Positions 1 to 64,000 of a stretch of DNA of 64,000 nt are shown here, one piece after another. A program made the translations under genes and the position numbers. The stretch comes from Acidobacteriota bacterium (lineage in GTDB: Bacteria > Acidobacteriota > Thermoanaerobaculia > UBA5066 > Gp7-AA6). Every line of letters begins with the position of its first letter. Position 1 is the stretch's first letter. The stretch is from contig DAHUXD010000014.1 in the NCBI GenBank assembly GCA_027307335.1, forward strand, positions 1-64,000, given 5' to 3'. A model generated the notes under the pieces. The model ran no database searches. It had not been told where the DNA came from and saw only the letters and a list, made by a program, of their open reading frames with translations.

Positions 1-2
1 CG

Positions 3-368
3 GCCGCGCCGAAGGCCGCCCCGCCGGCGGCGGGGACGAAGCCCGCCGCGGAAAAGGGGAGCCGCGAGTCGCGGCAGTACTGGACCGATCGCGCCGCCCG
101 CGACGCGCAGCGCCTCGCCGCCGACCACAAGACCCGCTATGCCGTGCAGCTCGAGCTCGCCTGCGAGGTGCCGTCGCTCGTCGAGGCGTTCCATCACGAT
201 CGCGGCGGGAACATGTGGGTCCTCGCGACGCCATACCAGGACCGGACCTGTTTCCGGGTGCTGTGGGGGCGGTACCCCACGATCGAGGCGGCCCGCCGCG
301 GGATCGGCGGGGCTCCCCGCTTCTTCTCGACGCCGAAGAACCGGCCCGCGGTGACGGGGGTGCGCTGA
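3..368 (+). CDS. SPOR-domain protein, C-terminal fragment
   Basis: The open frame enters from the left edge, so the N-terminus is missing. The visible part starts with an Ala/Pro/Lys-rich linker, followed by about 65 residues (from YAVQLELACEV to GAPRFF) that resemble a SPOR fold: YAVQL first strand, a hydrophobic helix, MWVLATPYQDRTCFRVLWGRY and the closing EAARRGIGG helix. SPOR domains bind denuded septal peptidoglycan, so an envelope or division-site protein is likely. The TGA lies 56 nt before the next gene on the same strand. The assignment rests on the domain pattern only; the missing portion could carry other domains. Confidence 0.6.
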   Translation, partial: AAPKAAPPAAGTKPAAEKGSRESRQYWTDRAARDAQRLAADHKTRYAVQLELACEVPSLVEAFHHDRGGNMWVLATPYQDRTCFRVLWGRYPTIEAARRGIGGAPRFFSTPKNRPAVTGVR

Positions 369-424
369 AAAGCCACGCCTTTCTGCTACCCTGAGTCCGC
401 TCGCCACGCGCGTTTGAGAAAACC

Positions 425-2059
425 ATGAGCACCGCACCGCCGTCCCCGCCGCAGGCCGGTTTCCGGGGGGCTCTCGCCGAGACGCCGCTGCCGCAGGTGC
501 TGCGGCGGATCTTCCTCGAAGGGCTCAAGGGGACCCTCTCGCTCGTGCACGGCGACGAGACCCGCCACCTCTTCTTCGAGAAGGGCGAGCTGCGGACGGC
601 CACGTCGTCGCGCGAGGGCCAGCGGATCGGGGCGTTCCTGAAGCGCCGCGGCTGGATCACCGACACGGACCTGAACTGGGCGCTGGACACGGTCGCCAAG
701 CAGGGCCGAGCCCGCCTCGGGAAAATCCTCGTCGAGCGGGGCCTCGTCTCCCGCACCGTGCTCGATGCCGAGATGCGGCGGCTCGTCGAGGAGATCGTGT
801 TCTCCACCTTCGCATGGGACACCGGCGAGTACCGCTTCCAGGCGTCGGGCGGCGTGCTCGATCCGGACGTCGCGCTCACGCTGTCGACCGCCGCGATCAT
901 CGTGGAGGGAATCCGCCGCCTGCCCGAGAGCGATTCGTTCCGGGAGCGGCTCGGCGACGGCCACCGTGTCCCGATGCTCGCGACCGACCCGATGTCCCGG
1001 TACCAGTACCTGCCGCTCGCGCCGCAGGAGGCGTACCTCCTCTCGCGCATCGACGGCATCCTCGACGTCGACTCCCTGCTGAAGATCGCCGGCACGTCGC
1101 GCGCCGCGATGGCCAAGATCCTCTACGCGCTCGTTTCGTGCGGCATCGTCGAGTGGAAGCAGGACGGCGCGCAGCGGCCCGCGAGCGGACGCGGCGGCTT
1201 CCACGGGCTGAACGTCGAGGTGTCCGCGCAGCCGAGCGACCGCTCGCCCGGCCACGCCGAGCTCGTCAAGAACACCTATCGCCGCATCGACTGGCTGACC
1301 CACTACGAGCTGCTCGGCATCGTGCGCGACGCCCCCCCCGAGAAGGTCGCCGAGGCCTACTTCGAGCGCAGCCGCCTCTTCCATCCGGATCTCCGCCACC
1401 GCGAGGACCTCGCCCGTTTCGAGAAGGAGCTGACGGCCGTCTTCGAGCGGATGAAGAAGGCGTACGAGACCCTCGCCGACCCGGACAAGCGGGCCCTCTA
1501 CGACCAGAGCCTCGATGCCGCGCCGGCGCCGATCCTCACCGCCGAGGCCGATCCCGAGATGCGCAAGAAGCTCGCCCTGCAGAACTTCCGCCGCGCGCGG
1601 CAGCTCATCGAGGACAAGGACTACCACCCCGCGGTCGAGATGCTCCGCGAGGCGGTGCGCTTCGTGCCCGACAACGCCGAGTTCCGCTACGTGCTCGCGC
1701 AGGTCGAGATGAAGAACCCGAACTGGATCGACCAGGGCCTCGCGAACCTGAAGGAAGCGGCGCGGCTCGACAGCCGTCGTGTCGCGTACTCGGCCGAGGC
1801 GGCGCGCGCGCTGATCGAGCACAAGCGCGCGGCGGAGGCAGAGCCGTTCGCCCGCCGGGCGGTGTCCCTCGATCCCTCTCCCGAGAACGAGGCGCTCCTC
1901 CAGCGGGCGCTGGGCGCCCAGTCGGACGCCTCGTCGCCGGCCGAGCCGTCCGATGCCGGCGACGTGCTCATGGACCCGTCGGCCGCCACGGAGGAGCCCG
2001 TTCCCGATCCAGGGCCGGCCTCGGGCGGTCTCCTCTCCCGCCTCTTCCGACGCGGGTGA
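425..2059 (+). CDS. DUF4388 / J-domain / TPR protein
   Basis: A 544-residue multidomain protein. Residues about 10-180 match the DUF4388 (PATAN-like) pattern, beginning FRGALAETPLPQVLRRIFLE and continuing with HLFFEKGELRTATSS. Residues about 285-360 form a DnaJ-like J domain with the HPD tripeptide (SRLFHPDLRH) and the closing KRALYDQ helix. The rest is helical with TPR-like repeats (YHPAVEMLREAVRFVPDNAEF) and an acidic/Pro tail. There is no signal peptide, so it is probably cytoplasmic. The J domain suggests it recruits a DnaK partner; the DUF4388 part is usually seen in signalling or motility regulators. The stop overlaps the GTG of the next gene, suggesting translational coupling. Confidence 0.8.
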   Translation: MSTAPPSPPQAGFRGALAETPLPQVLRRIFLEGLKGTLSLVHGDETRHLFFEKGELRTATSSREGQRIGAFLKRRGWITDTDLNWALDTVAKQGRARLGKILVERGLVSRTVLDAEMRRLVEEIVFSTFAWDTGEYRFQASGGVLDPDVALTLSTAAIIVEGIRRLPESDSFRERLGDGHRVPMLATDPMSRYQYLPLAPQEAYLLSRIDGILDVDSLLKIAGTSRAAMAKILYALVSCGIVEWKQDGAQRPASGRGGFHGLNVEVSAQPSDRSPGHAELVKNTYRRIDWLTHYELLGIVRDAPPEKVAEAYFERSRLFHPDLRHREDLARFEKELTAVFERMKKAYETLADPDKRALYDQSLDAAPAPILTAEADPEMRKKLALQNFRRARQLIEDKDYHPAVEMLREAVRFVPDNAEFRYVLAQVEMKNPNWIDQGLANLKEAARLDSRRVAYSAEAARALIEHKRAAEAEPFARRAVSLDPSPENEALLQRALGAQSDASSPAEPSDAGDVLMDPSAATEEPVPDPGPASGGLLSRLFRRG

Positions 2060-2655
2060 CCGCCGTCCTGACGGGCCTCGGCCTGTCCGCCGCCGCCGGA
2101 TGGAACGCATGGGCGGTGCTCCTCCTCTTCAACGGCCTCTTCCTCCTCCTGCCCCAGGAGTTTCCGGGTTCCACGGCGGCGCTCCTCTCGAGCCACTTCG
2201 CCGTCACGGCCGCCGCGATCCTCTTCTTCCTGGAGTTCGTCGCCGACAAGATCCCCATCGTCGACCACGTCTGGAATCTCTTCCAGACGCTGCTCCGGCC
2301 GGTCGTCGGCGCGCTCCTGACCATCGCGGCCGTGCCCGACACCACCGTCCCGGCCCGGATCGGCCTCGCGGTCGCCGGCGCCGCCACCACCCTCGCGACG
2401 CATCTCGTCAAGTCCACGACGCGCCTGACTTCGACGGCCGCGACGCGAGGCATGGCGCAGCTCGCGCTCTCCCTGGCCGAGGACGCGATCGCGCTCACGA
2501 TCGGCGCCCTCGTCTTCTTCGTACCGACGTTCACGGCGATCCTGCTGGCGGCGCTCGCGTTTCTGCTCATCCTGCACCGCCGCCGCGTCCTCCACGGCAT
2601 CGCGGTCCTCTTCTTCCGGCTGAAACACCCCCGCCGCCTGCTCCGGCAGAGCTGA
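2056..2655 (+). CDS. DUF4126 family membrane protein
   Basis: 199 residues starting at a GTG that overlaps the upstream TGA (GTGA). The N-terminus TGLGLSAAAGWNAWAVLLL and the block FLEFVADKIPIVDHVWNLF are typical of DUF4126 integral membrane proteins. Several hydrophobic segments are visible (about residues 2-28, 45-65, 80-110, 140-180), ending in a basic tail RRRVLHGIAVLFFRLKHPRR. No catalytic motif is known for this family and its function is unknown. The tight overlaps put it in one operon with the DUF4388/J protein and the following YacP-like gene. Confidence 0.75.
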   Translation: MTAVLTGLGLSAAAGWNAWAVLLLFNGLFLLLPQEFPGSTAALLSSHFAVTAAAILFFLEFVADKIPIVDHVWNLFQTLLRPVVGALLTIAAVPDTTVPARIGLAVAGAATTLATHLVKSTTRLTSTAATRGMAQLALSLAEDAIALTIGALVFFVPTFTAILLAALAFLLILHRRRVLHGIAVLFFRLKHPRRLLRQS

Positions 2656-2657
2656 CG

Positions 2658-3110
2658 GTGCCGTATTTCCTCGACGGCAACAACCTGATCGGGGCCGTCC
2701 GGCGCACCGCGCGCCCCGGGCCGGACGACCGGCACGCCCTCGTCGCCGAGATCGCGGAGCGCCTCCGGCGGACCCGCGCCCGCGCGACGATCTTCTTCGA
2801 CGGGCCCCGCGGCGACCGGACCACGTCCCTGGGACCGCTCTCGGTGCGGGTCGCGGACGGCGAGGCCGCCGACGACGCGATCGTGCGTGCGATCGCCGGA
2901 TCGAAGGCTCCGGGCGAGGCGACGGTCGTCACCGCCGACCGCGGGCTCGCGGCGCGCGTCCGTGACGCGGGCGGGAAGGTCCTCTCGCCGGAGGCGTTCT
3001 TTTCGCGGTTCGGCGCGGGAGTCGCGGCCGCAGCGCCGCAGAGGGAGCCGAAAGTCGATGTGGAGGAGTGGTCGCGTTACTTCGCGGACGAGCGCAACCG
3101 CGGCGAGTGA
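2658..3110 (+). CDS. YacP-like NYN-domain ribonuclease
   Basis: 150 residues from a GTG two bases after the preceding stop. The start PYFLDGNNLIG carries the Asp-Gly-Asn-Asn motif of NYN/YacP (PIN-like) nucleases. IFFDGPRGDRTTS and ADDAIVRAI supply further acidic positions, and TVVTADRGLAARVRDAGGKV is the typical C-terminal strand-helix. YacP relatives act in RNA processing. In the family the acidic residues coordinate a metal for RNA cleavage. The C-terminus ends DVEEWSRYFADERN. It is the last gene of a three-gene operon; a palindromic repeat and rnpB follow. Confidence 0.75.
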   Translation: MPYFLDGNNLIGAVRRTARPGPDDRHALVAEIAERLRRTRARATIFFDGPRGDRTTSLGPLSVRVADGEAADDAIVRAIAGSKAPGEATVVTADRGLAARVRDAGGKVLSPEAFFSRFGAGVAAAAPQREPKVDVEEWSRYFADERNRGE

Positions 3111-3130
3111 CGCAGGGGTGAATCACCCGA

Positions 3131-3284
3131 GTTCGGAGACGGGGTCAGGGCGCCCCGTAGCGAGCCCGGCCTCGACCTCAGCCAGTTCCGCCCTGACCCC
3201 GCGGTGAGTTCGGTGACGGGGTCAGGGCGCCCTGGAGTGAGCCCGGCCTCGACACCAGCCAATTCCGCCCTGACCCCGTAGTAA
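3131..3284 (+). repeat. Tandem pair of 77-bp palindromic units upstream of rnpB
   Basis: Two head-to-tail copies, 3131-3207 and 3208-3284, both begin GTTCGG and are equal in length with about a dozen differences. Each contains an imperfect palindrome whose outer arms are CGGGGTCAGGGCG (3140-3152 in copy 1) and CGCCCTGACCCCG (3189-3201). Each unit could therefore fold into a long hairpin in DNA or RNA, as REP-type elements do. The second copy ends inside the putative -10 region of rnpB. No transposase lies in the window. Confidence 0.85.
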
Positions 3285-3287
3285 ACT
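3282..3287 (+). promoter_or_regulatory. Candidate -10 box of rnpB (TAAACT)
   Basis: TAAACT sits seven bases before the first base able to pair in the RNase P RNA P1 helix, which is the right distance for a transcription start near 3293-3294. No good -35 is visible, because the upstream 17 bp lie inside the palindromic repeat. The box overlaps the last bases of repeat copy 2. Confidence 0.4.
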
Positions 3288-3292
3288 CTGTG

Positions 3293-3690
3293 CGGCCCCG
3301 AGCGGGCCACGCGATCGCTCCGGACTTCTCTGACGAGGGGCCGGAGAGGAAAGTCCGAACTCCATACGGGCGGCATGCCGGGTAACACCCGGTCGCGGCG
3401 ACGCGAAGGAAAGTGCCACAGAAAACAAACCGCCCTCCGAAAGGACGGCAAGGGTGAAACGGTGCGGTAAGAGCGCACCGCTCCGCCGGCAACGGCGGGG
3501 GCACGGTAAACCCCATGCGGAGCAAGGCCAAATAGGGAGGCAGCGGGCGCCCGTCCCGCCTCACGTCACGTGAGCTGCCTCCGGGTCGGCTGCTCGAGCC
3601 CGAGGGCGACCTCGGGCCCAGAGGAATGATCGCGGCTCCGGTCCTCGCGGACCGGGGTACAGGATTCGGCTTATCGGCCCGCTCGGGGCT
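3293..3690 (+). ncRNA. rnpB: RNase P RNA, bacterial type A
   Basis: The catalytic RNA of RNase P, which removes tRNA 5' leaders. The universally conserved blocks are present in order: GAGGAAAGTCCGAACTCC (3346-3363), ACAGAAAAC, AAGGGTGAAACGGTGCGGTAAGAG, GAGCAAGGCCAAATAG, GAATGATCGCGGCTCC-like and ACAGGATTCGGCTTAT. The ends GCCCCGAGCGGGCC (3295-3308) and GGCCCGCTCGGGGC (3676-3689) are perfect complements and form helix P1. The extra stems between the conserved cores fit a type A RNA. Boundaries come from P1 and are accurate to a few bases. Confidence 0.95.
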
Positions 3691-3696
3691 CTTTTT
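3676..3696 (+). terminator. rnpB 3' end with T-run
   Basis: The 3' strand of P1 (GGCCCGCTCGGGGC) is followed directly by TCTTTTT, so P1 itself can act as the stem of an intrinsic terminator. A second hairpin (GCCGGTC / GACCGGC) lies just downstream at about 3704-3724. Confidence 0.55.
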
Positions 3697-3768
3697 GGGC
3701 CACGCCGGTCTCTTTGGGACCGGCGGCCGGGAGTCTCCAAACCCGAGCGCGATCTCGGCCGGTCGGCG

Positions 3769-4701
3769 ATGATGGACCCGCTCTGCCCACCCCCGCTGAG
3801 ACCGGGCGCGACGATCGGCGTCGCCGCGATCTCCGGGCCGATCGAGCCGGAGCGCCTCGATGCGGGCGTGGCCGCGCTCGAGCGGAGGGGCTATCGCATC
3901 GTTCTCGCTTCGAACGTGAAGGCGCGGCGCCGCTTTCTCGCGGGCACCGACGCCGAGCGCGCGGAGGGATACCGGGAGCTGCTGCGCCGCGACGACGTCG
4001 ACGCCGTCTTCTTCGCTCGCGGCGGCTACGGCGCCGCGCGCGTGCTCCCGCTCCTCGACCCGGAGGAGGCGCGCGCGCGGCCGCGCGTTCACCTCGGCGG
4101 CTCCGATCTCACGGCGCTCTTCGCGTACCTCGCGCGCCGCGCCGGTCTCGTGACGTTCTACGGTCCCATGGTCGCGACGGGAATCGCGAGCGAGGACGGG
4201 CTCGACTGGGAGAGCGTGCTGCGCGGCGCCGTTCCCGAGCCGCACCTCGTCCCGGAGCGGGACGTCCTCGCCGGGGGCGCGGGCGAGGGTCCGCTCGTCG
4301 GCGGGTGCCTGTCGATCCTCGCCTCGCTCTGCGGCACGCCGGACGCCGTGGTCGGCCGGGGCGCGGTCCTCTTCTGGGAGGACGTCAACGAGGAGACGTA
4401 CCGGCTCGACCGAATGTTGACCCAACTGGAAGGGTCGGGTACATTCGATGGACTGCAAGCCATGGTCATCGGCTCGATTTCGCCCGGTTCGCGCGGCGGC
4501 GAGTCTCCCGGGACCGTCGAAGCGTGGCTGGGGGAGTACTTCGCCGGCGCGCCGTTCCCGGTCGTCCGCGGCCTGCCCGCCGGACACCTCGCGCGGCCAC
4601 GCACCCTGCCGCTCGGCCTCCCGGCGCGTGTCGACGCGAACGCCGGCCGCATCGAGTTCTCGGGGCTCGGGGCCCCGCCGGTGACGCCGTGGCGAACGTG
4701 A
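3769..4701 (+). CDS. ldcA: LD-carboxypeptidase (S66 family)
   Basis: 310 residues (309 if the second of two adjacent ATGs is used). It cleaves the terminal D-Ala from murein tetrapeptides during peptidoglycan recycling. Family landmarks: N-terminal RPGATIGVAAISGPIEPERL, FFARGGYGAARVLPLLD, the nucleophilic Ser in HLGGSDLTALF (about residue 112), FYGPM, the Glu of FWEDVNEETYRLDRML and the His of LPAGHLARPRTLPLG. The Ser-Glu-His set is complete. There is no signal peptide, consistent with cytoplasmic recycling. The GTG of the next gene overlaps its stop. Confidence 0.88.
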   Translation: MMDPLCPPPLRPGATIGVAAISGPIEPERLDAGVAALERRGYRIVLASNVKARRRFLAGTDAERAEGYRELLRRDDVDAVFFARGGYGAARVLPLLDPEEARARPRVHLGGSDLTALFAYLARRAGLVTFYGPMVATGIASEDGLDWESVLRGAVPEPHLVPERDVLAGGAGEGPLVGGCLSILASLCGTPDAVVGRGAVLFWEDVNEETYRLDRMLTQLEGSGTFDGLQAMVIGSISPGSRGGESPGTVEAWLGEYFAGAPFPVVRGLPAGHLARPRTLPLGLPARVDANAGRIEFSGLGAPPVTPWRT

Positions 4702-5486
4702 AGGCGGTTTTCAAGTCCGGTCCGGGCGGGGGCGGCAAGAACCCCTACGAGAAGTTTCTCGTCAGCCACCTGATGGGCGAGATCCTGTTCTCCGAGGGAG
4801 ACATCGGCACCGACATGTTCATCATCCAGTCGGGCACGGTGGAGCTCCTCAAGGCGATCGGCGGCGAGACGCGCGTGCTCGCGACGCTCGAAAAGGGAGA
4901 CTTCTTCGGCGAGATGAGCGTGCTCGAGGACGTGCCGCGGTCCGCGTCGGCCCGCGCGAAGACGGACGTCGAGCTCGTGCGGATCAATGGCGCCACGTTC
5001 GACGCGATGCTCCGGAGCAACACCGAGATCGCGGTGCGCATGATGCGCAAGCTCTCGCGCCGCCTCCGGGAGGTCACTGCGTTGCTCGAGGATGCGGTCG
5101 GGCGCCAGGTCCACGAGGAGGAGAAGCCGGTCCCGCGCAGGGTCGAGCCCGAGCGCAACGCCTGCCGGCTCGTGTGCGAGGACCCGGCGGCGGAGTTCTT
5201 CCTGAACCGTGAGGGCGACACGCTCGTCGGCCGGAGCGATCCCGTCACGGGCATCACCCCGGACGTCGACCTCACGCCGCTCGACCCGCAGCGCTCGACT
5301 TCCCGGCGTCACGCGAAGCTCTACCAGATGAGCGACACGTACTACGTCATGGAGGAGATCGGCGTCATGAACGGCACGTACGTCAACGGCAATCGACTGA
5401 CGACGGGCGTGCCGATCGCGGTGCAGGGCGGGGACGTGCTGAAGTTCGGCCTCGTCTCCATGACCTTTCACGCTCCCGAGAGTTAG
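4698..5486 (+). CDS. Cyclic-nucleotide-binding plus FHA domain protein
   Basis: 262 residues from the GTG overlapping the upstream TGA (an in-frame GTG at 4689 is possible). Residues about 10-130 are a CRP-type cNMP-binding fold: ILFSEGDIGTDMFIIQSGTV, LEKGDFFGEMSVLEDVPRSA with the phosphate-binding FGEMSVL stretch, and a helical tail. Residues about 155-260 are an FHA domain: LVGRSDPVTG, STSRRHAKLY and NGTYVNGNRL, the conserved phosphothreonine-binding pattern. There is no DNA-binding helix-turn-helix. It probably couples a cyclic nucleotide or similar signal to Ser/Thr phosphorylation. No kinase is encoded in the window. Confidence 0.85.
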   Translation: MKAVFKSGPGGGGKNPYEKFLVSHLMGEILFSEGDIGTDMFIIQSGTVELLKAIGGETRVLATLEKGDFFGEMSVLEDVPRSASARAKTDVELVRINGATFDAMLRSNTEIAVRMMRKLSRRLREVTALLEDAVGRQVHEEEKPVPRRVEPERNACRLVCEDPAAEFFLNREGDTLVGRSDPVTGITPDVDLTPLDPQRSTSRRHAKLYQMSDTYYVMEEIGVMNGTYVNGNRLTTGVPIAVQGGDVLKFGLVSMTFHAPES

Positions 5487-5519
5487 CCGATCCCGCCCGC
5501 CGCGCCTTCGCCCGGTTCC

Positions 5520-7544
5520 CTGCGGCCCACCGACCCCGTTTCGCGGATCCCCGGCGTGGGCCCCGCCCGCGCCGAGAAGCTCTCGGCCTCGGGATTCCGC
5601 ACCGTGGCGGACTTCCTGCTGGCGCTGCCGTTCCGCTACGAGGACCGGCGCCGGTACGCGACCGTCGTCGGGCTCGAGCGCGGGAAGCCCGCGACGCTGC
5701 TCGTCCGGTTCCACGGAGCGCGCGCGGTCCGCATGCGCCGCGGGCTCCTGCGCGTCGAGGCGCTCGCCGACGACGGGACGGGGGCGGTGCGGGTCGTCTG
5801 GCACAACCGCTACCCCTCGTTCGTCAAGGCCCTCGAGGGCTCGCGCGCCGCGCTCTACGGCGAGCCGGCCGCCTCGCCCCGCGGCGAGACGCGCATCGAG
5901 AATCCGGAGACCGAGTTCATCGCGGCGGGGGAGGAAGCGGACCCGGTCCACTCGGGTCGGATCGTCGGCGTGTACCACCGCGCGGCGGACGTCTCGTCGC
6001 GGCCCTGGCGCACGCTCGCGCGGCGCGCCCTCGATGCGCTGGGCCCGGACTTCGCGGCCGCCGCGGCGTCCCCGGCGGAGGTCCTCGCGGCGCTCGAGTC
6101 GGCCCACTTCCCGGAGACGCCCGAGGCCGCGGACGCCGGCCGGGCCCTCCTCGCGCGCGAGGAGCTCCTGGTGCTCGCGGCCGGCATCGAGGCGAAACGG
6201 GAGCGGCTGCGCGCCCGCCGCGGCCTCGCGCTCCCGGCGAGCGAGGCCCTGCGCGAGCGGGCGCGACGGGCGGTGCCGTTCCCGCTGACCGGCGCGCAGA
6301 AGCGGGCCGTGGGCGAGATCGCGAAGGACCTGAAGTCCGGCCGCGCGATGGCCCGCCTGCTCCAGGGGGACGTCGGCTCGGGCAAGACGGTCGTCGCCGG
6401 ACTCGCGCTCATGCTGGCCGCGGGGAACCGCGTCCAGGGCGCCCTCATGGCGCCCACGGAGATCCTCGCCGAGCAGCACGCCGAGAGCCTCGCCTCGTGG
6501 CTGACGGCGGCCGGCGTGCGCCTCGCCCTGCTCACGGGCCGGGTGCGCGGGGCGGCGCGGACGCGCCTGCTCGCGGAACTCGCCGCCGGACGCATCGACG
6601 TGCTCGTCGGCACCCACGCGCTCGCCGAGGCGCCGGTCGCGTTCCGGCGACTCGGCCTCGTCGTCGTCGACGAGCAGCATCGGTTCGGGGTCGCGCACCG
6701 TGCGCGCCTCTTCCGGAAGGGCGACGCGCCGCACGTGCTGGTCATGACCGCGACGCCGATTCCCCGCTCGCTCGCCTGGGCCATCTACGGCGAGCTCGAC
6801 GTGTCGGTGCTGGACGAGAAGCCCCCGGGACGGGGAGAGATTCAGACCCGGGTCCGCCCGGAGGAGGGCCGCCCGCGCGTCTATGCCTTCGCGGGAGAGC
6901 GCGTCGCGGAGGGCGAGCGCGTCTACGTCGTCGTGCCGGCGATCGAGGAGGGTCAACGCGAAGTCGCGGCCACGCGGGAGACCGCCGCGCGGATCGGGGC
7001 CGCGCTGCAAGGCGTCCGCATCGGCGTCCTGCACGGAAGGATGCCGCCGGCCGAACGCACGGCGGTGCTCCGGGACTTCGCCGCCGGCCGGATACCGGTC
7101 CTCGTCTCGACGACCGTCGTCGAGGTGGGCGTGGACGTCCCCGAGGCGACGCTCATGATCGTCGAGAACGCCGAGGTCTTCGGGCTCGCGCAGCTCCATC
7201 AGCTGCGCGGCCGCGTCGGCCGCAGCGAGCGGAAATCCTGGTGCGCCCTGATCGCCGGACGCGACGCGGCGCCCGAGGCGCTCGAGCGCCTGTCGGTCCT
7301 CGAACGGACGTCGGACGGGTTCCTGATCGCCGAGAAGGACCTCGAGGCGCGCGGCCCCGGCGACCTCCTCGGCAGCCGCCAGTCGGGCCTCCCCGCGATG
7401 CGCGTCGCCGATCCCGTGCGCGATCTCGCGGCTCTCGGCGAGGCGCGCCGCAGAGTCGTCGCGCTGCGCGAGAAGGGCGAGGAGGTCCGGAGCGACCTGT
7501 TCGGATATCCTGCGCCGAAGTCCGAAACGCGGGGTCCACGCTGA
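5520..7544 (+). CDS. recG: ATP-dependent DNA helicase RecG
   Basis: Branched-DNA helicase that remodels stalled replication forks. Wedge-domain start DPVSRIPGVGPARAEKL, OB-like region, Walker A GDVGSGKT (about residue 282 from CTG), VVDEQHRFGV as the DExH box, MTATPIPRSLA, STTVVEVGVDVPEA and QLRGRVGRSE. The first ATG/GTG/TTG (GTG 5556) falls inside the conserved GVGP motif. The only plausible start codon between the upstream in-frame stop (5484) and that GTG is CTG 5520, giving 674 residues, close to E. coli RecG (693). No Shine-Dalgarno sequence is obvious at CTG 5520. Confidence 0.92.
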   Translation: MRPTDPVSRIPGVGPARAEKLSASGFRTVADFLLALPFRYEDRRRYATVVGLERGKPATLLVRFHGARAVRMRRGLLRVEALADDGTGAVRVVWHNRYPSFVKALEGSRAALYGEPAASPRGETRIENPETEFIAAGEEADPVHSGRIVGVYHRAADVSSRPWRTLARRALDALGPDFAAAAASPAEVLAALESAHFPETPEAADAGRALLAREELLVLAAGIEAKRERLRARRGLALPASEALRERARRAVPFPLTGAQKRAVGEIAKDLKSGRAMARLLQGDVGSGKTVVAGLALMLAAGNRVQGALMAPTEILAEQHAESLASWLTAAGVRLALLTGRVRGAARTRLLAELAAGRIDVLVGTHALAEAPVAFRRLGLVVVDEQHRFGVAHRARLFRKGDAPHVLVMTATPIPRSLAWAIYGELDVSVLDEKPPGRGEIQTRVRPEEGRPRVYAFAGERVAEGERVYVVVPAIEEGQREVAATRETAARIGAALQGVRIGVLHGRMPPAERTAVLRDFAAGRIPVLVSTTVVEVGVDVPEATLMIVENAEVFGLAQLHQLRGRVGRSERKSWCALIAGRDAAPEALERLSVLERTSDGFLIAEKDLEARGPGDLLGSRQSGLPAMRVADPVRDLAALGEARRRVVALREKGEEVRSDLFGYPAPKSETRGPR

Positions 7545-7557
7545 TGCAGGAGGGGGA

Positions 7558-8541
7558 ATGAGGGTTCTGGTCACCGGAGGCACCGGCTTCGTGGGGACGC
7601 ATCTCGTGAACCGGCTGCTCCACGAGGGTCACGCCGTGGCCGCCCTCGCGCGCGATCCGCGCAAGACCCGGAACCGGTACAACCGGTCGGTCGAGACCGT
7701 TCCGGGCGACGTGCTCGACCGCGCCTCGTTCACGGCGGCCGCCCGCGGCCGGGACGCCCTCGTCCACCTCGTCGGAATCATCCACGAGCGGGGCGCGCAG
7801 ACGTTCGACCGGATGCACCGCGAGGCGGCGGAGAACGCCGTCGCCTCCGCCGAGACGGCGGGCGTTGCCCGTTACCTCCACATGAGCGCGATGGGCAGCG
7901 CCGAGGACTCTCCGTCCGAGTACGCGCGCACGAAGGCGGCGGGGGAACGGGCCGTGCGTGCGTCCCGCCTCGCCTGGACGATCTTCCGGCCCTCGATCGT
8001 CGTCGGCCCGGGAGACGGCTTCGTCTCGCTGCTCGCGCCGCTCGTCCGATACAACCCCGGATTCATCCCGGTCATCGGGCCCGGAACGACGCGGTTCCAG
8101 CCGGTCTCGATCCGCGACGTGACCCGCGTCTTCGCGGCGGCCCTCGCGATGCCCGAGACGGCGGGACGCACCTTCGAGGTGGGCGGCCCGGAGGTGCTCA
8201 CGCTGAACGACGTCTACCGGGAGATCGCGGCCGCGGTCGGCAAGCCCGGCAAGCGGCTCGTGCACTTCCCCCTCTGGTACGGCCGCCTCCTCGCGGGGAT
8301 GTTCGAGGCGCTGGCCCGTCGCGGGCTTCTCGACGCGCCGCCGCTGACGCGCGATCAGCTCCGGAGCCTCTCCCGCGACAACGTGGCGGACGTCTCGGAT
8401 ACCGTCGCGACGTTCGGGGGCGAGTGGCGCCGCTTCCGGCCCGGGATCCGCGAGTATCTGTCGAACGGGCGCCACGACCCGCGCTCGGGAATCGGCGAGG
8501 AAGTGGAGCTGGAGCGGCGGGCGGTGTTGAGAGTCAGGTAG
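7558..8541 (+). CDS. NDUFA9-like NAD(P)-dependent epimerase/reductase
   Basis: 327 residues, atypical short-chain dehydrogenase. MRVLVTGGTGFVGTHLVNRL is the Rossmann GxxGxxG site. LVHLVGIIHERGAQTF and the Tyr-x3-Lys of SEYARTKAAGE fit the NDUFA9/complex-I-associated subfamily, followed by FRPSIVVGPGDGF and FQPVSIRDVTRVF. Substrate unknown; relatives bind quinone-like or nucleotide-sugar substrates. The ATG follows a strong Shine-Dalgarno (GGAGGGGG, 7548-7555) and lies 13 nt after recG. A hairpin repeat follows the stop. Confidence 0.8.
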   Translation: MRVLVTGGTGFVGTHLVNRLLHEGHAVAALARDPRKTRNRYNRSVETVPGDVLDRASFTAAARGRDALVHLVGIIHERGAQTFDRMHREAAENAVASAETAGVARYLHMSAMGSAEDSPSEYARTKAAGERAVRASRLAWTIFRPSIVVGPGDGFVSLLAPLVRYNPGFIPVIGPGTTRFQPVSIRDVTRVFAAALAMPETAGRTFEVGGPEVLTLNDVYREIAAAVGKPGKRLVHFPLWYGRLLAGMFEALARRGLLDAPPLTRDQLRSLSRDNVADVSDTVATFGGEWRRFRPGIREYLSNGRHDPRSGIGEEVELERRAVLRVR

Positions 8542-8600
8542 GCGCGAGCAGCCCTTCACCCCGACGCACCGCGGGGGAGATGAGGTCACGGCGTACGCCG

Positions 8601-8640
8601 CCCCCTCACCCCTACGCCCCTCTCCCAAAGGGAGAGGGGG
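8601..8640. repeat. Hairpin repeat A, copy 1
   Basis: A stretch CCCCCTCACCCCTACG followed by a perfect hairpin, CCCCTCTCCC (8617-8626), loop AAA, GGGAGAGGGG (8630-8639). A near-identical unit occurs at 27107-27145. It lies between convergent genes, so it may work as a bidirectional terminator, although no T-run follows. The rest of 8542-8644 shows nothing else recognisable. Confidence 0.75.
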
Positions 8641-8644
8641 TCTG

Positions 8645-10690
8645 CTAGGAAATGGGGCCCTTTCGCAGGCGGATCGTCCCCGACGTCGTGCGCACCTGGA
8701 TCTTCTCGCCGCCTCCGTTGAGCGTCCCGGTGGCGCGCTGCACGCCGTTTCGCCGCGACACGCCGAGCTCCGCGAAGTCGGATCGGATCGCGGTGTCCTC
8801 GTCGTCCGCTCCCGTGACGACCAGCTCGACGTCGGCCTTGCACTCCGCCGGCAGGCCTAGCGTCACGTCGCCGCCGTCGTTCCGAATCGTCACCATGCCG
8901 CGCCCGTCGCAGCCTGCGAGGCCGATGCGGATCTCGCCGCCCGCGGACGACGCCCGGACGCCGCCGCCCACCCGGGGCACGCGGATGTCGCCGCCGGACG
9001 TGCGCGCGTCGAGGTTGCCGCCGACTTTGTCGATGCGGATGTCGCCGCCCTTGGTGTCGGCGAGCGCCGAGCCGGAGACCGGCCCGACGATGATGTCGCC
9101 GGCGAGGGTCGAGGCCTTCAGATCGCCCGTCACGGGCCCCATCGAGATGTCGCCGCCGAAGGTCTTGAGGTCGGCGCCGGCGCCCGCTCCCGCGACCCGG
9201 ATCTCGCCCGAGTGGGTCAGGATCTGCACCCGTCCGCTCACCTTTCCGACGCGGTAGTCGCCGCCCGAGGTCGACAGGAAATCCCCCGCGACGTCGCCGC
9301 GCACGACGTCGCCTTCGTCGGGGATCGCCGGGGGCGCCGGCGGCATGGCCCGCGGCGGCCGGGCGGCGGGCGGAGCGGGGGGAGCCGGCGGCGAGGGGGG
9401 CGCGACGACCATGTGGGGCGTCGCCACGTGCACGCGCACGTCCGGGACGGTGACGACGAAGGAGCGGCGCTCCGACACGAGCGCCTTCGCGTCGGCCTCG
9501 GCCGTTCCCGCCGCGAGCAGAAGCACCTTGCCGTTCAAGGTCTCCATCCGAACCTCGGGGCCGCCCTTTCCGATCGAGCCGGTGTACTCGCGCTGAGGAT
9601 TCGGAATCTCGATGCGGCGGATCTGCTTCTCGATCTGGCGCTGCTGCCTTTCGATCTCGCGCTGCTGCTGCTCCGTCTCGCGCGTGTTGTTCTCGATCTG
9701 GACCTGGATCTCCTTCATCGAGTCCGCGAGCTCCTGGTCGAGCTGCGAGAGGTCGATCTCCTGGCGGTTGCCGTCCTCGTCCTCGACCACGACCTTCGGC
9801 TTGCTCCTGCCCTTCGCTTTCCCGTCGCTCCGGCCGCGCCCGTCTCCCTCGTCGGGCGGCACGGTCCAGACCGCGGAACCGGCGCGGGGCGGCAGCGGGA
9901 ACGTCGAGGCGATCGTCCCGTTCATGGTCGAGGCGGAGAAATCGAATCGCGCGTCCTTCGGGAGCGTCAGCATCACGTTGCCGTTGACGGACTGCAGTGA
10001 GACGTCGGTCCCGCGCGGCAGCGCACGGGCGACCGCCGCGTCGATCCGGCCGTTCACCGTCTGGAGCGACAGGCCCTTCTTCGCGCCGCGGACCTCGATC
10101 GATCCGTTGACCGATTCGAGGCTCGCCTCGCCGTCGAGGTCGTGGATGCGCACGTCGCCGTTGACGGTCTGCAGCTCGACGTCGACGCCCGGCGGCACGA
10201 CCAGCTCGTAGCGGGCGACGAGGCGGCACGAGGAACACGGCATTCCGTGCCGTCCGTCGTGGCGGCCCGGCCGCTCGCCCGGCAGCACCGTCTCGAGGCT
10301 CCAGCCCTCGTCGTCGTGCTCGGACGTGATCTGCGTCTTCTTCAGCAGCTCGTTGGCCCTCTCCGCCGTCGCGGCCGTCGCGGTCAGCGTGACGACCGCC
10401 GAAAAGGCCGGCCCCGGCGCCGCGATGACGTCCCCGGAGACGTTCTCGACGTGCAGAGTCTTGCCGGCGCCGAGGGTGCCGTTGAAGCGATCCACGCGCG
10501 TCACGGTCGTCTGCTCGGCCTTGCCGATCGAGACGAGCATCAGGAGCAAACCGAGCACGAGGGCGATCCAGAGAGCGAGCCGATCGGCGCGCTCGGAGCG
10601 CGTCGCGGATCGGGAATCTTCACGAGGGAACTTCAGCATGTTCATCATCGAAGAGAGACGCGCGGAGGGCATCGGAGTTACTCGCAGCAT
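8645..10690 (-). CDS. DUF4097-type beta-repeat envelope protein
   Basis: 681 residues from the first ATG, 10 nt after the anti-sigma stop; internal starts at 10648 or 10639 are also possible, and none has a clear Shine-Dalgarno. One hydrophobic segment (about residues 39-57, LALWIALVLGLLLMLVSIG) would act as an uncleaved signal or anchor. The rest alternates short beta repeats (TVNGDVRIHDL, SVNGSIEVRG, STLAGDIIVGP) typical of DUF4097 putative adhesins. Between two repeat blocks lie a Gln/Arg/Glu coiled coil (about 320-360) and a Pro/Ala linker (about 430-460). A CxxC (MPCSSC) is present. Third gene of an ECF sigma operon, so probably a stress-regulated cell-surface or periplasmic protein. Confidence 0.75.
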   Translation of the reverse strand: MLRVTPMPSARLSSMMNMLKFPREDSRSATRSERADRLALWIALVLGLLLMLVSIGKAEQTTVTRVDRFNGTLGAGKTLHVENVSGDVIAAPGPAFSAVVTLTATAATAERANELLKKTQITSEHDDEGWSLETVLPGERPGRHDGRHGMPCSSCRLVARYELVVPPGVDVELQTVNGDVRIHDLDGEASLESVNGSIEVRGAKKGLSLQTVNGRIDAAVARALPRGTDVSLQSVNGNVMLTLPKDARFDFSASTMNGTIASTFPLPPRAGSAVWTVPPDEGDGRGRSDGKAKGRSKPKVVVEDEDGNRQEIDLSQLDQELADSMKEIQVQIENNTRETEQQQREIERQQRQIEKQIRRIEIPNPQREYTGSIGKGGPEVRMETLNGKVLLLAAGTAEADAKALVSERRSFVVTVPDVRVHVATPHMVVAPPSPPAPPAPPAARPPRAMPPAPPAIPDEGDVVRGDVAGDFLSTSGGDYRVGKVSGRVQILTHSGEIRVAGAGAGADLKTFGGDISMGPVTGDLKASTLAGDIIVGPVSGSALADTKGGDIRIDKVGGNLDARTSGGDIRVPRVGGGVRASSAGGEIRIGLAGCDGRGMVTIRNDGGDVTLGLPAECKADVELVVTGADDEDTAIRSDFAELGVSRRNGVQRATGTLNGGGEKIQVRTTSGTIRLRKGPIS

Positions 10691-10700
10691 GGAGATGCGC

Positions 10701-11696
10701 TCAGAAGGACATCGCCTTCAGCGCCGAGGCGGCCTTGGCGCGGACGAAGTTGTTTTCCTCCGGGTCGACCGCCTTCTCGCGGAGGGACTGGATCGTGCTG
10801 GCATCGGGCGACTGCTTCGCCCCCGCCGCCAGGGCGTCCACGGCCGCCAGGCGCACCGCGGGGTTCTTGTCGGACTTCAGCGCGTCGAGAAAGGCGCTCC
10901 GGATCTCCGGCGTCATCGTGAAACCCGCGAGGGCGTCGGCCGCCTTCTTCCGCACGCCGGGGTTCGCGTCGGTGCGCAGCGTCTTCGTGAGCGCCGCGAC
11001 GATCTCGGGGGAGGCGGCCGTCTGCGCTCCGGAGAAGTGCTCCGACACGAGCTCGATCGCCCGCGACTTCTCGCCCGCGTTCTCCGCGTTGTGCGTGACG
11101 AGGTAGGCGAGCAGCTTCGCCACTTCGGGATCGCTCGGCTTGCCGTCGATCTCGTGGCGCGTCGTCAGGTCGAAGGCGATGGAGATTCGGCCGTCCTTGT
11201 CCGCCGGGCGGTAGGCGACGTTCGCGAGGCGCGGGTTGCCCTCGAATCCGGGCACGGCGCCCGTGGCGGCGCCCGGCGCGGTGGGCGTGACCGCGCCGGC
11301 CATGGGAGTCACCGCGCCCGAGGGGCGTCCGGCGACGGCGGCGGGAGACGCCGCGAACGGAAGTCCCTTCGCCGCGAAGTAACCCAGGGCGCCCGCGGCG
11401 GCGAGCGACGCGGCCTGCAGCAGCGGCCGCGCGAAGACGGGACGGGGGCGGAACGCCCGGACGCGGCCTCGCCGCATCTCGTCCTCGAGCAGGCCGAGCG
11501 TCCGGCGGCGGAACTCGGGGCTCACGTCCGCGTCGGCGTCCCGGCCGAGCGTCGCCCAGAGTGCCTCGAGCCCTTCCGCCTCGCGGCGGCAGCTCTCGCA
11601 GCGGGCGAGATGCTCGGAGAGGGCGCGGCGCGAAGCCTCGTCGGCCTCGCCGGTCAGGCGCTCGATCGCGAGCGCGGTCAGGTCGCGGCAGTCCAT
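10701..11696 (-). CDS. Zinc-finger anti-sigma factor with HEAT repeats
   Basis: 331 residues. The N-terminus has Cys3 and H29-x3-C33-x2-C36 (EHLARCESC), the zinc-binding anti-sigma (zf-HC2) motif that holds an ECF sigma factor. A single transmembrane segment follows at about 91-109 (PLLQAASLAAAGALGYF). The outer part (about 200-330) contains HEAT-like repeats, for example ASPEIVAALTKTLRTDANPG and DALKSDKNPAVRLAAVDAL. The ATG has an upstream GGGAG and overlaps the sigma gene by 19 nt, typical of a sigma/anti-sigma pair. HEAT repeats on an anti-sigma factor suggest sensing through a protein partner outside the membrane. Confidence 0.85.
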   Translation of the reverse strand: MDCRDLTALAIERLTGEADEASRRALSEHLARCESCRREAEGLEALWATLGRDADADVSPEFRRRTLGLLEDEMRRGRVRAFRPRPVFARPLLQAASLAAAGALGYFAAKGLPFAASPAAVAGRPSGAVTPMAGAVTPTAPGAATGAVPGFEGNPRLANVAYRPADKDGRISIAFDLTTRHEIDGKPSDPEVAKLLAYLVTHNAENAGEKSRAIELVSEHFSGAQTAASPEIVAALTKTLRTDANPGVRKKAADALAGFTMTPEIRSAFLDALKSDKNPAVRLAAVDALAAGAKQSPDASTIQSLREKAVDPEENNFVRAKAASALKAMSF

Positions 11697-12253
11697 GACG
11701 TCTCTCCCTCGGAAAAACGGGCCTTCAGCGTTTCGACGGCCCGGAAGATGCGGGTCTTGACGGCGCCGACCGAGATCCCCAGCGTCTTCGCGATCTCGGC
11801 GTACGGCATTCCGTGATAGCGCGCGAGGACCAGCGCCTCGCGCTGCTCCTCGGAGAGGTCCGCCAGCGCTTCGCGCACGGCCTCCCGGCGCTGGCGGGAG
11901 GCGATCGTCGCCTCGACGCCCTCGCCGCGGGCGCGCGGCTCGGCGACCGACTCGAGCGGCACCACGGCGGCCCGGCGCTCGCGGCGCCGCCGGTCGCGGC
12001 AGGCGTTGGCGGCGATGGCGAAGAGCCACGACGCGACGCCGGCCCGGCCGTCGTACTGGTGGGCCCTGGAAATCACCTTCAGAAAAACCTCCTGCGTCAC
12101 TTCCTCGGCCGAGGCCCGATCGGAGAGCATCCGGTCGGTGAACCGAAGGAGCGCCGGCGCGTAACGCTCGAAGAGCTCGGCGGCGCCGTCGGTGTCCCCG
12201 CGGCGGATCCGCTCCAGCAGAACCGCGTCGTCACTTCCGGAGTTCATCTCCAT
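11678..12253 (-). CDS. ECF (extracytoplasmic function) RNA polymerase sigma factor
   Basis: 191 residues from ATG 12253 (a second ATG two codons later is possible). Region 2: AAELFERYAPALLRFTDRML, DRASAEEVTQEVFLKV and ASWLFAIAANACRDRRRR. Region 4: ALADLSEEQREALVLARYHG and the helix-turn-helix MPYAEIAKTLGISVGAVKTR. The short region 2 plus 4 architecture is that of group 4 sigma factors. It heads an operon with its anti-sigma factor and a DUF4097 protein. An ECF-like promoter precedes it, implying positive autoregulation. Confidence 0.9.
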   Translation of the reverse strand: MEMNSGSDDAVLLERIRRGDTDGAAELFERYAPALLRFTDRMLSDRASAEEVTQEVFLKVISRAHQYDGRAGVASWLFAIAANACRDRRRRERRAAVVPLESVAEPRARGEGVEATIASRQRREAVREALADLSEEQREALVLARYHGMPYAEIAKTLGISVGAVKTRIFRAVETLKARFSEGETSWTAAT

Positions 12254-12271
12254 TCGGCCCGGCCACACGGA

Positions 12272-12298
12272 GAGACGGCGGGGGGAGGCGAAGGTTTC
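12272..12298 (-). promoter_or_regulatory. Candidate ECF-type promoter of the sigma operon
   Basis: Read on the minus strand, GAAACC (12298-12293), a 15-nt spacer and CGTCTC (12277-12272) match the GAAAC ... CGTC layout used by many ECF sigma factors. The start codon lies 18 nt further downstream. This suggests that the sigma factor transcribes its own operon. Confidence 0.5.
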
Positions 12299-12325
12299 GG
12301 CGGCACGACGGGAATGTACGGCTTT

Positions 12326-12353
12326 TTGCCGCCCCGGGGGAGCCCTGTATAGT
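12326..12353 (+). promoter_or_regulatory. Candidate promoter of the M50 protease-trpS operon
   Basis: TTGCCG (12326-12331), 16-nt spacer, TATAGT (12348-12353). The expected transcription start (about 12360) is only a few bases from the GTG at 12363, so the mRNA would be leaderless or nearly so. It is divergent from the ECF promoter. Confidence 0.55.
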
Positions 12354-12362
12354 GCCGCCGGC

Positions 12363-13043
12363 GTGGAACACAAGGTCGTCGATTTCGCCATTCAGCTGGC
12401 CGTCGTGCTCTTCGCCATCTCGTTCCACGAGTCGGCCCACGCGTTCGCGGCGCTCCTGTTCGGGGACACCACGGCGCGGGACGCGGGGCGCATCAGCCTC
12501 AATCCGATGCGCCACATCGACCCGGTCGGGTCGATCCTCCTGCCCCTGATTCTCTACATCTTCTCGGGGCTCATCTTCGGGGCGGCCAAGCCGACCCCGG
12601 TGGACCTCCGGAACACCCGGGACCCGCGTCTCGCCAATCTGGTCGTCTCCGCCGCGGGCCCGGCTTCCAACTTCCTCCTCGCGACGATCGGCATCGTGGT
12701 CTTCGCTGTGATCCGGCGGGCCCGGCCGGAGGCCATGGGCGACCTGCTCGAGGCGCTCCAGGGGGCGCGGTTCGCGTCGGGGGCGCTGGCGCCGATCACC
12801 TATCTCCTGTTCTTCTTCGTCCTCGTCAACGTGATGCTGGGGGTCTTCAACCTGATCCCCATCCCGCCGCTCGACGGGAGCGGGGTGCTGCTGTCGATCG
12901 GCGGACCCGCCGTGGCCCGGGTCTTCGCCGTCATTCGCCCGTTCGGGTTCCTGATCCTGCTGCTGCTGATCGCGACGCCCGTGCTCGGCAACCTCTTCCG
13001 GCCGATCCAGGGGATCGTGCTCCGCCTCATCTTCGGAGCCTGA
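12363..13043 (+). CDS. Site-2 protease family (M50) membrane metalloprotease
   Basis: 226 residues, GTG start. The zinc-binding HExxH is HESAH at residues 22-26 inside the first hydrophobic helix. The third ligand region is FNLIPIPPLDGSGVL. Five or six hydrophobic helices and no PDZ domain place it in the small group-3 S2P/Rip3-like proteases of unknown substrate. It precedes trpS by one base. Whether it acts on the neighbouring anti-sigma factor is open: it is divergently transcribed, and S2P enzymes often cleave anti-sigma factors. Confidence 0.88.
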   Translation: MEHKVVDFAIQLAVVLFAISFHESAHAFAALLFGDTTARDAGRISLNPMRHIDPVGSILLPLILYIFSGLIFGAAKPTPVDLRNTRDPRLANLVVSAAGPASNFLLATIGIVVFAVIRRARPEAMGDLLEALQGARFASGALAPITYLLFFFVLVNVMLGVFNLIPIPPLDGSGVLLSIGGPAVARVFAVIRPFGFLILLLLIATPVLGNLFRPIQGIVLRLIFGA

Positions 13044-13044
13044 C

Positions 13045-14046
13045 GTGACCGGCACCGTCCTCTCCGGGCTGCGCCCGACCGGCCGGGTCCACCTCGGCAA
13101 CTACTTCGGCGCGGTCAAGAACTGGGTGGACCTCCAGAACTCGGGGAAGTACCGGTGCTACTTCTTCGTCGCCGACCTCCACGCGCTCACGACCGACTAC
13201 GCGGACACGCAGTCCCTCGCCGCGAACACGCGCGAGGCGGTGCTCGACTGGCTCGCCGTCGGTCTCGATCCGGCGAAGGCGACGGTGTTCCTCCAGTCTC
13301 GCGTCCCGCAGCACGCGGAGCTCGCGCTCTACTTCTCGATGATCACGCCGCTCGGCTGGCTCGAGCGCGTGCCGACCTACAAGGACCAGATCGAGCAGCT
13401 CCGGAGCAAGGACCTCGGCACGCACGGCTTCCTGGGCTATCCGGTGCTGATGACCGCGGACATCGCGGTGTACCGCGCGGACCTCGTGCCGGTCGGCGAG
13501 GACCAGGCGAGCCACCTCGAGATCTCCCGCGAGATCGTGCGACGCTTCAACGGCCTCTACGGCGACGTCTTCCCGGAGCCGAAGGCGCTGTTCACGCCGA
13601 CGCCGAAGGTCAACGGCATCGACGGCCGCAAGATGTCGAAGTCGTACGGCAACACGATCGGCATCACCGAGGGGGCGGAGTCCGTCCGGGAGAAGGTGAT
13701 GGCCATGGTGACCGACCCCGCCCGGGCGCGGCGCCAGGACCCGGGCCGGCCCGACCACTGCAACCTCTTCCCGTTCCACCAGCTCTACTCGCCGCCCGCG
13801 GAGGTCGCGGTCGTCGACGTCGAGTGCCGGACGGCGGCCCGCGGTTGCGTCGACTGCAAGAAGCACCTGATCGGCAATCTCAACGCCGCGCTCGAGCCGT
13901 TCCGCGCGCGGCGGGCCGCGCTCCTCGCGGCGTCGTCCGACGTCGTCCGGGACGTGCTCCATGCCGGCGACGCGAAGGCCCGAACCGCCGCCGAGGCCAC
14001 GATGGAGAAGGTGCGAGCGGCGGTGCGCCTCTCGCCGGAGCCTTGA
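13045..14046 (+). CDS. trpS: Tryptophanyl-tRNA synthetase
   Basis: 333 residues, class I aminoacyl-tRNA synthetase, the usual length. The HIGH-equivalent is PTGRVHLGNYFGA and the KMSKS loop is GRKMSKSYGN. FLGYPVLMTADIAVYRADLVPVGEDQ is the conserved substrate-pocket region (residues about 130-155). The GTG start follows the M50 gene by one base, and the stop overlaps the ATG of scpA (TGATG). Confidence 0.95.
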   Translation: MTGTVLSGLRPTGRVHLGNYFGAVKNWVDLQNSGKYRCYFFVADLHALTTDYADTQSLAANTREAVLDWLAVGLDPAKATVFLQSRVPQHAELALYFSMITPLGWLERVPTYKDQIEQLRSKDLGTHGFLGYPVLMTADIAVYRADLVPVGEDQASHLEISREIVRRFNGLYGDVFPEPKALFTPTPKVNGIDGRKMSKSYGNTIGITEGAESVREKVMAMVTDPARARRQDPGRPDHCNLFPFHQLYSPPAEVAVVDVECRTAARGCVDCKKHLIGNLNAALEPFRARRAALLAASSDVVRDVLHAGDAKARTAAEATMEKVRAAVRLSPEP

Positions 14047-14813
14047 TGCCGGAGGAGACCCCCGACAGCGCCCTCCCGCCGGTCGCCATCGCGGCCTTCA
14101 ACGGGCCTCTCGACCTGCTGCTCCACCTGATCCGCATCAACGAGGTGTCGATCACCGACATCCCGATCGCCGAGATCACCGAGCAGTACACGGCCCACCT
14201 CGACGCGATGCGCGAGCTCGATCTCGACGTCGCCTCGGAGTACGTGGCGCTCGCCGCCGAGCTCATCTACATCAAGTCGAAGATGCTCCTGCCCCGCGCG
14301 CCGGGGGAGGAGGCGGTGGACCCGCGCGCCGATCTCGCCCAGCGCCTGCTCGAGTACGAGAAGTTCAAGCGCTCCGCCGAGACGCTCCACGCGATCGACA
14401 CGCTGCGCGGCGGACTGTGGCCCCGGCCCGAGACCGAGCCGCCCAGGGCCGACGGCGAGGAGACGCTCGAGGTGTCCCTGTTCGACATCATCGAGGCGTT
14501 CCGCGGGGTCACCGAGCGCTTCCGCCTCGCGCACCCGCCCGCGATCGCGATCCACCACCTGCGCTTCTCCGTCGGCGACAAGATGATCGAGCTGCTCGAG
14601 CGCCTGGACGCCGCGCGCAACATGCCCCTTCTCGAGTTCCTCGGCCAGATGCGCTACCGCGCCGAGGCGGTGACCGCCTTCCTCGCCTGTCTCGAGCTCA
14701 TCCGGCTCGGGGTCGTCCGGGCGTTCCAGGCGAAGCCGTTCGCGGAGATCCACGCCACCCGCACCGACGTTCCCTTCACCGCCCAGCAGATACGCGATAA
14801 TTACGCCGAGTGA
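14046..14813 (+). CDS. scpA: Segregation and condensation protein A
   Basis: 255-residue kleisin subunit that bridges the SMC head domains with ScpB. The N-terminus FNGPLDLLLHLIRINEVSIT is the hallmark ScpA motif, followed by EYVALAAELIYIKSKMLLP. The winged-helix C-terminus is MPLLEFLGQMRYRAEAVTAFLA and ELIRLGVVRAFQ. The ATG shares its first base with the trpS stop. scpB follows after 7 nt, the normal pairing. Confidence 0.95.
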   Translation: MPEETPDSALPPVAIAAFNGPLDLLLHLIRINEVSITDIPIAEITEQYTAHLDAMRELDLDVASEYVALAAELIYIKSKMLLPRAPGEEAVDPRADLAQRLLEYEKFKRSAETLHAIDTLRGGLWPRPETEPPRADGEETLEVSLFDIIEAFRGVTERFRLAHPPAIAIHHLRFSVGDKMIELLERLDAARNMPLLEFLGQMRYRAEAVTAFLACLELIRLGVVRAFQAKPFAEIHATRTDVPFTAQQIRDNYAE

Positions 14814-14820
14814 GTCCCGC

Positions 14821-15561
14821 ATGACCGAAGCCGGCACCAACACCGACGCCGCGATCGCGGAGGCCGAGAAGGCCGAACGGCCACCGCGCGAGACGTCCCC
14901 CGAGCGGATCGCTCCCGCGATCGAGGCGGTGCTCTTCTCGTCCGCGCGCCCGGTCCGGGAGCGCGACCTCGCCGAGCTCCTCGACGCGACGGCGGGCGCG
15001 GTCACCGGGGCCCTTGAGCTCCTCCGCGGCCGGACCGAAGAAGAGGGCCGCGGCGTCCGTCTCGAGAAGGTCGCCGGTGGCTGGCGGTTCGTCACGCGCC
15101 CCGAGTTCGACGCGCTCCTGCGCCGCTTCCACGAGGTCAGCGAGCGCAGCCGCCTCTCGCTCGCGGCCCTCGAGACGCTCGCGATCATCGCGTACCGCCA
15201 GCCGATCACGCTGCCGGAGGTCCAGGAGATCCGCGGCGTCAACTGCGCGAGCGTCCTGAAGACGCTCTTCGAGAAGAAGCTCGTGACGACCGCGGGCAAG
15301 AAGGCCGTCGTCGGCACGCCGTTCCTCTACCGCACCACGCCGGACTTCCTCATGCGCTTCGGCTTGAACGAACTCGACGAGCTGCCGCGCCCCGAGGACC
15401 TCGACGCCGACCTCGCCGCGACGCTCGAGGCGCGCGAGATCGCGGCGCCGACCGCCGGTCCGCCGGACATCCGCGTCGAGCCCGGCGAGATCGCGGACGG
15501 GCCGGCCCCCGAAGAAGAATCCGAACTGACGCCGGAGCCCGGCGCGGTCCCGGAGGAGTGA
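14821..15561 (+). CDS. scpB: Segregation and condensation protein B
   Basis: 246 residues. Two winged-helix domains: IEAVLFSSARPVRERDLAEL and the diagnostic SLAALETLAIIAYRQPITLP followed by EIRGVNCASVLKTLFEKKLV. Both ends (about 1-35 and 200-246) are acidic, low-complexity extensions. Its stop region GGAGGAGTGA doubles as the Shine-Dalgarno of the next gene. Confidence 0.95.
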   Translation: MTEAGTNTDAAIAEAEKAERPPRETSPERIAPAIEAVLFSSARPVRERDLAELLDATAGAVTGALELLRGRTEEEGRGVRLEKVAGGWRFVTRPEFDALLRRFHEVSERSRLSLAALETLAIIAYRQPITLPEVQEIRGVNCASVLKTLFEKKLVTTAGKKAVVGTPFLYRTTPDFLMRFGLNELDELPRPEDLDADLAATLEAREIAAPTAGPPDIRVEPGEIADGPAPEEESELTPEPGAVPEE

Positions 15562-15562
15562 C

Positions 15563-16312
15563 CTGGCCCTCGTCCGCATCCAGAAGATCATCGCGTCGAG
15601 CGGCCTCGCCTCGCGCCGGGAGGCCGAGGAATGGATCCGCGAGGGCCGCGTGCGCGTCAACGGGAAGCTCGCGGCGCTCGGCGACCGCGCCGATCCGCAT
15701 AAGGACTCCGTCAAGGTGGACGAGCGCCGCATCCGCGTCGAAGCCGGCCCGAAGACCTACCTGCTGCTGAACAAGCCGAAAGGCTTCGTCACCACGGTCA
15801 GCGATCCGGAGGGCCGCGACACCGTGCTGATGCTCCTGCCGGGCCGTCTTCGAAAGACGGTGAAGCCGGTCGGCCGCCTCGACGTCCAGACCGAGGGGCT
15901 GCTCCTCCTGACGGATGACGGCGATCTCGCGCGGCTCGTCACCCACCCGTCGACGGGGTGCCCGAAGGAGTACCTGGTGAAGGTTTCCGGCGAGCCCGCG
16001 CCGGCGCGGCTCGAAAAGCTCCGGCGGGGCGTCTTCCTCGAGGGGGAGCGCACGCGCCCGTGCGAGATCGAGCGCGTCTCCGGCACGCCGCGACGCGAGG
16101 GAGCGGAGGGCAACACGTGGTTCCGCGTGACGCTGCGCGAGGGGAAGAGCCGCCAGATCCGCCGGATGTTCGCTTCGATCGGCCATCCGGTGTCGAAGCT
16201 CCGGCGCGTCGCGATCGGGCCGGTCCGCGACGAGAAGCTCCGCCCCGGCGAGAGCCGGCTGCTCCGGCCCGAAGAGGTCGCCGGCTTGCAGCGGCTCGCG
16301 AAACCGAAGTGA
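15563..16312 (+). CDS. rluB: RsuA/RluB-family 23S rRNA pseudouridine synthase (CTG start)
   Basis: 249 residues. The S4 RNA-binding domain VRIQKIIASSGLASRREAEE...GRVRVNGKLAALGDR is followed by the catalytic domain: LLNKPKGFVTT, the active-site Asp in VGRLDVQTEGLLLLTDDG, and GKSRQIRRMFASIGHPV. The first ATG/GTG/TTG (GTG 15650) would remove most of the S4 domain. CTG 15563 is preceded by GGAGGAG (15552-15558) with 4 nt between them, so CTG initiation is the best reading. RluB rather than RsuA is inferred from the scpAB context and is not certain. Confidence 0.88.
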   Translation: MALVRIQKIIASSGLASRREAEEWIREGRVRVNGKLAALGDRADPHKDSVKVDERRIRVEAGPKTYLLLNKPKGFVTTVSDPEGRDTVLMLLPGRLRKTVKPVGRLDVQTEGLLLLTDDGDLARLVTHPSTGCPKEYLVKVSGEPAPARLEKLRRGVFLEGERTRPCEIERVSGTPRREGAEGNTWFRVTLREGKSRQIRRMFASIGHPVSKLRRVAIGPVRDEKLRPGESRLLRPEEVAGLQRLAKPK

Positions 16313-16986
16313 GCGCGCCGCTGATCGTCGCGATCGACGGCCCGTCGGGCGCGGGCAAGTCCAGCGCGGCGCGGGCGCTCGCCGTCCGCCTCGGCGTGCC
16401 GTACATCGATACCGGGGCGATGTACCGCGCGGTGGGGCTCGCGGCCCGCGACCGCGGCATCCTCCTGCCGATCGAAGACGCGGAGGCGGTCGCATCGATC
16501 GCACGCCATGCGCGGATCGAGCTGATTCCGGACGCCGCCGGCAACCGCGTGCACCTCGACGGCCGGGACATCTCCGAGGAGATCCGGCGTCCCGAGATCT
16601 CGCTGTACGCCTCGGCCGTGTCGGCCATTCCGGCCGTCCGGCGCTCGCTGGTCGCCGAGCAACAGCGGCTGGGGCGGGAGCGGGGGGGCGTCATGGAGGG
16701 GCGGGACATCGGCACCCGCGTGTTTCCCGAGACCCCGTTCAAGTTCTTCCTGACCGCGGATCCGGGGGTCCGGGCCGAGCGCCGCGCCGCCGAGCTTTCG
16801 GCCCGCGGGACCCCCCAGCCGCTGGAGACGGTGCGTCGGGAGATGGAGCAGCGCGACCGGGACGACGGGTCCCGGGCCGATTCACCCCTGACCCTCGACG
16901 GCCGGTACGTCCTCATCGACTCGACGGGCAGGCCCCTGGAGGCGGTCGTGGCCGAGATCGAGCGGCGCGTCCGGGAGGCCATTTGA
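16309..16986 (+). CDS. cmk: Cytidylate kinase
   Basis: 225 residues, GTG start overlapping the upstream stop (GTGA). Phosphorylates CMP/dCMP. P-loop AIDGPSGAGKSSAARAL, YIDTGAMYRAV (CMP binding), VVMEGRDIGTRVFP-type segment (GVMEGRDIGTRVFPE) and the lid region REMEQRDRDDGSR are all present. Followed by rpsA and an HU/IHF gene, the classic cmk-rpsA-ihfB order. Confidence 0.95.
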   Translation: MSAPLIVAIDGPSGAGKSSAARALAVRLGVPYIDTGAMYRAVGLAARDRGILLPIEDAEAVASIARHARIELIPDAAGNRVHLDGRDISEEIRRPEISLYASAVSAIPAVRRSLVAEQQRLGRERGGVMEGRDIGTRVFPETPFKFFLTADPGVRAERRAAELSARGTPQPLETVRREMEQRDRDDGSRADSPLTLDGRYVLIDSTGRPLEAVVAEIERRVREAI

Positions 16987-17012
16987 CTCTGCAGGAAGGG
17001 GCAACGTAGGAT
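16983..17012 (+). promoter_or_regulatory. Candidate promoter for rpsA
   Basis: TTGACT (16983-16988), 18-nt spacer, TAGGAT (17007-17012), overlapping the cmk stop codon. The predicted start is near 17019, giving a leader of about 40-85 nt depending on which rpsA start is used. It is one of the most consensus-like promoters in the window. Confidence 0.6.
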
Positions 17013-17057
17013 ATTGCTTTGCGTCTCAGCGACTTATGAGAGGGGATCCCTTATCCA

Positions 17058-18830
17058 ATGCCGGCTGAAAATCGCAGGGAGGGAGGTCGGGAAACCGAGC
17101 CGATGGAAACAGAACAGGAACTGACGCCGCAGGAGTATCAACACCTCCTGGCCCAGTACGAGAGCTCTTTCAAGAATTTGCAGGAGGGACAGATCATCCG
17201 GGGGCGCGTTCTCTCGATCACGCCGTCCGAAGTGATCGTGGACATCGGCTACAAGTCGGAGGGCATGATCCCGCTCTCCGAGTTCACCGACTTCTCCGGC
17301 CAGGTGACGATCAAGCCGGGCGATCCGGTCGACGTCCTTCTCGAGCGCACCGAGGACCAGAACGGCTACGTCGTTCTCTCCAAGGACAAGGCCGAGAAGA
17401 TGAAGGTCTGGGACGAGGTCGAGAAGGCGTACCGCTCGGGCTCGACCGTCCGCGGCCGCGTCATCGATCGCATCAAGGGCGGACTCGCGGTCGACATCGG
17501 CGTCAAGGCGTTCCTGCCCGGCTCGCTCGTCGACGTCAAGCCGGTCAAGAACCTCGAGGCGCTCCGCGGCAAGGACCTCGACTTCAAGGTCATCTCGGTC
17601 GACAAGAAGCGCGGCAACATCGTGCTCTCGCGCAAGGCCGTCGTCGAGGTCGAGCAGGAGGCCCGCAAGAAGGAGACGCTGCAGCTCCTCGAGGAGGGGC
17701 GCGTCCTCCGCGGCGTCGTCAAGAATCTCACCGACTACGGCGCGTTCGTGGACCTGGGCGGCCTCGACGGCCTGCTGCACGTCACCGACATGTCGTGGGG
17801 GCGCGTCAATCATCCGTCCGACCTCGTGAAGGTCGGCGACGAGATCGAAGTCGTCGTCCTGAAGTTCGACCGCGAGACTGAGCGCGTCTCGCTCGGCACC
17901 AAGCAGCTGACCGAGGATCCCTGGACGCACGTGCCCGAGAAGTACCCGGCGGGCTCCCGCGTGACGGGCCGCGTCACCAACGTCACCGACTACGGCGCGT
18001 TCGTCGAGCTCGAGGGGGGCGTCGAGGGGCTGGTCCACGTCTCCGAGATGTCGTGGTCGAAGAAGATCAAGAACCCCGCGAAGGTGGTGTCGCCGGGCGA
18101 CACGGTCGAGGCGATCGTCTCCGACGTCAACCCCGAGGCGCGGCGGATCTCGCTGTCGCTGAAGGACACGCTCCCGGATCCCTGGGAGAGCGTCGCGGAG
18201 AAGTATCCGGTCGGCAGCCGCGTCTCCGGCAAGGTCCGCAACCTGACCGACTTCGGCGCGTTCGTCGAGATCGAAGAGGGCATCGACGGGCTCGTGCACG
18301 TCTCCGACATGTCGTGGACGCGCCGCGTCAAACACCCGTCCGAGGTCCTGAAGAAGGGCGACGACGTCGAAGCCGTGATCACGTCGGTCGACCAGGAGAA
18401 CCGGCGGATCTCGCTCTCGATCAAGGAATTCCAGCCGAACGACTGGCAGACCTTCAAGGACAAGCACCACCCGGGCGACGTCGTCTCCGGCGTCGTGACC
18501 CGGGTCGCGGACTTCGGCGTCTTCGTGCAGATCGAGGGGCTCGTCGAGGGCCTCATGCACGTGTCCGAGACGCCCATCCCGCGCGGCGGGAAGCCCCAGG
18601 ATCACTACAAGGAGGGCGACCCGGTCCGCGCGCGCATCCTCCGCATCGAGGATCCCGAGATGAAGGTCGGGCTCTCCGGGCTGAACGTCGACGAGGCCGC
18701 TCCGGCGGCCGAGCCGGCGCCGCCCGTGTCCGACGAGAGCGCCGCGCCCGTTCCCGCGCCCGCCGAGGGCGAGGAAGCGCCGAAGAAGAAGCGGTCGCGC
18801 AAGAAGACCGACGAGTCCCCCAAAGAGTAA
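17058..18830 (+). CDS. rpsA: 30S ribosomal protein S1
   Basis: 590 residues (575 from the second ATG at 17103; neither has an ideal Shine-Dalgarno, GAGAGGGG lies 12 nt before 17058). Six S1 OB-fold repeats are visible, starting at EGQIIRGRVLSI, GSTVRGRVIDRI, EGRVLRGVVKNLTDYGAF, GSRVTGRVTNVTDYGAF, GSRVSGKVRNLTDFGAF and GDVVSGVVTRVADFGVF, as in E. coli S1. The tail is Ala/Pro/Glu-rich and ends in a basic KKKRSRKK stretch. S1 helps recruit structured mRNAs to the 30S subunit. It has its own promoter within the cmk-rpsA-HU group. Confidence 0.93.
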   Translation: MPAENRREGGRETEPMETEQELTPQEYQHLLAQYESSFKNLQEGQIIRGRVLSITPSEVIVDIGYKSEGMIPLSEFTDFSGQVTIKPGDPVDVLLERTEDQNGYVVLSKDKAEKMKVWDEVEKAYRSGSTVRGRVIDRIKGGLAVDIGVKAFLPGSLVDVKPVKNLEALRGKDLDFKVISVDKKRGNIVLSRKAVVEVEQEARKKETLQLLEEGRVLRGVVKNLTDYGAFVDLGGLDGLLHVTDMSWGRVNHPSDLVKVGDEIEVVVLKFDRETERVSLGTKQLTEDPWTHVPEKYPAGSRVTGRVTNVTDYGAFVELEGGVEGLVHVSEMSWSKKIKNPAKVVSPGDTVEAIVSDVNPEARRISLSLKDTLPDPWESVAEKYPVGSRVSGKVRNLTDFGAFVEIEEGIDGLVHVSDMSWTRRVKHPSEVLKKGDDVEAVITSVDQENRRISLSIKEFQPNDWQTFKDKHHPGDVVSGVVTRVADFGVFVQIEGLVEGLMHVSETPIPRGGKPQDHYKEGDPVRARILRIEDPEMKVGLSGLNVDEAAPAAEPAPPVSDESAAPVPAPAEGEEAPKKKRSRKKTDESPKE

Positions 18831-18881
18831 CGGAGTGCCGGGGCGATGGAATCTTCTCCCGATCGCGAGGAGACGCGGGCG

Positions 18882-19157
18882 ATGACGAAGGCCGAGCTCA
18901 TCGAGCGGGTGGCCGTGGCCACCGACGTGACCAAGAAGCAGGCCGAGGCCATCGTCGACACTGTGTTCGAGGCGATCGTCCGTTCGCTGAAGGAGGGACA
19001 GAAGATCGAGCTCCGCGGCTTCGGCTCCTTCCGGCTTCGCGAGCGCGGCGCGCGGATGGGGCGCAACCCCAAGACGGGCGTGAAGGTCGCCGTTCCCGCG
19101 AAGAAGATCCCGTATTTCAAGCCGGGCAAGGAGCTGAAGGAACTGATCAACCGGTAA
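18882..19157 (+). CDS. HU/IHF-family DNA-binding protein
   Basis: 91 residues from ATG 18882, which has GAGGAG nine bases upstream and gives the standard start MTKAELIERVAVATDVTKK. A longer form from ATG 18846 would add 12 acidic residues. The dimerisation helices, GFGSFRLRERGARMGRNPKTG (the beta-arm) and VPAKKIPYFKPGKELKELI are typical. Its position after cmk-rpsA matches ihfB, but HU and IHF cannot be told apart here. The stop overlaps the next ATG (TAATG). Confidence 0.92.
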   Translation: MTKAELIERVAVATDVTKKQAEAIVDTVFEAIVRSLKEGQKIELRGFGSFRLRERGARMGRNPKTGVKVAVPAKKIPYFKPGKELKELINR

Positions 19158-19645
19158 TGCCGGACGTTCTCTTCGCCCCCTGGCGGTACGAGTACCTCGT
19201 GTCGGAAAAACAGCTCGGCTGCATCTTCTGCGAAGCCGCGGCTTCGCGCGACGACGACGCGTCCCTCGTCGTGTACCGCGGCCGGAGCGTCTTCGCGCTG
19301 CTCAACCGCTTCCCATACACGAACGGACACGTGATGGTCGCCCCCCTCGCGCACGAGGCGTGGCTCTCCGAGTCGAGCCCCGAGACGCTGTCGGAGCTGA
19401 TCGCGCTCGTCGCGCGGACCCAGGCGATTCTGGTCGCCGAGTACCGGACCGACGGGCTCAACGTCGGCGTGAACTTCGGAAGCGCCGCCGGGGCGGGGAT
19501 CGCCGGCCACTACCACGTCCACGCGGTGCCGCGCTGGGCGGGAGACACGAATTTCATGACGGTCGCCGGGAACGTCCGGGTCGTGCCGGAGGAGCTCTCG
19601 GTGACGCGCCGCCGACTGGCGGCTCTCTTTTCGGGAGGCGCATGA
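19157..19645 (+). CDS. HIT-family nucleotide hydrolase/phosphorylase
   Basis: 162 residues. N-terminal APWRYEYL followed by the CIFC pair (zinc or structural) and NRFPYTNGHVMVAPLAH identify the diadenosine-polyphosphate-type HIT branch. The catalytic His triad is GHYHVHAVPRW. It probably hydrolyses or phosphorolyses ApnA or related nucleotides. Coupled at both ends: TAATG with the HU gene and ATGA with the next membrane protein. Confidence 0.88.
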   Translation: MPDVLFAPWRYEYLVSEKQLGCIFCEAAASRDDDASLVVYRGRSVFALLNRFPYTNGHVMVAPLAHEAWLSESSPETLSELIALVARTQAILVAEYRTDGLNVGVNFGSAAGAGIAGHYHVHAVPRWAGDTNFMTVAGNVRVVPEELSVTRRRLAALFSGGA

Positions 19646-20034
19646 GCGCATCGGAAGAGCCGCGGCGCCGCTCGACGGCCGCGGCGATGGTGCTCGCCTG
19701 GCTGGTGCCGGGGCTCGGCCACTACTACCTCGGACGGCGCAAGACGGCCGTCGCGTTCGCGCTGATCGTGGCCGTCACCTTTCTCCTCGGACTCTCCTTT
19801 CAGGGCCGTCTGTACACGGTCGAGGAGGGGCAGCCGCTGACGATCCTCGCGACGTTCGCCGTCTACGGCGCGGGCCTCCTCAACGTCGTCGCGCGCGCGA
19901 TCTCGGAGAACCCCGGCGGGACGATCCTGTCGCCCACGTACGAATACGGCTGCGCGTATCTCCTGACGGCCGGGCTGATGAACCTGCTGCTCGTCCTCGA
20001 CGCCCACGACCTCGCGACGGGGAAGAAGCGATGA
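19642..20034 (+). CDS. DUF6677-like small membrane protein
   Basis: 130 residues, start overlapping the HIT stop (ATGA). WLVPGLGHYYLGRRKTAVAF is an amphipathic hairpin-type motif seen in TM2-like or DUF6677 proteins, followed by three or four hydrophobic segments and a polar loop (GRLYTVEEGQPLT). Function unknown. The DUF6677 assignment is by pattern only. Confidence 0.6.
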   Translation: MSASEEPRRRSTAAAMVLAWLVPGLGHYYLGRRKTAVAFALIVAVTFLLGLSFQGRLYTVEEGQPLTILATFAVYGAGLLNVVARAISENPGGTILSPTYEYGCAYLLTAGLMNLLLVLDAHDLATGKKR

Positions 20035-20219
20035 TCACGATCGTGCCGGTCGACCACTTCCTGATCATGACGATCTACGCGCTCCTCGTCTCCGGCTTCT
20101 TCGCGCTGCTCTGGAGGCAGGAGCGCCGCGAGCGCTGGAAGCTCTTCGGCCTCCTCGCCGCCTCTCTCGTGCTGGGAGGGCTCGCGGTCGCCTGGCTGAT
20201 GTATCCCTTCCCCTCGTGA
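20031..20219 (+). CDS. Small two-helix membrane protein
   Basis: 62 residues; the ATG overlaps the preceding stop (ATGA). Two hydrophobic helices (about 7-25 and 37-58) are separated by a basic, Glu/Arg-rich turn (RQERRERWK). No family recognised. The strict coupling to the upstream membrane gene, conserved reading and plausible topology support it as real. Confidence 0.6.
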   Translation: MITIVPVDHFLIMTIYALLVSGFFALLWRQERRERWKLFGLLAASLVLGGLAVAWLMYPFPS

Positions 20220-20248
20220 GGCGAAAGCCGTAAGACGGAAGCCGGCCC

Positions 20249-21394
20249 ATGAACCTCCTCCTGTCGGCCGGCGAGGCCTCCGGCGACCTCCACGGGGCGC
20301 GGCTCCTCCGGTGCCTCGCCGCGCGACGTCCGGACCTGCGCGCCTTCGGGATGGGCGGGGCGCGCCTCGTCGAGGCCGGCCTGGATCCGATCGTCCGGCG
20401 CGAGGCGCTCTCGGTCGTGGGCATCACGGAGGTCTTCGAGAAGCTGCCGGCCGTCCGGCGCGCCGTCCGCGCCCTGGACGCGGCCGCCGCGGCGCGGCGC
20501 CCGGACGCCGCCGTGCTCATCGACTTCCCCGACTTCCACGCGCTCCTCGCCCGGCGCCTCTTCCGGGCGGGCGTGCCGCTCGTGTTCTACGTCAGCCCGC
20601 AGGTCTGGGCGTGGCGGCGCGGGCGCGCGCGCACGATCGCCCGCCGGGCGCGCCGCATCGTGACGCTGTTCGCGTTCGAGACGGAGATCTACCGGCGGCT
20701 CGGGGCCGACGCCGAATGGGCCGGTCATCCGCTCGTCGAGGAGGTCGCCGAGGACCTCGCGCTTCCCTCCGCGCTCCCCGAGAAACGCCGCCGGCGGCTG
20801 GTCCTCCTGCCGGGCAGCCGCGCGGGGGAGGTGGCGCGGCACTGGCCGGTCCTCGCCGAAGCCGCGGTCCGCCTGGCACGGCGTTTCGACCTCGACGTCT
20901 TCGCCGTCCGCGCCCCCGGCCTCCCGGAGGGCCTCTTCGATGGCGCCGCCTCGCGCGGGATCGCGGTGACCGAGACGGGGCTGCACCCGCTCCTCGCGTC
21001 GGCGGATCTCGCCTTCGTGGCGTCCGGCACCGCGACGCTCGACGCCGCGCTCTGCGGCACGCCGATGGTCGTCGTCTACCGCACGTCGGCCGTCTCCCAC
21101 GCGATCGCCCGCGCGCTCGTGAAGGTCCGCTGGATCGCCCTCGTCAACATCGTGGCGGGGGAGCCGGTCGTGCCCGAGCTCATCCAGGGCGCGCTCACGC
21201 CCGAGGCGCTCGAACGCGCGGGCGCCGAGCTCCTGTCGTCGCCGGAGAAGGCGGAGACCATGCGGCGCGGCCTGGCCCGGGCGGCCCGGGCACTGGGTCC
21301 CCCCGGCGCGAGCGAGCGCGCGGCCGGGCTCGTGCTCTCCGCGCTCGGGGAGCGGGCTCCGCGGGCCGCGGCATCGGGGGCGCTCGCGCCGTGA
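20249..21394 (+). CDS. lpxB: Lipid-A-disaccharide synthase
   Basis: 381 residues, GT19 glycosyltransferase joining UDP-diacylglucosamine and lipid X. The N-terminal LLLSAGEASGDLHGARLL is diagnostic. FYVSPQVWAWRRGRARTI, GHPLVEE, LLPGSRAGEV and the donor-site ASGTATLDAALCGTPMVVVY complete the family pattern. Peripheral membrane enzyme. Its stop overlaps the GTG of msbA, linking lipid A synthesis to its export. Confidence 0.95.
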   Translation: MNLLLSAGEASGDLHGARLLRCLAARRPDLRAFGMGGARLVEAGLDPIVRREALSVVGITEVFEKLPAVRRAVRALDAAAAARRPDAAVLIDFPDFHALLARRLFRAGVPLVFYVSPQVWAWRRGRARTIARRARRIVTLFAFETEIYRRLGADAEWAGHPLVEEVAEDLALPSALPEKRRRRLVLLPGSRAGEVARHWPVLAEAAVRLARRFDLDVFAVRAPGLPEGLFDGAASRGIAVTETGLHPLLASADLAFVASGTATLDAALCGTPMVVVYRTSAVSHAIARALVKVRWIALVNIVAGEPVVPELIQGALTPEALERAGAELLSSPEKAETMRRGLARAARALGPPGASERAAGLVLSALGERAPRAAASGALAP

Positions 21395-23256
21395 CGACGC
21401 TCCCGCGCCTGCTTCGCTACTTCCGGCGATACGCGCTGCGGGCGACGCTCGCGCTGGTGGCGATGGCGCTCGTCGCGGCGGCGACGGTGTCCCTTCTCTT
21501 CCTCCTGAAGAAGGTCATCGACGAGGTGCTCGGCGCCGGCGCGGCGGGAGCGCTCGCCGGCCTCGGCGCCGCGGGCTCGAGCCGCACGGCCCCCCTCCTC
21601 GCGCTGCTCGAGCGGGCCTACGACGCCGCGAGCGCCGCGACCCGGTCGATGGGCCTCGACGCGCGCTGGGCCGTGCCGCTGCTCCTCGTCGCCTCGCTCC
21701 TCGTCAAGAACGTCTTCGCCTACCTCTCGGAGTACGCGCTGAACGCGATCGGCCTCGGCATGGTCCGCGACCTCCGGAGCGACGCGTACCGCGCGATCCT
21801 CGACCAGTCGACGCGCTTCTCGGCGGAGACGGCGTCGGGCGAGCTCATGAGCCGTCTCCTGTCGGACGCCGAGCAGATCCAGGCGGCCTTCGGCTCCCGA
21901 CTCGCCGACTTCGTGCAGGGGACCCTGACGATGGGCCTCGTGCTCGTCTACGTCTTCTCGCTGAACTTCCGGCTCGCGGCGGCCTTCCTGCTCGTCGCGC
22001 CCCTCGTCGTGCTGCCGATCGCGGCGAACTTCCGCTCGCTCCGCGGCGCGAGCTTCGCGGCCCGCGAGCGCGTCGGCGAGATGGGCGCCCTCCTCGGGGA
22101 GACGCTGCGCGGCCATCGGCTCATCAAGACGTTCGCGATGGAGGACTTCGAGGCGGACCGCTTCGACGCCGCGAACCGGCGCTACTACGCGGCCAGCCGC
22201 CAGACCGTGCGCCTGCAGGCCCTGAACTCTCCGCTCATGGAGATCCTCGCCGGGATCGGCCTCGCGCTCGTTTTCGTCTACGCGGCCGGGCAGATCCGCG
22301 CGGGGCAGATGACGGTCGGCGGCCTCTTGTCCTTCCTCGCCGCGATCCTCATGCTGTACAAGCCGCTGAAGGACGTCACGAAGACGAACATCGTGCTCCA
22401 GGTCGCGCTCGCGGCGGCCGACCGGCTGTTCGACGTGATCGACGGCAAGAACGACATCGTCGAGAAGCCCGGCGCGGCGCCGCTGCCGCCCTTTTCCTCG
22501 CGCCTCCGCTGGGAGGGCGTCCACTTCGCCTACGGCGTGGAGAAGGTCCTCCAGGGCGTGGATCTGACGATCGCGCGCGGCGAGACCCTGGCGCTCGTCG
22601 GCCCGTCCGGCGCCGGCAAGACGACGCTCGTGAACCTGCTGCCGCGCCTCTACGACCCGACGTCCGGACGCGTGACGATCGACGGCGCCGACCTGCGGGA
22701 CGTCACGCTGCGCTCGCTCCGGCTCCAGATCGGGCTCGTGACCCAGGAGACGATCCTGTTCGACACGAGCGTGCGCGAGAACATCGCCTACGGCGAGAAA
22801 ACGCCCTCGGAGGAGCGCGTCCGCGCCGCGGCGCGCGCGGCATGCGCCGACGAGTTCATCGAGCGCCTGCCGCAGGGCTACGGCTCGCCGGTGGGCGAGG
22901 GCGGACGGCGCCTGTCCGGCGGACAGCGGCAGCGCCTCGCCATCGCGCGCGCGATCTACAAGGACGCGCCCATCCTCATCCTCGACGAGGCGACCTCGCA
23001 GCTCGATGCGGAGTCCGAGGCGCTCGTCGCCCGCGCGCTCTCGAACCTGATGCTCGGCCGCACGACGCTCGTCATCGCGCACCGCCTCTCCACCGTTCGC
23101 CGCGCGGACCGGATCGCGGTGCTCGAGGGCGGCCGCATCGTCGAGGAGGGCAGCCACAGCGAGCTCTTGACTCGCCGCGGCCTCTATCGCAGGCTCCACG
23201 ACATGCAGCAGTTCGCGGACGACCACGCCGCGCCCGCGTCCCCCACCGCCTCATGA
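21391..23256 (+). CDS. msbA: Lipid A export ABC transporter (MsbA-type)
   Basis: 621-residue half-transporter, GTG start in GTGA overlap. Six membrane helices (about residues 12-320) are followed by an ATPase domain: Walker A GPSGAGKTTLV, Q-loop VTQETILFD, signature LSGGQRQRLAIARA, Walker B ILILDEATSQLD and the H-loop IAHRLSTV. Sequence alone fits any exporter-type ABC protein; lpxB directly upstream argues for flipping lipid A core. Ends four bases into yicC. Confidence 0.88.
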   Translation: MTTLPRLLRYFRRYALRATLALVAMALVAAATVSLLFLLKKVIDEVLGAGAAGALAGLGAAGSSRTAPLLALLERAYDAASAATRSMGLDARWAVPLLLVASLLVKNVFAYLSEYALNAIGLGMVRDLRSDAYRAILDQSTRFSAETASGELMSRLLSDAEQIQAAFGSRLADFVQGTLTMGLVLVYVFSLNFRLAAAFLLVAPLVVLPIAANFRSLRGASFAARERVGEMGALLGETLRGHRLIKTFAMEDFEADRFDAANRRYYAASRQTVRLQALNSPLMEILAGIGLALVFVYAAGQIRAGQMTVGGLLSFLAAILMLYKPLKDVTKTNIVLQVALAAADRLFDVIDGKNDIVEKPGAAPLPPFSSRLRWEGVHFAYGVEKVLQGVDLTIARGETLALVGPSGAGKTTLVNLLPRLYDPTSGRVTIDGADLRDVTLRSLRLQIGLVTQETILFDTSVRENIAYGEKTPSEERVRAAARAACADEFIERLPQGYGSPVGEGGRRLSGGQRQRLAIARAIYKDAPILILDEATSQLDAESEALVARALSNLMLGRTTLVIAHRLSTVRRADRIAVLEGGRIVEEGSHSELLTRRGLYRRLHDMQQFADDHAAPASPTAS

Positions 23257-24143
23257 CGATCCGCAGCATGACGGGGTTCGGCCGCGCGAGCGGCCCCGCG
23301 GGGCCGCACCGCACCGCCGAGGTCGCGGCGCGGAGCGTCAACGCGCGGTTCCTCGACATCACCATCAAGACGCGGGAGAGCGAGGCCGCGCTGGAGCCGG
23401 TCGTCCGCCGCGCGTTCGCGCGCCGGCTGCATCGCGGGAAGGTCGAGGTCGCCCTGCGGCTGAAGCGGACGACGGCGTCGGAAGCGGAGATCACGGTGGA
23501 CGAGGCGCTCCTCGAGGCCCTCCTCGCCAGGATCACGGACCTCTCCCGCCGCTATCCGATCGAGGGGCGGCTGTCGGTCCGAGATCTGATGACGATCCCG
23601 CAGGCGGTCGTGGTCGAGGCCCCCGGCGAGTCGTTCACCGAGGAGGAGATCGCGGCGGTCGAGGCGCTGGCCGAGGCGGCGGCCGCCGCGCTCGCGGACA
23701 TGCGCGCCGCCGAGGGCGCGGCGATCGCGGCCGACCTCCTGGGGCGGCTCGACGTGCTGCGGCAGAAGACCGGGGTGCTCGCCGGGCGAAGGGAGGAGAT
23801 CGCGCGGCGGCTCGCCGAGACGCTCCGCGAACGCGTGCGCGCCCTGTTCCCCGACGTGGCCCTCGACCCCGCGCGCCTCGAGCAGGAGGCGGCGCTCGCG
23901 GCCGACCGATCGGACGTCGCCGAGGAGCTCCAGCGTCTTCAGGGGCACCTCGAGCAGTTCGAGGGAATCCTCCGCTCCGCGGACGGCTCGGTCGGCAAGA
24001 AGCTCGACTTCCTGACGCAGGAGATCCTCCGGGAGCTCAACACCCTCGGCTCGAAGAGCCGGGACCTCGCCTCGACCCGCGAGGTCCTCGACATGAAGTC
24101 GGAGACCGAGAAGATCCGGGAACAGGTCCAGAACGTCGAATGA
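23253..24143 (+). CDS. yicC: YicC-family endoribonuclease
   Basis: 296 residues, ATGA overlap with msbA. MTIRSMTGFGRASG and SVNARFLDITIKTRE are the YicC N-terminal signature; the C-terminus FLTQEILRELNTLGSKSRD and the helix ending QNVE are equally characteristic. Members are stress-related endoribonucleases. The yicC-gmk-rpoZ-coaBC order is widespread in bacteria. Confidence 0.93.
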   Translation: MTIRSMTGFGRASGPAGPHRTAEVAARSVNARFLDITIKTRESEAALEPVVRRAFARRLHRGKVEVALRLKRTTASEAEITVDEALLEALLARITDLSRRYPIEGRLSVRDLMTIPQAVVVEAPGESFTEEEIAAVEALAEAAAAALADMRAAEGAAIAADLLGRLDVLRQKTGVLAGRREEIARRLAETLRERVRALFPDVALDPARLEQEAALAADRSDVAEELQRLQGHLEQFEGILRSADGSVGKKLDFLTQEILRELNTLGSKSRDLASTREVLDMKSETEKIREQVQNVE

Positions 24144-24769
24144 CCGCTCCGCCGTCGGGGTTCCTCTTCATCGTCTCCTCGCCTTCCGGCGGCGGGAAGA
24201 CGACGCTCATCCGACGGCTTCTCACGCACCCGCCCGACGGCAAGCCGCTCCACTTCTCCGTCTCGCACACGACGCGTCCGAGGCGCGACGGAGAGGCGGA
24301 CGGCCGCGAGTACCACTTCGTCAGCGCGACCGTCTTCGAGACCATGGCGCGCAACGCCGAGTTCCTCGAGCACAACGAGGTGCACGGCAACTTCTACGGC
24401 ACGGCGAAGTCCGAGGTGCTGCCGCGGCTCGCCGCCGGCGACGACGTCATCCTCGACATCGACGTCCAGGGCGCGCGCGACATCCGCACGGCCCATCCCG
24501 AGGCGATCTCGATCTTCATCGTGCCCTCGTCGAAGGCCGAGCTCGAGCGGCGCCTGCGGCAGCGGGGGCTCGATGGGGAAGACGCGATCCGGAAGCGCCT
24601 GATCAACGCGGCCAAGGAAATCGAGCAAGTCGAGTCTTTTCAGTATGTTATCGTGAACGAGGAGCTCGAGCGGGCCGCTCTTGAGTTAGAATCCGTGATT
24701 CGCGCGTCGCGCCTGGCGCCTTCGCGGCAGGCACGGGTACTCGAACGCTTGCGCAAGGACTTCCGCTGA
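24140..24769 (+). CDS. gmk: Guanylate kinase
   Basis: 209 residues, ATGA overlap with yicC. P-loop SSPSGGGKTTLIRRL, the GMP-binding SHTTRPRRDGEADGREYHFV and the lid KRLINAAKEIE are intact. Around 24640-24695 the codons become unusually AT-rich for this genome, including a TTA leucine codon, and a TAGAAT (24687-24692) could be a weak internal promoter for rpoZ. Confidence 0.95.
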   Translation: MTAPPSGFLFIVSSPSGGGKTTLIRRLLTHPPDGKPLHFSVSHTTRPRRDGEADGREYHFVSATVFETMARNAEFLEHNEVHGNFYGTAKSEVLPRLAAGDDVILDIDVQGARDIRTAHPEAISIFIVPSSKAELERRLRQRGLDGEDAIRKRLINAAKEIEQVESFQYVIVNEELERAALELESVIRASRLAPSRQARVLERLRKDFR

Positions 24770-24785
24770 AAGAGGTTGGAGAAAA

Positions 24786-25052
24786 ATGATTCAGTCGATT
24801 CCTGAGGGTGTGGACAGCAAGTTCCGTATGGTCCTCCTGATCGCCCGGAGGGCCGAGCAGCTCATGCGCGGGGCGCGGCCGAAGCTCGAGACCGATCGGC
24901 CCCTGAAGCCGACGCGCCTCGCGGCCGCCGAGTTCGCGCAGGATCAGATCCGGTGGGGCTACGGCGCCGAGGGCGGCGTGCTCGAGACGCCGGGCGAGGA
25001 GACCGAGCCCGAGACGGAAGAGCTCGTCGGCGAAGAGACGCCCTCGCGCTGA
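24786..25052 (+). CDS. rpoZ: RNA polymerase omega subunit
   Basis: 88 residues. SKFRMVLLIARRAEQLMRGA and the following RPLKPTRLAAAEF match omega, here with a longer acidic C-terminal tail. Omega helps assemble beta-prime and can bind (p)ppGpp in some bacteria. Shine-Dalgarno GGAG lies 7 nt before the ATG. It sits between gmk and coaBC. Confidence 0.92.
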   Translation: MIQSIPEGVDSKFRMVLLIARRAEQLMRGARPKLETDRPLKPTRLAAAEFAQDQIRWGYGAEGGVLETPGEETEPETEELVGEETPSR

Positions 25053-25072
25053 TCGCGCGCGACTCTCCTCCC

Positions 25073-26302
25073 ATGGACAGGCCGCCCCGGGTGCTCTTCG
25101 GCGTGTCCGGGGGCATCGCCGCCTACAAGGCCGTCGAGGCGGTCCGCGAGCTCGTCCGTCGAGGCGCGGAGGTGCGCGTCGCGATGACTCGTGGCGCGCG
25201 CGAGTTCGTGGCGCCGCTGACCTTCGCCGCGCTCTCGAGGAACGAGGTCTTCACGGAGGTCTGGGGCTCGGGCAACTCGCCCGCCGTCGATCACGTCGAG
25301 GCCGCTCGGTGGGCGGACCTCTTCGTCGTCGCGCCCGCGAGCGCCCACACGCTCGGCAAGCTCGCGCTCGGCCTCGGCGATGACTTCGTGTCGACCGCGT
25401 TCCTCGCCTACCGCGGCCCCGTCCTGCTCGCCCCCGCGATGGAGACCGCGATGTGGGAGCAGCCGGCCGTCGCGGAGAACATCGCCCGCCTGCGCGCCCG
25501 CGGCGCCCGCACCATCGGCCCGGAGTCGGGACCGCTCGCGTCGGGCCGCGAGGGGACCGGGAGGATGGCCGAGCCCGCCGCGATCGCCGAGGCGGCCTGG
25601 AGCCTCGCGACCGGCCGGCGCGCGGATCTCTCGGGTTTGCGCCTGCTCGTGACCGCGGGCCCGACGCGGGAGCCTCTCGATCCGGTCCGCTTCGTCTCGA
25701 ACCGTTCGAGCGGGCGGATGGGATTCGCGCTCGCCGAGGCCGCCCGAGATCGCGGCGCGCGCGTCGTTCTCGCCGCCGGACCGACCGGCCTCCGCCCTCC
25801 CGAGGGCGTGTCGGTCCTCCCCTTCGACACCGCGGACGATCTCCACGCGATCCTCGTCCGTGAGTTCCCCGAGTGCGACGGGATCGCGATGGCCGCCGCC
25901 GTCAGCGACTTCATCCCCGATTCGAGCCCGACCCGCCTCCATCGCGCCGAGGGAGCGCGCACCGTGCGCCTCCAGCCCGGCCGCGACCTGCTCGCGAGCC
26001 TGGCGCCGCTCCGCCGCCGCCAGACGGTCGTCGCCTTCGCCGCCGAGACCGGCGACCTCGAGAGTGCGGGCCGCCGCAAGATGGAGGCGAAGGGGGCCGA
26101 CCTGATCGTCGTCAACGACGTCGGCCGCACCGACATCGGCTTCGACGCCGAGAACAACGAGGTCCTCATCCTGCGCCGCGACGGCGGGGCCGCCACGGTC
26201 TCGCGCCGCTCGAAGCGCGAAATCGCCGATCACATCTGGGACGCCTTCCTCGCCGTGCGCACGGCGGCCGGCGCGCCGGCCGGCTCGCGCTCCGCGGGCT
26301 GA
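25073..26302 (+). CDS. coaBC: Bifunctional phosphopantothenoylcysteine decarboxylase/synthase
   Basis: 409 residues, two steps of coenzyme A synthesis. CoaC part: LFGVSGGIAAYKAVEAVREL (FMN-binding flavoprotein), then the LAPAMETAMWEQPAV active-site region; this branch has Glu-Thr where many family members have Asn-x-x-Met. CoaB part: LLVTAGPTREPLDPVRFVSNRSSGRMG, AAAVSDF and VNDVGRTDIGFDAENNEV. Length is typical. A clear intrinsic terminator follows. Confidence 0.93.
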   Translation: MDRPPRVLFGVSGGIAAYKAVEAVRELVRRGAEVRVAMTRGAREFVAPLTFAALSRNEVFTEVWGSGNSPAVDHVEAARWADLFVVAPASAHTLGKLALGLGDDFVSTAFLAYRGPVLLAPAMETAMWEQPAVAENIARLRARGARTIGPESGPLASGREGTGRMAEPAAIAEAAWSLATGRRADLSGLRLLVTAGPTREPLDPVRFVSNRSSGRMGFALAEAARDRGARVVLAAGPTGLRPPEGVSVLPFDTADDLHAILVREFPECDGIAMAAAVSDFIPDSSPTRLHRAEGARTVRLQPGRDLLASLAPLRRRQTVVAFAAETGDLESAGRRKMEAKGADLIVVNDVGRTDIGFDAENNEVLILRRDGGAATVSRRSKREIADHIWDAFLAVRTAAGAPAGSRSAG

Positions 26303-26308
26303 CGGGCC

Positions 26309-26345
26309 GCCCGCCGACGCGGCGTTGCGCGCGGCGGGCATTTTT
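26309..26345 (+). terminator. Intrinsic terminator after coaBC
   Basis: GCCCGCCG (26309-26316) and CGGCGGGC (26332-26339) form a perfect 8-bp stem followed by ATTTTT. It closes the lpxB-to-coaBC run. Confidence 0.75.
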
Positions 26346-26380
26346 CGGCGTCGGGCTCTCGGTCCCCTCGACCCCGTCGC

Positions 26381-26403
26381 CGACGCGGCGTTCCGCGCCG
26401 CGG
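26381..26403. repeat. Hairpin repeat B core, copy 1
   Basis: CGACGCGGCGTTCCGCGCCGCG with arms CGCGGCG (26384-26390) and CGCCGCG (26396-26402). The same core recurs at about 31126-31149 and 63024-63047. It immediately precedes the -10 box of the next gene. Confidence 0.6.
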
Positions 26404-26406
26404 CGG

Positions 26407-26412
26407 TAGACT
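26407..26412 (+). promoter_or_regulatory. Candidate -10 box (TAGACT) for the UDG gene
   Basis: TAGACT is followed by only six bases before the GTG start, so transcription should begin at or next to the start codon (leaderless). No convincing -35 is seen. Confidence 0.45.
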
Positions 26413-26418
26413 CCCGCC

Positions 26419-27087
26419 GTGCCCGGCGATTCTCCGCGCGATCAGCTCGAGTTCTTCCGCGACATCGGCGTGCGCGATGTCTTTCTCTCGCGCCCGACCG
26501 GCGCGAAGCGCGCTCCGGCCCTCGTGCCCGGCTCGATGCCGGACCTGCCGAGCCTGGCGCAGTTTCTCGACGGCTGTCAGCGCTGCAAGCTCGGGAAGTC
26601 GCGCACGAACCTCGTCTTCGGGCAGGGGAATCCGCACGCGGAGCTCATGTTCGTGGGCGAGGCCCCCGGCCGGGACGAGGACGAGCAGGGCCTCGCGTTC
26701 GTGGGCCGCGCCGGGCAGCTCCTGACGAAGATCATCGAGGCCATCGGAAGGAAGCGCGAGGACGTCTTCATCGCGAACGTCCTGAAGTGCCGGCCGCCGA
26801 ACAACCGCAACCCGGAGCCGGACGAGGTCGCGTCCTGCCGCCCGTTCCTCGACGAGCAGGTCCGCCTCATCGCGCCGAAAGTGATCGTCACGCTCGGCAC
26901 CTTCGCGGCGCAGGCGCTCCTCGAGACCGACGAGTCGATCGGCCGTCTCCGCGGCCGCTGGCAGACCGCGAAGGGCGTGCGGGTGATGCCGACGTTTCAC
27001 CCCGCGTTCCTCCTGCGCTCGCCCGAGCGCAAGAAGGACGTGTGGGAGGACATGAAGCTGGTCCGGGATTTCCTGGCCAAGAAATAG
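26419..27087 (+). CDS. Type 4 uracil-DNA glycosylase (Fe-S)
   Basis: 222 residues, GTG start. Excises uracil from [28 protein letters not shown] holds the GEAPG active-site motif; the C-terminal motif is [12 protein letters not shown]. Cluster-binding cysteines are [14 protein letters not shown] and SCRPF (four Cys, spacing typical of the 4Fe-4S type 4/5 families). Stand-alone gene with its own -10 box, ending opposite the convergent PuuD-like gene. Confidence 0.92.
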
Positions 27088-27089
27088 GA

Positions 27090-27114
27090 GAGGGGGGCGT
27101 AACCAGCCCCCCTC
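27090..27114. terminator. Perfect inverted repeat after the UDG gene
   Basis: GAGGGGGGC (27090-27098), 7-nt loop, GCCCCCCTC (27106-27114). It lies in the convergent intergenic space immediately after the stop. There is no T-run, so it may be a barrier hairpin rather than a classical terminator. Confidence 0.45.
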
Positions 27115-27145
27115 ACCCCCACCCCCTCTCCCGAAGGGAGAGGGG
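27107..27145. repeat. Hairpin repeat A, copy 2
   Basis: CCCCCTCACCCCCAC followed by CCCCTCTCCC (27123-27132), loop GAA, GGGAGAGGGG (27136-27145). Nearly identical to 8601-8640; only the loop and a few linker bases differ. The remaining space to 27200 shows one small GGCCCTTCGGGCC hairpin. Confidence 0.75.
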
Positions 27146-27200
27146 CGGCGTCTTTTCAGCGGCCCTTCGGGCCGGCCTGTCTTCGACCGCGAGGAAAGAT

Positions 27201-27929
27201 CTAGATCTTGGTGGAAAAGATCGGAAAGTGGCTCGCCGCGCCCATGAAGAAGAGCATGGGGACGGACAGCCACGAGTTCGTGCGCGAGGCGAGGAACGCG
27301 CGGCGCGCCCACTTCGGCTGGTCCGCCGGCGCCGGCGTGCCCGACTGTGCGGCGATCGTGGCGGCGATGATCTTCTTCTGGAGCGGCCAGATGATCATCC
27401 AGACGTTCAGGAGCATGATCGTGCCGAGCCCGCCGCCGACCATGATCGCCGACGCGCGGTTGCTCGCGCCCCACTGGTGAGCGACCGACGCCATGGTCCA
27501 GGCCGCGACGATCACGATGATCGCGACGGCGAGGGTGACCATCCATCCGTTCTTGAGGAAGCCGCCGGCCACGGATCCGCGGAAGACGAAAGCGATGACG
27601 GTGAAGGCCACGCTCCAGACGATCAGGAACAGCAGCAGCGCCGTTCCCGCGTTCGAGGGGATCTCCTTTCCCGCGCTCGTGAAGTACCCGAGATAAATGA
27701 ATCCTGAAAACCACGTCACGATCGCGCCCCACCGGAACCACCACAGCGCGCGCCTCAGGAGCGGTGGATTCGCCTTGCTCTTCGTCGCGGCGTCGATCTC
27801 CTTCTGAAACTGCACGTTCACGAGGTTGAAGAAATAGAGCAGCCCGATCCACGTGATGCCGCCGAGGAAGTGGATCCAACGCAACAGGAATTGAAAGTTG
27901 GTCGGGAAGTCCTGAGGCCAACTGAACAT
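27201..27929 (-). CDS. PuuD-like (urate hydroxylase N-domain) membrane protein
   Basis: 242 residues with a perfect Shine-Dalgarno (GGAGGAGGG) before the ATG. LLRWIHFLGGITWIGLLYFF carries conserved His and Trp of the urate-oxidase-N/PuuD membrane family, and four further hydrophobic segments follow, one with SVAHQWG. The heme c (CxxCH) domain of full-length PuuD is absent. It could be a heme-binding membrane oxidase component. Function beyond the family name is unsupported. Transcribed alone, divergent from the lipoprotein gene. Confidence 0.7.
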   Translation of the reverse strand: MFSWPQDFPTNFQFLLRWIHFLGGITWIGLLYFFNLVNVQFQKEIDAATKSKANPPLLRRALWWFRWGAIVTWFSGFIYLGYFTSAGKEIPSNAGTALLLFLIVWSVAFTVIAFVFRGSVAGGFLKNGWMVTLAVAIIVIVAAWTMASVAHQWGASNRASAIMVGGGLGTIMLLNVWMIIWPLQKKIIAATIAAQSGTPAPADQPKWARRAFLASRTNSWLSVPMLFFMGAASHFPIFSTKI

Positions 27930-27988
27930 CTCACCCTCCTCCGAAGTGGGAAGCCGCGACATCTTCTCACACGCGTTCCGCGCTGCCG

Positions 27989-27994
27989 TAGAAT
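27989..27994 (+). promoter_or_regulatory. Candidate -10 box (TAGAAT) for the lipoprotein gene
   Basis: TAGAAT lies 10 nt before ATG 28005, so the leader would be only a few bases. A weak GAGGG lies in between. Confidence 0.45.
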
Positions 27995-28004
27995 CGAGGG
28001 TCCC

Positions 28005-28655
28005 ATGCCGACCAGCGAATCTCCCGCCGCCGGGCGGCCCACTCCGTTCGTCGCCGCCGCGCTCGCGCTCCTGGCCGGCCTCGGGGCGGGCTGCGCGCGC
28101 CGGAGCGAGGCCCGCGCGGCGGCGCCGCCGACGGCCGTTCCCGATTCGGCGACGAAGGCCGCGCCCGCCCGCGCGGGCGACGCCGGCTACGACCTCCGTC
28201 CCGCCGAGCAGACCGCCGTCGACCGATTCCTCCGGGAGCACCCGGATCTCCGCGTCGCGAGAGACGGCGATCACCGCGCATCCGACGACGGCGGCGTCGC
28301 GGGCCTCTACGGCGTCTACCATCCCTACTTCGTCCGCGGCGACGACAACGACGACGGGATCCTCGACTTCGTTCTGGCGTTCGTGCGGCGCGACTCCGAT
28401 CGCGACACGCCGTGGTTCTCCGTCGTCGTCTTCGCCGGCAAACCGGACGGGACGTTCGCGCCGGGGGCCTTCCTCGAGCGCGACATCTCGCTCGCCGACG
28501 GCGACCTCGACGTCGATCGGGACGCGATCGTCGTGACCCCCGACGTGGCCGAGGACGCGGCGCGCCGCTACCGCTGGGACGCCGGGAAGCAGCGCCACGT
28601 GTTCGTGCGCGACGAGGACGAGGACTCCGCATCGCCGCCGGCATCGCAGATCTGA
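28005..28655 (+). CDS. Putative exported or lipoprotein of unknown function
   Basis: 216 residues. A hydrophobic signal (about 14-30, PFVAAALALLAGLGAGC) ends in a Cys that could be lipidated, although the -3 residue is Gly rather than Leu. An Ala/Pro linker follows, then a globular part with RGDDNDDGILDFVLAF, a calcium-loop-like Asp run, and DGDLDVDRDAIVVTPDVAED. No family recognised. The stop overlaps the CTG start of priA. Confidence 0.6.
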   Translation: MPTSESPAAGRPTPFVAAALALLAGLGAGCARRSEARAAAPPTAVPDSATKAAPARAGDAGYDLRPAEQTAVDRFLREHPDLRVARDGDHRASDDGGVAGLYGVYHPYFVRGDDNDDGILDFVLAFVRRDSDRDTPWFSVVVFAGKPDGTFAPGAFLERDISLADGDLDVDRDAIVVTPDVAEDAARRYRWDAGKQRHVFVRDEDEDSASPPASQI

Positions 28656-31063
28656 GCCCGGCGCCCCCCGCCGTCGCCGTCGCGCTGCCGCTGCCCCTGC
28701 GGCGCACGTTCACCTACTCGGTGCCCGCGGCCGTTGCCGTTCCCGAGCGCGGCACGCGCGTGCGGGTCCCGTTCGGGGAGCGCGTGCTCACCGGGGTGGT
28801 CGTGGGCGCCCCCGACGGCGCCGGGGTCGCCGGCCCGCTGCGCGACATCCTCGAAGTGCTCGACGACGAGCCCGTCTGTCCGCCCGAGCTCCTCGCGACG
28901 GCCGAGCGCGTCGCCGACCGGTTCTTCGCCTCGACGGGAGAGGTCCTAAAGAGCGCGCTGCCGGCGCGCCTGCCGGCGAAGGGCGCCGTTCGCTATCGCA
29001 TCACCGACCGCGGCGCGCTCGCCGCGGCGTCCGCCGCTCCGGAAGAACGGGCGATCCTCGACCGGCTCGCCCGCGGCGAGGCCCTGCGGGTGCTCGACCT
29101 GCCCTCCGGCGGCGGCGCGCGCCGGCAGGTCCTCCGGGCCCTCGAGGAGCGGGGGTGGGTGCGGACCGCCGGATCGGCGCGGCGTTCGGTGCGCCGCCGG
29201 GACCTCGCCTACGAGGCCGCGCCGCGACGCGGCGAGCCGGCCGACCGGGCGCTCGGCCGGAGCCCCCGGGGACGCGCCGCGCTCGCCTGGCTCTCGGCGC
29301 TCGGGCGTCCGGCGTCCGCCGAGGAGATCCGCGCCGCGACCGGCGCGGGGAAGACGGTGCTCGACGGCCTCGTCTCGAGGGAACTCGTCCGCGCGTTCGA
29401 GCTCGAGCGGCCTTCCGGCGGGGTCGCCGCGGCCCCGGCGGCGTCCCGTTTCGCGTCCACGCCCGCCCAGGGGGCCGCGATCGCGCCCATCGTCGCCGCG
29501 GTCCGCGAGCGCCGCTACTTCCCGGCGCTGCTCGAGGGCGTGACCGGCAGCGGCAAGACCGAGGTCTACCTCCAGGCGATCCGCGCCGCCCTCGACGCCG
29601 GACGCGGCGCGATCTGGCTGGTGCCGGAGATCGCGTTGACGCCCGTGTTCGCGCGGGAGCTCGCCCGGCAGTTTCCGCGCGACGCCGCCGTGCTCCACTC
29701 CGCGCTGTCGGAGCGCGAGCGCGCCGAGGCGTGGGACCGCGTGCGGGCGGGGGTCGCCCGCGCGGTGATCGGGCCGCGGTCGGCCGTCTTCGCGCCGGTC
29801 CGCGACCCGGGACTCTTCGTCATCGACGAGGAACACGACGCGTCGTACAAGCAGCGCGAGTCGCCCCGCTACGACGCGCGAGAGGCCGCGGCGCTCCGGT
29901 CGCGAGCCTGCGACGCCGCCCTCGTGTTCGGCTCGGCCACGCCCTCGGTCGAGGCGCTGAATGCCGCGCACCACGGCCGGCTCGCGCACCTGCGGCTGCC
30001 CGAGCGGATCGCCGCGCGCGCGCTGCCCTCCGTCACGCTGGTGGACCTCCGGCGGGAGACGGCCCGTCCGGAGGAGAAGGGCGTGCCGCTCTTCTCGGGG
30101 GCGCTCGTGGTGCGCCTGCGGGAGGTCTTCGCGCGCGGCGAGCAGGCGATTCTCCTGCAGCCGCGGCGGGGTTACGCGCCCTTCCTTCTCTGCCGCGACT
30201 GCGGGCACGACTTTCGCTGCCGGCAGTGCAGCGTCGCGCGCACGGTGCACGACCGCGGCCGCACTCTCCTCTGCCACTACTGCGGCGAGCGCATGACGAG
30301 ACCGGTGGGGTGTCCCGACTGCGGCGGGGGAGTGCTCGAGGCGATCGGCGCGGGAACCGAGCGTGTCGCCGACCGGTTCGCGGAGGCGTTCCCGGGGGTG
30401 CCGCACGCGATTCTCGACCGCGACGCCGCGCGGCGCCCGGGCGGCGTCGCGGGCGTCGTCGACGCGATGCAGCGCGGGGAGGTCGCGTGCCTCATCGGCA
30501 CGCAGATGGTCGCGAAGGGCCACGACTTCCCGGGCGTCACCGCCGTGGGCGTCCTCTCGGCCGACTCGCTCCTCCACTTCCCGGACTTCCGGGCGGCGGA
30601 AAAGACCTTTCAGCTGCTCGCCCAGGTCGCGGGCCGCGCCGGCCGCGGCGACAGCCCCGGCACGGTTCACGTGCAGACGTTCCATCCCTCGCACCCGGCG
30701 ATCCGCCGCGCGGCCGAGCACGACGTCGAGGGATTCGCGGCCGCGGAGCTGGAGTTCCGGCGCACGTTCTTCTATCCGCCGTTCTCGGAGCTGGCCGCGA
30801 TCCTCGTCTCCGCGGAGGAACGCGGGAAGGCGGAGGAGGCCGCGGCCGCCCTCGGCCGCGCGCTCGCGGCGGAGAAGGCGGTGCGCCTCTCCGGCCCCGC
30901 GCCGGCGCCCCTCGAGCGGCTGCAGGGGCGGTGGCGCTTCCAGATCCTGCTCCGGGCCCCGGATCGCCGGGCGGTGCTCGCCGCGCTCGAGGCCGCGGTG
31001 CCCGAGCGCGCCCCCGCGGGCGTGCAGATCGCGGTCGACGTCGATCCGCAGGACCTCCTCTGA
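28652..31063 (+). CDS. priA: Primosomal protein N' (helicase PriA), CTG start
   Basis: 803 residues reading from CTG 28652, which forms a CTGA overlap with the upstream stop. Restarts collapsed replication forks. The N-terminal DNA-binding domain begins VAVALPLPLRRTFTYSVP, as in PriA. Walker A is EGVTGSGKTEVY (about residue 300), the DEAH-type box is FVIDEEHDASYKQRE, and eight zinc Cys occur at about 513-560 (CRDCGHDFRCRQC, CHYCGE, CPDCGG). No ATG, GTG or TTG exists between 28412 and the conserved N-terminus. Length is near the family norm. Confidence 0.93.
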   Translation: MSPAPPAVAVALPLPLRRTFTYSVPAAVAVPERGTRVRVPFGERVLTGVVVGAPDGAGVAGPLRDILEVLDDEPVCPPELLATAERVADRFFASTGEVLKSALPARLPAKGAVRYRITDRGALAAASAAPEERAILDRLARGEALRVLDLPSGGGARRQVLRALEERGWVRTAGSARRSVRRRDLAYEAAPRRGEPADRALGRSPRGRAALAWLSALGRPASAEEIRAATGAGKTVLDGLVSRELVRAFELERPSGGVAAAPAASRFASTPAQGAAIAPIVAAVRERRYFPALLEGVTGSGKTEVYLQAIRAALDAGRGAIWLVPEIALTPVFARELARQFPRDAAVLHSALSERERAEAWDRVRAGVARAVIGPRSAVFAPVRDPGLFVIDEEHDASYKQRESPRYDAREAAALRSRACDAALVFGSATPSVEALNAAHHGRLAHLRLPERIAARALPSVTLVDLRRETARPEEKGVPLFSGALVVRLREVFARGEQAILLQPRRGYAPFLLCRDCGHDFRCRQCSVARTVHDRGRTLLCHYCGERMTRPVGCPDCGGGVLEAIGAGTERVADRFAEAFPGVPHAILDRDAARRPGGVAGVVDAMQRGEVACLIGTQMVAKGHDFPGVTAVGVLSADSLLHFPDFRAAEKTFQLLAQVAGRAGRGDSPGTVHVQTFHPSHPAIRRAAEHDVEGFAAAELEFRRTFFYPPFSELAAILVSAEERGKAEEAAAALGRALAAEKAVRLSGPAPAPLERLQGRWRFQILLRAPDRRAVLAALEAAVPERAPAGVQIAVDVDPQDLL

Positions 31064-31087
31064 GGGTTTCAGGTCGCCGCTTCCTGC

Positions 31088-31150
31088 TTTCGAACCCCGG
31101 CCCCCGCTCCGCTCGGCCCCGGGTTCGACGCGGCGCTCCCTCGCCGCGAG
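31088..31150. repeat. Repeat B, copy 2 (two-hairpin element)
   Basis: Begins TTTCGAACCCCGG and ends CGCGGCGCTCCCTCGCCGCG; the second hairpin has arms 31129-31135 and 31142-31148. It aligns with 62987-63049. Together with 14 nt on either side it fills the priA-accA gap. Confidence 0.6.
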
Positions 31151-31157
31151 ACCCCGT

Positions 31158-31163
31158 TACAAT
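31158..31163 (+). promoter_or_regulatory. Candidate -10 box (TACAAT) for accA
   Basis: TACAAT is followed by seven bases and then the GTG start of accA, the spacing expected for a leaderless message. No clear -35. Confidence 0.5.
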
Positions 31164-31170
31164 CGACTCG

Positions 31171-32133
31171 GTGAACGCCGACGACGGCAACTTCGAGGAA
31201 CCGATCCTCCGGCTGCGCCGCCGGATCGAGGAGCTCTCCGCGCTCCCGGACGACGCGGCCCACCGGAAGGAGATCGAGAAGCTCCGCGAGAAGCTCGAGC
31301 GCGTGTCGAAGGAGATCTACGCCGGCCTGACGCCCTGGCAGAAGACGCTCGTCGCGCGGCACCCGGCGCGCCCCTATCCCCTCGACTACGTCGAGGCCCT
31401 CATGAGCGACTTCGTCGAGCTCCACGGCGACCGGAAGTTCGCCGACGACGCGGCGGTCATCGCTGGATTCGCGAGGTTCCGGCAGCGGCCGGTCGCGGTC
31501 GTGGGGCACCAGAAGGGCCGCGACACGAAGGAAAAGATCCGGCGCAACTTCGGCATGCCGCGCCCGGAGGGCTTCCGGAAGGCGCTCCGCGTCATGGAGC
31601 TCGCCGAGAAGTTCGGCCGGCCGATCCTCTCGTTCATCGACACCGCCGGCGCGTACCCGGGCATCGACGCCGAGGAGCGAGGCCAGGCCGAGGCGATCGC
31701 GGTGAACCTCCGCGAGATGGCCCGGTTCCACGTCCCGATCGTCGTCACGGTCACGGGCGAGGGCGGTTCGGGCGGCGCGCTCGCGCTCGGCATCGGCGAC
31801 CGCGTCCTCATGCTCGAGCACTCCACGTACTCCGTGATCTCGCCGGAGGGGTGCGCGTCGATCCTCTGGAAGGACGCCGCGCGCAAGAAGGACGCCGCGG
31901 AGGCGATGCGGCTAACCGCCGCCGACCTGCGCGATCTCGAGGTGATCGACGAGATCGTCCCCGAGCCGCCCGGAGGCGCCCACGCGGACCCGGCCGGCGC
32001 GGCGGCCGCCGTGGGAGAAGCGGTGGAGCGCCACCTCTCCGAGGTGGCCGACCTGACGCCGGAGGAGCGGCGCGAGCGGCGCTACCGCCGGTTCCGCGCC
32101 CTGGGACGGTTCGAGACCGCGGGACCCGCTTGA
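31171..32133 (+). CDS. accA: Acetyl-CoA carboxylase carboxyltransferase, alpha subunit
   Basis: 320 residues, GTG start. Transfers carboxyl from biotin to acetyl-CoA, the first step of fatty acid synthesis, with AccD (not in the window). N-terminal coiled coil (RRRIEELSALPDD), then FVELHGDRKFADD, HQKGRDTKEKIRRNFGMP, the oxyanion-hole GEGGSGGALALGIGDRV and SPEGCASILWKD. All standard blocks are present. Confidence 0.95.
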   Translation: MNADDGNFEEPILRLRRRIEELSALPDDAAHRKEIEKLREKLERVSKEIYAGLTPWQKTLVARHPARPYPLDYVEALMSDFVELHGDRKFADDAAVIAGFARFRQRPVAVVGHQKGRDTKEKIRRNFGMPRPEGFRKALRVMELAEKFGRPILSFIDTAGAYPGIDAEERGQAEAIAVNLREMARFHVPIVVTVTGEGGSGGALALGIGDRVLMLEHSTYSVISPEGCASILWKDAARKKDAAEAMRLTAADLRDLEVIDEIVPEPPGGAHADPAGAAAAVGEAVERHLSEVADLTPEERRERRYRRFRALGRFETAGPA

Positions 32134-32152
32134 ACTCGCCCGCGGCGGGTCC

Positions 32153-33916
32153 GTGACCGCCGCCCAGACGGCCGGACGCGGTCTGTCCGGGACCACGAGC
32201 GAGACTCCGACCGTGGGCACCCTGTGGGAGCTGAGCGCGGCGGACCCCGATCGGGACGGCCCGCTCGCGCGCGAGGCGGGCGTCTCGCGATTCCTCGCGG
32301 CGCTCCTGCGCCGGCGCGGCATCGCGCCGGCCGCGGACGCGCGGCGCTTCCTCGCTCCGGAGGAGGGCGACCTCCACGACCCGCGGCTCCTGCGAGGGGC
32401 CGCGGAGGCCGCGGACCTCCTCCTGGCCACCGCCCGGCGCGGGAGACGCGTCGTCGTGTTCGGCGACTACGACGTGGACGGCGTCACGGCCGTAGCCCAG
32501 CTCCGCGCGGCGCTCTCGCGTGCCGGTGTCGACGCCGCCGCGTTCATCCCTCACCGGCTGCGCGACGGCTACGGACTGAAGCCCGAGACGGTCCGCCAGG
32601 TGATCGCCGAGCTCCGACCGGCGACGATCATCACCGTCGACTGCGGCATCTCGGCCGTCGAGGGCGTTTCCTCGGCGCGCGCCGCCGGCGTCGACGTCAT
32701 CGTCACCGATCATCACCTCGTGCCCGCCGCGCTCCCGGCCGGCGCCGTCGTCGTCAACCCGAGACAGCCGGGCTGCGACTATCCGTACAAGGAACTCGCC
32801 GCGACCGGCATCGCGCTGAAGATCGCGGAGGCGATCGGGGCGGCTTCGGGGCGGGGGATTGCGCGCGCCTCGCTGCTGCGCGCGGCGTCCCTCGGGACGA
32901 TCGCCGATCTCGTGCCGCTCGACGGCGAGAACCGGACGATCGCATCGCTCGGCCTCGCGCATCTCGCGAGCTCCCGAGCGCCCGGCATCCGGGCGCTCCT
33001 GGCCGAGGCCGGACTGGCCGAGGGGACGGCGCCAAGCGCCGAGGAGGTCGCGTTCCGCATCGCGCCGCGCTTGAATGCCGCCGGCCGGATCGACACCGCC
33101 ATGCTCGCGCTCGCGCTGTTCGAGGAGCGCGACGCCGCGCGCGCGAGAGAGGTCGCGCGGGAGCTCTCCGCCCGCAACGCCGAGCGGCAGGCGCTCGAGC
33201 GCTCGGTGGTCGCCGAGGCGCGGCGGCGGATCGGCCCGTCCCCGGGCGAGGCCATCCTGATCGAGGGCGATCCGGGATGGCACCGGGGAGTGCTCGGCAT
33301 CGCCGCGTCGCGCCTCGCCCGGGAATACCACCGGCCCGTTCTCCTCTTCGGATTCGAGGGAGAGAGGGCGGGCGGCTCCGGGCGGTCGATCCCGGGCGTC
33401 TCGCTCCACGGCATCCTGAAAGAGCTCGCGGAACACCTCGACGAGTTCGGCGGCCACGATCAGGCGGTCGGCGGGACCCTGCCTCTGGCGGGCTTCGAGG
33501 ACTTCCGCCGCGCCGCCCGCGACCTCTTCCGCGAGCGCGTGCCGGGCGACGCGCTTCTCCGGCGCTCGATCGCCGAGGCCGAGCTGCCCCTCGAGAATCT
33601 CGACGGCGCGCTCGCCGCCGAGCTCGCGCGTCTCGAGCCGCACGGCGCCGGCAACCCGCGCCCCGTTTTCCTGGCGCGCGGCGTTCGCGCGGCGGGGGAG
33701 TTCCGGCCGGTCGGGACGGGGGGACTCCGCGGCCGCCTCCGCGCGCCCGCGGGCGACGTCCGCGCGGTCGCGTGGCAGCCGCCCGCGGACTTCGCGGCGC
33801 TCACGGCTTCGGGCCGCCCGTTCGACCTGCAGTACCGGGTCGCGGAGGACCGGGGAGGCTGGGGTCTCCGCGTCGAGGTCCTGGAGGCGCGGGCGGCCGC
33901 CGCGGGCGCGGCGTGA
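32153..33916 (+). CDS. recJ: Single-stranded-DNA exonuclease RecJ
   Basis: 587 residues from GTG 32153; a GTG at 32213 (VGTLWELSAADP) would match the family N-terminus more closely. DHH phosphoesterase: motif I VVFGDYDVDGVTA, motif III VTDHHLVP, then the DHHA1 region GGSGRSIPGVSLHGILKEL and an OB-fold with LEPHGAGNPRPVFLARG. Acts 5'-3' on ssDNA in recombination and mismatch repair. Its stop overlaps the GTG of the lptCA gene. Confidence 0.93.
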   Translation: MTAAQTAGRGLSGTTSETPTVGTLWELSAADPDRDGPLAREAGVSRFLAALLRRRGIAPAADARRFLAPEEGDLHDPRLLRGAAEAADLLLATARRGRRVVVFGDYDVDGVTAVAQLRAALSRAGVDAAAFIPHRLRDGYGLKPETVRQVIAELRPATIITVDCGISAVEGVSSARAAGVDVIVTDHHLVPAALPAGAVVVNPRQPGCDYPYKELAATGIALKIAEAIGAASGRGIARASLLRAASLGTIADLVPLDGENRTIASLGLAHLASSRAPGIRALLAEAGLAEGTAPSAEEVAFRIAPRLNAAGRIDTAMLALALFEERDAARAREVARELSARNAERQALERSVVAEARRRIGPSPGEAILIEGDPGWHRGVLGIAASRLAREYHRPVLLFGFEGERAGGSGRSIPGVSLHGILKELAEHLDEFGGHDQAVGGTLPLAGFEDFRRAARDLFRERVPGDALLRRSIAEAELPLENLDGALAAELARLEPHGAGNPRPVFLARGVRAAGEFRPVGTGGLRGRLRAPAGDVRAVAWQPPADFAALTASGRPFDLQYRVAEDRGGWGLRVEVLEARAAAAGAA

Positions 33917-35886
33917 AGCGCCGGAAGGCCGAGCTCTTAATCCTCGCGGCGGCCCTCGCGTTCGCCGCGGTCCTCGTCTTCTCGTTCCGCTCGGGCGGGC
34001 GGCCCGCCCACGGGCGCGGCTCCCGCGGAGCGCTTCCGGCCCCGGGCGAAGGGCTGCGAGGCCAGGCGACGACGCTCCTCGACGGCTTCGACTTCACCGA
34101 GGAGTCGGGCGGGAAGCCGCTCCTCCGGATCAAGGCGGACCGCACGGTCGGCTACGGACCCGCGGCCGGCCTCCCGCCGGATCTCTACGCCGGCGAGAAG
34201 GTGCAGCTCACCGTCTATCCCGACGACGGCTCGCCCGTGGTCGTGCACGCCGACCACGGCACGTATGACGAGCGGAGCCGGGAGGCGCACCTCTGGGGGA
34301 ACGTCCACTGGGTCGATGCGCAGGGGGCGATGGCGGAGACGTCCGAGGGCTTCTTCCGCCCCGCGGCGCGCACGCTCGACGCCCCGAAGAAGGTCCACTT
34401 CACGCGGGGGTCGATCGACCTGACGGCGCCGTCGGCGCGCTACGACCTGAAGGAGAAGGCGCTCGTTCTCGCCGGCCCGATCCAGGGAGCCGGCGCCGGC
34501 ACGGACACCGCCGGCCTGTCGGCGCTGACGGCGCGCGCGGGCGTCTACCGCCGGGAGGCCGGCGTGCTCGAGCTCGAGAACGTCGACGGCACCTCGAAGG
34601 CGGGAGACCGGTACGCGGCCGACCACGTGACGGTGAAGACGGGGGAGCACGGGGGCATCGAATGGATGCGCGGCGTCGGCAACGTGCACGGGATCCTCGC
34701 CCCGGGCCGGGGGACCCCGGGTGAAGCGGGAGCCTCCTCCGTCGAGCGCCAGTACACCGGCGAGGAGAGCGTCCTCGGCTTCGACACCGAGGGGAAGGCG
34801 AAGAGCCTGACGTTCACCGGAAAGCCCGCCCTGCTCCTGGAACCGAAGCGTCGCCTGACCGCGCCGAAGATCGACCTCGCCTTCCAGGAGGGCCGCCTCT
34901 CCTCGGCGCGCGCCGAGGGCGGCGTGCGCGTCGACGGCGAGGACGGCCGGTCCGACTCGGATCGGGCGACGGTCGGCTTCTCGCCGTCGGGAGAGTCCCA
35001 GAACCTCGTGCTCGACGGCTCGGTCCGCGTCCAGGCCGGCGAGCGGCGCGGCGACGCGGCGCGGGCCGTGGAGCTCGACCCGACGGGGCTGTGGCTTCTC
35101 ACCGGCGAGCCGGGCCGCGCGGCGCGCGTCGAGAGCGGAAAGTCGAAGCTCTCGGCCGACCGCATCGAGCTCGATCGGCCGCGCAACCAGGTGCGCGGGC
35201 AGGGACGCGCGCGGGCCGTCCTCGGCGGCGACGACCCGGCGCATCCGGCGGTGACGTTCGTGGGGGACCCGAAGAAGCCGAGCTACGGCAAGGCCGATCG
35301 CATCGTGCTCGACGACGGCGCGCAGTCGGCGATTCTGTCGGGCTCCGCGAGCGTCTGGCAGGACGACTCGTCGCTCTTCGCCGACGACATCACGCTGTCG
35401 GATGCGCAGAAGACGGTCACCGCCGTCCAGAACGTGCGAGCCGTGATGGCGCCCGACAAGACCGCGAAGGCGCCCGAGCGCGGCGCATCGGTCGTCACCG
35501 CGAAGCGCCTCGTCTACCACGAGAACGAGAAGAGCGGCCGCTTCGACGGCGGCGTGACCGTCACCCGCGGCGCGGGCTGGCGCGCGACCGGCGGTGAGTC
35601 GACGGCGTGGCTCGGGAAGGATCGCGGCGTCGACTGCATGGAGATCTCCGGGGACGTCGATCTCGCCGACCGAGCGGTCGGCCGCACCGCCAGGGCGGAG
35701 AAGGCCGTCGACTACCCGAAGCAGGGCAAGACGCTCCTCTGGGGCAACCCCGCGCGGGTCACGAGCGCGACGGGCAACCAGGCGGCGGGCGCGATCTTGA
35801 CGATCTTCGACCGCGGGGATAGGGTCGAGATCACCGCGCCGGAAGGCGGCAAGACCGAAACGATTCACCGCACCGAGAAGAATTGA
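33913..35886 (+). CDS. LptC-LptA fusion, LPS transport bridge protein
   Basis: 657 residues, GTG start overlapping the recJ stop. One N-terminal transmembrane helix (about 7-25) is followed by an LptC-like beta fold (about 50-170: [40 protein letters not shown]). The remainder is a long series of OstA/LptA-like strands ([53 protein letters not shown]). Normal LptC and LptA are separate proteins of about 190 residues each. Here both roles, plus extra repeats, appear on one membrane-anchored chain. lptB follows in a TTGA overlap. Confidence 0.8.
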
Positions 35887-36641
35887 GCGAGAACCCCGCG
35901 GAGGCCGGAGCGGTCCGGCCGCTCCTCTCGGCCGAAGGCCTCGTCAAGGCCTACGGCGGACGCACGGTCGTGCGCGACGTCTCGGTCGAGGTCGCGGCGG
36001 GGGAGATCGTCGGTCTCCTCGGCCCGAACGGCGCGGGCAAGACGACGATCTTCTCGATGGTAGTCGGTCTCGTGCGCCCCGACCGCGGACGCGTGCGCCT
36101 CGGCGGCTCGGACATCACCGACCTCCCGATGTACCGCCGCGCGCGCGCCGGGATCTCGTACCTCCCGCAGGAACCGTCCGTCTTCCGGAAGATGACGGTC
36201 GAGGAGAACCTGCTCGCGATCCTCGAGACGCTCGCGCTCGAGCCCGAGGAGCGGGCGGAGCGCTGCCGCGCGCTGCTCTCGGAATTCGGTCTCTCCGAGC
36301 TCGCGCGGGACCGGGCCTACTCCCTGTCGGGCGGCGAGCGCCGCCGCGTCGAGATCGCCCGCAGTCTCGTGCTCTCGCCCTACTTTCTCCTTCTCGACGA
36401 GCCCTTTGCGGGCATCGATCCGATCGCCGTGCTCGACATCCAGAAGATCGTGCGCCGGCTCGCGTCCTCCGGCATCGGGATCCTCATCACGGACCACAAC
36501 GTGCGCGAGACTTTGTCGATCGTCGACCGGGCTTATATAATCAGCGGCGGAGAGATTCTCCGGGCGGGCACGCCTCTTGCACTCTCCACCGATACCGTCG
36601 TGAGGAAGATCTACCTCGGGGAGGGCTTTCGGCTCGATTAG
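35883..36641 (+). CDS. lptB: LPS export ATPase LptB
   Basis: 252 residues, TTG start overlapping the stop of the lptCA gene. Walker [15 protein letters not shown] (P-loop about 47-54), Q-loop [18 protein letters not shown] typical of LptB, signature [15 protein letters not shown], Walker [17 protein letters not shown] and H-loop [10 protein letters not shown]. It energises LPS extraction by LptF/LptG, which are fused in this genome (48930-51224). Near its 3' end the coding sequence contains a strong promoter-like TATAAT. Confidence 0.95.
36513..36541 (+). promoter_or_regulatory. Promoter-like element inside lptB, ahead of rpoN
   Basis: TTGTCG (36513-36518), exactly 17 nt, TATAAT (36536-36541). 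The -10 uses the codons TAT ATA ATC, including an ATA isoleucine codon that is otherwise avoided in this GC-rich sequence. Transcription would start near 36548, about 105 nt before rpoN. Confidence 0.6.
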
Positions 36642-36652
36642 AGCCCCTCGAC

Positions 36653-38110
36653 ATGGCGCTCGAACAGAAGCTCAATCTCCGTCTCTCGCAGCGGCTGGTC
36701 ATGACCCCGTCGCTCCAGCAGGCGATCAAGCTGCTGCAGATGTCGCGGCTCGAGCTGCAGGAAGTTCTCAACCAGGAGATGGTCGAGAACCCGATCCTGG
36801 AGGAGCAGGAAGAGACGGAGGCCGAGCGCGCCGAGGCGGCCCGCGACAACAACGAGGAGGCGCCCACGCCCCCCGCGGTCGACGCGACGCCGGCGACCGC
36901 GGAGAAGGATCGCGACTCCTTCGAGGAGATCGACTTCAACTCCTACTTCGAGGACTACCTCGACTCGGCCTACAACCCGCGGCAGTACCAGGAGCAGCCC
37001 GAGGAGTTCTCGCTCGAGAACGTCCTGACGCGGCCCGAGGGACTCCCCGAGCACCTGAACTGGCAGCTCTCGATGGCGGACGCCCCGCCTGCCGTGCGGG
37101 AAATCGCCGCCTACCTCATCGGCAACATCGACGAGGACGGCTACCTCCGCGTGTCTCGCGAGGAAATCCGCGCGGCTCACTACGAGAACGACGCCGACGT
37201 CGAGGCCGCGCTCGCGCTGGTCCGTTCGTTCGACCCCGCGGGCGTCGGTGCCTTCGACATGCCCGACTGCCTGCTGCTGCAGCTGCGCGCGCTCGGCGTC
37301 GAGAACCCGCTGATCGAGACGATCATCCGCGACCACTGGCCGGAGTTCCTCAACCGGCAGTTCGCGCCGCTCGCCAAGTCGCTCGGCGTCGGCATGTCGG
37401 AGATCCAGGCGGCCTTCGAGATCATCAAGAACCTCGAGCCGAAGCCCGGCCGCAAGCACTCGAGCGAGCGCACGATCTACGTCGAGCCCGACGTGTTCGT
37501 CCGCAAGATCGGCGACGAGTACATCATCCAGCTCTCCGAGGACGGCCTCCCGAAGCTCCGCATCTCGGCCGCGTACCGCCGCCTGCTGCGCGGCGGCAAC
37601 GGCGCCATCGGCGCCGAGGCCGCGACGTACCTGAAGGACAAGATGCGCTCCGCGATCTGGCTCATCAAGAGCCTCGACCAGCGCCAGCGCACGATCTACA
37701 AGGTCGCCGACTCGATCGTCCGGCACCAGCGCGCGTTCCTCGATCACGGCATCGAGCATCTTCGACCGCTCGTCCTGCGCGACGTCGCCAACGACATCGG
37801 GATGCACGAGTCGACCGTCTCGCGGGTCGTCTCGAACAAGTACATGCACACGCCGCGGGGTCTCTTCCCGATGAAGTACTTCTTCCACAGTGGCATCGAC
37901 TCGTCGCAGGGCGACGACGTTTCCTCCCTCTCGATCAAGAACAAGATCTCCCGCATCGTCGACGAGGAGGACGCGCGCCGCCCCCACTCGGATGCCCGCA
38001 TCACCCAGAAGCTCCGTGCCGAAGGAATCCAGATCGCCCGCCGAACGGTCGCGAAGTACCGGGAGGAACTCCGGATCCCTTCCTCCTCCCAGCGCAAACA
38101 AAGTTTCTAG
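36653..38110 (+). CDS. rpoN: RNA polymerase sigma-54 factor
   Basis: 485 residues. Region I LEQKLNLRLSQRLVMTPSLQ and IKLLQMSRLELQEVL binds enhancer-binding ATPases; an acidic region II follows; the core-binding domain and the helix-turn-helix DIGMHESTVSRVVSNKYMHT come next. The C-terminal RpoN box IARRTVAKYREELRIPSS (about 461-478) reads the -24 element. Lies in the widespread lptB-rpoN-hpf-ptsN order. No enhancer-binding regulator is encoded in the window. Confidence 0.96.
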   Translation: MALEQKLNLRLSQRLVMTPSLQQAIKLLQMSRLELQEVLNQEMVENPILEEQEETEAERAEAARDNNEEAPTPPAVDATPATAEKDRDSFEEIDFNSYFEDYLDSAYNPRQYQEQPEEFSLENVLTRPEGLPEHLNWQLSMADAPPAVREIAAYLIGNIDEDGYLRVSREEIRAAHYENDADVEAALALVRSFDPAGVGAFDMPDCLLLQLRALGVENPLIETIIRDHWPEFLNRQFAPLAKSLGVGMSEIQAAFEIIKNLEPKPGRKHSSERTIYVEPDVFVRKIGDEYIIQLSEDGLPKLRISAAYRRLLRGGNGAIGAEAATYLKDKMRSAIWLIKSLDQRQRTIYKVADSIVRHQRAFLDHGIEHLRPLVLRDVANDIGMHESTVSRVVSNKYMHTPRGLFPMKYFFHSGIDSSQGDDVSSLSIKNKISRIVDEEDARRPHSDARITQKLRAEGIQIARRTVAKYREELRIPSSSQRKQSF

Positions 38111-38129
38111 TCGACGCCAGGAGGTGCCC

Positions 38130-38672
38130 ATGGCCGTGGAATGCACGGGTCGCAACGTCGCGGTCACGCCGTCGCTGAAGGAGTTCGCCGAGGAGCGGAC
38201 GCAGCGCCTCGAGCGGCACCTGGGCGGGCCCGCGGTCGTGCGCGTCGTCCTCTCCCACGAAAAGCACCGCTTCGGCGCGGAGGTCATCGCCGCTCACCGC
38301 CGCCGGCGCTGGAAGGCCCAGGAGGAGACGGGCGACCCCCGGACCGCGCTCGCGCTCGCGTTCGCGAAGATCGACGCGCAGGCCAAGCGGGACTCCGAGA
38401 AACGCCGCGACCGGAAGCACAAGGGCAACGGCCGGTACCCGGAGACGGCCGAGGCGCCCGCGGCGGCCCCCTCGCGCCGCGAGCGGCGGGGGACCCGAGT
38501 GGTCCGGGGCCGGACCTCCGCCGTCAAGCCGATGGGAGTGGACGAGGCGGCCCTCGCCATGGAATCCTCGGGCCAGGAAGTGCTCGTGTTTCGCGACGCC
38601 TCGAACGAACGCGTGTCCGTGATGTACCGCCGGCGGGACGGAGACCTCGGGCTCATCGTGCCCGAATGCTGA
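38130..38672 (+). CDS. hpf: Ribosome hibernation promoting factor, long form
   Basis: 180 residues with Shine-Dalgarno CAGGAGGT 5 nt before the ATG. N-terminal S30AE domain (GRNVAVTPSLKEFAEERTQR, LSHEKHRFGAEVIAAHRR), a charged linker, then the HPF C-terminal dimerisation domain (KPMGVDEAALAMESSGQEVL, VSVMYRRRDGDLGLIVPE). Long-form HPF dimerises 70S ribosomes into inactive 100S particles in stationary phase. It overlaps ptsN by 7 nt. Confidence 0.93.
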   Translation: MAVECTGRNVAVTPSLKEFAEERTQRLERHLGGPAVVRVVLSHEKHRFGAEVIAAHRRRRWKAQEETGDPRTALALAFAKIDAQAKRDSEKRRDRKHKGNGRYPETAEAPAAAPSRRERRGTRVVRGRTSAVKPMGVDEAALAMESSGQEVLVFRDASNERVSVMYRRRDGDLGLIVPEC

Positions 38673-39169
38673 ACGGCGCGGGCTCGACCGCGGCGCCGGG
38701 CGGCGAGTCGCTCGCCGACCCCCGCCACATCTTCCATCGGCTCCGGGGCACCACCCGCGAGGCCGTGCTCGAGGAGATGGCGGTGCGCATGGCGGAGCGC
38801 GGGTTGGTCCCGGACGCCCGCGAGCTCTGGGAGCGTCTCATCGATCGCGAGCGGCTCGGCTGCACCGGGCTCGGAGGCGGCGTCGCCATCCCGCACTGCA
38901 AGCTTCGCAACCTCCCCCAGATCGTGGCCGCCGTCGCTTCGACCGAAGCCCCCGTCGAGTTCGGCGCCTCCGACCACATTCCGATCGACCTGATCTTCCT
39001 CGTCGCCTCGCCCGCGGACGCGCCCGCCGCGCACCTGCAGACCCTCGCCCGCATCTCGCGCCTGCTGCGCACCCCGGGGGTCGCCGATGCGCTGCGGGCG
39101 GCGCCCTCCGTCGAGCAGATGGCCGACGTCCTGCGCGGGGCCGCGGCCGGACTTCCGGTGGCGCCTTGA
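38666..39169 (+). CDS. ptsN: PTS IIA component, nitrogen type
   Basis: 167 residues overlapping hpf by 7 nt. The phosphorylatable His77 lies in GGGVAIPHCKL. VEFGASDHIPIDLIFLVASP and HLQTLARISRLLRTP are typical of EIIA-Ntr. It receives phosphate from the HPr encoded downstream and, in characterised bacteria, regulates potassium transport and other targets rather than moving sugar. hprK follows in a TTGA overlap. Confidence 0.9.
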   Translation: MLNGAGSTAAPGGESLADPRHIFHRLRGTTREAVLEEMAVRMAERGLVPDARELWERLIDRERLGCTGLGGGVAIPHCKLRNLPQIVAAVASTEAPVEFGASDHIPIDLIFLVASPADAPAAHLQTLARISRLLRTPGVADALRAAPSVEQMADVLRGAAAGLPVAP

Positions 39170-40149
39170 CCGCCGCGCCCGCGCAGCGGCCGACCCCGGC
39201 CCTCACGGCCGAGATCCTGCGCACCGCGGCGCTCGAGGACCTCGAGCTGCGGGTCCTGGCGGGAGAGGGCGGGTTCGCCCGTTCGATCTCCTGGGGCCGC
39301 ATCCAGCGCCCGGGCCTCGCCCTCGCCGGCTTCATCCCGTACATCAAGCCGGGCCGCATCCAGATCCTCGGCGAGAGCGAACTGAATTACCTCGACACGA
39401 TGCCGCACGAGGTCCGCCGGGAGCGCATCGAGGCGATCTGCGCCCTGCCGGTCGCCGCCTTCGTGATCACGAAGGGCCAGACCCCTCCGGACGACATCGT
39501 GCGCGAGTGCCGGCGCCGCGAGATCCCGCTGCTCGTCTCCGATCGCACGACATCGGTCGTGATCCAGTCGATCACGCGCGTCCTCGAGGACGAGCTCGCG
39601 CCGGCCACGACGCTCCACGGAGTGCTCGTCGACGTGTACGGCATGGGCGTGCTCCTCCTCGGCGAGTCCGGCATCGGAAAGAGCGAGTGCGCGCTCGACC
39701 TCGTCCACCGCGGCCACCGGCTCGTCGCCGACGACGCGGTCGAGATCCGGCGCTACCCGAACGGCGCGCTCGTGGGTCGCGCGGCCGAGATGATTCGATA
39801 CCACATGGAGCTCCGCGGCATCGGGATCATCAACATCAAGCACCTGTTCGGCGTCTCCGCGGTGCGCACGTCGAAGTCGATCGAGCTCGTCATCGAGCTG
39901 CAGCGCTGGGACCCGACGAAGAAGTACGACCGGCTCGGCTTGGACGGCGAGACGTACGCGATCCTCGAGCGCGAGCGGCCGCTCCTCCGCCTGCCGGTCG
40001 CGTCCGGGCGCAACCTCGCGCTGCTGATCGAGATCGCCGCGCGCAACGAGCTCCTGAAGAGCCAGGGCTACGACGCCGCGAAGGAGTTCGCCCGACGGGT
40101 CGACGAGGAAATTGCGCGGCATGCCCCGGAGGACGCGTCTTGGAGATGA
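39166..40149 (+). CDS. hprK: HPr kinase/phosphorylase
   Basis: 327 residues, TTG start in TTGA overlap. N-terminal domain ITKGQTPPDDIVRECRRREI; the P-loop is LLLGESGIGKSECALDL (about 166-173); LVADDAVEIRR and the HprK signature MELRGIGIINIKHLFG follow. It phosphorylates HPr on Ser46, and the HPr here has that serine. Combines the Gram-positive-style HPr switch with a PTS-Ntr neighbourhood. Confidence 0.95.
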   Translation: MTAAPAQRPTPALTAEILRTAALEDLELRVLAGEGGFARSISWGRIQRPGLALAGFIPYIKPGRIQILGESELNYLDTMPHEVRRERIEAICALPVAAFVITKGQTPPDDIVRECRRREIPLLVSDRTTSVVIQSITRVLEDELAPATTLHGVLVDVYGMGVLLLGESGIGKSECALDLVHRGHRLVADDAVEIRRYPNGALVGRAAEMIRYHMELRGIGIINIKHLFGVSAVRTSKSIELVIELQRWDPTKKYDRLGLDGETYAILERERPLLRLPVASGRNLALLIEIAARNELLKSQGYDAAKEFARRVDEEIARHAPEDASWR

Positions 40150-41030
40150 CGCCGGCGCGACCCGCGCCCGTCCCCGAGGTCCCGGAGAGTCTCGTCGTCG
40201 TGACCGGGCTTTCCGGCTCGGGCAAGAGCTACGTAAACAAGTGCCTCGAGGACATGGGGTACTTCTGCGTCGACAACCTGCCGCTCGAGCTCGTCGAGCC
40301 CCTGCTCGATCAGGTCTCCACCAAGAAGCGCGTCGGCATCATCCTCGACGTCCGCAACCCCGACTTCGCGCTCCGGTTCCCGGAGATCCTGGCCCGCCTG
40401 CGGCGGCGCGTCCCGGGGACCCGCCTGCTCTTTCTCGACGCGTCGGAGGAGTCGCTCATCCGGCGCTTCTCCGAGACGCGCCGCCCCCATCCGCTCGCGG
40501 GGAAGGTCTCGCTCCTCGAGGCGCTGCGGCGCGAGCGCGCGATGCTCGAGGACGTGCGCGCCGCCGCCGACGTCGTGGTCGACACCTCCTCCATGAACGT
40601 GCACGAGCTGCGCTCGTTCATGCAGAAGACGTTCGTGGGCGACCCCGAGTCGACGGGCATGATCGTCTCCGCGACCTCGTTCGGCTACAAGTTCGGCATT
40701 CCGCACGACGTCGATCTCCTCTTCGACGTCCGATTTCTCGCGAACCCCCACTTCGTGCCGGAGTTGAAGGGCAAGACGGGGATGGACCCGGCGGTCGCCG
40801 CATACATCGAGAAGGACCCGGAGACGCAGGCTTTCATGGATCGCCTCATCGGCTTCCTCGACTACCTGCTGCCGAGGTTCGACAAGGAGCACAAGACGTA
40901 CCTGTCGATCGGGGTCGGGTGCACGGGCGGCAAGCACCGGTCGGTCTACATCGCCGAGCGGATCGCGGCGGCGCTGCAGGACCGCGGTTATCCGGTCCGG
41001 GTCTCGCACCGGGACGCCACCCGCGAGTGA
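40146..41030 (+). CDS. rapZ: RNase adapter RapZ
   Basis: 294 residues, ATGA overlap with hprK. P-loop VVTGLSGSGKSYVNKCLEDM (about 21-28), YFCVDNLPLELVEPLL, the SFGYKFGIPHDVDLLFDVRFLANPHFVPEL block and CTGGKHRSVYIAERIAAAL are conserved. In E. coli it controls GlcN6P synthase mRNA through small RNAs and RNase E. Its function here is unknown beyond family and neighbourhood. Confidence 0.95.
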   Translation: MTPARPAPVPEVPESLVVVTGLSGSGKSYVNKCLEDMGYFCVDNLPLELVEPLLDQVSTKKRVGIILDVRNPDFALRFPEILARLRRRVPGTRLLFLDASEESLIRRFSETRRPHPLAGKVSLLEALRRERAMLEDVRAAADVVVDTSSMNVHELRSFMQKTFVGDPESTGMIVSATSFGYKFGIPHDVDLLFDVRFLANPHFVPELKGKTGMDPAVAAYIEKDPETQAFMDRLIGFLDYLLPRFDKEHKTYLSIGVGCTGGKHRSVYIAERIAAALQDRGYPVRVSHRDATRE

Positions 41031-41036
41031 GATAAT
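41031..41036 (+). promoter_or_regulatory. Candidate -10 box (GATAAT) before the EIIA-Man gene
   Basis: GATAAT begins immediately after the rapZ stop and ends 13 nt before ATG 41050, allowing a leader of about 7 nt. No -35 is evident in the GC-rich end of rapZ. Confidence 0.35.
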
Positions 41037-41049
41037 CGCCGCCGTTCCC

Positions 41050-41499
41050 ATGATCGGAATCCTGCTCGTCACGCACGGCCGTCTGGCCGAAGAGCTGCGC
41101 GCCGCGGCCCTCACGATCCAGCCCGGACTCGAGCGCATCGTCGCCCTGGCCCTGGAGTGGAGCGAGACGGGGGAGGACGCGCGGGAGAAGATCCGCCGGG
41201 GCCTCGAGCAGGCCGACGAGGGGGACGGCGCGGTCATCCTCACGGACATGTTCGGCGGGACGCCGACCAACCTCACGCTGCCCTTCCTGCGCAAGGATCG
41301 CGTCGAGATCGTGACCGGGGTCAACCTGCCGATGGTCCTGAAGTGCGCGGCGCTCCAGCGGAGCGGCCGGCCCGTGACCGAGATCGCCCACGTGGCGAAG
41401 GACCGCGGCCAGCGGTCGATCTACGTCGCGTCGGACCTCCTCGCCGAGGAGGCCGCGCCGGCGGGCGACGCGGAGAAGGCGGAGAAACAGCTTCCATGA
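41050..41499 (+). CDS. PTS IIA component, mannose type
   Basis: 149 residues. MIGILLVTHGRLAEELRAAA holds the phosphorylatable His9, and DGAVILTDMFGGTPTNLTL is the EIIA-Man signature. No EIIB, IIC or IID gene lies nearby, so it probably relays phosphate to regulators rather than into sugar. A C-terminal Ala/Glu tail follows the domain. Its stop overlaps the ATG of ptsH. Confidence 0.9.
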   Translation: MIGILLVTHGRLAEELRAAALTIQPGLERIVALALEWSETGEDAREKIRRGLEQADEGDGAVILTDMFGGTPTNLTLPFLRKDRVEIVTGVNLPMVLKCAALQRSGRPVTEIAHVAKDRGQRSIYVASDLLAEEAAPAGDAEKAEKQLP

Positions 41500-41765
41500 T
41501 CGAGAGGCAGCTCGCGATCCGCAACCGCCTGGGCCTGCACGCCCGGGCCGCGGCGAAGTTCGTCCAGACCGCCAGCCGCTTCCGGTCGGAGGTCAAGATC
41601 CGCAAGAACGGAGAGGAGGTCGACGGCAAGTCGATCCTCGGCATCCTCCTGCTCGCGGCGTCCCAGGGGACCCGCATCACGCTCGCCGTCTCGGGCGACG
41701 ACGAGCAGGACGCCTTCGCCGCCGTCGAGGAACTCATCGCGCGCAGCTTCGACGAGGAAGAGTAG
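41496..41765 (+). CDS. ptsH: Phosphocarrier protein HPr
   Basis: 89 residues, ATGA overlap. His15 in RNRLGLHARAAAKF takes phosphate from EI. Ser46 in EVDGKSILGILLLAAS is exactly the HprK target position. Usual length. ptsI follows 19 nt later. Confidence 0.96.
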   Translation: MIERQLAIRNRLGLHARAAAKFVQTASRFRSEVKIRKNGEEVDGKSILGILLLAASQGTRITLAVSGDDEQDAFAAVEELIARSFDEEE

Positions 41766-41784
41766 CTCCTCGTCCCCGGACGCG

Positions 41785-43473
41785 ATGCTCCAGGGCCTCT
41801 CGGTCTCTCCCGGTGTCGCCGTCGGCCGCGCCGTGATCCTGCGGTTCGGACGGATGCCTTCGTTCCGGCGACCGGTCGCGGCCGAGGAGCTCGAGCGGGA
41901 GGAGCGGCGCCTGCGGCGGGCCGCGGGTCGCGCCGCCGAGGACCTCGCGAGGCACTCGCGAGAGGCGAAGGGCGACATGGGCTCGGAGCTCGCCGCGATC
42001 CTCGAGGCGCACAGCCTGATCGCGACCGACGAGACCTACCTCGGCGCGATCACCGAGCGCATCCGCCGCGAGCGCGTCAACGCCGAGTGGGCGCTCTCGG
42101 AAGTCACGCGGGAGCTCGGGCAGCGGCTGGCCGCCGCGGACTCCGCCGCGATGCGCGAGCGCGAGGCCGACATCGCCGACGTGGCGCGCGAGATCGCGGC
42201 CCAGCTCTCGGGCGGCGCGCGGCCGGGTCCGGGCGAGCTGCCGAGGGGATCGATTCTCGTGGCCGACGAGCTCTCTCCGGTCGACGCCGCCCGGCTCGAC
42301 CCCCGGAGGGTTCGGGCCCTCGCGCTCGAGCGCGGCGGCCCTACGTCGCACGCCTCGATCATCGCCCGCTCGTTCGGCCTGCCCGCCGTCGTCGGCATTC
42401 CGGAGCTGTGCGAGGCGGTGCCCCCCGACGGGCCGATCATCGTCGACGGCGACCGCGGCCTCGTCGACATTGCCCCGACCCGACAGCGCCTGCGGCGGAG
42501 CCTCGTCCGCGTGCGGGAGGACCGCGAGCGCAGCCGGCGCCTGCGCGGACGCGCGGGCCGCGCCGCCGTCACCGCCGACGGTCTCGCGATCGCGGTGCGG
42601 GCAAACCTGGAGCTCCCCGAGGAGATCCCGGCGCTCGAGCGCTTCCCGGCCGAGGGTATCGGCCTCTTCCGGTCCGAATTCCTCTACCTCCGAGCGCTGC
42701 CGCGCTCGCCGGGCGTCGAGGAACAGCGCGCCGCCTACGAGCAGCTGCTCCGCGCCGCGGCGCCGCACCCGGTCGTCGTGCGGACCTACGACCTCGGCGG
42801 CGAGAAGGGCATCGCTCCCGCGCCGGGCGAGAACCCGGCATTGGGACTGCGCGGGATCCGCTACTGCCTCGCGCACCCCGAGCTCTTCGAGGAGCAGCTG
42901 ACGGCGTTGTGCCTCGCGGCGCGGGCCGGCGCGCTCCGCATCCTGCTGCCGATGGTGAGTTCGCTCTCCGAGCTCCGCGAGGCCCGCACGGTGCTGCAGC
43001 GCGTCGCCGCCCGGACCGGGCTCGCACAGATGCCGCCGGTCGGCGTGATGATCGAGGTGCCCTCGGCAGCGCTCCTGGCCGATCGACTCGCCCGGGAGGC
43101 CGACTTCTTCTCGATCGGCACGAACGACCTCGCCCAGTACACGCTCGCCGTGGACCGGGCGAACCGCGACGTGTCCCCGCTGTATCGGCCTCTGCATCCG
43201 GCCGTGCTCCGCCTGATCCAGCTCGTCGTCGATGCGGGCCGCGCGGCGGGGCGGCCCGTCGCCGTCTGCGGCGAGCTCGCGGCCGATCACGCCGGCGCGG
43301 CCGCGCTCATCGGCCTCGGAATCACGGACCTCTCGGTGACGCCGGTCGCGATCCCCGATCTGAAGGACTACATCTCGACGCTCGACGCGGCCCGGGCCCG
43401 CGGCCTCGTCCAGCGGGCGCTCGAGGCGACCGAGGCCGCGGAAGTCGAGCGGATCTTCGGAGGTGCGGCATGA
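41785..43473 (+). CDS. ptsI: PTS enzyme I (phosphoenolpyruvate-protein phosphotransferase)
   Basis: 562 residues. Opens LQGLSVSPGVAVGRAVIL. The phospho-His is in GGPTSHASIIARSFGLPAVV (about residue 190). PEP-binding region FRSEFLYL, RTYDLGGEK, GIRYCLAHPELF, SIGTNDLAQYTLAVDR, and the catalytic Cys in AVCGELAAD (about 495). Starts the phosphorelay EI to HPr to EIIA. Ends in an ATGA overlap with the cupin gene. Confidence 0.96.
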   Translation: MLQGLSVSPGVAVGRAVILRFGRMPSFRRPVAAEELEREERRLRRAAGRAAEDLARHSREAKGDMGSELAAILEAHSLIATDETYLGAITERIRRERVNAEWALSEVTRELGQRLAAADSAAMREREADIADVAREIAAQLSGGARPGPGELPRGSILVADELSPVDAARLDPRRVRALALERGGPTSHASIIARSFGLPAVVGIPELCEAVPPDGPIIVDGDRGLVDIAPTRQRLRRSLVRVREDRERSRRLRGRAGRAAVTADGLAIAVRANLELPEEIPALERFPAEGIGLFRSEFLYLRALPRSPGVEEQRAAYEQLLRAAAPHPVVVRTYDLGGEKGIAPAPGENPALGLRGIRYCLAHPELFEEQLTALCLAARAGALRILLPMVSSLSELREARTVLQRVAARTGLAQMPPVGVMIEVPSAALLADRLAREADFFSIGTNDLAQYTLAVDRANRDVSPLYRPLHPAVLRLIQLVVDAGRAAGRPVAVCGELAADHAGAAALIGLGITDLSVTPVAIPDLKDYISTLDAARARGLVQRALEATEAAEVERIFGGAA

Positions 43474-43823
43474 GGACGGTCCCGAAGCCCTGGGGCAGCG
43501 AGCTCATCTTCGCGGAGAACGAGCGCTACGCCGGCAAGCTCCTGCGCATCTCGGCCGGTCAGTCGCTGTCGCTGCAGTACCATGAAAGGAAGGACGAGAC
43601 GATCTACGTTCTCGCCGGAGAGGTCGTGCTCGACGTGGAAGAGGACGGCGCGATGCGCGAGCGGCGGTTGAGTGAGGGCGAGGCGTATCGGATCCGGCCC
43701 GGAGTCCGCCACCGCATGCGGGCGGATTCGGACTGCACGCTGCTCGAGGTCTCCTCGCCCGAGCTGACCGACGTCGTGCGGCTCGAGGATCGGTACGGGC
43801 GAGCCGGGACGACGGAGCCATGA
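43470..43823 (+). CDS. Cupin, mannose-6-phosphate isomerase type II-like
   Basis: 117 residues, one cupin domain. KPWGSELIFAENERYAGKLL, SLQYHERKDETIYVLAGEV (metal-binding His/Glu motif) and RIRPGVRHRMRAD (second His) resemble the C-terminal domain of GMP/mannose-6-phosphate isomerases. It may bind or isomerise a sugar phosphate, but the small size also fits a sensor. It lies directly after ptsI in an ATGA overlap. Confidence 0.8.
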   Translation: MRTVPKPWGSELIFAENERYAGKLLRISAGQSLSLQYHERKDETIYVLAGEVVLDVEEDGAMRERRLSEGEAYRIRPGVRHRMRADSDCTLLEVSSPELTDVVRLEDRYGRAGTTEP

Positions 43824-44530
43824 AGCCATCCTGCATTTCGGATCTCGGGTTTCGAACGGGCGCCTGGGCCGTCACGCTGATGGCCGCGGCGGCGGTGGCG
43901 ATGGCCCAGGCTCCGGCCCGGACGCCGACACCGGCTCCGAGGCTCTCAGGCGGTTTCGGCCGCCCGCGCCATACGCCGCCACCCACTCCCGCCTCGGAGG
44001 CGGGCGGGCAGGCCTTTTCCGACGTCGTCAGCGCGGCCCGCACGGCCTCGGGAAGCCCGTCGGAGAAGAGCACGCTCACGATCGACAACCGGTCCCTCGT
44101 CAAGAATCCGTCCAAGGGCAAACTGACGACCGGCCGGGTTTCGACGGCGCCCGCCCACCCCGCCCCGACCGCCGCTCCCGCGACCCATCCGGCTGCCGCG
44201 GCTGCGACGCCCGGTCCCGCCGCCGAATCGGCCGGCGCTCCCGGGACCGAGGCCGAGTGGAAGGCCATCGCCGCGAATGCCCGCAAGCGCGTCGCGGACG
44301 ACAAGGCGCACGTCGACGAGCTCTCCGCGGCGACCAAGAAGCTCGAGAACGACTTCTACGCGTGGGACGACGGCCAGTACCGCGATCGGGTGATCAAGCC
44401 CGCGTGGGATCGGTCCAGGACGGACCTCGAGACCGCCAAGCAGGAGCTCGCCGAGGCCGAGAAGGATCTCGCGGACCTGCCGGAAAGGGCCCGGAAGGCC
44501 GGAGCGCTGCCGGGATGGATCCGGGAATGA
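43820..44530 (+). CDS. Secreted Ala/Pro-rich coiled-coil protein, unknown
   Basis: 236 residues, ATGA overlap with the cupin gene. A signal-peptide-like segment (about 13-30, GAWAVTLMAAAAVAMAQA) is followed by a long Pro/Thr/Ala linker. The C-terminal 100 residues form a charged coiled coil (ARKRVADDKAHVDELSAA, DLETAKQELAEAEKDLADLP). No family recognised. Probably periplasmic. Its coupling between the PTS genes and miaB may be incidental. Confidence 0.6.
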   Translation: MKPSCISDLGFRTGAWAVTLMAAAAVAMAQAPARTPTPAPRLSGGFGRPRHTPPPTPASEAGGQAFSDVVSAARTASGSPSEKSTLTIDNRSLVKNPSKGKLTTGRVSTAPAHPAPTAAPATHPAAAAATPGPAAESAGAPGTEAEWKAIAANARKRVADDKAHVDELSAATKKLENDFYAWDDGQYRDRVIKPAWDRSRTDLETAKQELAEAEKDLADLPERARKAGALPGWIRE

Positions 44531-45873
44531 AATCTCCGAACGGGTCCGCCGCGGAGCTCCCGACTTACCGCGTCGAGACGTGGGGCTGCCAGATGAACGT
44601 CCTCGACGGCCAGCGCATGGCCGGCCAGCTCGAGGCGCGCGGGATGCGCCGCGCCGGAGACGGCGAGGAGGCGAGGATCCTCCTCCTCAACACCTGCATG
44701 GTGCGGGAGAAGGCGGAATCGAAAGTCTACAGTGCGCTCGGAGTGATCGCCCGGCGCAAGCAGGAGGACCCGGAGCTCGTCGTGGGCGTGACGGGCTGCG
44801 TCGCCCAGGTCTCCGGCGAGGAGATGCTCGAGCGCGCGCCGTGGGTCGACTTCGTCGCCGGCACCGGCCACGTCGAGGAGATCGGGGATCTCGTCGACCG
44901 GGCGCGGCGCGAGCGGCGGCAGGCGCTCGCGCTGGAGCTCCCCGAGGAGGATCCGGTCTACCAGTTCCGGGAGATCGCCCGCGACTCCGCCTTCCAGGCC
45001 TACGTGACGGTCATCGAAGGGTGCGACCAGTTCTGCACCTTCTGCGTGGTTCCGTTCACGCGGGGCAGAGAGCGTTGCCGGGCAACGGACGAGATCCTGT
45101 CCGAGCTCGCCCACCTCGCCGCCACGGGCTACACGGAGGTCACGCTCCTCGGCCAGACCGTCAATGCGTATCGCGACCCGGAGACCGGCTCGGGCCTAGG
45201 CGAGCTGCTGCGCCGGGCCGCCCGGGTGCCGGGACTCCGGCGGGTGCGCTTCCTGACGTCCCACCCGCGGCTGGTGGACGACGACCTGACGGCGGCGATC
45301 GCCGACGGGGGTCCGATCGCGCCGTACTTCCACCTCCCGGCGCAGTCGGGAGCGGACCGCGTCCTCGGGAGGATGAAGCGCCGGTACACGGCGGCCGAGT
45401 ACCTCCGCACGATCGAAGGGATCCGGCGGGCCGTCCCGGACATCGCGATCTCCTCCGACTTCATCGTCGGGTTCCCCGGCGAAACGGAGGGGGAGTTCCA
45501 GGCGACTCTCGACCTGGTTCGTGAGGTCCGGTTCTCGAACGTCTTCGGCTTCCGCTACTCCCGCCGGGCCGGTACCGCGGCCGCCCGCTGGGCTTCGGAC
45601 GCCGAGATCCCGGATGAGGTGGCGAGGGAGCGGCTCGCCCGCCTCCTGGACCTCCAGACGGCGCTGCAGCGGGAGACCAACGAAGGGCTGGTCGGACGGG
45701 AGTTCGAGGTCCTCGTGGAAGCGGAGGAGAAGGGCAAGAGTCGCGGGAGGACTCCCTGCAACCGGATCGTCCACGTGGAGGACGGGCCGGGGCGAGTGGG
45801 TCCCGGCGAATACGTGCGGGTGAGGATCGAGCGCGGGCTGCCGAACTCGCTGATCGGGAAGCTGGCCGAATAG
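44527..45873 (+). CDS. miaB: tRNA-2-methylthio-N6-isopentenyladenosine synthase MiaB
   Basis: 448 residues from the ATG in ATGA overlap (ATG 44515 would add 4 residues). Radical-SAM methylthiotransferase for A37 of tRNAs. The N-terminal UPF0004 domain has cluster cysteines in TWGCQMN (C20), LLNTCMV and TGCVAQ. The radical-SAM CxxxCxxC is EGCDQFCTFCVVPFTRG (about 165-172). LLGQTVNAYRD is characteristic of MiaB rather than RimO or MtaB. A TRAM domain ends the protein (NRIVHVEDG, GEYVRVRIERGLPNSLIG). Confidence 0.95.
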   Translation: MKSPNGSAAELPTYRVETWGCQMNVLDGQRMAGQLEARGMRRAGDGEEARILLLNTCMVREKAESKVYSALGVIARRKQEDPELVVGVTGCVAQVSGEEMLERAPWVDFVAGTGHVEEIGDLVDRARRERRQALALELPEEDPVYQFREIARDSAFQAYVTVIEGCDQFCTFCVVPFTRGRERCRATDEILSELAHLAATGYTEVTLLGQTVNAYRDPETGSGLGELLRRAARVPGLRRVRFLTSHPRLVDDDLTAAIADGGPIAPYFHLPAQSGADRVLGRMKRRYTAAEYLRTIEGIRRAVPDIAISSDFIVGFPGETEGEFQATLDLVREVRFSNVFGFRYSRRAGTAAARWASDAEIPDEVARERLARLLDLQTALQRETNEGLVGREFEVLVEAEEKGKSRGRTPCNRIVHVEDGPGRVGPGEYVRVRIERGLPNSLIGKLAE

Positions 45874-45895
45874 ACCGGGGCGCTGGGAGGGCGGA

Positions 45896-46378
45896 ATGAT
45901 CAAGATGGAAATCAAGGGCCTTCTCATGGATCCCGTCTCGAACATGCCGGTCGTCATCCTCCGGGACACCGAGAAGGGCCACTTCCTGCCGATCTGGGTC
46001 GGTCTGTTCGAGGCGAACGCGATCGCCCTCGAGATGGAGAAGGTGGCGACGCCCCGGCCGATGACCCACGATCTCCTCAAGAACGTCCTCGCCGAGCTCG
46101 ACGCGAGGGTCGAGCGCGTCGTCATCAACGACCTCCGCGAGAACACGTTCTTCGCCCGCATTCACCTCGCTCGCAGGGACGGCAATCTCTCGATCGACAG
46201 CCGGCCGAGCGACGCGATCGCGCTCGCGCTCCGCTCCCAGGCCGAGATCTTCGTCGAGGAGGAGGTCCTCGAGAAGAGCCGGACGCTCCACGCGGAGGGC
46301 TCGGAACAGGATCCCGACCGCCTCCGGAAGTGGCTCGAGGAAGCGAGCCCGGACGAGCTCGGCAAGTACCGCATGTAA
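45896..46378 (+). CDS. Bifunctional nuclease (DUF151) family protein
   Basis: 160 residues, Shine-Dalgarno GGGAGG before the ATG. MDPVSNMPVVILRDTEKGHFLPIWVGLFEANAIALEM and RPMTHDLLKNVLAELDARVE are typical of DUF151, and IDSRPSDAIALALR is its hallmark. Family members include plant and mycobacterial RNA/DNA nucleases, some stress-induced. Last gene of the long priA-to-here run. Confidence 0.88.
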   Translation: MIKMEIKGLLMDPVSNMPVVILRDTEKGHFLPIWVGLFEANAIALEMEKVATPRPMTHDLLKNVLAELDARVERVVINDLRENTFFARIHLARRDGNLSIDSRPSDAIALALRSQAEIFVEEEVLEKSRTLHAEGSEQDPDRLRKWLEEASPDELGKYRM

Positions 46379-46427
46379 TTCGCCTCGACGCGAAATTCGC
46401 GCGGCTCCCGCGCGCGAAGGCGCGTTG

Positions 46428-46433
46428 TACACT
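46428..46433 (+). promoter_or_regulatory. Candidate -10 box (TACACT) for parAB
   Basis: TACACT is followed by eight bases and the GTG start of parA, so the message would be leaderless. A weak inverted repeat (AATTCGC / GCGAAATT, about 46377-46397) lies just upstream and may end the preceding transcript. Confidence 0.45.
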
Positions 46434-46441
46434 CGGGCCTC

Positions 46442-47197
46442 GTGATCATCTCCATCACCAATCAGAAGGGCGGTGTGGGCAAGACGACCACCGCCATCAA
46501 CCTCGCCGCCGCGCTCGCCCAGAAGGGCATGAAGACCCTGCTGATCGACCTCGATCCGCAGGGCAACAGCACGATGTCGTATCTCGAACGCCGCTCGATC
46601 GAGAAGTCGATGTTCGACGTCCTCGTCGAGCCCGAGACGAAGCTGCGCGACATCATCCGGCCCTCGGGAATGAAGAACCTCGATATCGCTCCCGCGCGCA
46701 TCTCGCTCGCGAAGGTCGAATCGAAGCTCCTCGGCGAGATCGACGGGCACTTCCGCCTGCGCGAAAAGATCGACGCGGTGCGCCGCTCCTACGACGCCAT
46801 CCTGATCGACACGCCCCCGACCCTGGGCATGACCACCGTCAACGCGATGGTGGCCTCCACCCATGTCCTGATCCCGATTCAGTCCTCCTATTTCGCACTC
46901 GAGGGCACGGACGACCTCCTCGAGACGATCGACAAGATCAAGGCCCGCCCGAACCCGAACCTCCAGATCCTGGGCGTCGTCATCACGCTCCACGACAAAC
47001 GCACGGTGCTCGGCAAGGACGTCTACAAGCAGATCGCCGGCGTGTTCGGCAAGAAGATCTTCAAGACGACCATCTCGAAGAGCGTGCGGCTCGAGGAGAG
47101 CCCCGCGCACCAGGAGTCGATTTTCACATTCGCGCCGCGGTCGAGCGGCGCCGCCGAGTACTACTCCCTGTCCGAGGAGGTGCTTTCCCGTGTCTAA
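46442..47197 (+). CDS. parA: Chromosome partitioning ATPase ParA/Soj
   Basis: 251 residues, GTG start. The deviant Walker A SITNQKGGVGKTTTAINLA starts at residue 4; there is no N-terminal helix-turn-helix, so it is the chromosomal Soj-like type. LIDLDPQGNSTMSYL, ILIDTPPTLGMTTVNA and LGVVITLHDKRTVLGKDV are conserved. Overlaps parB by 8 nt. No parS-like palindrome was recognised nearby. Confidence 0.92.
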   Translation: MIISITNQKGGVGKTTTAINLAAALAQKGMKTLLIDLDPQGNSTMSYLERRSIEKSMFDVLVEPETKLRDIIRPSGMKNLDIAPARISLAKVESKLLGEIDGHFRLREKIDAVRRSYDAILIDTPPTLGMTTVNAMVASTHVLIPIQSSYFALEGTDDLLETIDKIKARPNPNLQILGVVITLHDKRTVLGKDVYKQIAGVFGKKIFKTTISKSVRLEESPAHQESIFTFAPRSSGAAEYYSLSEEVLSRV

Positions 47198-48032
47198 GCG
47201 CCGCGGCCTTCCCGCCGAATCTCACATGAAGCACGACGCCCACTTCGTCGACTCTCTCTCGGAGCGTTTCGGAGCGTCCATCGGCCGCAACATTCCGATC
47301 GAGGACATCGAGACGAACCCGGAGCAGCCGCGCCGGAGCGTCGGCGACCTGACGGAGCTCCGCATGTCGATCGAGTCGAAAGGCGTGCTCGAGCCGCTGC
47401 TCGTCCAGCCGACGAGCGAGGGCCGGTTCCGGATCATCGCGGGGGAGCGTCGGTTCCGCGCGGCGATGGAGGCGGGCCTCTCGGAGGTACCCTGCATCGA
47501 GCTCGACGTTCCCGAAAACGAGGCGATGGAGATCGCACTGATCGAGAACCTGCATCGGCGCGATCTCCATCCGTTCGAAGAGGCGATGGGCTACTCCGTG
47601 CTCGCCGAGACGCACGGCTACACGCAGCAGCAGATCGCGGCGACGATCGGAAAGTCGCGCGTCTCGATCACCGAGTCGCTCTCGCTGCTTCAGATTCCGG
47701 AGAAGCTCCGCGACAAATGTCGGCGCGCCGACATCGACGCGCGCTCCGTCCTTCTCGAGATCGCGCGCCTCGGTGACCCGCACCAGATGGAAGAGGCGAT
47801 CGCGCAGGTCGTCTCCGGGTCGACGCGCGACGATCTGCGCGAGCAGAAGAAAAGCGGCGCGACGGGGAAGCCGAAGGCGAAGGCATTCACGTTCGTCTTC
47901 AGACCGAAGGACGGTCCGTTCAAGATCAACGTCTCCTTCCAGAAGTCGCGTGTCCAGCGCGACGAGTTGATCGACGCGCTCAAGCAGGTGCTCCGTCAGC
48001 TCGAGTCGGGCGAGCTGCCGTTGAAGCGCTAG
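47190..48032 (+). CDS. parB: Chromosome partitioning protein ParB
   Basis: 280 residues, GTG start inside the end of parA. IPIEDIETNPEQPRRSVGDL, the CTP-binding/hydrolysis segment IAGERRFRAAMEAG, ALIENLHRRDLHPFEEA and the helix-turn-helix YTQQQIAATIGKSRVSITESL are the canonical ParB blocks. The C-terminal part is basic and differs from the usual dimerisation domain. It would load at parS sites elsewhere. Confidence 0.92.
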   Translation: MSKRRGLPAESHMKHDAHFVDSLSERFGASIGRNIPIEDIETNPEQPRRSVGDLTELRMSIESKGVLEPLLVQPTSEGRFRIIAGERRFRAAMEAGLSEVPCIELDVPENEAMEIALIENLHRRDLHPFEEAMGYSVLAETHGYTQQQIAATIGKSRVSITESLSLLQIPEKLRDKCRRADIDARSVLLEIARLGDPHQMEEAIAQVVSGSTRDDLREQKKSGATGKPKAKAFTFVFRPKDGPFKINVSFQKSRVQRDELIDALKQVLRQLESGELPLKR

Positions 48033-48053
48033 CCTCTCCGCCTCCCGGGGCAC

Positions 48054-48850
48054 ATGCCCGAGGTCGCCGCGCTCGCCCTCGAGAACTTCCGCCTTCACGC
48101 GATCTTCCCTTCGCGCGGAATTCCGGGGGCTCGAATCGAAGAGTCCCGCGCGCTGACGTGGCTCGACTCCGGACTCGACACCGACACGCTCAACCTCGTC
48201 CTCGGCTCCCGTCTCGACGCGGGATCCGTGCCGGCGCGAGCGAACGAAGTCGTCGCGCATTTCGAGCGGGTTCACCGCCCGTTCTCGTGGTGGGTGTCGC
48301 CGGGCGACGAGCCCGAGGATCTCGGCGAACGCCTGACCGCCGAGGGACTCGCGTTAGAGGAATGGGAGCTCGCGATGTCGTGCCCGCTCGATCGGCTGCG
48401 GCCGGCCCCGCCCGTTCCGGGGCTCGAGATCCAGAGGGTCGCCACCGTCGAAGCGCTCGCCGTCTTCGCCCGTATCAGCGCGGAGAACTGGACGCCGGCC
48501 GACGCGCTCGTCGAGCGCTACTACGCGCGGGCGTCAGACCGGCTCCTCGAGACCGTCTCACCCCTTCGCTCTACCTCGCCCGGCGGGAGGGGACCGCCGT
48601 CGCCGCGGTCGAGATCGCCGCGAGCGCCGGCACTCTCGGCGTCTACAACCTCTCCACGCGCCTCGCGCATCGTCGCGCCGGCGTCGGCGGCGCACTCCTG
48701 TCGGAGGTCCTCCGGGGGCAGTGGGCGGAGACCGGAGCGTCAGTCGCGGTGCTCCAGGCGGCGCCAGCGGCCTCGGGCCTGTACCGGCGCCTGGGGTTCG
48801 AGGAGTTCGGCCGTATCGCGGAATTCAAGCCTGGACGCAATGTCCGATAA
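48054..48850 (+). pseudogene. GNAT acetyltransferase gene broken by a -1 frameshift
   Basis: The first part (48054 to about 48555) encodes HAIFPSRGIPGARI ... SAENWTPADALVERYYARAS, typical of the N-terminal half of GNAT enzymes fused to an unknown module. The sense then continues one frame over from about 48560 to TAA 48850: LYLARREGTAVAAVEIA, NLSTRLAHRRAGVGGALLSE (acetyl-CoA loop) and LYRRLGFEEFGRIAEF. Neither frame alone gives a full acetyltransferase. One base appears to be missing in ACCGTCTCACCCCTTCGCTC (48550-48569). Either a real inactivation or a sequencing/assembly error. Confidence 0.8.
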
Positions 48851-48867
48851 GATATATTATGTAAAAT
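48832..48867 (+). promoter_or_regulatory. AT-rich promoter region ahead of lptFG
   Basis: TGGACG (48832-48837), 17-nt spacer, TATTAT (48855-48860), with an overlapping TATATT and TAAAAT nearby. The A/T run at 48845-48873 is the most AT-rich stretch in the window. A second possible promoter (TTTACT 48892-48897, 17 nt, CACTAT 48915-48920) ends nine bases before ATG 48930. Confidence 0.5.
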
Positions 48868-48929
48868 AGCAATTCCGGCGGGCGGGCCGCCTTTACTTCG
48901 GGCCTTTCGCTCTGCACTATCGATCCGCA

Positions 48930-51224
48930 ATGCGCCTCGTCTCCCGATCGATCCTCCGCGAGATCTGGCCCCCCTTCCTCCTGGGCTTCGCGGCGTACAC
49001 GTTCGTCCTTTTGATCCGGACGATTCTCTTCCTCGCCGACTTCGCCGTGCGTCGGAGCGCCGGCGTCGGCGAGGTGGCGCGGCTCGTGGCGCTGTCCCTG
49101 CCGTGGATCGTCGTGCTGACGCTCCCGATGGCGTTCCTCCTCGGCGTCCTCATCGGCGTCGGCCGGCTCTCGGCGGACTCCGAGGTGGTCGCCCTCCAGG
49201 CCTGCGGCCTCGGGCCCTGGGCCCTGCTGCGGCCGGCGCTCGGAGCCGCGGCCGCACTCTCGGTCCTCGTGTTCGGGATCTACAACGTCGTTCTCCCGCT
49301 GACCAATGCGGCGCTCGAGCGAGCCATGGCCCGGGTGGCCGCGACATCGATCGTCAACGTGGTCGCACCCCGGACCTTCCGCGAGCCGCGGCCGGGAATC
49401 CTCTTCTTCTTCGACCGGTCCGATCCGGATGGCCGGAGCTTCGAGGGGGTCTTCCTCAAGCTCGGCGACGAGGGCGAGCCGCCGAACCGCGTGATCGTCG
49501 CCCGCCGCGGCACGCTGACTCTCGACGAGGACCGGCTCTGGCTCGACCTGACCAACTCGACCGTGCACGAGATCGATCCCGAGGATCCTTCGCGTTACCG
49601 CATGACCCGCAACGCGTCCCAGCGCCTCCTCCTCGCCGGCGAGAACGCCAACGCCCAGGGGACGAACGTCGTGACGCAGCGCGGCATTCGCGCCCGCACC
49701 CTCCCCGAGCTCCTCGCCACCGCGCGTTCGATGCCCCCCTCCGACCCCCGCCGGAGGCAGGCGCTCACCGAGGTGCACAAGAAGATCGCGATCCCGCTCG
49801 CCTGCCTCGCCTTCGCGTTCGTCGGCGTGCCGCTCGCCCGGTCGATTCGCCGCGGCGGCCGCGGCAGCGGCTTCGCGGTGTCCCTCTTGATCCTCGTCGG
49901 CTACTACGTCCTCCTCTCGAGCGGCGAGACCTGGTCCGTGGAGGGCAAGCTGCCTCCCGGGATCGCGATGTGGATCCCCAACCTGGCGCTCCTCGCCATC
50001 GGACTCGCGGCCGCGCTCATCCCGGCGGAGCGCCGCGGTCGCGCGCTCCCCCGCCCCCTGGCCGAGGCGGCCGCCGCGCTTCCCGAGGCGGGACGCCGCA
50101 CCCGGGCGGCCCTCGCGCGTGCGGGGGTTGAGCGCCGGCGCGGGCTGCTACTCGTGGATCGCTACGTCCTCGCGCGCTTCCTCGCGGCTCTCGGCCTCGT
50201 GCTCGCCTCGGCCCTTCTGATCTCCGTGGTCGTCGACTACGCGGACAAGCTCGACGAGATCGCGCGCCACCATCCCTCGGCGCACGCGGTGCTCGGCTAC
50301 TACCGCTACTTCCTGGTCTCGATCGGCATCCAGATCGCGCCCTTCGCCGTGCTCCTCGCGAGCCTCGCGGGCCTCGGAGTGCTGTCGAAGAACAACGAGG
50401 ACACGGCGTTCCGCGCCTGCGGCGTGTCCCTCGGCCGCCTGGCGGTCCCGCTCCTCGCCGCGGCCGCGATCGCCGCCGCGCTCTGCTTCACGATCGGGGA
50501 GTACATCGTGCCCTTCGCCGAGCAGCAGGAGGCGCGCTACAAGAACGAGATCCACGGGCTCCCGCCCGAAACCGGCGTGCGCGGCCATGGCGAGCGCAAC
50601 TGGTATCTCTCCGATCGAGGCGAGATCTGGCACCGCGAGGAGGCGAATCCGGCGTCCACCCAGCTCTTCGGCGTCTCGATCTTCCGCTTCAGTCCCTCCT
50701 TCGAGCTCGTCGGGCGGACCGCGGCGCGGGAGGGCGACTGGAACGCGGGCTCCTGGCGCCTGAAGAACGGCTGGACCCGGCAGTTCGCGCGCACGAGCGA
50801 CGAGCCATACCGCCGCTTCGTCGAGGACACGCTCCCCGGCGACCCGCCCCGGGCGCTCGCGGCCGTGCGGCGGCGCCCCGAGGAGATGCGCTTCCGGGAG
50901 CTCGAGCGCCTGACCCGCCGCCTCCGTTCCGCCGGCTACGCCACCGCCGGGCTCGAGACCGCGCTCCAGTCGAAGGTCGCCCAGCCCGCGCTCCTGCCGG
51001 TGATGGCCCTCCTCGCCGTGCCGTTCGCGTTCCGGGTCGGCAAGCGCGGAACGCTCGCCGGCATCGGAGTCGGCCTCGGCTTCGGCATCCTCGCCCTGAT
51101 CGCGAACGCCTTCGCGACGAAGCTCGGCGAGGCCGGCGCGCTCCCGCCGGTCCTGGCGGCGTGGTCGCCGAACATCCTCTTCGCGCTCGTCGGGGCCTAT
51201 TTCCTGATGAGAATGAGGTCCTGA
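48930..51224 (+). CDS. LptF-LptG fusion, LPS export permease
   Basis: 764 residues, twice the length of one LptF or LptG. The first half (about 1-370) starts VSRSILREIWPPFLLGFAAY, has three N-terminal and three C-terminal membrane helices around a periplasmic jellyroll, and carries VHKKIAIPLACLAFAFVGVPL. A charged linker (about 370-410) leads to the second half, LLLVDRYVLARFLAALGLVL to MRMRS, with the same topology and LLPVMALLAVPFAFRVGKRG. With LptB (35883-36641) a single polypeptide would form the whole LptFG channel. No internal stop or start separates the halves. Confidence 0.88.
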   Translation: MRLVSRSILREIWPPFLLGFAAYTFVLLIRTILFLADFAVRRSAGVGEVARLVALSLPWIVVLTLPMAFLLGVLIGVGRLSADSEVVALQACGLGPWALLRPALGAAAALSVLVFGIYNVVLPLTNAALERAMARVAATSIVNVVAPRTFREPRPGILFFFDRSDPDGRSFEGVFLKLGDEGEPPNRVIVARRGTLTLDEDRLWLDLTNSTVHEIDPEDPSRYRMTRNASQRLLLAGENANAQGTNVVTQRGIRARTLPELLATARSMPPSDPRRRQALTEVHKKIAIPLACLAFAFVGVPLARSIRRGGRGSGFAVSLLILVGYYVLLSSGETWSVEGKLPPGIAMWIPNLALLAIGLAAALIPAERRGRALPRPLAEAAAALPEAGRRTRAALARAGVERRRGLLLVDRYVLARFLAALGLVLASALLISVVVDYADKLDEIARHHPSAHAVLGYYRYFLVSIGIQIAPFAVLLASLAGLGVLSKNNEDTAFRACGVSLGRLAVPLLAAAAIAAALCFTIGEYIVPFAEQQEARYKNEIHGLPPETGVRGHGERNWYLSDRGEIWHREEANPASTQLFGVSIFRFSPSFELVGRTAAREGDWNAGSWRLKNGWTRQFARTSDEPYRRFVEDTLPGDPPRALAAVRRRPEEMRFRELERLTRRLRSAGYATAGLETALQSKVAQPALLPVMALLAVPFAFRVGKRGTLAGIGVGLGFGILALIANAFATKLGEAGALPPVLAAWSPNILFALVGAYFLMRMRS

Positions 51225-51241
51225 AGAACAACCAGCCAAAA

Positions 51242-51268
51242 GAAAAAGGGCGGCCGCGAGGGCCGCCC
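51242..51268 (-). terminator. Intrinsic terminator of the ahcY transcript
   Basis: On the minus strand GGGCGGCC (51268-51261 arm) pairs with GGCCGCCC (51255-51248 arm) around a 5-nt loop and is followed by TTTTTC. It terminates the metK-ahcY message and faces the end of the lptFG gene. Confidence 0.75.
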
Positions 51269-51298
51269 CGACGTCCCGCCCTTCTTCCTCGTGTCGGG

Positions 51299-53834
<2,536 letters not shown>

Positions 53835-53884
53835 GAAATCGACTCCTTTGATGCCGTTAGGATTCAGCGGCTCGAGAATCGCAG

Positions 53885-53913
53885 AGCCTAGCATCAAGCC
53901 CGGGAGGCGTCAA
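53885..53913 (-). promoter_or_regulatory. metK promoter
   Basis: On the minus strand TTGACG (53913-53908), exactly 17 nt, TAGGCT (53890-53885). The start would fall near 53878, giving a leader of about 45 nt with one small stem (GCCG / CGGC) before the Shine-Dalgarno. It overlaps the 3' end of rsmD. Confidence 0.6.
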
Positions 53914-54452
53914 CGCATCCCGAAGAAAAGGAACACGTTGCGGCCATAGGAGCGGCGGTCGAGCCGCTCGATCCGCGCGACGGCGGGCTCCGCGCGGCGG
54001 GCGTCCTGCTGCAGCACGAGGAGACCCCCGGGAGCGAGGAGACGGGCGCAGCGGTCGAGTTCCGCCGGCTCGGTCGAGGCCGCGTACGGCGGATCCGCGA
54101 AGACCAGGTCGAATCGGTCGCCGCGCCGGTCGAGCGCCGCAAGCGCCTCCCCCGCGGTGGCGTCGAGGGTCTCGAGCTCCTTCGCGCCGCCGATGCGCTC
54201 GATCGTCCGCCGGAGCGGCGCCGCGTCGGTCTCGACGAGGACCGCGGAGCGCGCGCCCCGGGATACGGCCTCGATGCCGACGGCGCCGGTGCCGGCATAC
54301 AGGTCGAGCACGCGCGCCCCCGCGATGCGATCGCCGAGAATGTCGAAAAGCGCAGCGCGGGCCCGCGAGGAAGTCGGGCGCGCCGCCGCGCCGGCCTCGA
54401 GGCGGCGGCCCTTCCAACGGCCCGCGATCACGCGCACCGCCGGCGCGCTCAT
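53910..54452 (-). CDS. rsmD: 16S rRNA (guanine-966-N2)-methyltransferase
   Basis: 180 residues; the ATG overlaps the preceding stop (ATGA). VIAGRWKGRRLEAGAAARPTSSRARAALFDIL is the RsmD opening. The SAM site is VLDLYAGTGAVGIEAVSRGA and the catalytic motif DLVFADPPYA. Length is normal. Part of the dnaE-cca-unknown-rsmD run. Confidence 0.92.
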   Translation of the reverse strand: MSAPAVRVIAGRWKGRRLEAGAAARPTSSRARAALFDILGDRIAGARVLDLYAGTGAVGIEAVSRGARSAVLVETDAAPLRRTIERIGGAKELETLDATAGEALAALDRRGDRFDLVFADPPYAASTEPAELDRCARLLAPGGLLVLQQDARRAEPAVARIERLDRRSYGRNVFLFFGMR

Positions 54453-55090
54453 CGGGGGGCCTCGGGCGGGGCGAACTGGAAGCGGAGCTCGTCGATCTTG
54501 ATCCACTGCGAGTACGGCTCGTTGACGCCCTCGACCTCGACGTAGCCCGTCTCCTTCTCGAGACGGGCCACGCGGAAGACGCGTCCGTCGAAGCGCCGCA
54601 GGAGCGTGCCGGGCGAAAGGAGCTCGGCCGTGTAGCGGGACGGCGGCGCGAGCGGCGAAAGGAAGATTCCCTTCAGCCCCTCGAGCGCCGAGCGGAGCGA
54701 CGCGGAGGAGGAGTCTCCGGGAGAGAGATCGTCCCAGCGGATGTGCTTCCGGCTGCCGTCGGCGCGCGCGAGCGTGACGGAGGACTCCCCCGCGAGCTCG
54801 CCCGCGAGACCGGTCCGGAAGTCCGCTGGCATCTTCCAGAAGTCCGCCTGCGCGAAGAAGTCGCAGTAGAAGGCCGCCTCCTTGCCGTCGAGCCGCTCCC
54901 GCTTGACGACGTCCTTGCCGCCGCGGTGCGTCTTCCACACCAGGACGCCGTCGCGGAACAGCGTCAGCCGGTCGTAGCCCTCCGAAGACTGGCGGATCCA
55001 CTCGGCGCAGAAGGTGGGCCCCGGCGGAGGGGTCGGGCTCGGAGTCGGCGTCGCGGCGGCGGCGAGGAGGAGCAGGAGCGCGGCCGTCAC
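54449..55090 (-). CDS. Exported protein of unknown function
   Basis: 213 residues from a GTG overlapping the cca stop (GTGA). The N-terminus TAALLLLLAAAATPTPSPTPPP looks like a short signal peptide followed by a Pro/Thr linker. The mature part begins FCAEWIRQSSEGYDRLTLFR and ends with IKIDELRFQFAPPE. It has two Cys (FCAEW, FYCDFF). No family recognised. Coupled to cca and rsmD at both ends. Confidence 0.6.
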   Translation of the reverse strand: MTAALLLLLAAAATPTPSPTPPPGPTFCAEWIRQSSEGYDRLTLFRDGVLVWKTHRGGKDVVKRERLDGKEAAFYCDFFAQADFWKMPADFRTGLAGELAGESSVTLARADGSRKHIRWDDLSPGDSSSASLRSALEGLKGIFLSPLAPPSRYTAELLSPGTLLRRFDGRVFRVARLEKETGYVEVEGVNEPYSQWIKIDELRFQFAPPEAPR

Positions 55091-56298
55091 GCGCCCTCCT
55101 CCCGCGCCGCGCGCAGCGCGAACGCGAGCTCCCCCTCCGGATCCACGCGCCCTTCCTCGAGCGCCTCCCGCGTGCGCGCGAGCGCTCGCCCGATGGCCGG
55201 CCCGGCGGGCACGCCCGCCGCCCGCAGGTCGGCGCCGCGGATGGAGAGCTTCGGCGCCGGGGCGGCGATCGCTTCGAGGATCCTCCGCGCCTCCCGCGCC
55301 CGCAGCGCAGCCGATGCGGCGGCGATCGTGTCCGCGTCGCGTCCGCGGAGCGATCGCCGCAGCGCGCGCGCCGTGGCGCGCGCCGCCGAGGCGATCGCGG
55401 GAAGGGCTTCGGGCCACGCGGCGAGAACCCTCCCCTCGGTTCCCGACAGGGCGAGGCGATGGGAGACGGACGCCGCCTCGTCGGCGCTCGACGGCCCGAG
55501 CCAGGCGAGCAGGTAGGCGATCCACGTGGGGGGCGCGATTGCCGCCGCCGCGATCTCCAGCCGGCGCAGGCGAACGCGCGCGCCCGGTCGGCGGGAGAGC
55601 GCCGGATCGATCGCGCGGTCGAGTCCGCCGGACTCGACGCGGATCAGCGCGCTGGCGCGGCCCTCCTCGCCGAACAGAAGCTTGAGCTCCCGGCGCATCC
55701 GATCGCCCGAGATCGTGTCGAGCGCGCCCGCGGCGACGGCGGAGGCGAGCTCGCGCCGCGTCTCCCGCGAGAGACGGAAGCCGAGACGGTTTCCGTACCG
55801 CACGGCGCGGAACGCCCGGGTGGGATCGTCCCGGAACGACGCCCCGTGAAGCACCCGGATCCGGCGTCGAGAGAGGTCGTCGCGGCCGCCGAACGGATCC
55901 ACGAGGCGACGCCCGCCGAGCTCGAGGGCCATCGCGTGGATCGTGAAGTCCCGCCGGCCCAGGTCCTCCTCGATCGAGGCTCCCGCCGACACGGCCGGCA
56001 GCGCGCCGGGCGAGGCGTAGCGCTCGGTGCGCGCGCCGGCGACGTCGACCGTCTCGCCGGAGGGCAGCGTCAGGGTCGCCGTCGCGAACCGCGCGTGCGA
56101 TCGCAGGTCCGCCCCGAGCCGCCGGGCGAGCGACGCCGCAAATTCCGGCGCGGCGCCCTCGACGACCAGGTCGACGTCCCGGACCCGCCGGCCGAGGAGG
56201 AGGTCGCGCACCACGCCGCCGACGAGGTAGACCGGCTCGCGCCGCTCGGCGCCGAGGAGACGCGCGACCCGCGCCGCCTGCGCGAGCGGCCGGGGCAG
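55087..56298 (-). CDS. cca: tRNA nucleotidyltransferase / poly(A) polymerase family (CTG start)
   Basis: 403 residues from CTG 56298. Class II nucleotidyltransferase: REPVYLVGGVVRDLLLGR (the GG motif), RDVDLVVEG (catalytic DxD), LGRRDFTIHAMAL, DPTRAFRAVRYGNRLGFRL and the neck SGDRMRRELKLLF. The first conventional start (GTG 56214) lies inside the GGVVRD motif, and no ATG, GTG or TTG occurs upstream up to the dnaE stop. It adds or repairs the CCA end of tRNA, or could be a poly(A) polymerase; the two cannot be separated here. Confidence 0.85.
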   Translation of the reverse strand: MPRPLAQAARVARLLGAERREPVYLVGGVVRDLLLGRRVRDVDLVVEGAAPEFAASLARRLGADLRSHARFATATLTLPSGETVDVAGARTERYASPGALPAVSAGASIEEDLGRRDFTIHAMALELGGRRLVDPFGGRDDLSRRRIRVLHGASFRDDPTRAFRAVRYGNRLGFRLSRETRRELASAVAAGALDTISGDRMRRELKLLFGEEGRASALIRVESGGLDRAIDPALSRRPGARVRLRRLEIAAAAIAPPTWIAYLLAWLGPSSADEAASVSHRLALSGTEGRVLAAWPEALPAIASAARATARALRRSLRGRDADTIAAASAALRAREARRILEAIAAPAPKLSIRGADLRAAGVPAGPAIGRALARTREALEEGRVDPEGELAFALRAAREEGA

Positions 56299-56350
56299 GC
56301 GCGCGAGCGAGAGGGCGGCCGGTAGTGGCCGGCGCCGTCGGCGCTCAGAA

Positions 56351-59300
56351 TCAGAAGACGTACTCGACGGACCCCTCTCCGGCGAGCGCCTGGATCTCGC
56401 TCGTCAGCCGGGCGGACGGCGCGATGCGCATCGAGTCGGCGGCCTTGAGGGTCGCCTCGAATTCGCCGGGACGCACGAGGCGGATCGAGACCGGCGTCGT
56501 GCCCGGATGATGGCGCAGCCGCTCCTGGAGCCGGGCGAGCACGTTCTCGTCCACGAAGGCCAGGTTGACGCGAATCGCGAGTTCCCGCGCGCGCCGCTCG
56601 CGAATGCCCTCGAGCGGCGAGAGCTCCTGGACGGTCAGCTCGATCGCGCCGCCCGACTCGCGGACCGTCGCCAGCGCGAGCACCGGCAGCTCCTCGCGCA
56701 CCCAGCCCTGCACCTTCTCGTACAGGCTCGCGAAGACCGCCACCGGAACGGTGCCGCTCGTGTCCTCGAGGACCGCCTTCAGCATCGTCTTGCCCTCGTT
56801 GACGCCCTTCTTGATCTTCTGCTTCTTGAGCGACCCCAGCACTCCGGCGATGCGGATGGACTGCTCGACCCGGCCCGGGAGGTCGGCGACGCGCGCGTCG
56901 GCGAACCGCTCGATCTCCGCCGCGAAGCGGGTCAGCGGGTGGCCCGTCACGTAGAAGCCGAGCGTGTCCTTCTCGCCCTTGAGCTTCTCGTCGAGCGGCC
57001 CCTCCGGAAGGTCCGGGAACGCGTCCGTCGGAGGACCCTCCTCGGCCGCCGCGGCGCCGAAGAGATTCGATTGGCCGAGCTCCGCCTCCTCGCGCAGGCG
57101 GGCGGCCACGCCGAGCACGCGCTCGCTCGCGCCGGCGAGCGTCGCGCGGTTCTTGCCGAGCGAATCGAACGCGCCGGCCGAGATCAGCGCGTCGATGGCC
57201 CGCTTGTTGACGAGGCGTCCGTCGAGGCGCCGGGCGAAGTCGGTGAACGAGGCGTAGGGACGGCTCCGCCGCTCCTCGATCATGGAGCGCGCCGCCGCCT
57301 CGCCGACGCCCTTGATCGCGGCGAGCCCGAAGCGGATCGCGCGGCCGACGGCGGCGAACGAGGTGCCCGACTCGTTGATGTCGGGCGGCAGCACCGGGAT
57401 CCCGCTCTCCTGGCAGTCGCCGAGGACCTTCACGATGCCGTCGGTCGAGCCGATCTCGGACGAGAGGTTCGCCGCCATGAAGTCGATCGGGTAGTGCGCC
57501 TTGAGGTAGGCCGTCTTGTAGGCCACGAGCGCGTACGCGACCGCGTGCGACTTGTTGAACCCGTAGCGCGCGAACGGCTCGATGAGCGTCCAGAGCTCCT
57601 GCGCCTTCTTCTTCGGCGTGCCGTGCTCGACGGCGCGGCGGATGAACTTCTCCCCCTCGGCGACCATGATCTCGCGCTTCTTCTTGCCGATCGCCTTGCG
57701 CAGCAGGTCGGCCTCCGCGAGCGAGTAGCCCGCGACGCGCTGCGCGATGCGCATGACCTGCTCCTGGTACACGAGGATCCCGAGCGTCTCCGCGAGGATC
57801 GGTTCGAGCTCCGGCAGCGGGTAGGTCACCCGCCCGCCGCCGCGGCGCCGCACGTAGTCCTCGACCGTCCCGGCGTCGAGCGCGCCCGGGCGGTAGAGCG
57901 CGTTCAGCGCCGCGAGGTCGGCGAAGACGCGGGGCTTCGCGCGGCGGAGCAGGTCGCGCATGCCGCCGGAGTCGAACTGGAAGACGCAGGCGGTGCGGCC
58001 GGAGCGGAAGAGCTCGTAGGTGGGCTCGTCGTCGAGGGGCACGTGGTCCGTGTCGAGCTCGATGCCGAGCCGCTCCTTCACCGCCGCGGCCGTGGCCTCG
58101 ATGATGTCGAGGGTGATGAGCCCGAGAAAGTCGATCTTGAGCAGACCCATCTTCTCGACCGCGGTCATGTCGAACTGGGTCGTGATCTCGTCCTTGTTCG
58201 TGCGGTAGAGCGGGAGGTACTCGATGATCGGCCGCGGCGCGATCACGACGCCGGCGGCGTGGATGCCGGCGTGGCGCGACAGCCCCTCGAGGCGTTCGGC
58301 GATCTGGACGACGCGCGCGACGGACTCGTCGGCCGCCATGGCCTCCTTCAGGCCCGGCGAGTCGCGGAACGCGCGCTCGAAGTTGACGTCGGGGCCGTCC
58401 GGCACCAGCTTGGCGATCCGGTCGCCGAGCGCGACCGGCAGCGAGAGGACGCGCGCCACGTCGCGGACGGCGAGCTTCGGCTTCAGCTGCGAGAAGGTCA
58501 CGATCTGGGCGACGTTCTCTCGGCCGTACTTCCGGGTGACGTACTCGATCACCTCGCCGCGGCGCGCCTGGCAGAAGTCGATGTCGATGTCCGGCATCGA
58601 GATGCGCTCGGGATTCAGGAAGCGCTCGAAGAGGAGGTCGTACTTGAGCGGGTCGATCTCGGTGATGCGCAGCGCCCAGGAGACGATCGAGCCGGCGGCG
58701 CTGCCCCGGCCGGGTCCGACCGCGATGCCCTTCTCCCGCGCCTCGCGGATGAAGTCCGACACGATGAGGAAGTACGAGGGGAAGCCCATCCGCTCGATCA
58801 CGCCCATCTCGTACGAGAGCCGCTCCCGGTACTTCTCGGCCGGGATCGCCGCCGCGTCCGCGGAAGACAGCTCGGTGAGCCGCCGCTCGAGGCCCTCCGC
58901 GGCGAGGTCGCGGAAGTGCTCGGCCGGCGGGCGGCCGCCCGGGGCGGAGAACGTCGGCAGGTGCAGGGCGCCGGTGTCGAACGACACCGCGCAGCGCTCG
59001 GCGATCGCGACGGTGTTCGACACCGCCTCCGCGCTCCAGTTGCGGAATCGCGCCTTCATCTCGTCCGGGTCCTTGACGTAGAACTCGTCGTTGTAGAAGC
59101 GCATCCGCCGCTCGTCCTCGAGCGTCTTGCCCATGCCGATGCACAGGAGAACCTCGTGCGGGAAGGCGTCGTCGCGGCGCAGGTAGTGGCTGTCGTTGGT
59201 CGCGACGACCGGCGCACCGGTCTCCTTCGAGAGGCGCAGCAGATCGGGCACGATCGCGGTCTGCTGGGGCAGACCGTGGTCCATGATCTCGACGAAGAAG

Positions 59301-59827
59301 TTGCCGCGGCCGAAGATCTCCTCGTACTCGAGGAACGCCGCCTTCGCCGCCGCGAAGTTCCCCCGGGAGAGGGCGCCCGCAACCTCGCCCTTCAGGCAGC
59401 CGGACAGGCCGATCAGGCCCTCCGCGTGCTCGCGCAGGAGCGCCTTGTCCATGCGCGGCCGGTGATAGAAGCCGCTCAGGTAGGCCTCGGAGACCAGCCG
59501 GACGAGGTTCTGGTAACCCTTCTGGGTCGCCGCCAGGAGCGTCAGGTGGTAGGCGTAGCCCTCCCCCGACTCGCTCGCCGCCTGCGCGTCGCGGTTCGTC
59601 CGCTCGGCCGGCGCGATGTACGCCTCGACGCCGATGATCGGGCGCACGCCCTGCTGGAGCGCCTCGTGGAAGAAGTGAAACGCGCCGAACATGTTCCCGT
59701 GGTCGGTGACCGCGACGGCCGGCATGCCGAGCTCGGCCACCCGCTTGCACAGCTCGGGAAGCCGGTTCGCGCCGTCGAGGAGGGAGTACTGGCTGTGGAG
59801 ATGGAGGTGGACGAAGTCGCCGGGCAT
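56351..59827 (-). CDS. dnaE: DNA polymerase III alpha subunit
   Basis: 1158 residues, the normal DnaE1 length. N-terminal PHP domain FVHLHLHSQYSLLDGANRL and AVTDHGNMFGAF. Palm catalytic region MPDIDIDFCQARRGEVIEYV, GPGRGSAAGSIVSWAL, and SRHAGIHAAGVVI. Helix-hairpin-helix and an OB-fold (IRIAGVLGSLKKQKIKKG) precede a C-terminal domain. Major replicative polymerase. Starts 42 nt from the divergent gene at 59870. Confidence 0.96.
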   Translation of the reverse strand: MPGDFVHLHLHSQYSLLDGANRLPELCKRVAELGMPAVAVTDHGNMFGAFHFFHEALQQGVRPIIGVEAYIAPAERTNRDAQAASESGEGYAYHLTLLAATQKGYQNLVRLVSEAYLSGFYHRPRMDKALLREHAEGLIGLSGCLKGEVAGALSRGNFAAAKAAFLEYEEIFGRGNFFVEIMDHGLPQQTAIVPDLLRLSKETGAPVVATNDSHYLRRDDAFPHEVLLCIGMGKTLEDERRMRFYNDEFYVKDPDEMKARFRNWSAEAVSNTVAIAERCAVSFDTGALHLPTFSAPGGRPPAEHFRDLAAEGLERRLTELSSADAAAIPAEKYRERLSYEMGVIERMGFPSYFLIVSDFIREAREKGIAVGPGRGSAAGSIVSWALRITEIDPLKYDLLFERFLNPERISMPDIDIDFCQARRGEVIEYVTRKYGRENVAQIVTFSQLKPKLAVRDVARVLSLPVALGDRIAKLVPDGPDVNFERAFRDSPGLKEAMAADESVARVVQIAERLEGLSRHAGIHAAGVVIAPRPIIEYLPLYRTNKDEITTQFDMTAVEKMGLLKIDFLGLITLDIIEATAAAVKERLGIELDTDHVPLDDEPTYELFRSGRTACVFQFDSGGMRDLLRRAKPRVFADLAALNALYRPGALDAGTVEDYVRRRGGGRVTYPLPELEPILAETLGILVYQEQVMRIAQRVAGYSLAEADLLRKAIGKKKREIMVAEGEKFIRRAVEHGTPKKKAQELWTLIEPFARYGFNKSHAVAYALVAYKTAYLKAHYPIDFMAANLSSEIGSTDGIVKVLGDCQESGIPVLPPDINESGTSFAAVGRAIRFGLAAIKGVGEAAARSMIEERRSRPYASFTDFARRLDGRLVNKRAIDALISAGAFDSLGKNRATLAGASERVLGVAARLREEAELGQSNLFGAAAAEEGPPTDAFPDLPEGPLDEKLKGEKDTLGFYVTGHPLTRFAAEIERFADARVADLPGRVEQSIRIAGVLGSLKKQKIKKGVNEGKTMLKAVLEDTSGTVPVAVFASLYEKVQGWVREELPVLALATVRESGGAIELTVQELSPLEGIRERRARELAIRVNLAFVDENVLARLQERLRHHPGTTPVSIRLVRPGEFEATLKAADSMRIAPSARLTSEIQALAGEGSVEYVF

Positions 59828-59854
59828 CGGTCGTCGATTCTACGGCAAAGATGA

Positions 59855-59860
59855 TAGAAC
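59855..59860 (+). promoter_or_regulatory. Candidate -10 box (TAGAAC) for the periplasmic unknown
   Basis: TAGAAC is followed by nine bases and ATG 59870, again implying a very short or absent leader. Confidence 0.35.
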
Positions 59861-59869
59861 CGCGCGGTC

Positions 59870-60547
59870 ATGAGCGCGCGCGCGCCGGCTCTCTTCGCCG
59901 CCGTTTGCCTCGCGCTCGTCGCGGCGCGAGCCGCGCCGCTCCCGGACGATGCGACGCCCGCGCGCGTCACGCGCGACGCCGTGTGGTCGCCGCCCGCCGA
60001 TTTCGCCGGGGCGATGCACCGCGCGTGCGACGGGAGGAGCGGCGACTTCGGCGCGTGCTTCGTGGGCGAGATGGAGAAGGCCGGCCCACCGGCGGCGGCC
60101 CTCGCGTTCGCGCGGCGGACGGGCGACCAGGGTTACCTCGAGGAGTTCCGCGCGACGGGCGGCCGCGTGGACGTGGCGGTCGCGCAGTATCCGTTCCGCG
60201 CCAACGAGAACGCCGTCTGCTTCCTCGTCAACGGCGCGCCGCCGCTGATCGACGTGGATGACCCGCGATACCTCGATCGCGATGCCCTTCGCCGCGATCC
60301 CGTGTACGCCGGCATTCTTCGAGCCCGCCCGGACGCCGCCGTCTTCCCGGGGCCGCGCTCGAAGGCGGACGCGGTCGTCGATGCCCGGCTGCCGGACGGA
60401 GGCCAGACCTTCCGCGTGCCGTACGCGCTCACCGACGGCTGCCATGCCTGCGCGCGAATCGGCGCGCTGACGCTCGAGTTCGACTTCGACGCGTCGGGCC
60501 GCTTCGCCGGCACCCGCGTCGCGTCGGTCCGGGCGGACGGGCGCTAG
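59870..60547 (+). CDS. Periplasmic protein of unknown function
   Basis: 225 residues. Signal peptide at 1-22 (ALFAAVCLALVAARAAPL). The mature part has five Cys, including a CxxC (DGCHACARIG), and patterned strands near the C-terminus (LTLEFDFDASGRFAGTRV). WSPPADFAGAMHRACDG and YPFRANENAVCFLVNG are distinctive but match no family known to me. Divergent from dnaE, followed 14 nt later by a permease. Confidence 0.65.
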   Translation: MSARAPALFAAVCLALVAARAAPLPDDATPARVTRDAVWSPPADFAGAMHRACDGRSGDFGACFVGEMEKAGPPAAALAFARRTGDQGYLEEFRATGGRVDVAVAQYPFRANENAVCFLVNGAPPLIDVDDPRYLDRDALRRDPVYAGILRARPDAAVFPGPRSKADAVVDARLPDGGQTFRVPYALTDGCHACARIGALTLEFDFDASGRFAGTRVASVRADGR

Positions 60548-60561
60548 CGAGCGGCCGCGCG

Positions 60562-61889
<1,328 letters not shown>

Positions 61890-61893
<4 letters not shown>

Positions 61894-62969
61894 CGCGCGT
61901 CCGCGCTCCCTACATGGAGTGGGCCAAGGGCCGGCCGAGGCCGGCGATCGACCTCGCCGGCAGCAATCTCGCGCCGTGCGCGCTCGACGACCTGCCCGGC
62001 GCGCGCGAGGCGCTCGACCTCGCCGGCGAGAGCCCCGAGGGATACGCGCCGCTGGTCGCCGCGATCGCGGAGCGCCACGGCGTGGCGCCCGATCGCGTCG
62101 CCACGGCCGGCGGCTGCTCGGGCGCGAACTTCTTCGCGTGCGCCGCGCTCCTCGAGCCGGGCGACGAGGTCCTCTGCGAGCGGCCCTTCTACGATCCGAT
62201 CCCGGCCGCCGCCCGGCTCGTCGGCGCTTCGGTCCGCTGGTTCGAACGGCGCGTCGAGAACGGCTGGCAGATCGACCCCGAGACGATCGCGGGCGCTCTG
62301 ACCGCTCGCACCCGCGTCGTCCTGCTGTCGAATCCGCACAACCCGTCGGGCGTCGTGACGGCGAGCGAGCGCCTGCGCGCGATCGGGGCCGACGCGGAGC
62401 GGCGCGGGATCGCCGTGCTCGTCGACGAGGTGTATCGCGACGTGGTGCTCGAGGACCGCCCCGCGCCCGCGGCCACGCTGTCCGACGCGTTCGTGTCGAC
62501 GAGCAGCCTGACGAAGTCCTACGGCCTGGCGTCGCTCCGCTGCGGGTGGGCGATCGCCTCGCCGGAGATCGCGCGGCGCATCCGCCGCGTCCGCGACCTC
62601 GTCGACGTCTGGGCGCCGATCCCGTCGGACCGCCTCTCGACCCTCGCGTTTCGGCACCTCGACGCGCTCGCAGAGCGCGCCGCCGCGATCGTGCGCGCGA
62701 ACCGCGCCGCCGCCGCCGGGTTCTTCGCGGCCCACCCGGAGCTCGAGGTCGTCCCCCCGACAGCGACCCTCGCGTTTCCGAGGCACCGTGGCGTCGCCGA
62801 CGCCACCCCCTTCGTCGATCGGCTGTTCGCGGAGACGGGCATCGCGGTTGCGCCCGGGCACTTCTTCGGCGCGCCGGCGCACTTCCGCATCGCGCTGGGC
62901 GCCGCGCCGGAGATCGTGGCGAAAGGACTGGAGGGGATCGGGAGGTTTCTGGAGAGCGGACGAGCCTAG
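61890..62969 (+). CDS. Class I/II PLP-dependent aminotransferase
   Basis: 359 residues, GTG start in GTGA overlap. Fold type I: YAPLVAAIAERHGV, GCSGANFFACAALLEPGDEVL, LLSNPHNPSGVVT (Asn-Pro motif), VDEVYRDVVLED, the PLP-lysine in STSSLTKSYGLASLRCGW and a C-terminal Arg in AHFRIALG. Substrate not assignable; partner of the upstream permease. Confidence 0.88.
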
Positions 62970-62986
62970 CCGGGCGAGACTCTCTC

Positions 62987-63049
62987 TTTCGGAACCCGGC
63001 CCGGCTTCGCCGGCCCGGGATTCCGACGCGGCGTTTCCCCGCCGCGGGT
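62987..63049. repeat. Repeat B, copy 3 (two-hairpin element)
   Basis: TTTCGGAACCCGGCC ... CGACGCGGCGTTTCCCCGCCGCGG. The second hairpin has arms 63027-63033 and 63040-63046. It fills the space between two convergent genes and may block read-through. Same layout as 31088-31150. Confidence 0.65.
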
Positions 63050-63999
63050 CATTCCCACTCGATCGTCGCCGGTGGCTTCGACGTCACGTCGTAGACGACG
63101 CGGTTGATCCCGCGCACCTCGCCCACGACCCGGCTCGCAATCGCGTCCAGGACCTCGTGCGGCATCCGGAACCAGTCGGCGGTCATGAAGTCCGTCGTCT
63201 GCACGGCGCGGACCGCGAGCACCGACTCGTGCGTGCGGCCGTCGCCCATCACCCCCACCGACTTGACCGGCAGGAGGACGGCGAAGGCCTGCGAGATCGC
63301 GTCGTAGAGTCCCGCGCGCCGGATCTCCTCGAGCACGATCGCGTCCGCCTTCTGCAGCATCGCGACCCGCTCCGCCGTCACCTCGCCGGGGATGCGCACG
63401 GCGAGGCCCGGGCCCGGGAACGGATGCCGCGCGAGGAACTCCCGCGGCAGGCCGAGCTCCGCGCCGAGCAGCCTCACCTCGTCCTTGAAGAGCTCCCGCA
63501 CGGGCTCGATCAGCTCGAAGCCGAGCCGCTCGGGCAATCCGCCGACGTTGTGGTGCGTCTTGATGACCGCGGACGGGCCCTTGATCGAGACCGACTCGAT
63601 GACGTCGGGATAGAGCGTCCCCTGAGCGAGGTAGCGCGCGTCGGGGATCGACCGCGCCTCCTGCTCGAACACGTCGATGAAGGTGCGCCCGATGATCCTG
63701 CGCTTCTGCTCGGGGTCGACGACGCCCGCGAGGCGCTCGAGAAAGAGCTTCGACGCGTCGACCGCGTGCACCGCGATGCCGAGGTGCGCGAAGGCCTCGA
63801 CCACCTGCGCCCGCTCGTGGAGGCGCATGAGTCCATGATCGACGAGGATCGGATGCACGCGGTCCCCGAGCGCCTCCCGCAGCAGGATCGCGGTGACGGA
63901 CGAGTCGACGCCGCCCGAGAGGGCGCAGATCACGGCGCCCGTGGGCGCCTGTTTCCGGATCTGCGCGACCTTCTCGTGCCGGAAGTTCTCCATGGTCCA
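63049..63999 (-). CDS. guaA: GMP synthase (glutamine-hydrolysing), C-terminal part
   Basis: The frame continues beyond the right edge; upstream of [13 protein letters not shown] the sequence reads Trp-Thr, as in intact GuaA, so the glutaminase domain lies outside. The visible part is the ATP-pyrophosphatase domain with P-loop [56 protein letters not shown] and the dimerisation domain [17 protein letters not shown], ending KPPATIEWE. Converts XMP to GMP. Confidence 0.96.
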
Positions 64000-64000
64000 G

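Follow-up and report, generated by a model that had tools for sequence, protein, structure and literature searches.

Three described systems are closest to the locus analysed here, namely Sigma-W/RsiW of Bacillus subtilis, RpoE-RseA-RseB of Escherichia coli and the Lia/PSP systems. The promoter consensus of sigma-W is TGAAAC/CGTA. In E. coli the rseB gene follows rpoE-rseA, and PDZ sensing belongs to the RpoE-RseA pathway. The Lia/PSP systems include the Toastrack proteins LiaG and LiaX, an operonically linked sigma factor is mentioned in a DUF2089-type context, and Toastrack domains have been argued to be cytoplasmic (Ravi et al. 2024, PMC11237479). Little is understood about what the very common DUF4097/Toastrack proteins do, and envelope-stress control in Acidobacteriota, Ignavibacteriae, Marinimicrobia and Latescibacterota seems to be little covered in the literature searched.

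A first-pass annotation of the 64-kb stretch of DNA analysed here (the window, to whose positions all coordinates refer) had proposed a trio formed by an ECF sigma factor, an anti-sigma factor with a zinc finger, one transmembrane (TM) helix and HEAT repeats, and a DUF4097 protein. The trio proved to be real, with all three genes on the - strand (Table 1). In the literature searched, no paper describes the module or connects an anti-sigma factor of this kind with HEAT repeats or DUF4097; the module seems to be a so far undescribed version of an established class of envelope alarm. What is new here is the ECF-type promoter ahead of the sigma gene, with related promoters in other phyla. We consider it probable that the trio is an autoregulated envelope-stress ECF module, linked through its promoter to exported Toastracks.

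Table 1. Positions of the features of the locus and of the neighbouring gene in the window.
Feature	Position	Strand	Details
ECF-type promoter GAAACCTT-N13-CGTC, predicted autoregulatory	12274..12298	-	-35 12291-12298; -10 12274-12277
ECF sigma factor, 191 aa	11678..12253	-	Pfam Sigma70_r2 + r4_2; ATG 12253 or 12247
Anti-sigma gene, 331 aa: zinc finger, TM, linker, beta cap, HEAT repeats	10701..11696	-	
Cytoplasmic zinc-finger anti-sigma domain, aa 1-79	11460..11696	-	zf-HC2; ligands C3, H29, C33, C36
Single predicted TM helix of anti-sigma, aa 90-112	11361..11429	-	model helix 89-111
Ala/Pro/Thr-rich disordered linker, aa 113-154	11235..11360	-	pLDDT <50 over 112-142
Conserved three-strand cap, aa 155-185	11142..11234	-	strands 158-185 in model
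HEAT-repeat ectodomain (placement favoured), aa 189-331	10704..11132	-	HEAT_2 1.6e-19; helices 190-328 in model
Exported Toastrack (DUF4097), 681 aa; 666 aa if start 10645	8645..10690	-	PF13349 1.1e-16
Export signal or signal anchor LALWIALVLGLLLMLVSIG, then KAE	10523..10579	-	model helix 16-39
CxxC (CSSC)	10226..10237	-	only in window, L031, L032
45-residue helix (coiled-coil insert)	9617..9751	-	H299-343 in model
C-terminal beta-helix lobe of Toastrack	8657..9307	-	structure model
Divergent M50-like metalloprotease gene	12366..13043	+	neighbour; not counted in module

Organization and conservation of the three genes

The sigma and anti-sigma open reading frames overlap by 19 nt, and 10 nt separate the anti-sigma gene from the first ATG of the DUF4097 gene. 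The product of the first gene matched Sigma70_r2 (PF04542, 4e-16) and r4_2 (PF08281, 6e-20), both above cut-off, as well as TIGR02937 (1.3e-31); it holds regions 2 and 4 of sigma70 with little between them, as is characteristic of an ECF factor.

The trio was present at 26 of the 27 loci of the host's class, the remaining locus being truncated by a contig end, at 22 of 29 loci elsewhere in Acidobacteriota, and at 52 of 56 loci in the phyla Ignavibacteriae, Latescibacterota and Marinimicrobia. Named genomes gave no match when scanned with a single sequence and did match when scanned with an alignment. At the other seven Acidobacteriota loci a secreted double-PDZ protein replaces the Toastrack and the HEAT anti-sigma factor is kept, with no Toastrack adjacent to it. 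One decayed locus (n=1) lacks pieces of all three genes. The co-occurrence on which the first-pass proposal had been made to depend is conserved across phyla, with changing flanks, and the module is an ancient one that occurs in four phyla or more.

The M50-like gene also adjoins the trio in the related genome L031, whereas L032 and the other relatives lack this arrangement. A role for it as the pathway's site-2 protease was considered and set aside because the adjacency, beside trpS, is confined to two of the three family members.

Architecture of the anti-sigma factor

Pfam searches of the anti-sigma factor detected zf-HC2 (4e-5) and HEAT_2 (1.6e-19). The profile of residues 1-79 matched the solved RsiW domain (5WUQ_C, E 1.4e-6), and the four zinc ligands (H-x3-C-x2-C plus the upstream Cys) are unchanged in 26 homologues and lost in the Marinimicrobia versions. 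With this ligand motif and homology to a solved domain, the N-terminal domain is of the RsiW type (class I zinc-finger), and the RsiW match suggests that it would bind and inhibit the sigma factor. In every homologue the predicted TM stretch is uncharged, keeps its position and is the most hydrophobic segment, and K/R are generally commoner before the helix than after it; in the window protein it is weakly hydrophobic (1.28), as it is in several homologues. The three-strand cap is kept in other phyla, and the HEAT domain matches alphaRep/ARM/HEAT structures. Taken together, the charge distribution, the AlphaFold model (mean pLDDT 84) and the RsiW homology favour an outward-facing HEAT domain. 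Zinc finger and HEAT repeats were thus confirmed as annotated, the single TM helix stands as a prediction, and the external position of the HEAT domain is the favoured placement.

The Toastrack protein

The best PDB match of the DUF4097 protein was 4QRK (Foldseek E 1.1e-5). Its model consists of one N-terminal helix, beta lobes, the 45-residue helix (299-343) and a C-terminal beta helix, the latter being the best-conserved part of the Toastrack toward distant members. This protein had been annotated as an anchored, beta-rich protein with a coiled coil and a CxxC motif. All these elements were seen except the anchoring: the N-terminus could be a membrane anchor or, equally, a cleavable signal peptide, and the Toastracks of class-mates carry ordinary-looking signal peptides. 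The coiled-coil insert is order-specific, being missing in class-mates beyond the host's order, and the CxxC is limited to the host's family (three genomes). A role of the CxxC as redox sensor was set aside because the motif is family-specific.

Operon promoter and candidate targets in trans

In 26 of the 27 class loci the sigma gene has the core AACCTT-N13-CGTC ahead of it, as against 0.012 expected in shuffles; within the window the core has a single match. The upstream edge of the promoter, 12298, coincides with the end of the region delimited in the first-pass annotation. In two other phyla AAC-N15-18-GTC was found upstream of the sigma gene (30/30 and 17/19 loci, respectively), and in the PDZ-variant family the promoter was not recognisable. 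The conservation of this motif ahead of the sigma factor's own gene predicts that it recognises an AAC-type -35 and a CGTC-type -10.

A scan of the host genome with the strict motif GWAACCTT-N13-CGTC gave one other exact site, with no clear gene behind it, and no convincing further target. Two other genes for exported Toastracks in the host genome (C65 and C18) likewise have the core, 43-44 nt ahead of them, where the chance of such a site is ~4-7e-4 per region; these sites, one of which reads CGTT instead of CGTC, were sought at Toastrack genes after the strict scan had missed them, because the bases ahead of AACC differ. In 24 genomes of the Ignavibacteriae phylum 27 sites were found, 15 of them upstream of an ECF sigma gene matching that of the module, five upstream of other Toastracks and four upstream of DUF5916 proteins. 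A second genome set gave 10 sites in trio genomes, one more Toastrack among them; three sites came from 16 genomes in which no HEAT anti-sigma factor was detected, and two control genomes showed an AAC/GTC-type site ahead of a different sigma factor.

This promoter evidence makes the Toastracks likely targets of the sigma factor, both in cis and in trans, and they are probably output of the regulon, not simply the thing that is sensed. The regulon candidates carry signal peptides, which, together with the exported Toastracks and the PDZ-PDZ partners, back the envelope theme of the first-pass annotation. A promoter motif that ties several Toastracks in cis, in trans and across phyla to the HEAT sigma/anti-sigma pair leads to the hypothesis that exported Toastracks are effectors within a regulon for envelope stress.

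Proposed circuit and alternative explanations

In the autoregulated module that we propose, the zinc-finger domain, judging from its homology to RsiW, would keep the sigma factor tethered to the inner membrane, and the TM helix and flexible linker would put the capped HEAT domain on the outer face, a placement favoured by the topology evidence. There the HEAT domain would detect an envelope signal by protein contact, and the signal may free the sigma factor via proteolysis or a conformational change. The sigma factor would then transcribe its own operon from the AACCTT-N13-CGTC promoter, a step well supported by the conserved promoter sequence, and in the host genome probably also the two other exported Toastrack genes. 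The Toastracks could act in the envelope as a protective scaffold or as chaperone-like surfaces, and the response may be switched off when their supply acts back on the HEAT domain. What the HEAT domain reads may be the DUF4097 protein. With considerable reserve we suggest an ancient, undescribed circuit of envelope homeostasis, spread over at least four phyla: the outward HEAT domain would measure free Toastrack or its substrate, the exported Toastracks would be the main output of the sigma factor, and titration would provide the feedback.

The position of the Toastrack gene, third after sigma and anti-sigma like rseB after rpoE-rseA, its export and tight co-conservation with the HEAT anti-sigma factor, and the protein-binding surfaces of both HEAT folds and Toastrack faces would also fit a Toastrack that is primarily a co-regulator, bound to the HEAT ectodomain, whose occupation or loss frees the sigma factor. 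The first-pass annotation had come close to this reading. We regard it as rather unlikely: Toastracks look like regulon members in trans too, seven loci have a HEAT anti-sigma factor without an adjacent Toastrack, and a Toastrack third gene is also found behind a HEAT-less anti-sigma factor, in a second ECF/anti-sigma/Toastrack operon of the host genome. Binding as feedback would still be compatible with all three observations. Since the AAC/GTC promoter type is common to other ECF sigma factors, the trans targets might instead be under a different one. ECF factors of similar promoter preference would then control the trans Toastrack and DUF5916 genes, and the module's sigma would serve its own operon only. 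At least one more ECF factor is encoded in the host genome, and in most class relatives from outside the order the operon has the sole copy of the exact GTAACCTT motif. However, the spacing at the host-genome sites matches, and Toastrack and DUF5916 types recur among the non-operon sites of trio genomes, so that this explanation was judged improbable.

The weak hydrophobicity of the TM stretch, noted above for the window's anti-sigma factor and some of its homologues, would be expected if it were not a membrane helix and the HEAT domain read an internal signal in the cytoplasm, the topology that would contradict the first-pass annotation. The conserved position of a single uncharged helix in all homologues, the positive-inside K/R bias ahead of it, the disordered linker after it, the RsiW-type architecture and the export of the module's partners and targets make this very unlikely. 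Finally, three mere neighbours without common function would hardly keep identical order and strand at ~100 loci that lie in different surroundings and belong to four phyla or more, nor overlap, or nearly so, behind a single conserved promoter; the chance that this is the correct reading is negligible.

Comparison with known systems

The module resembles Sigma-W/RsiW of B. subtilis in the match of the anti-sigma N-terminal domain, the one predicted TM helix and the ECF partner, and its promoter, GAAAC-N16-CGTC, resembles the sigma-W consensus. It differs in having a HEAT ectodomain and beta cap in place of the outer part of RsiW and a Toastrack as third gene, and neither a protease partner of the PrsW/RasP type nor any other protease or release step was identified for it. 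With the Lia/PSP systems it shares the coupling of a Toastrack to a transcriptional regulator of membrane stress. PspA, PspC, LiaI-LiaF-TM and DUF2089 were not found above cut-off in the three proteins (Pfam, NCBIfam), and the Toastracks of the module carry export signals, whereas a cytoplasmic location is argued for in PMC11237479, where a HEAT anti-sigma factor goes unmentioned. The outline of RpoE-RseA-RseB of E. coli is also recognisable, with a sigma factor, a membrane anti-sigma factor and an exported third protein in one operon. Neither RseA nor RseB families were among the Pfam and NCBIfam matches of the three proteins, and the Toastrack, in contrast to RseB, is a beta helix. Some Acidobacteriota operons gain a PDZ-PDZ gene, which recalls the PDZ sensing of the RpoE pathway, and the titration circuit, if true, would be comparable in its logic to RseA/RseB, built from unrelated parts.

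Structure of the three genes

The window belongs to an Acidobacteriota genome whose same-order relatives are titled Thermoanaerobaculia. Three closely spaced genes encode, in order, an ECF sigma factor, an anti-sigma factor and a DUF4097 (Toastrack) protein (see table). An M50-like protease gene, which adjoins trpS, is divergent from the sigma gene, and locus L031 is arranged likewise.

Coordinates of the genes, motif sites and related loci
Feature	Location	Strand	Remarks
ECF sigma gene	11678-12253	-	first of the three genes
anti-sigma gene	10701-11696	-	zf-HC2 domain, single predicted TM helix, disordered linker, three-strand cap, HEAT helices
DUF4097 (Toastrack) gene	8645-10690	-	third of the three genes
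ECF-type promoter GAAACCTTCGCCTCCCCCCGCCGTC	12274-12298		ahead of sigma gene; single core match within the 64 kb window
M50-like protease gene	12366-13043		
motif before Toastrack	C65:105104-105126		CGTC, 43 nt upstream; same genome
motif before Toastrack	C18:54593-54615		CGTT, 44 nt upstream; same genome
second ECF operon	L185 (G000:C20) 2656-5497	-	same genome
Toastrack and BlaI-like genes	L182 (G000:C65) 2556-4230		same genome
decayed trio	L058 7300-8800		class relative, genus g4

The N-terminal 79 residues of the anti-sigma factor matched the solved cytoplasmic domain of RsiW, and lysine and arginine are generally commoner N-terminal to the transmembrane helix than after it. This supports, short of proof, the outward-facing HEAT domain proposed in the first-pass annotation. 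Two Marinimicrobia homologues (L087 and L089) are devoid of the zinc-ligand cysteines and keep the transmembrane helix, cap, HEAT domain and Toastrack neighbour.

The third protein is a Toastrack in which a 45-residue helix accompanies two beta regions and a C-terminal beta helix; 4QRK was its best match in the PDB. Its coiled coil was seen only within the window's order and its CxxC only within the window's family. Toastracks of class-mates begin with ordinary signal peptides; in the window's order the N-terminus could be either a signal peptide or the anchor originally suggested.

Conservation of the gene order

The three-gene set put forward in that annotation is conserved: the order sigma, anti-sigma, Toastrack is kept in the class and in other phyla with differing flanking genes. 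In the class, sigma and HEAT anti-sigma genes were found in 27 loci, a count that takes in the window but excludes decayed loci and distant paralogues. A Toastrack gene follows in 26 of them, and the exception is truncated by a contig end. In the sample of other Acidobacteriota, 29 loci with the sigma gene were counted at E 1e-15 or better, and the next gene encoded a Toastrack in 22 and a secreted two-PDZ protein in seven. Related genomes of the PDZ-bearing group show the order sigma, anti-sigma, Toastrack, PDZ, so the Toastrack was probably lost from these seven loci. In some Acidobacteriota (L200-L203, L210-L212, L215-L218, L221) the secreted double-PDZ protein is the third or fourth gene of the operon. 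Alignment searches detected the anti-sigma factor in 38 of 296 Ignavibacteriae-phylum, 6 of 64 Latescibacterota-phylum and 68 of 149 Marinimicrobia-phylum genomes; among the loci inspected, the sigma gene upstream and the Toastrack downstream were present in 30/30, 4/6 and 18/20, respectively. Chance adjacency of the three genes is excluded. In the decayed trio of L058 each gene carries an internal deletion, and another decayed copy in genus g4 (L168) has the motif ahead of a broken sigma gene.

Promoter and candidate regulon

The motif AACCT[TC]-N13/14-[CG]GTC was present upstream of the sigma gene in all 27 class loci, and the strict form AACCT[TC]-N13-CGTC in 26; shuffled upstream regions matched in 0.012 loci on average and never in more than 1. 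The pattern AAC-N15-18-GTC, which is looser and frequent, so that single matches carry little weight, was found in 30/30 Ignavibacteriae-phylum, 17/19 Marinimicrobia-phylum and 11/32 other Acidobacteriota loci. A site of this kind before its own gene usually indicates that an ECF sigma factor is autoregulated.

In the window's own genome, the motif precedes three of the four Toastrack genes, the operon's included, at nearly equal distance (chance per upstream region, about 4-7e-4). The C65 and C18 sites were looked at because the genes behind them encode Toastracks, after a stricter genome scan had missed both. No motif was found upstream of the fourth, which lies in a second ECF operon encoding a sigma factor, a HEAT-less anti-sigma factor and an exported Toastrack. 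At L182, a Toastrack gene is divergent from a BlaI-like regulator gene, followed by a membrane gene, and between the two divergent genes the motif occurs once in each orientation (CGTC toward the Toastrack, CGTA toward BlaI).

Among class relatives, G035 contains 28 exact GTAACCTT-N13-CGTC sites (L186-L199), many just 5' of an amplified family of proteins of about 180-250 aa, of which four tested members gave no Pfam match; G041, of the same genus, has one site. In two genus g4 genomes (L167 and L176), an orthologous exact motif lies about 123 nt ahead of the gene for a secreted protein in which carboxypeptidase-regulatory-like repeats were recognized by eye.

Across 24 Ignavibacteriae-phylum genomes, CAACCTTT-N11-14-GTCTAA gave 27 sites, preceding a sigma gene matching that of the module (15), other exported Toastracks (5), DUF5916/CBM9-like exported proteins (4) and a MacB-like permease (1), with two lacking a clear target. 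Because a search of these genomes with the reversed pattern yielded 10 sites, a few non-operon sites may be due to chance. Fourteen further trio genomes gave 10 sites, among them two before sigma genes, one before a Toastrack, five before DUF5916-like proteins (called by sequence resemblance) and one before an HlyD-like adaptor. In 16 genomes where no HEAT anti-sigma factor was detected there were three sites, and two of these preceded the gene of a different ECF sigma factor. Independent events are fewer than these counts, since some scanned genomes are closely related. L318 and L319, where no HEAT anti-sigma factor was detected, have a different ECF sigma gene with the same promoter type 22 nt upstream.

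Proposed mechanism and comparison with known systems

Gene order, domains, promoter conservation and the association of promoters with genes are established by sequence. As the favoured reading we infer that the sigma factor would be held by an RsiW-like anti-sigma factor with a HEAT sensor and freed by an envelope signal, and that it would then raise its own operon and exported Toastracks, in Ignavibacteriae perhaps DUF5916 proteins too; the part played by the Toastracks, and feedback, belong to this proposed scheme as well. The first-pass annotation suggested that the HEAT domain could read the DUF4097 protein or another envelope protein; contact with the DUF4097 protein may occur as feedback. 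That this protein is the sole signal is made less likely by the trans targets, by the operon whose anti-sigma factor has no HEAT repeats and by the loci lacking a Toastrack.

No description of the HEAT anti-sigma factor or the trio was found in the literature searched, which covered few subscription papers and not the main ECF classification. Toastracks have been proposed to be intracellular, and a linked sigma factor was mentioned in a different context (Ravi et al. 2024, PMC11237479); the members of this module, in contrast, carry export signals. By homology the anti-sigma factor belongs to the class I zinc-finger anti-sigma factors. The module differs from PSP/Lia and from the RseB system by gene content, and in its working it is likened to RsiW/sigma-W and RpoE/RseA.
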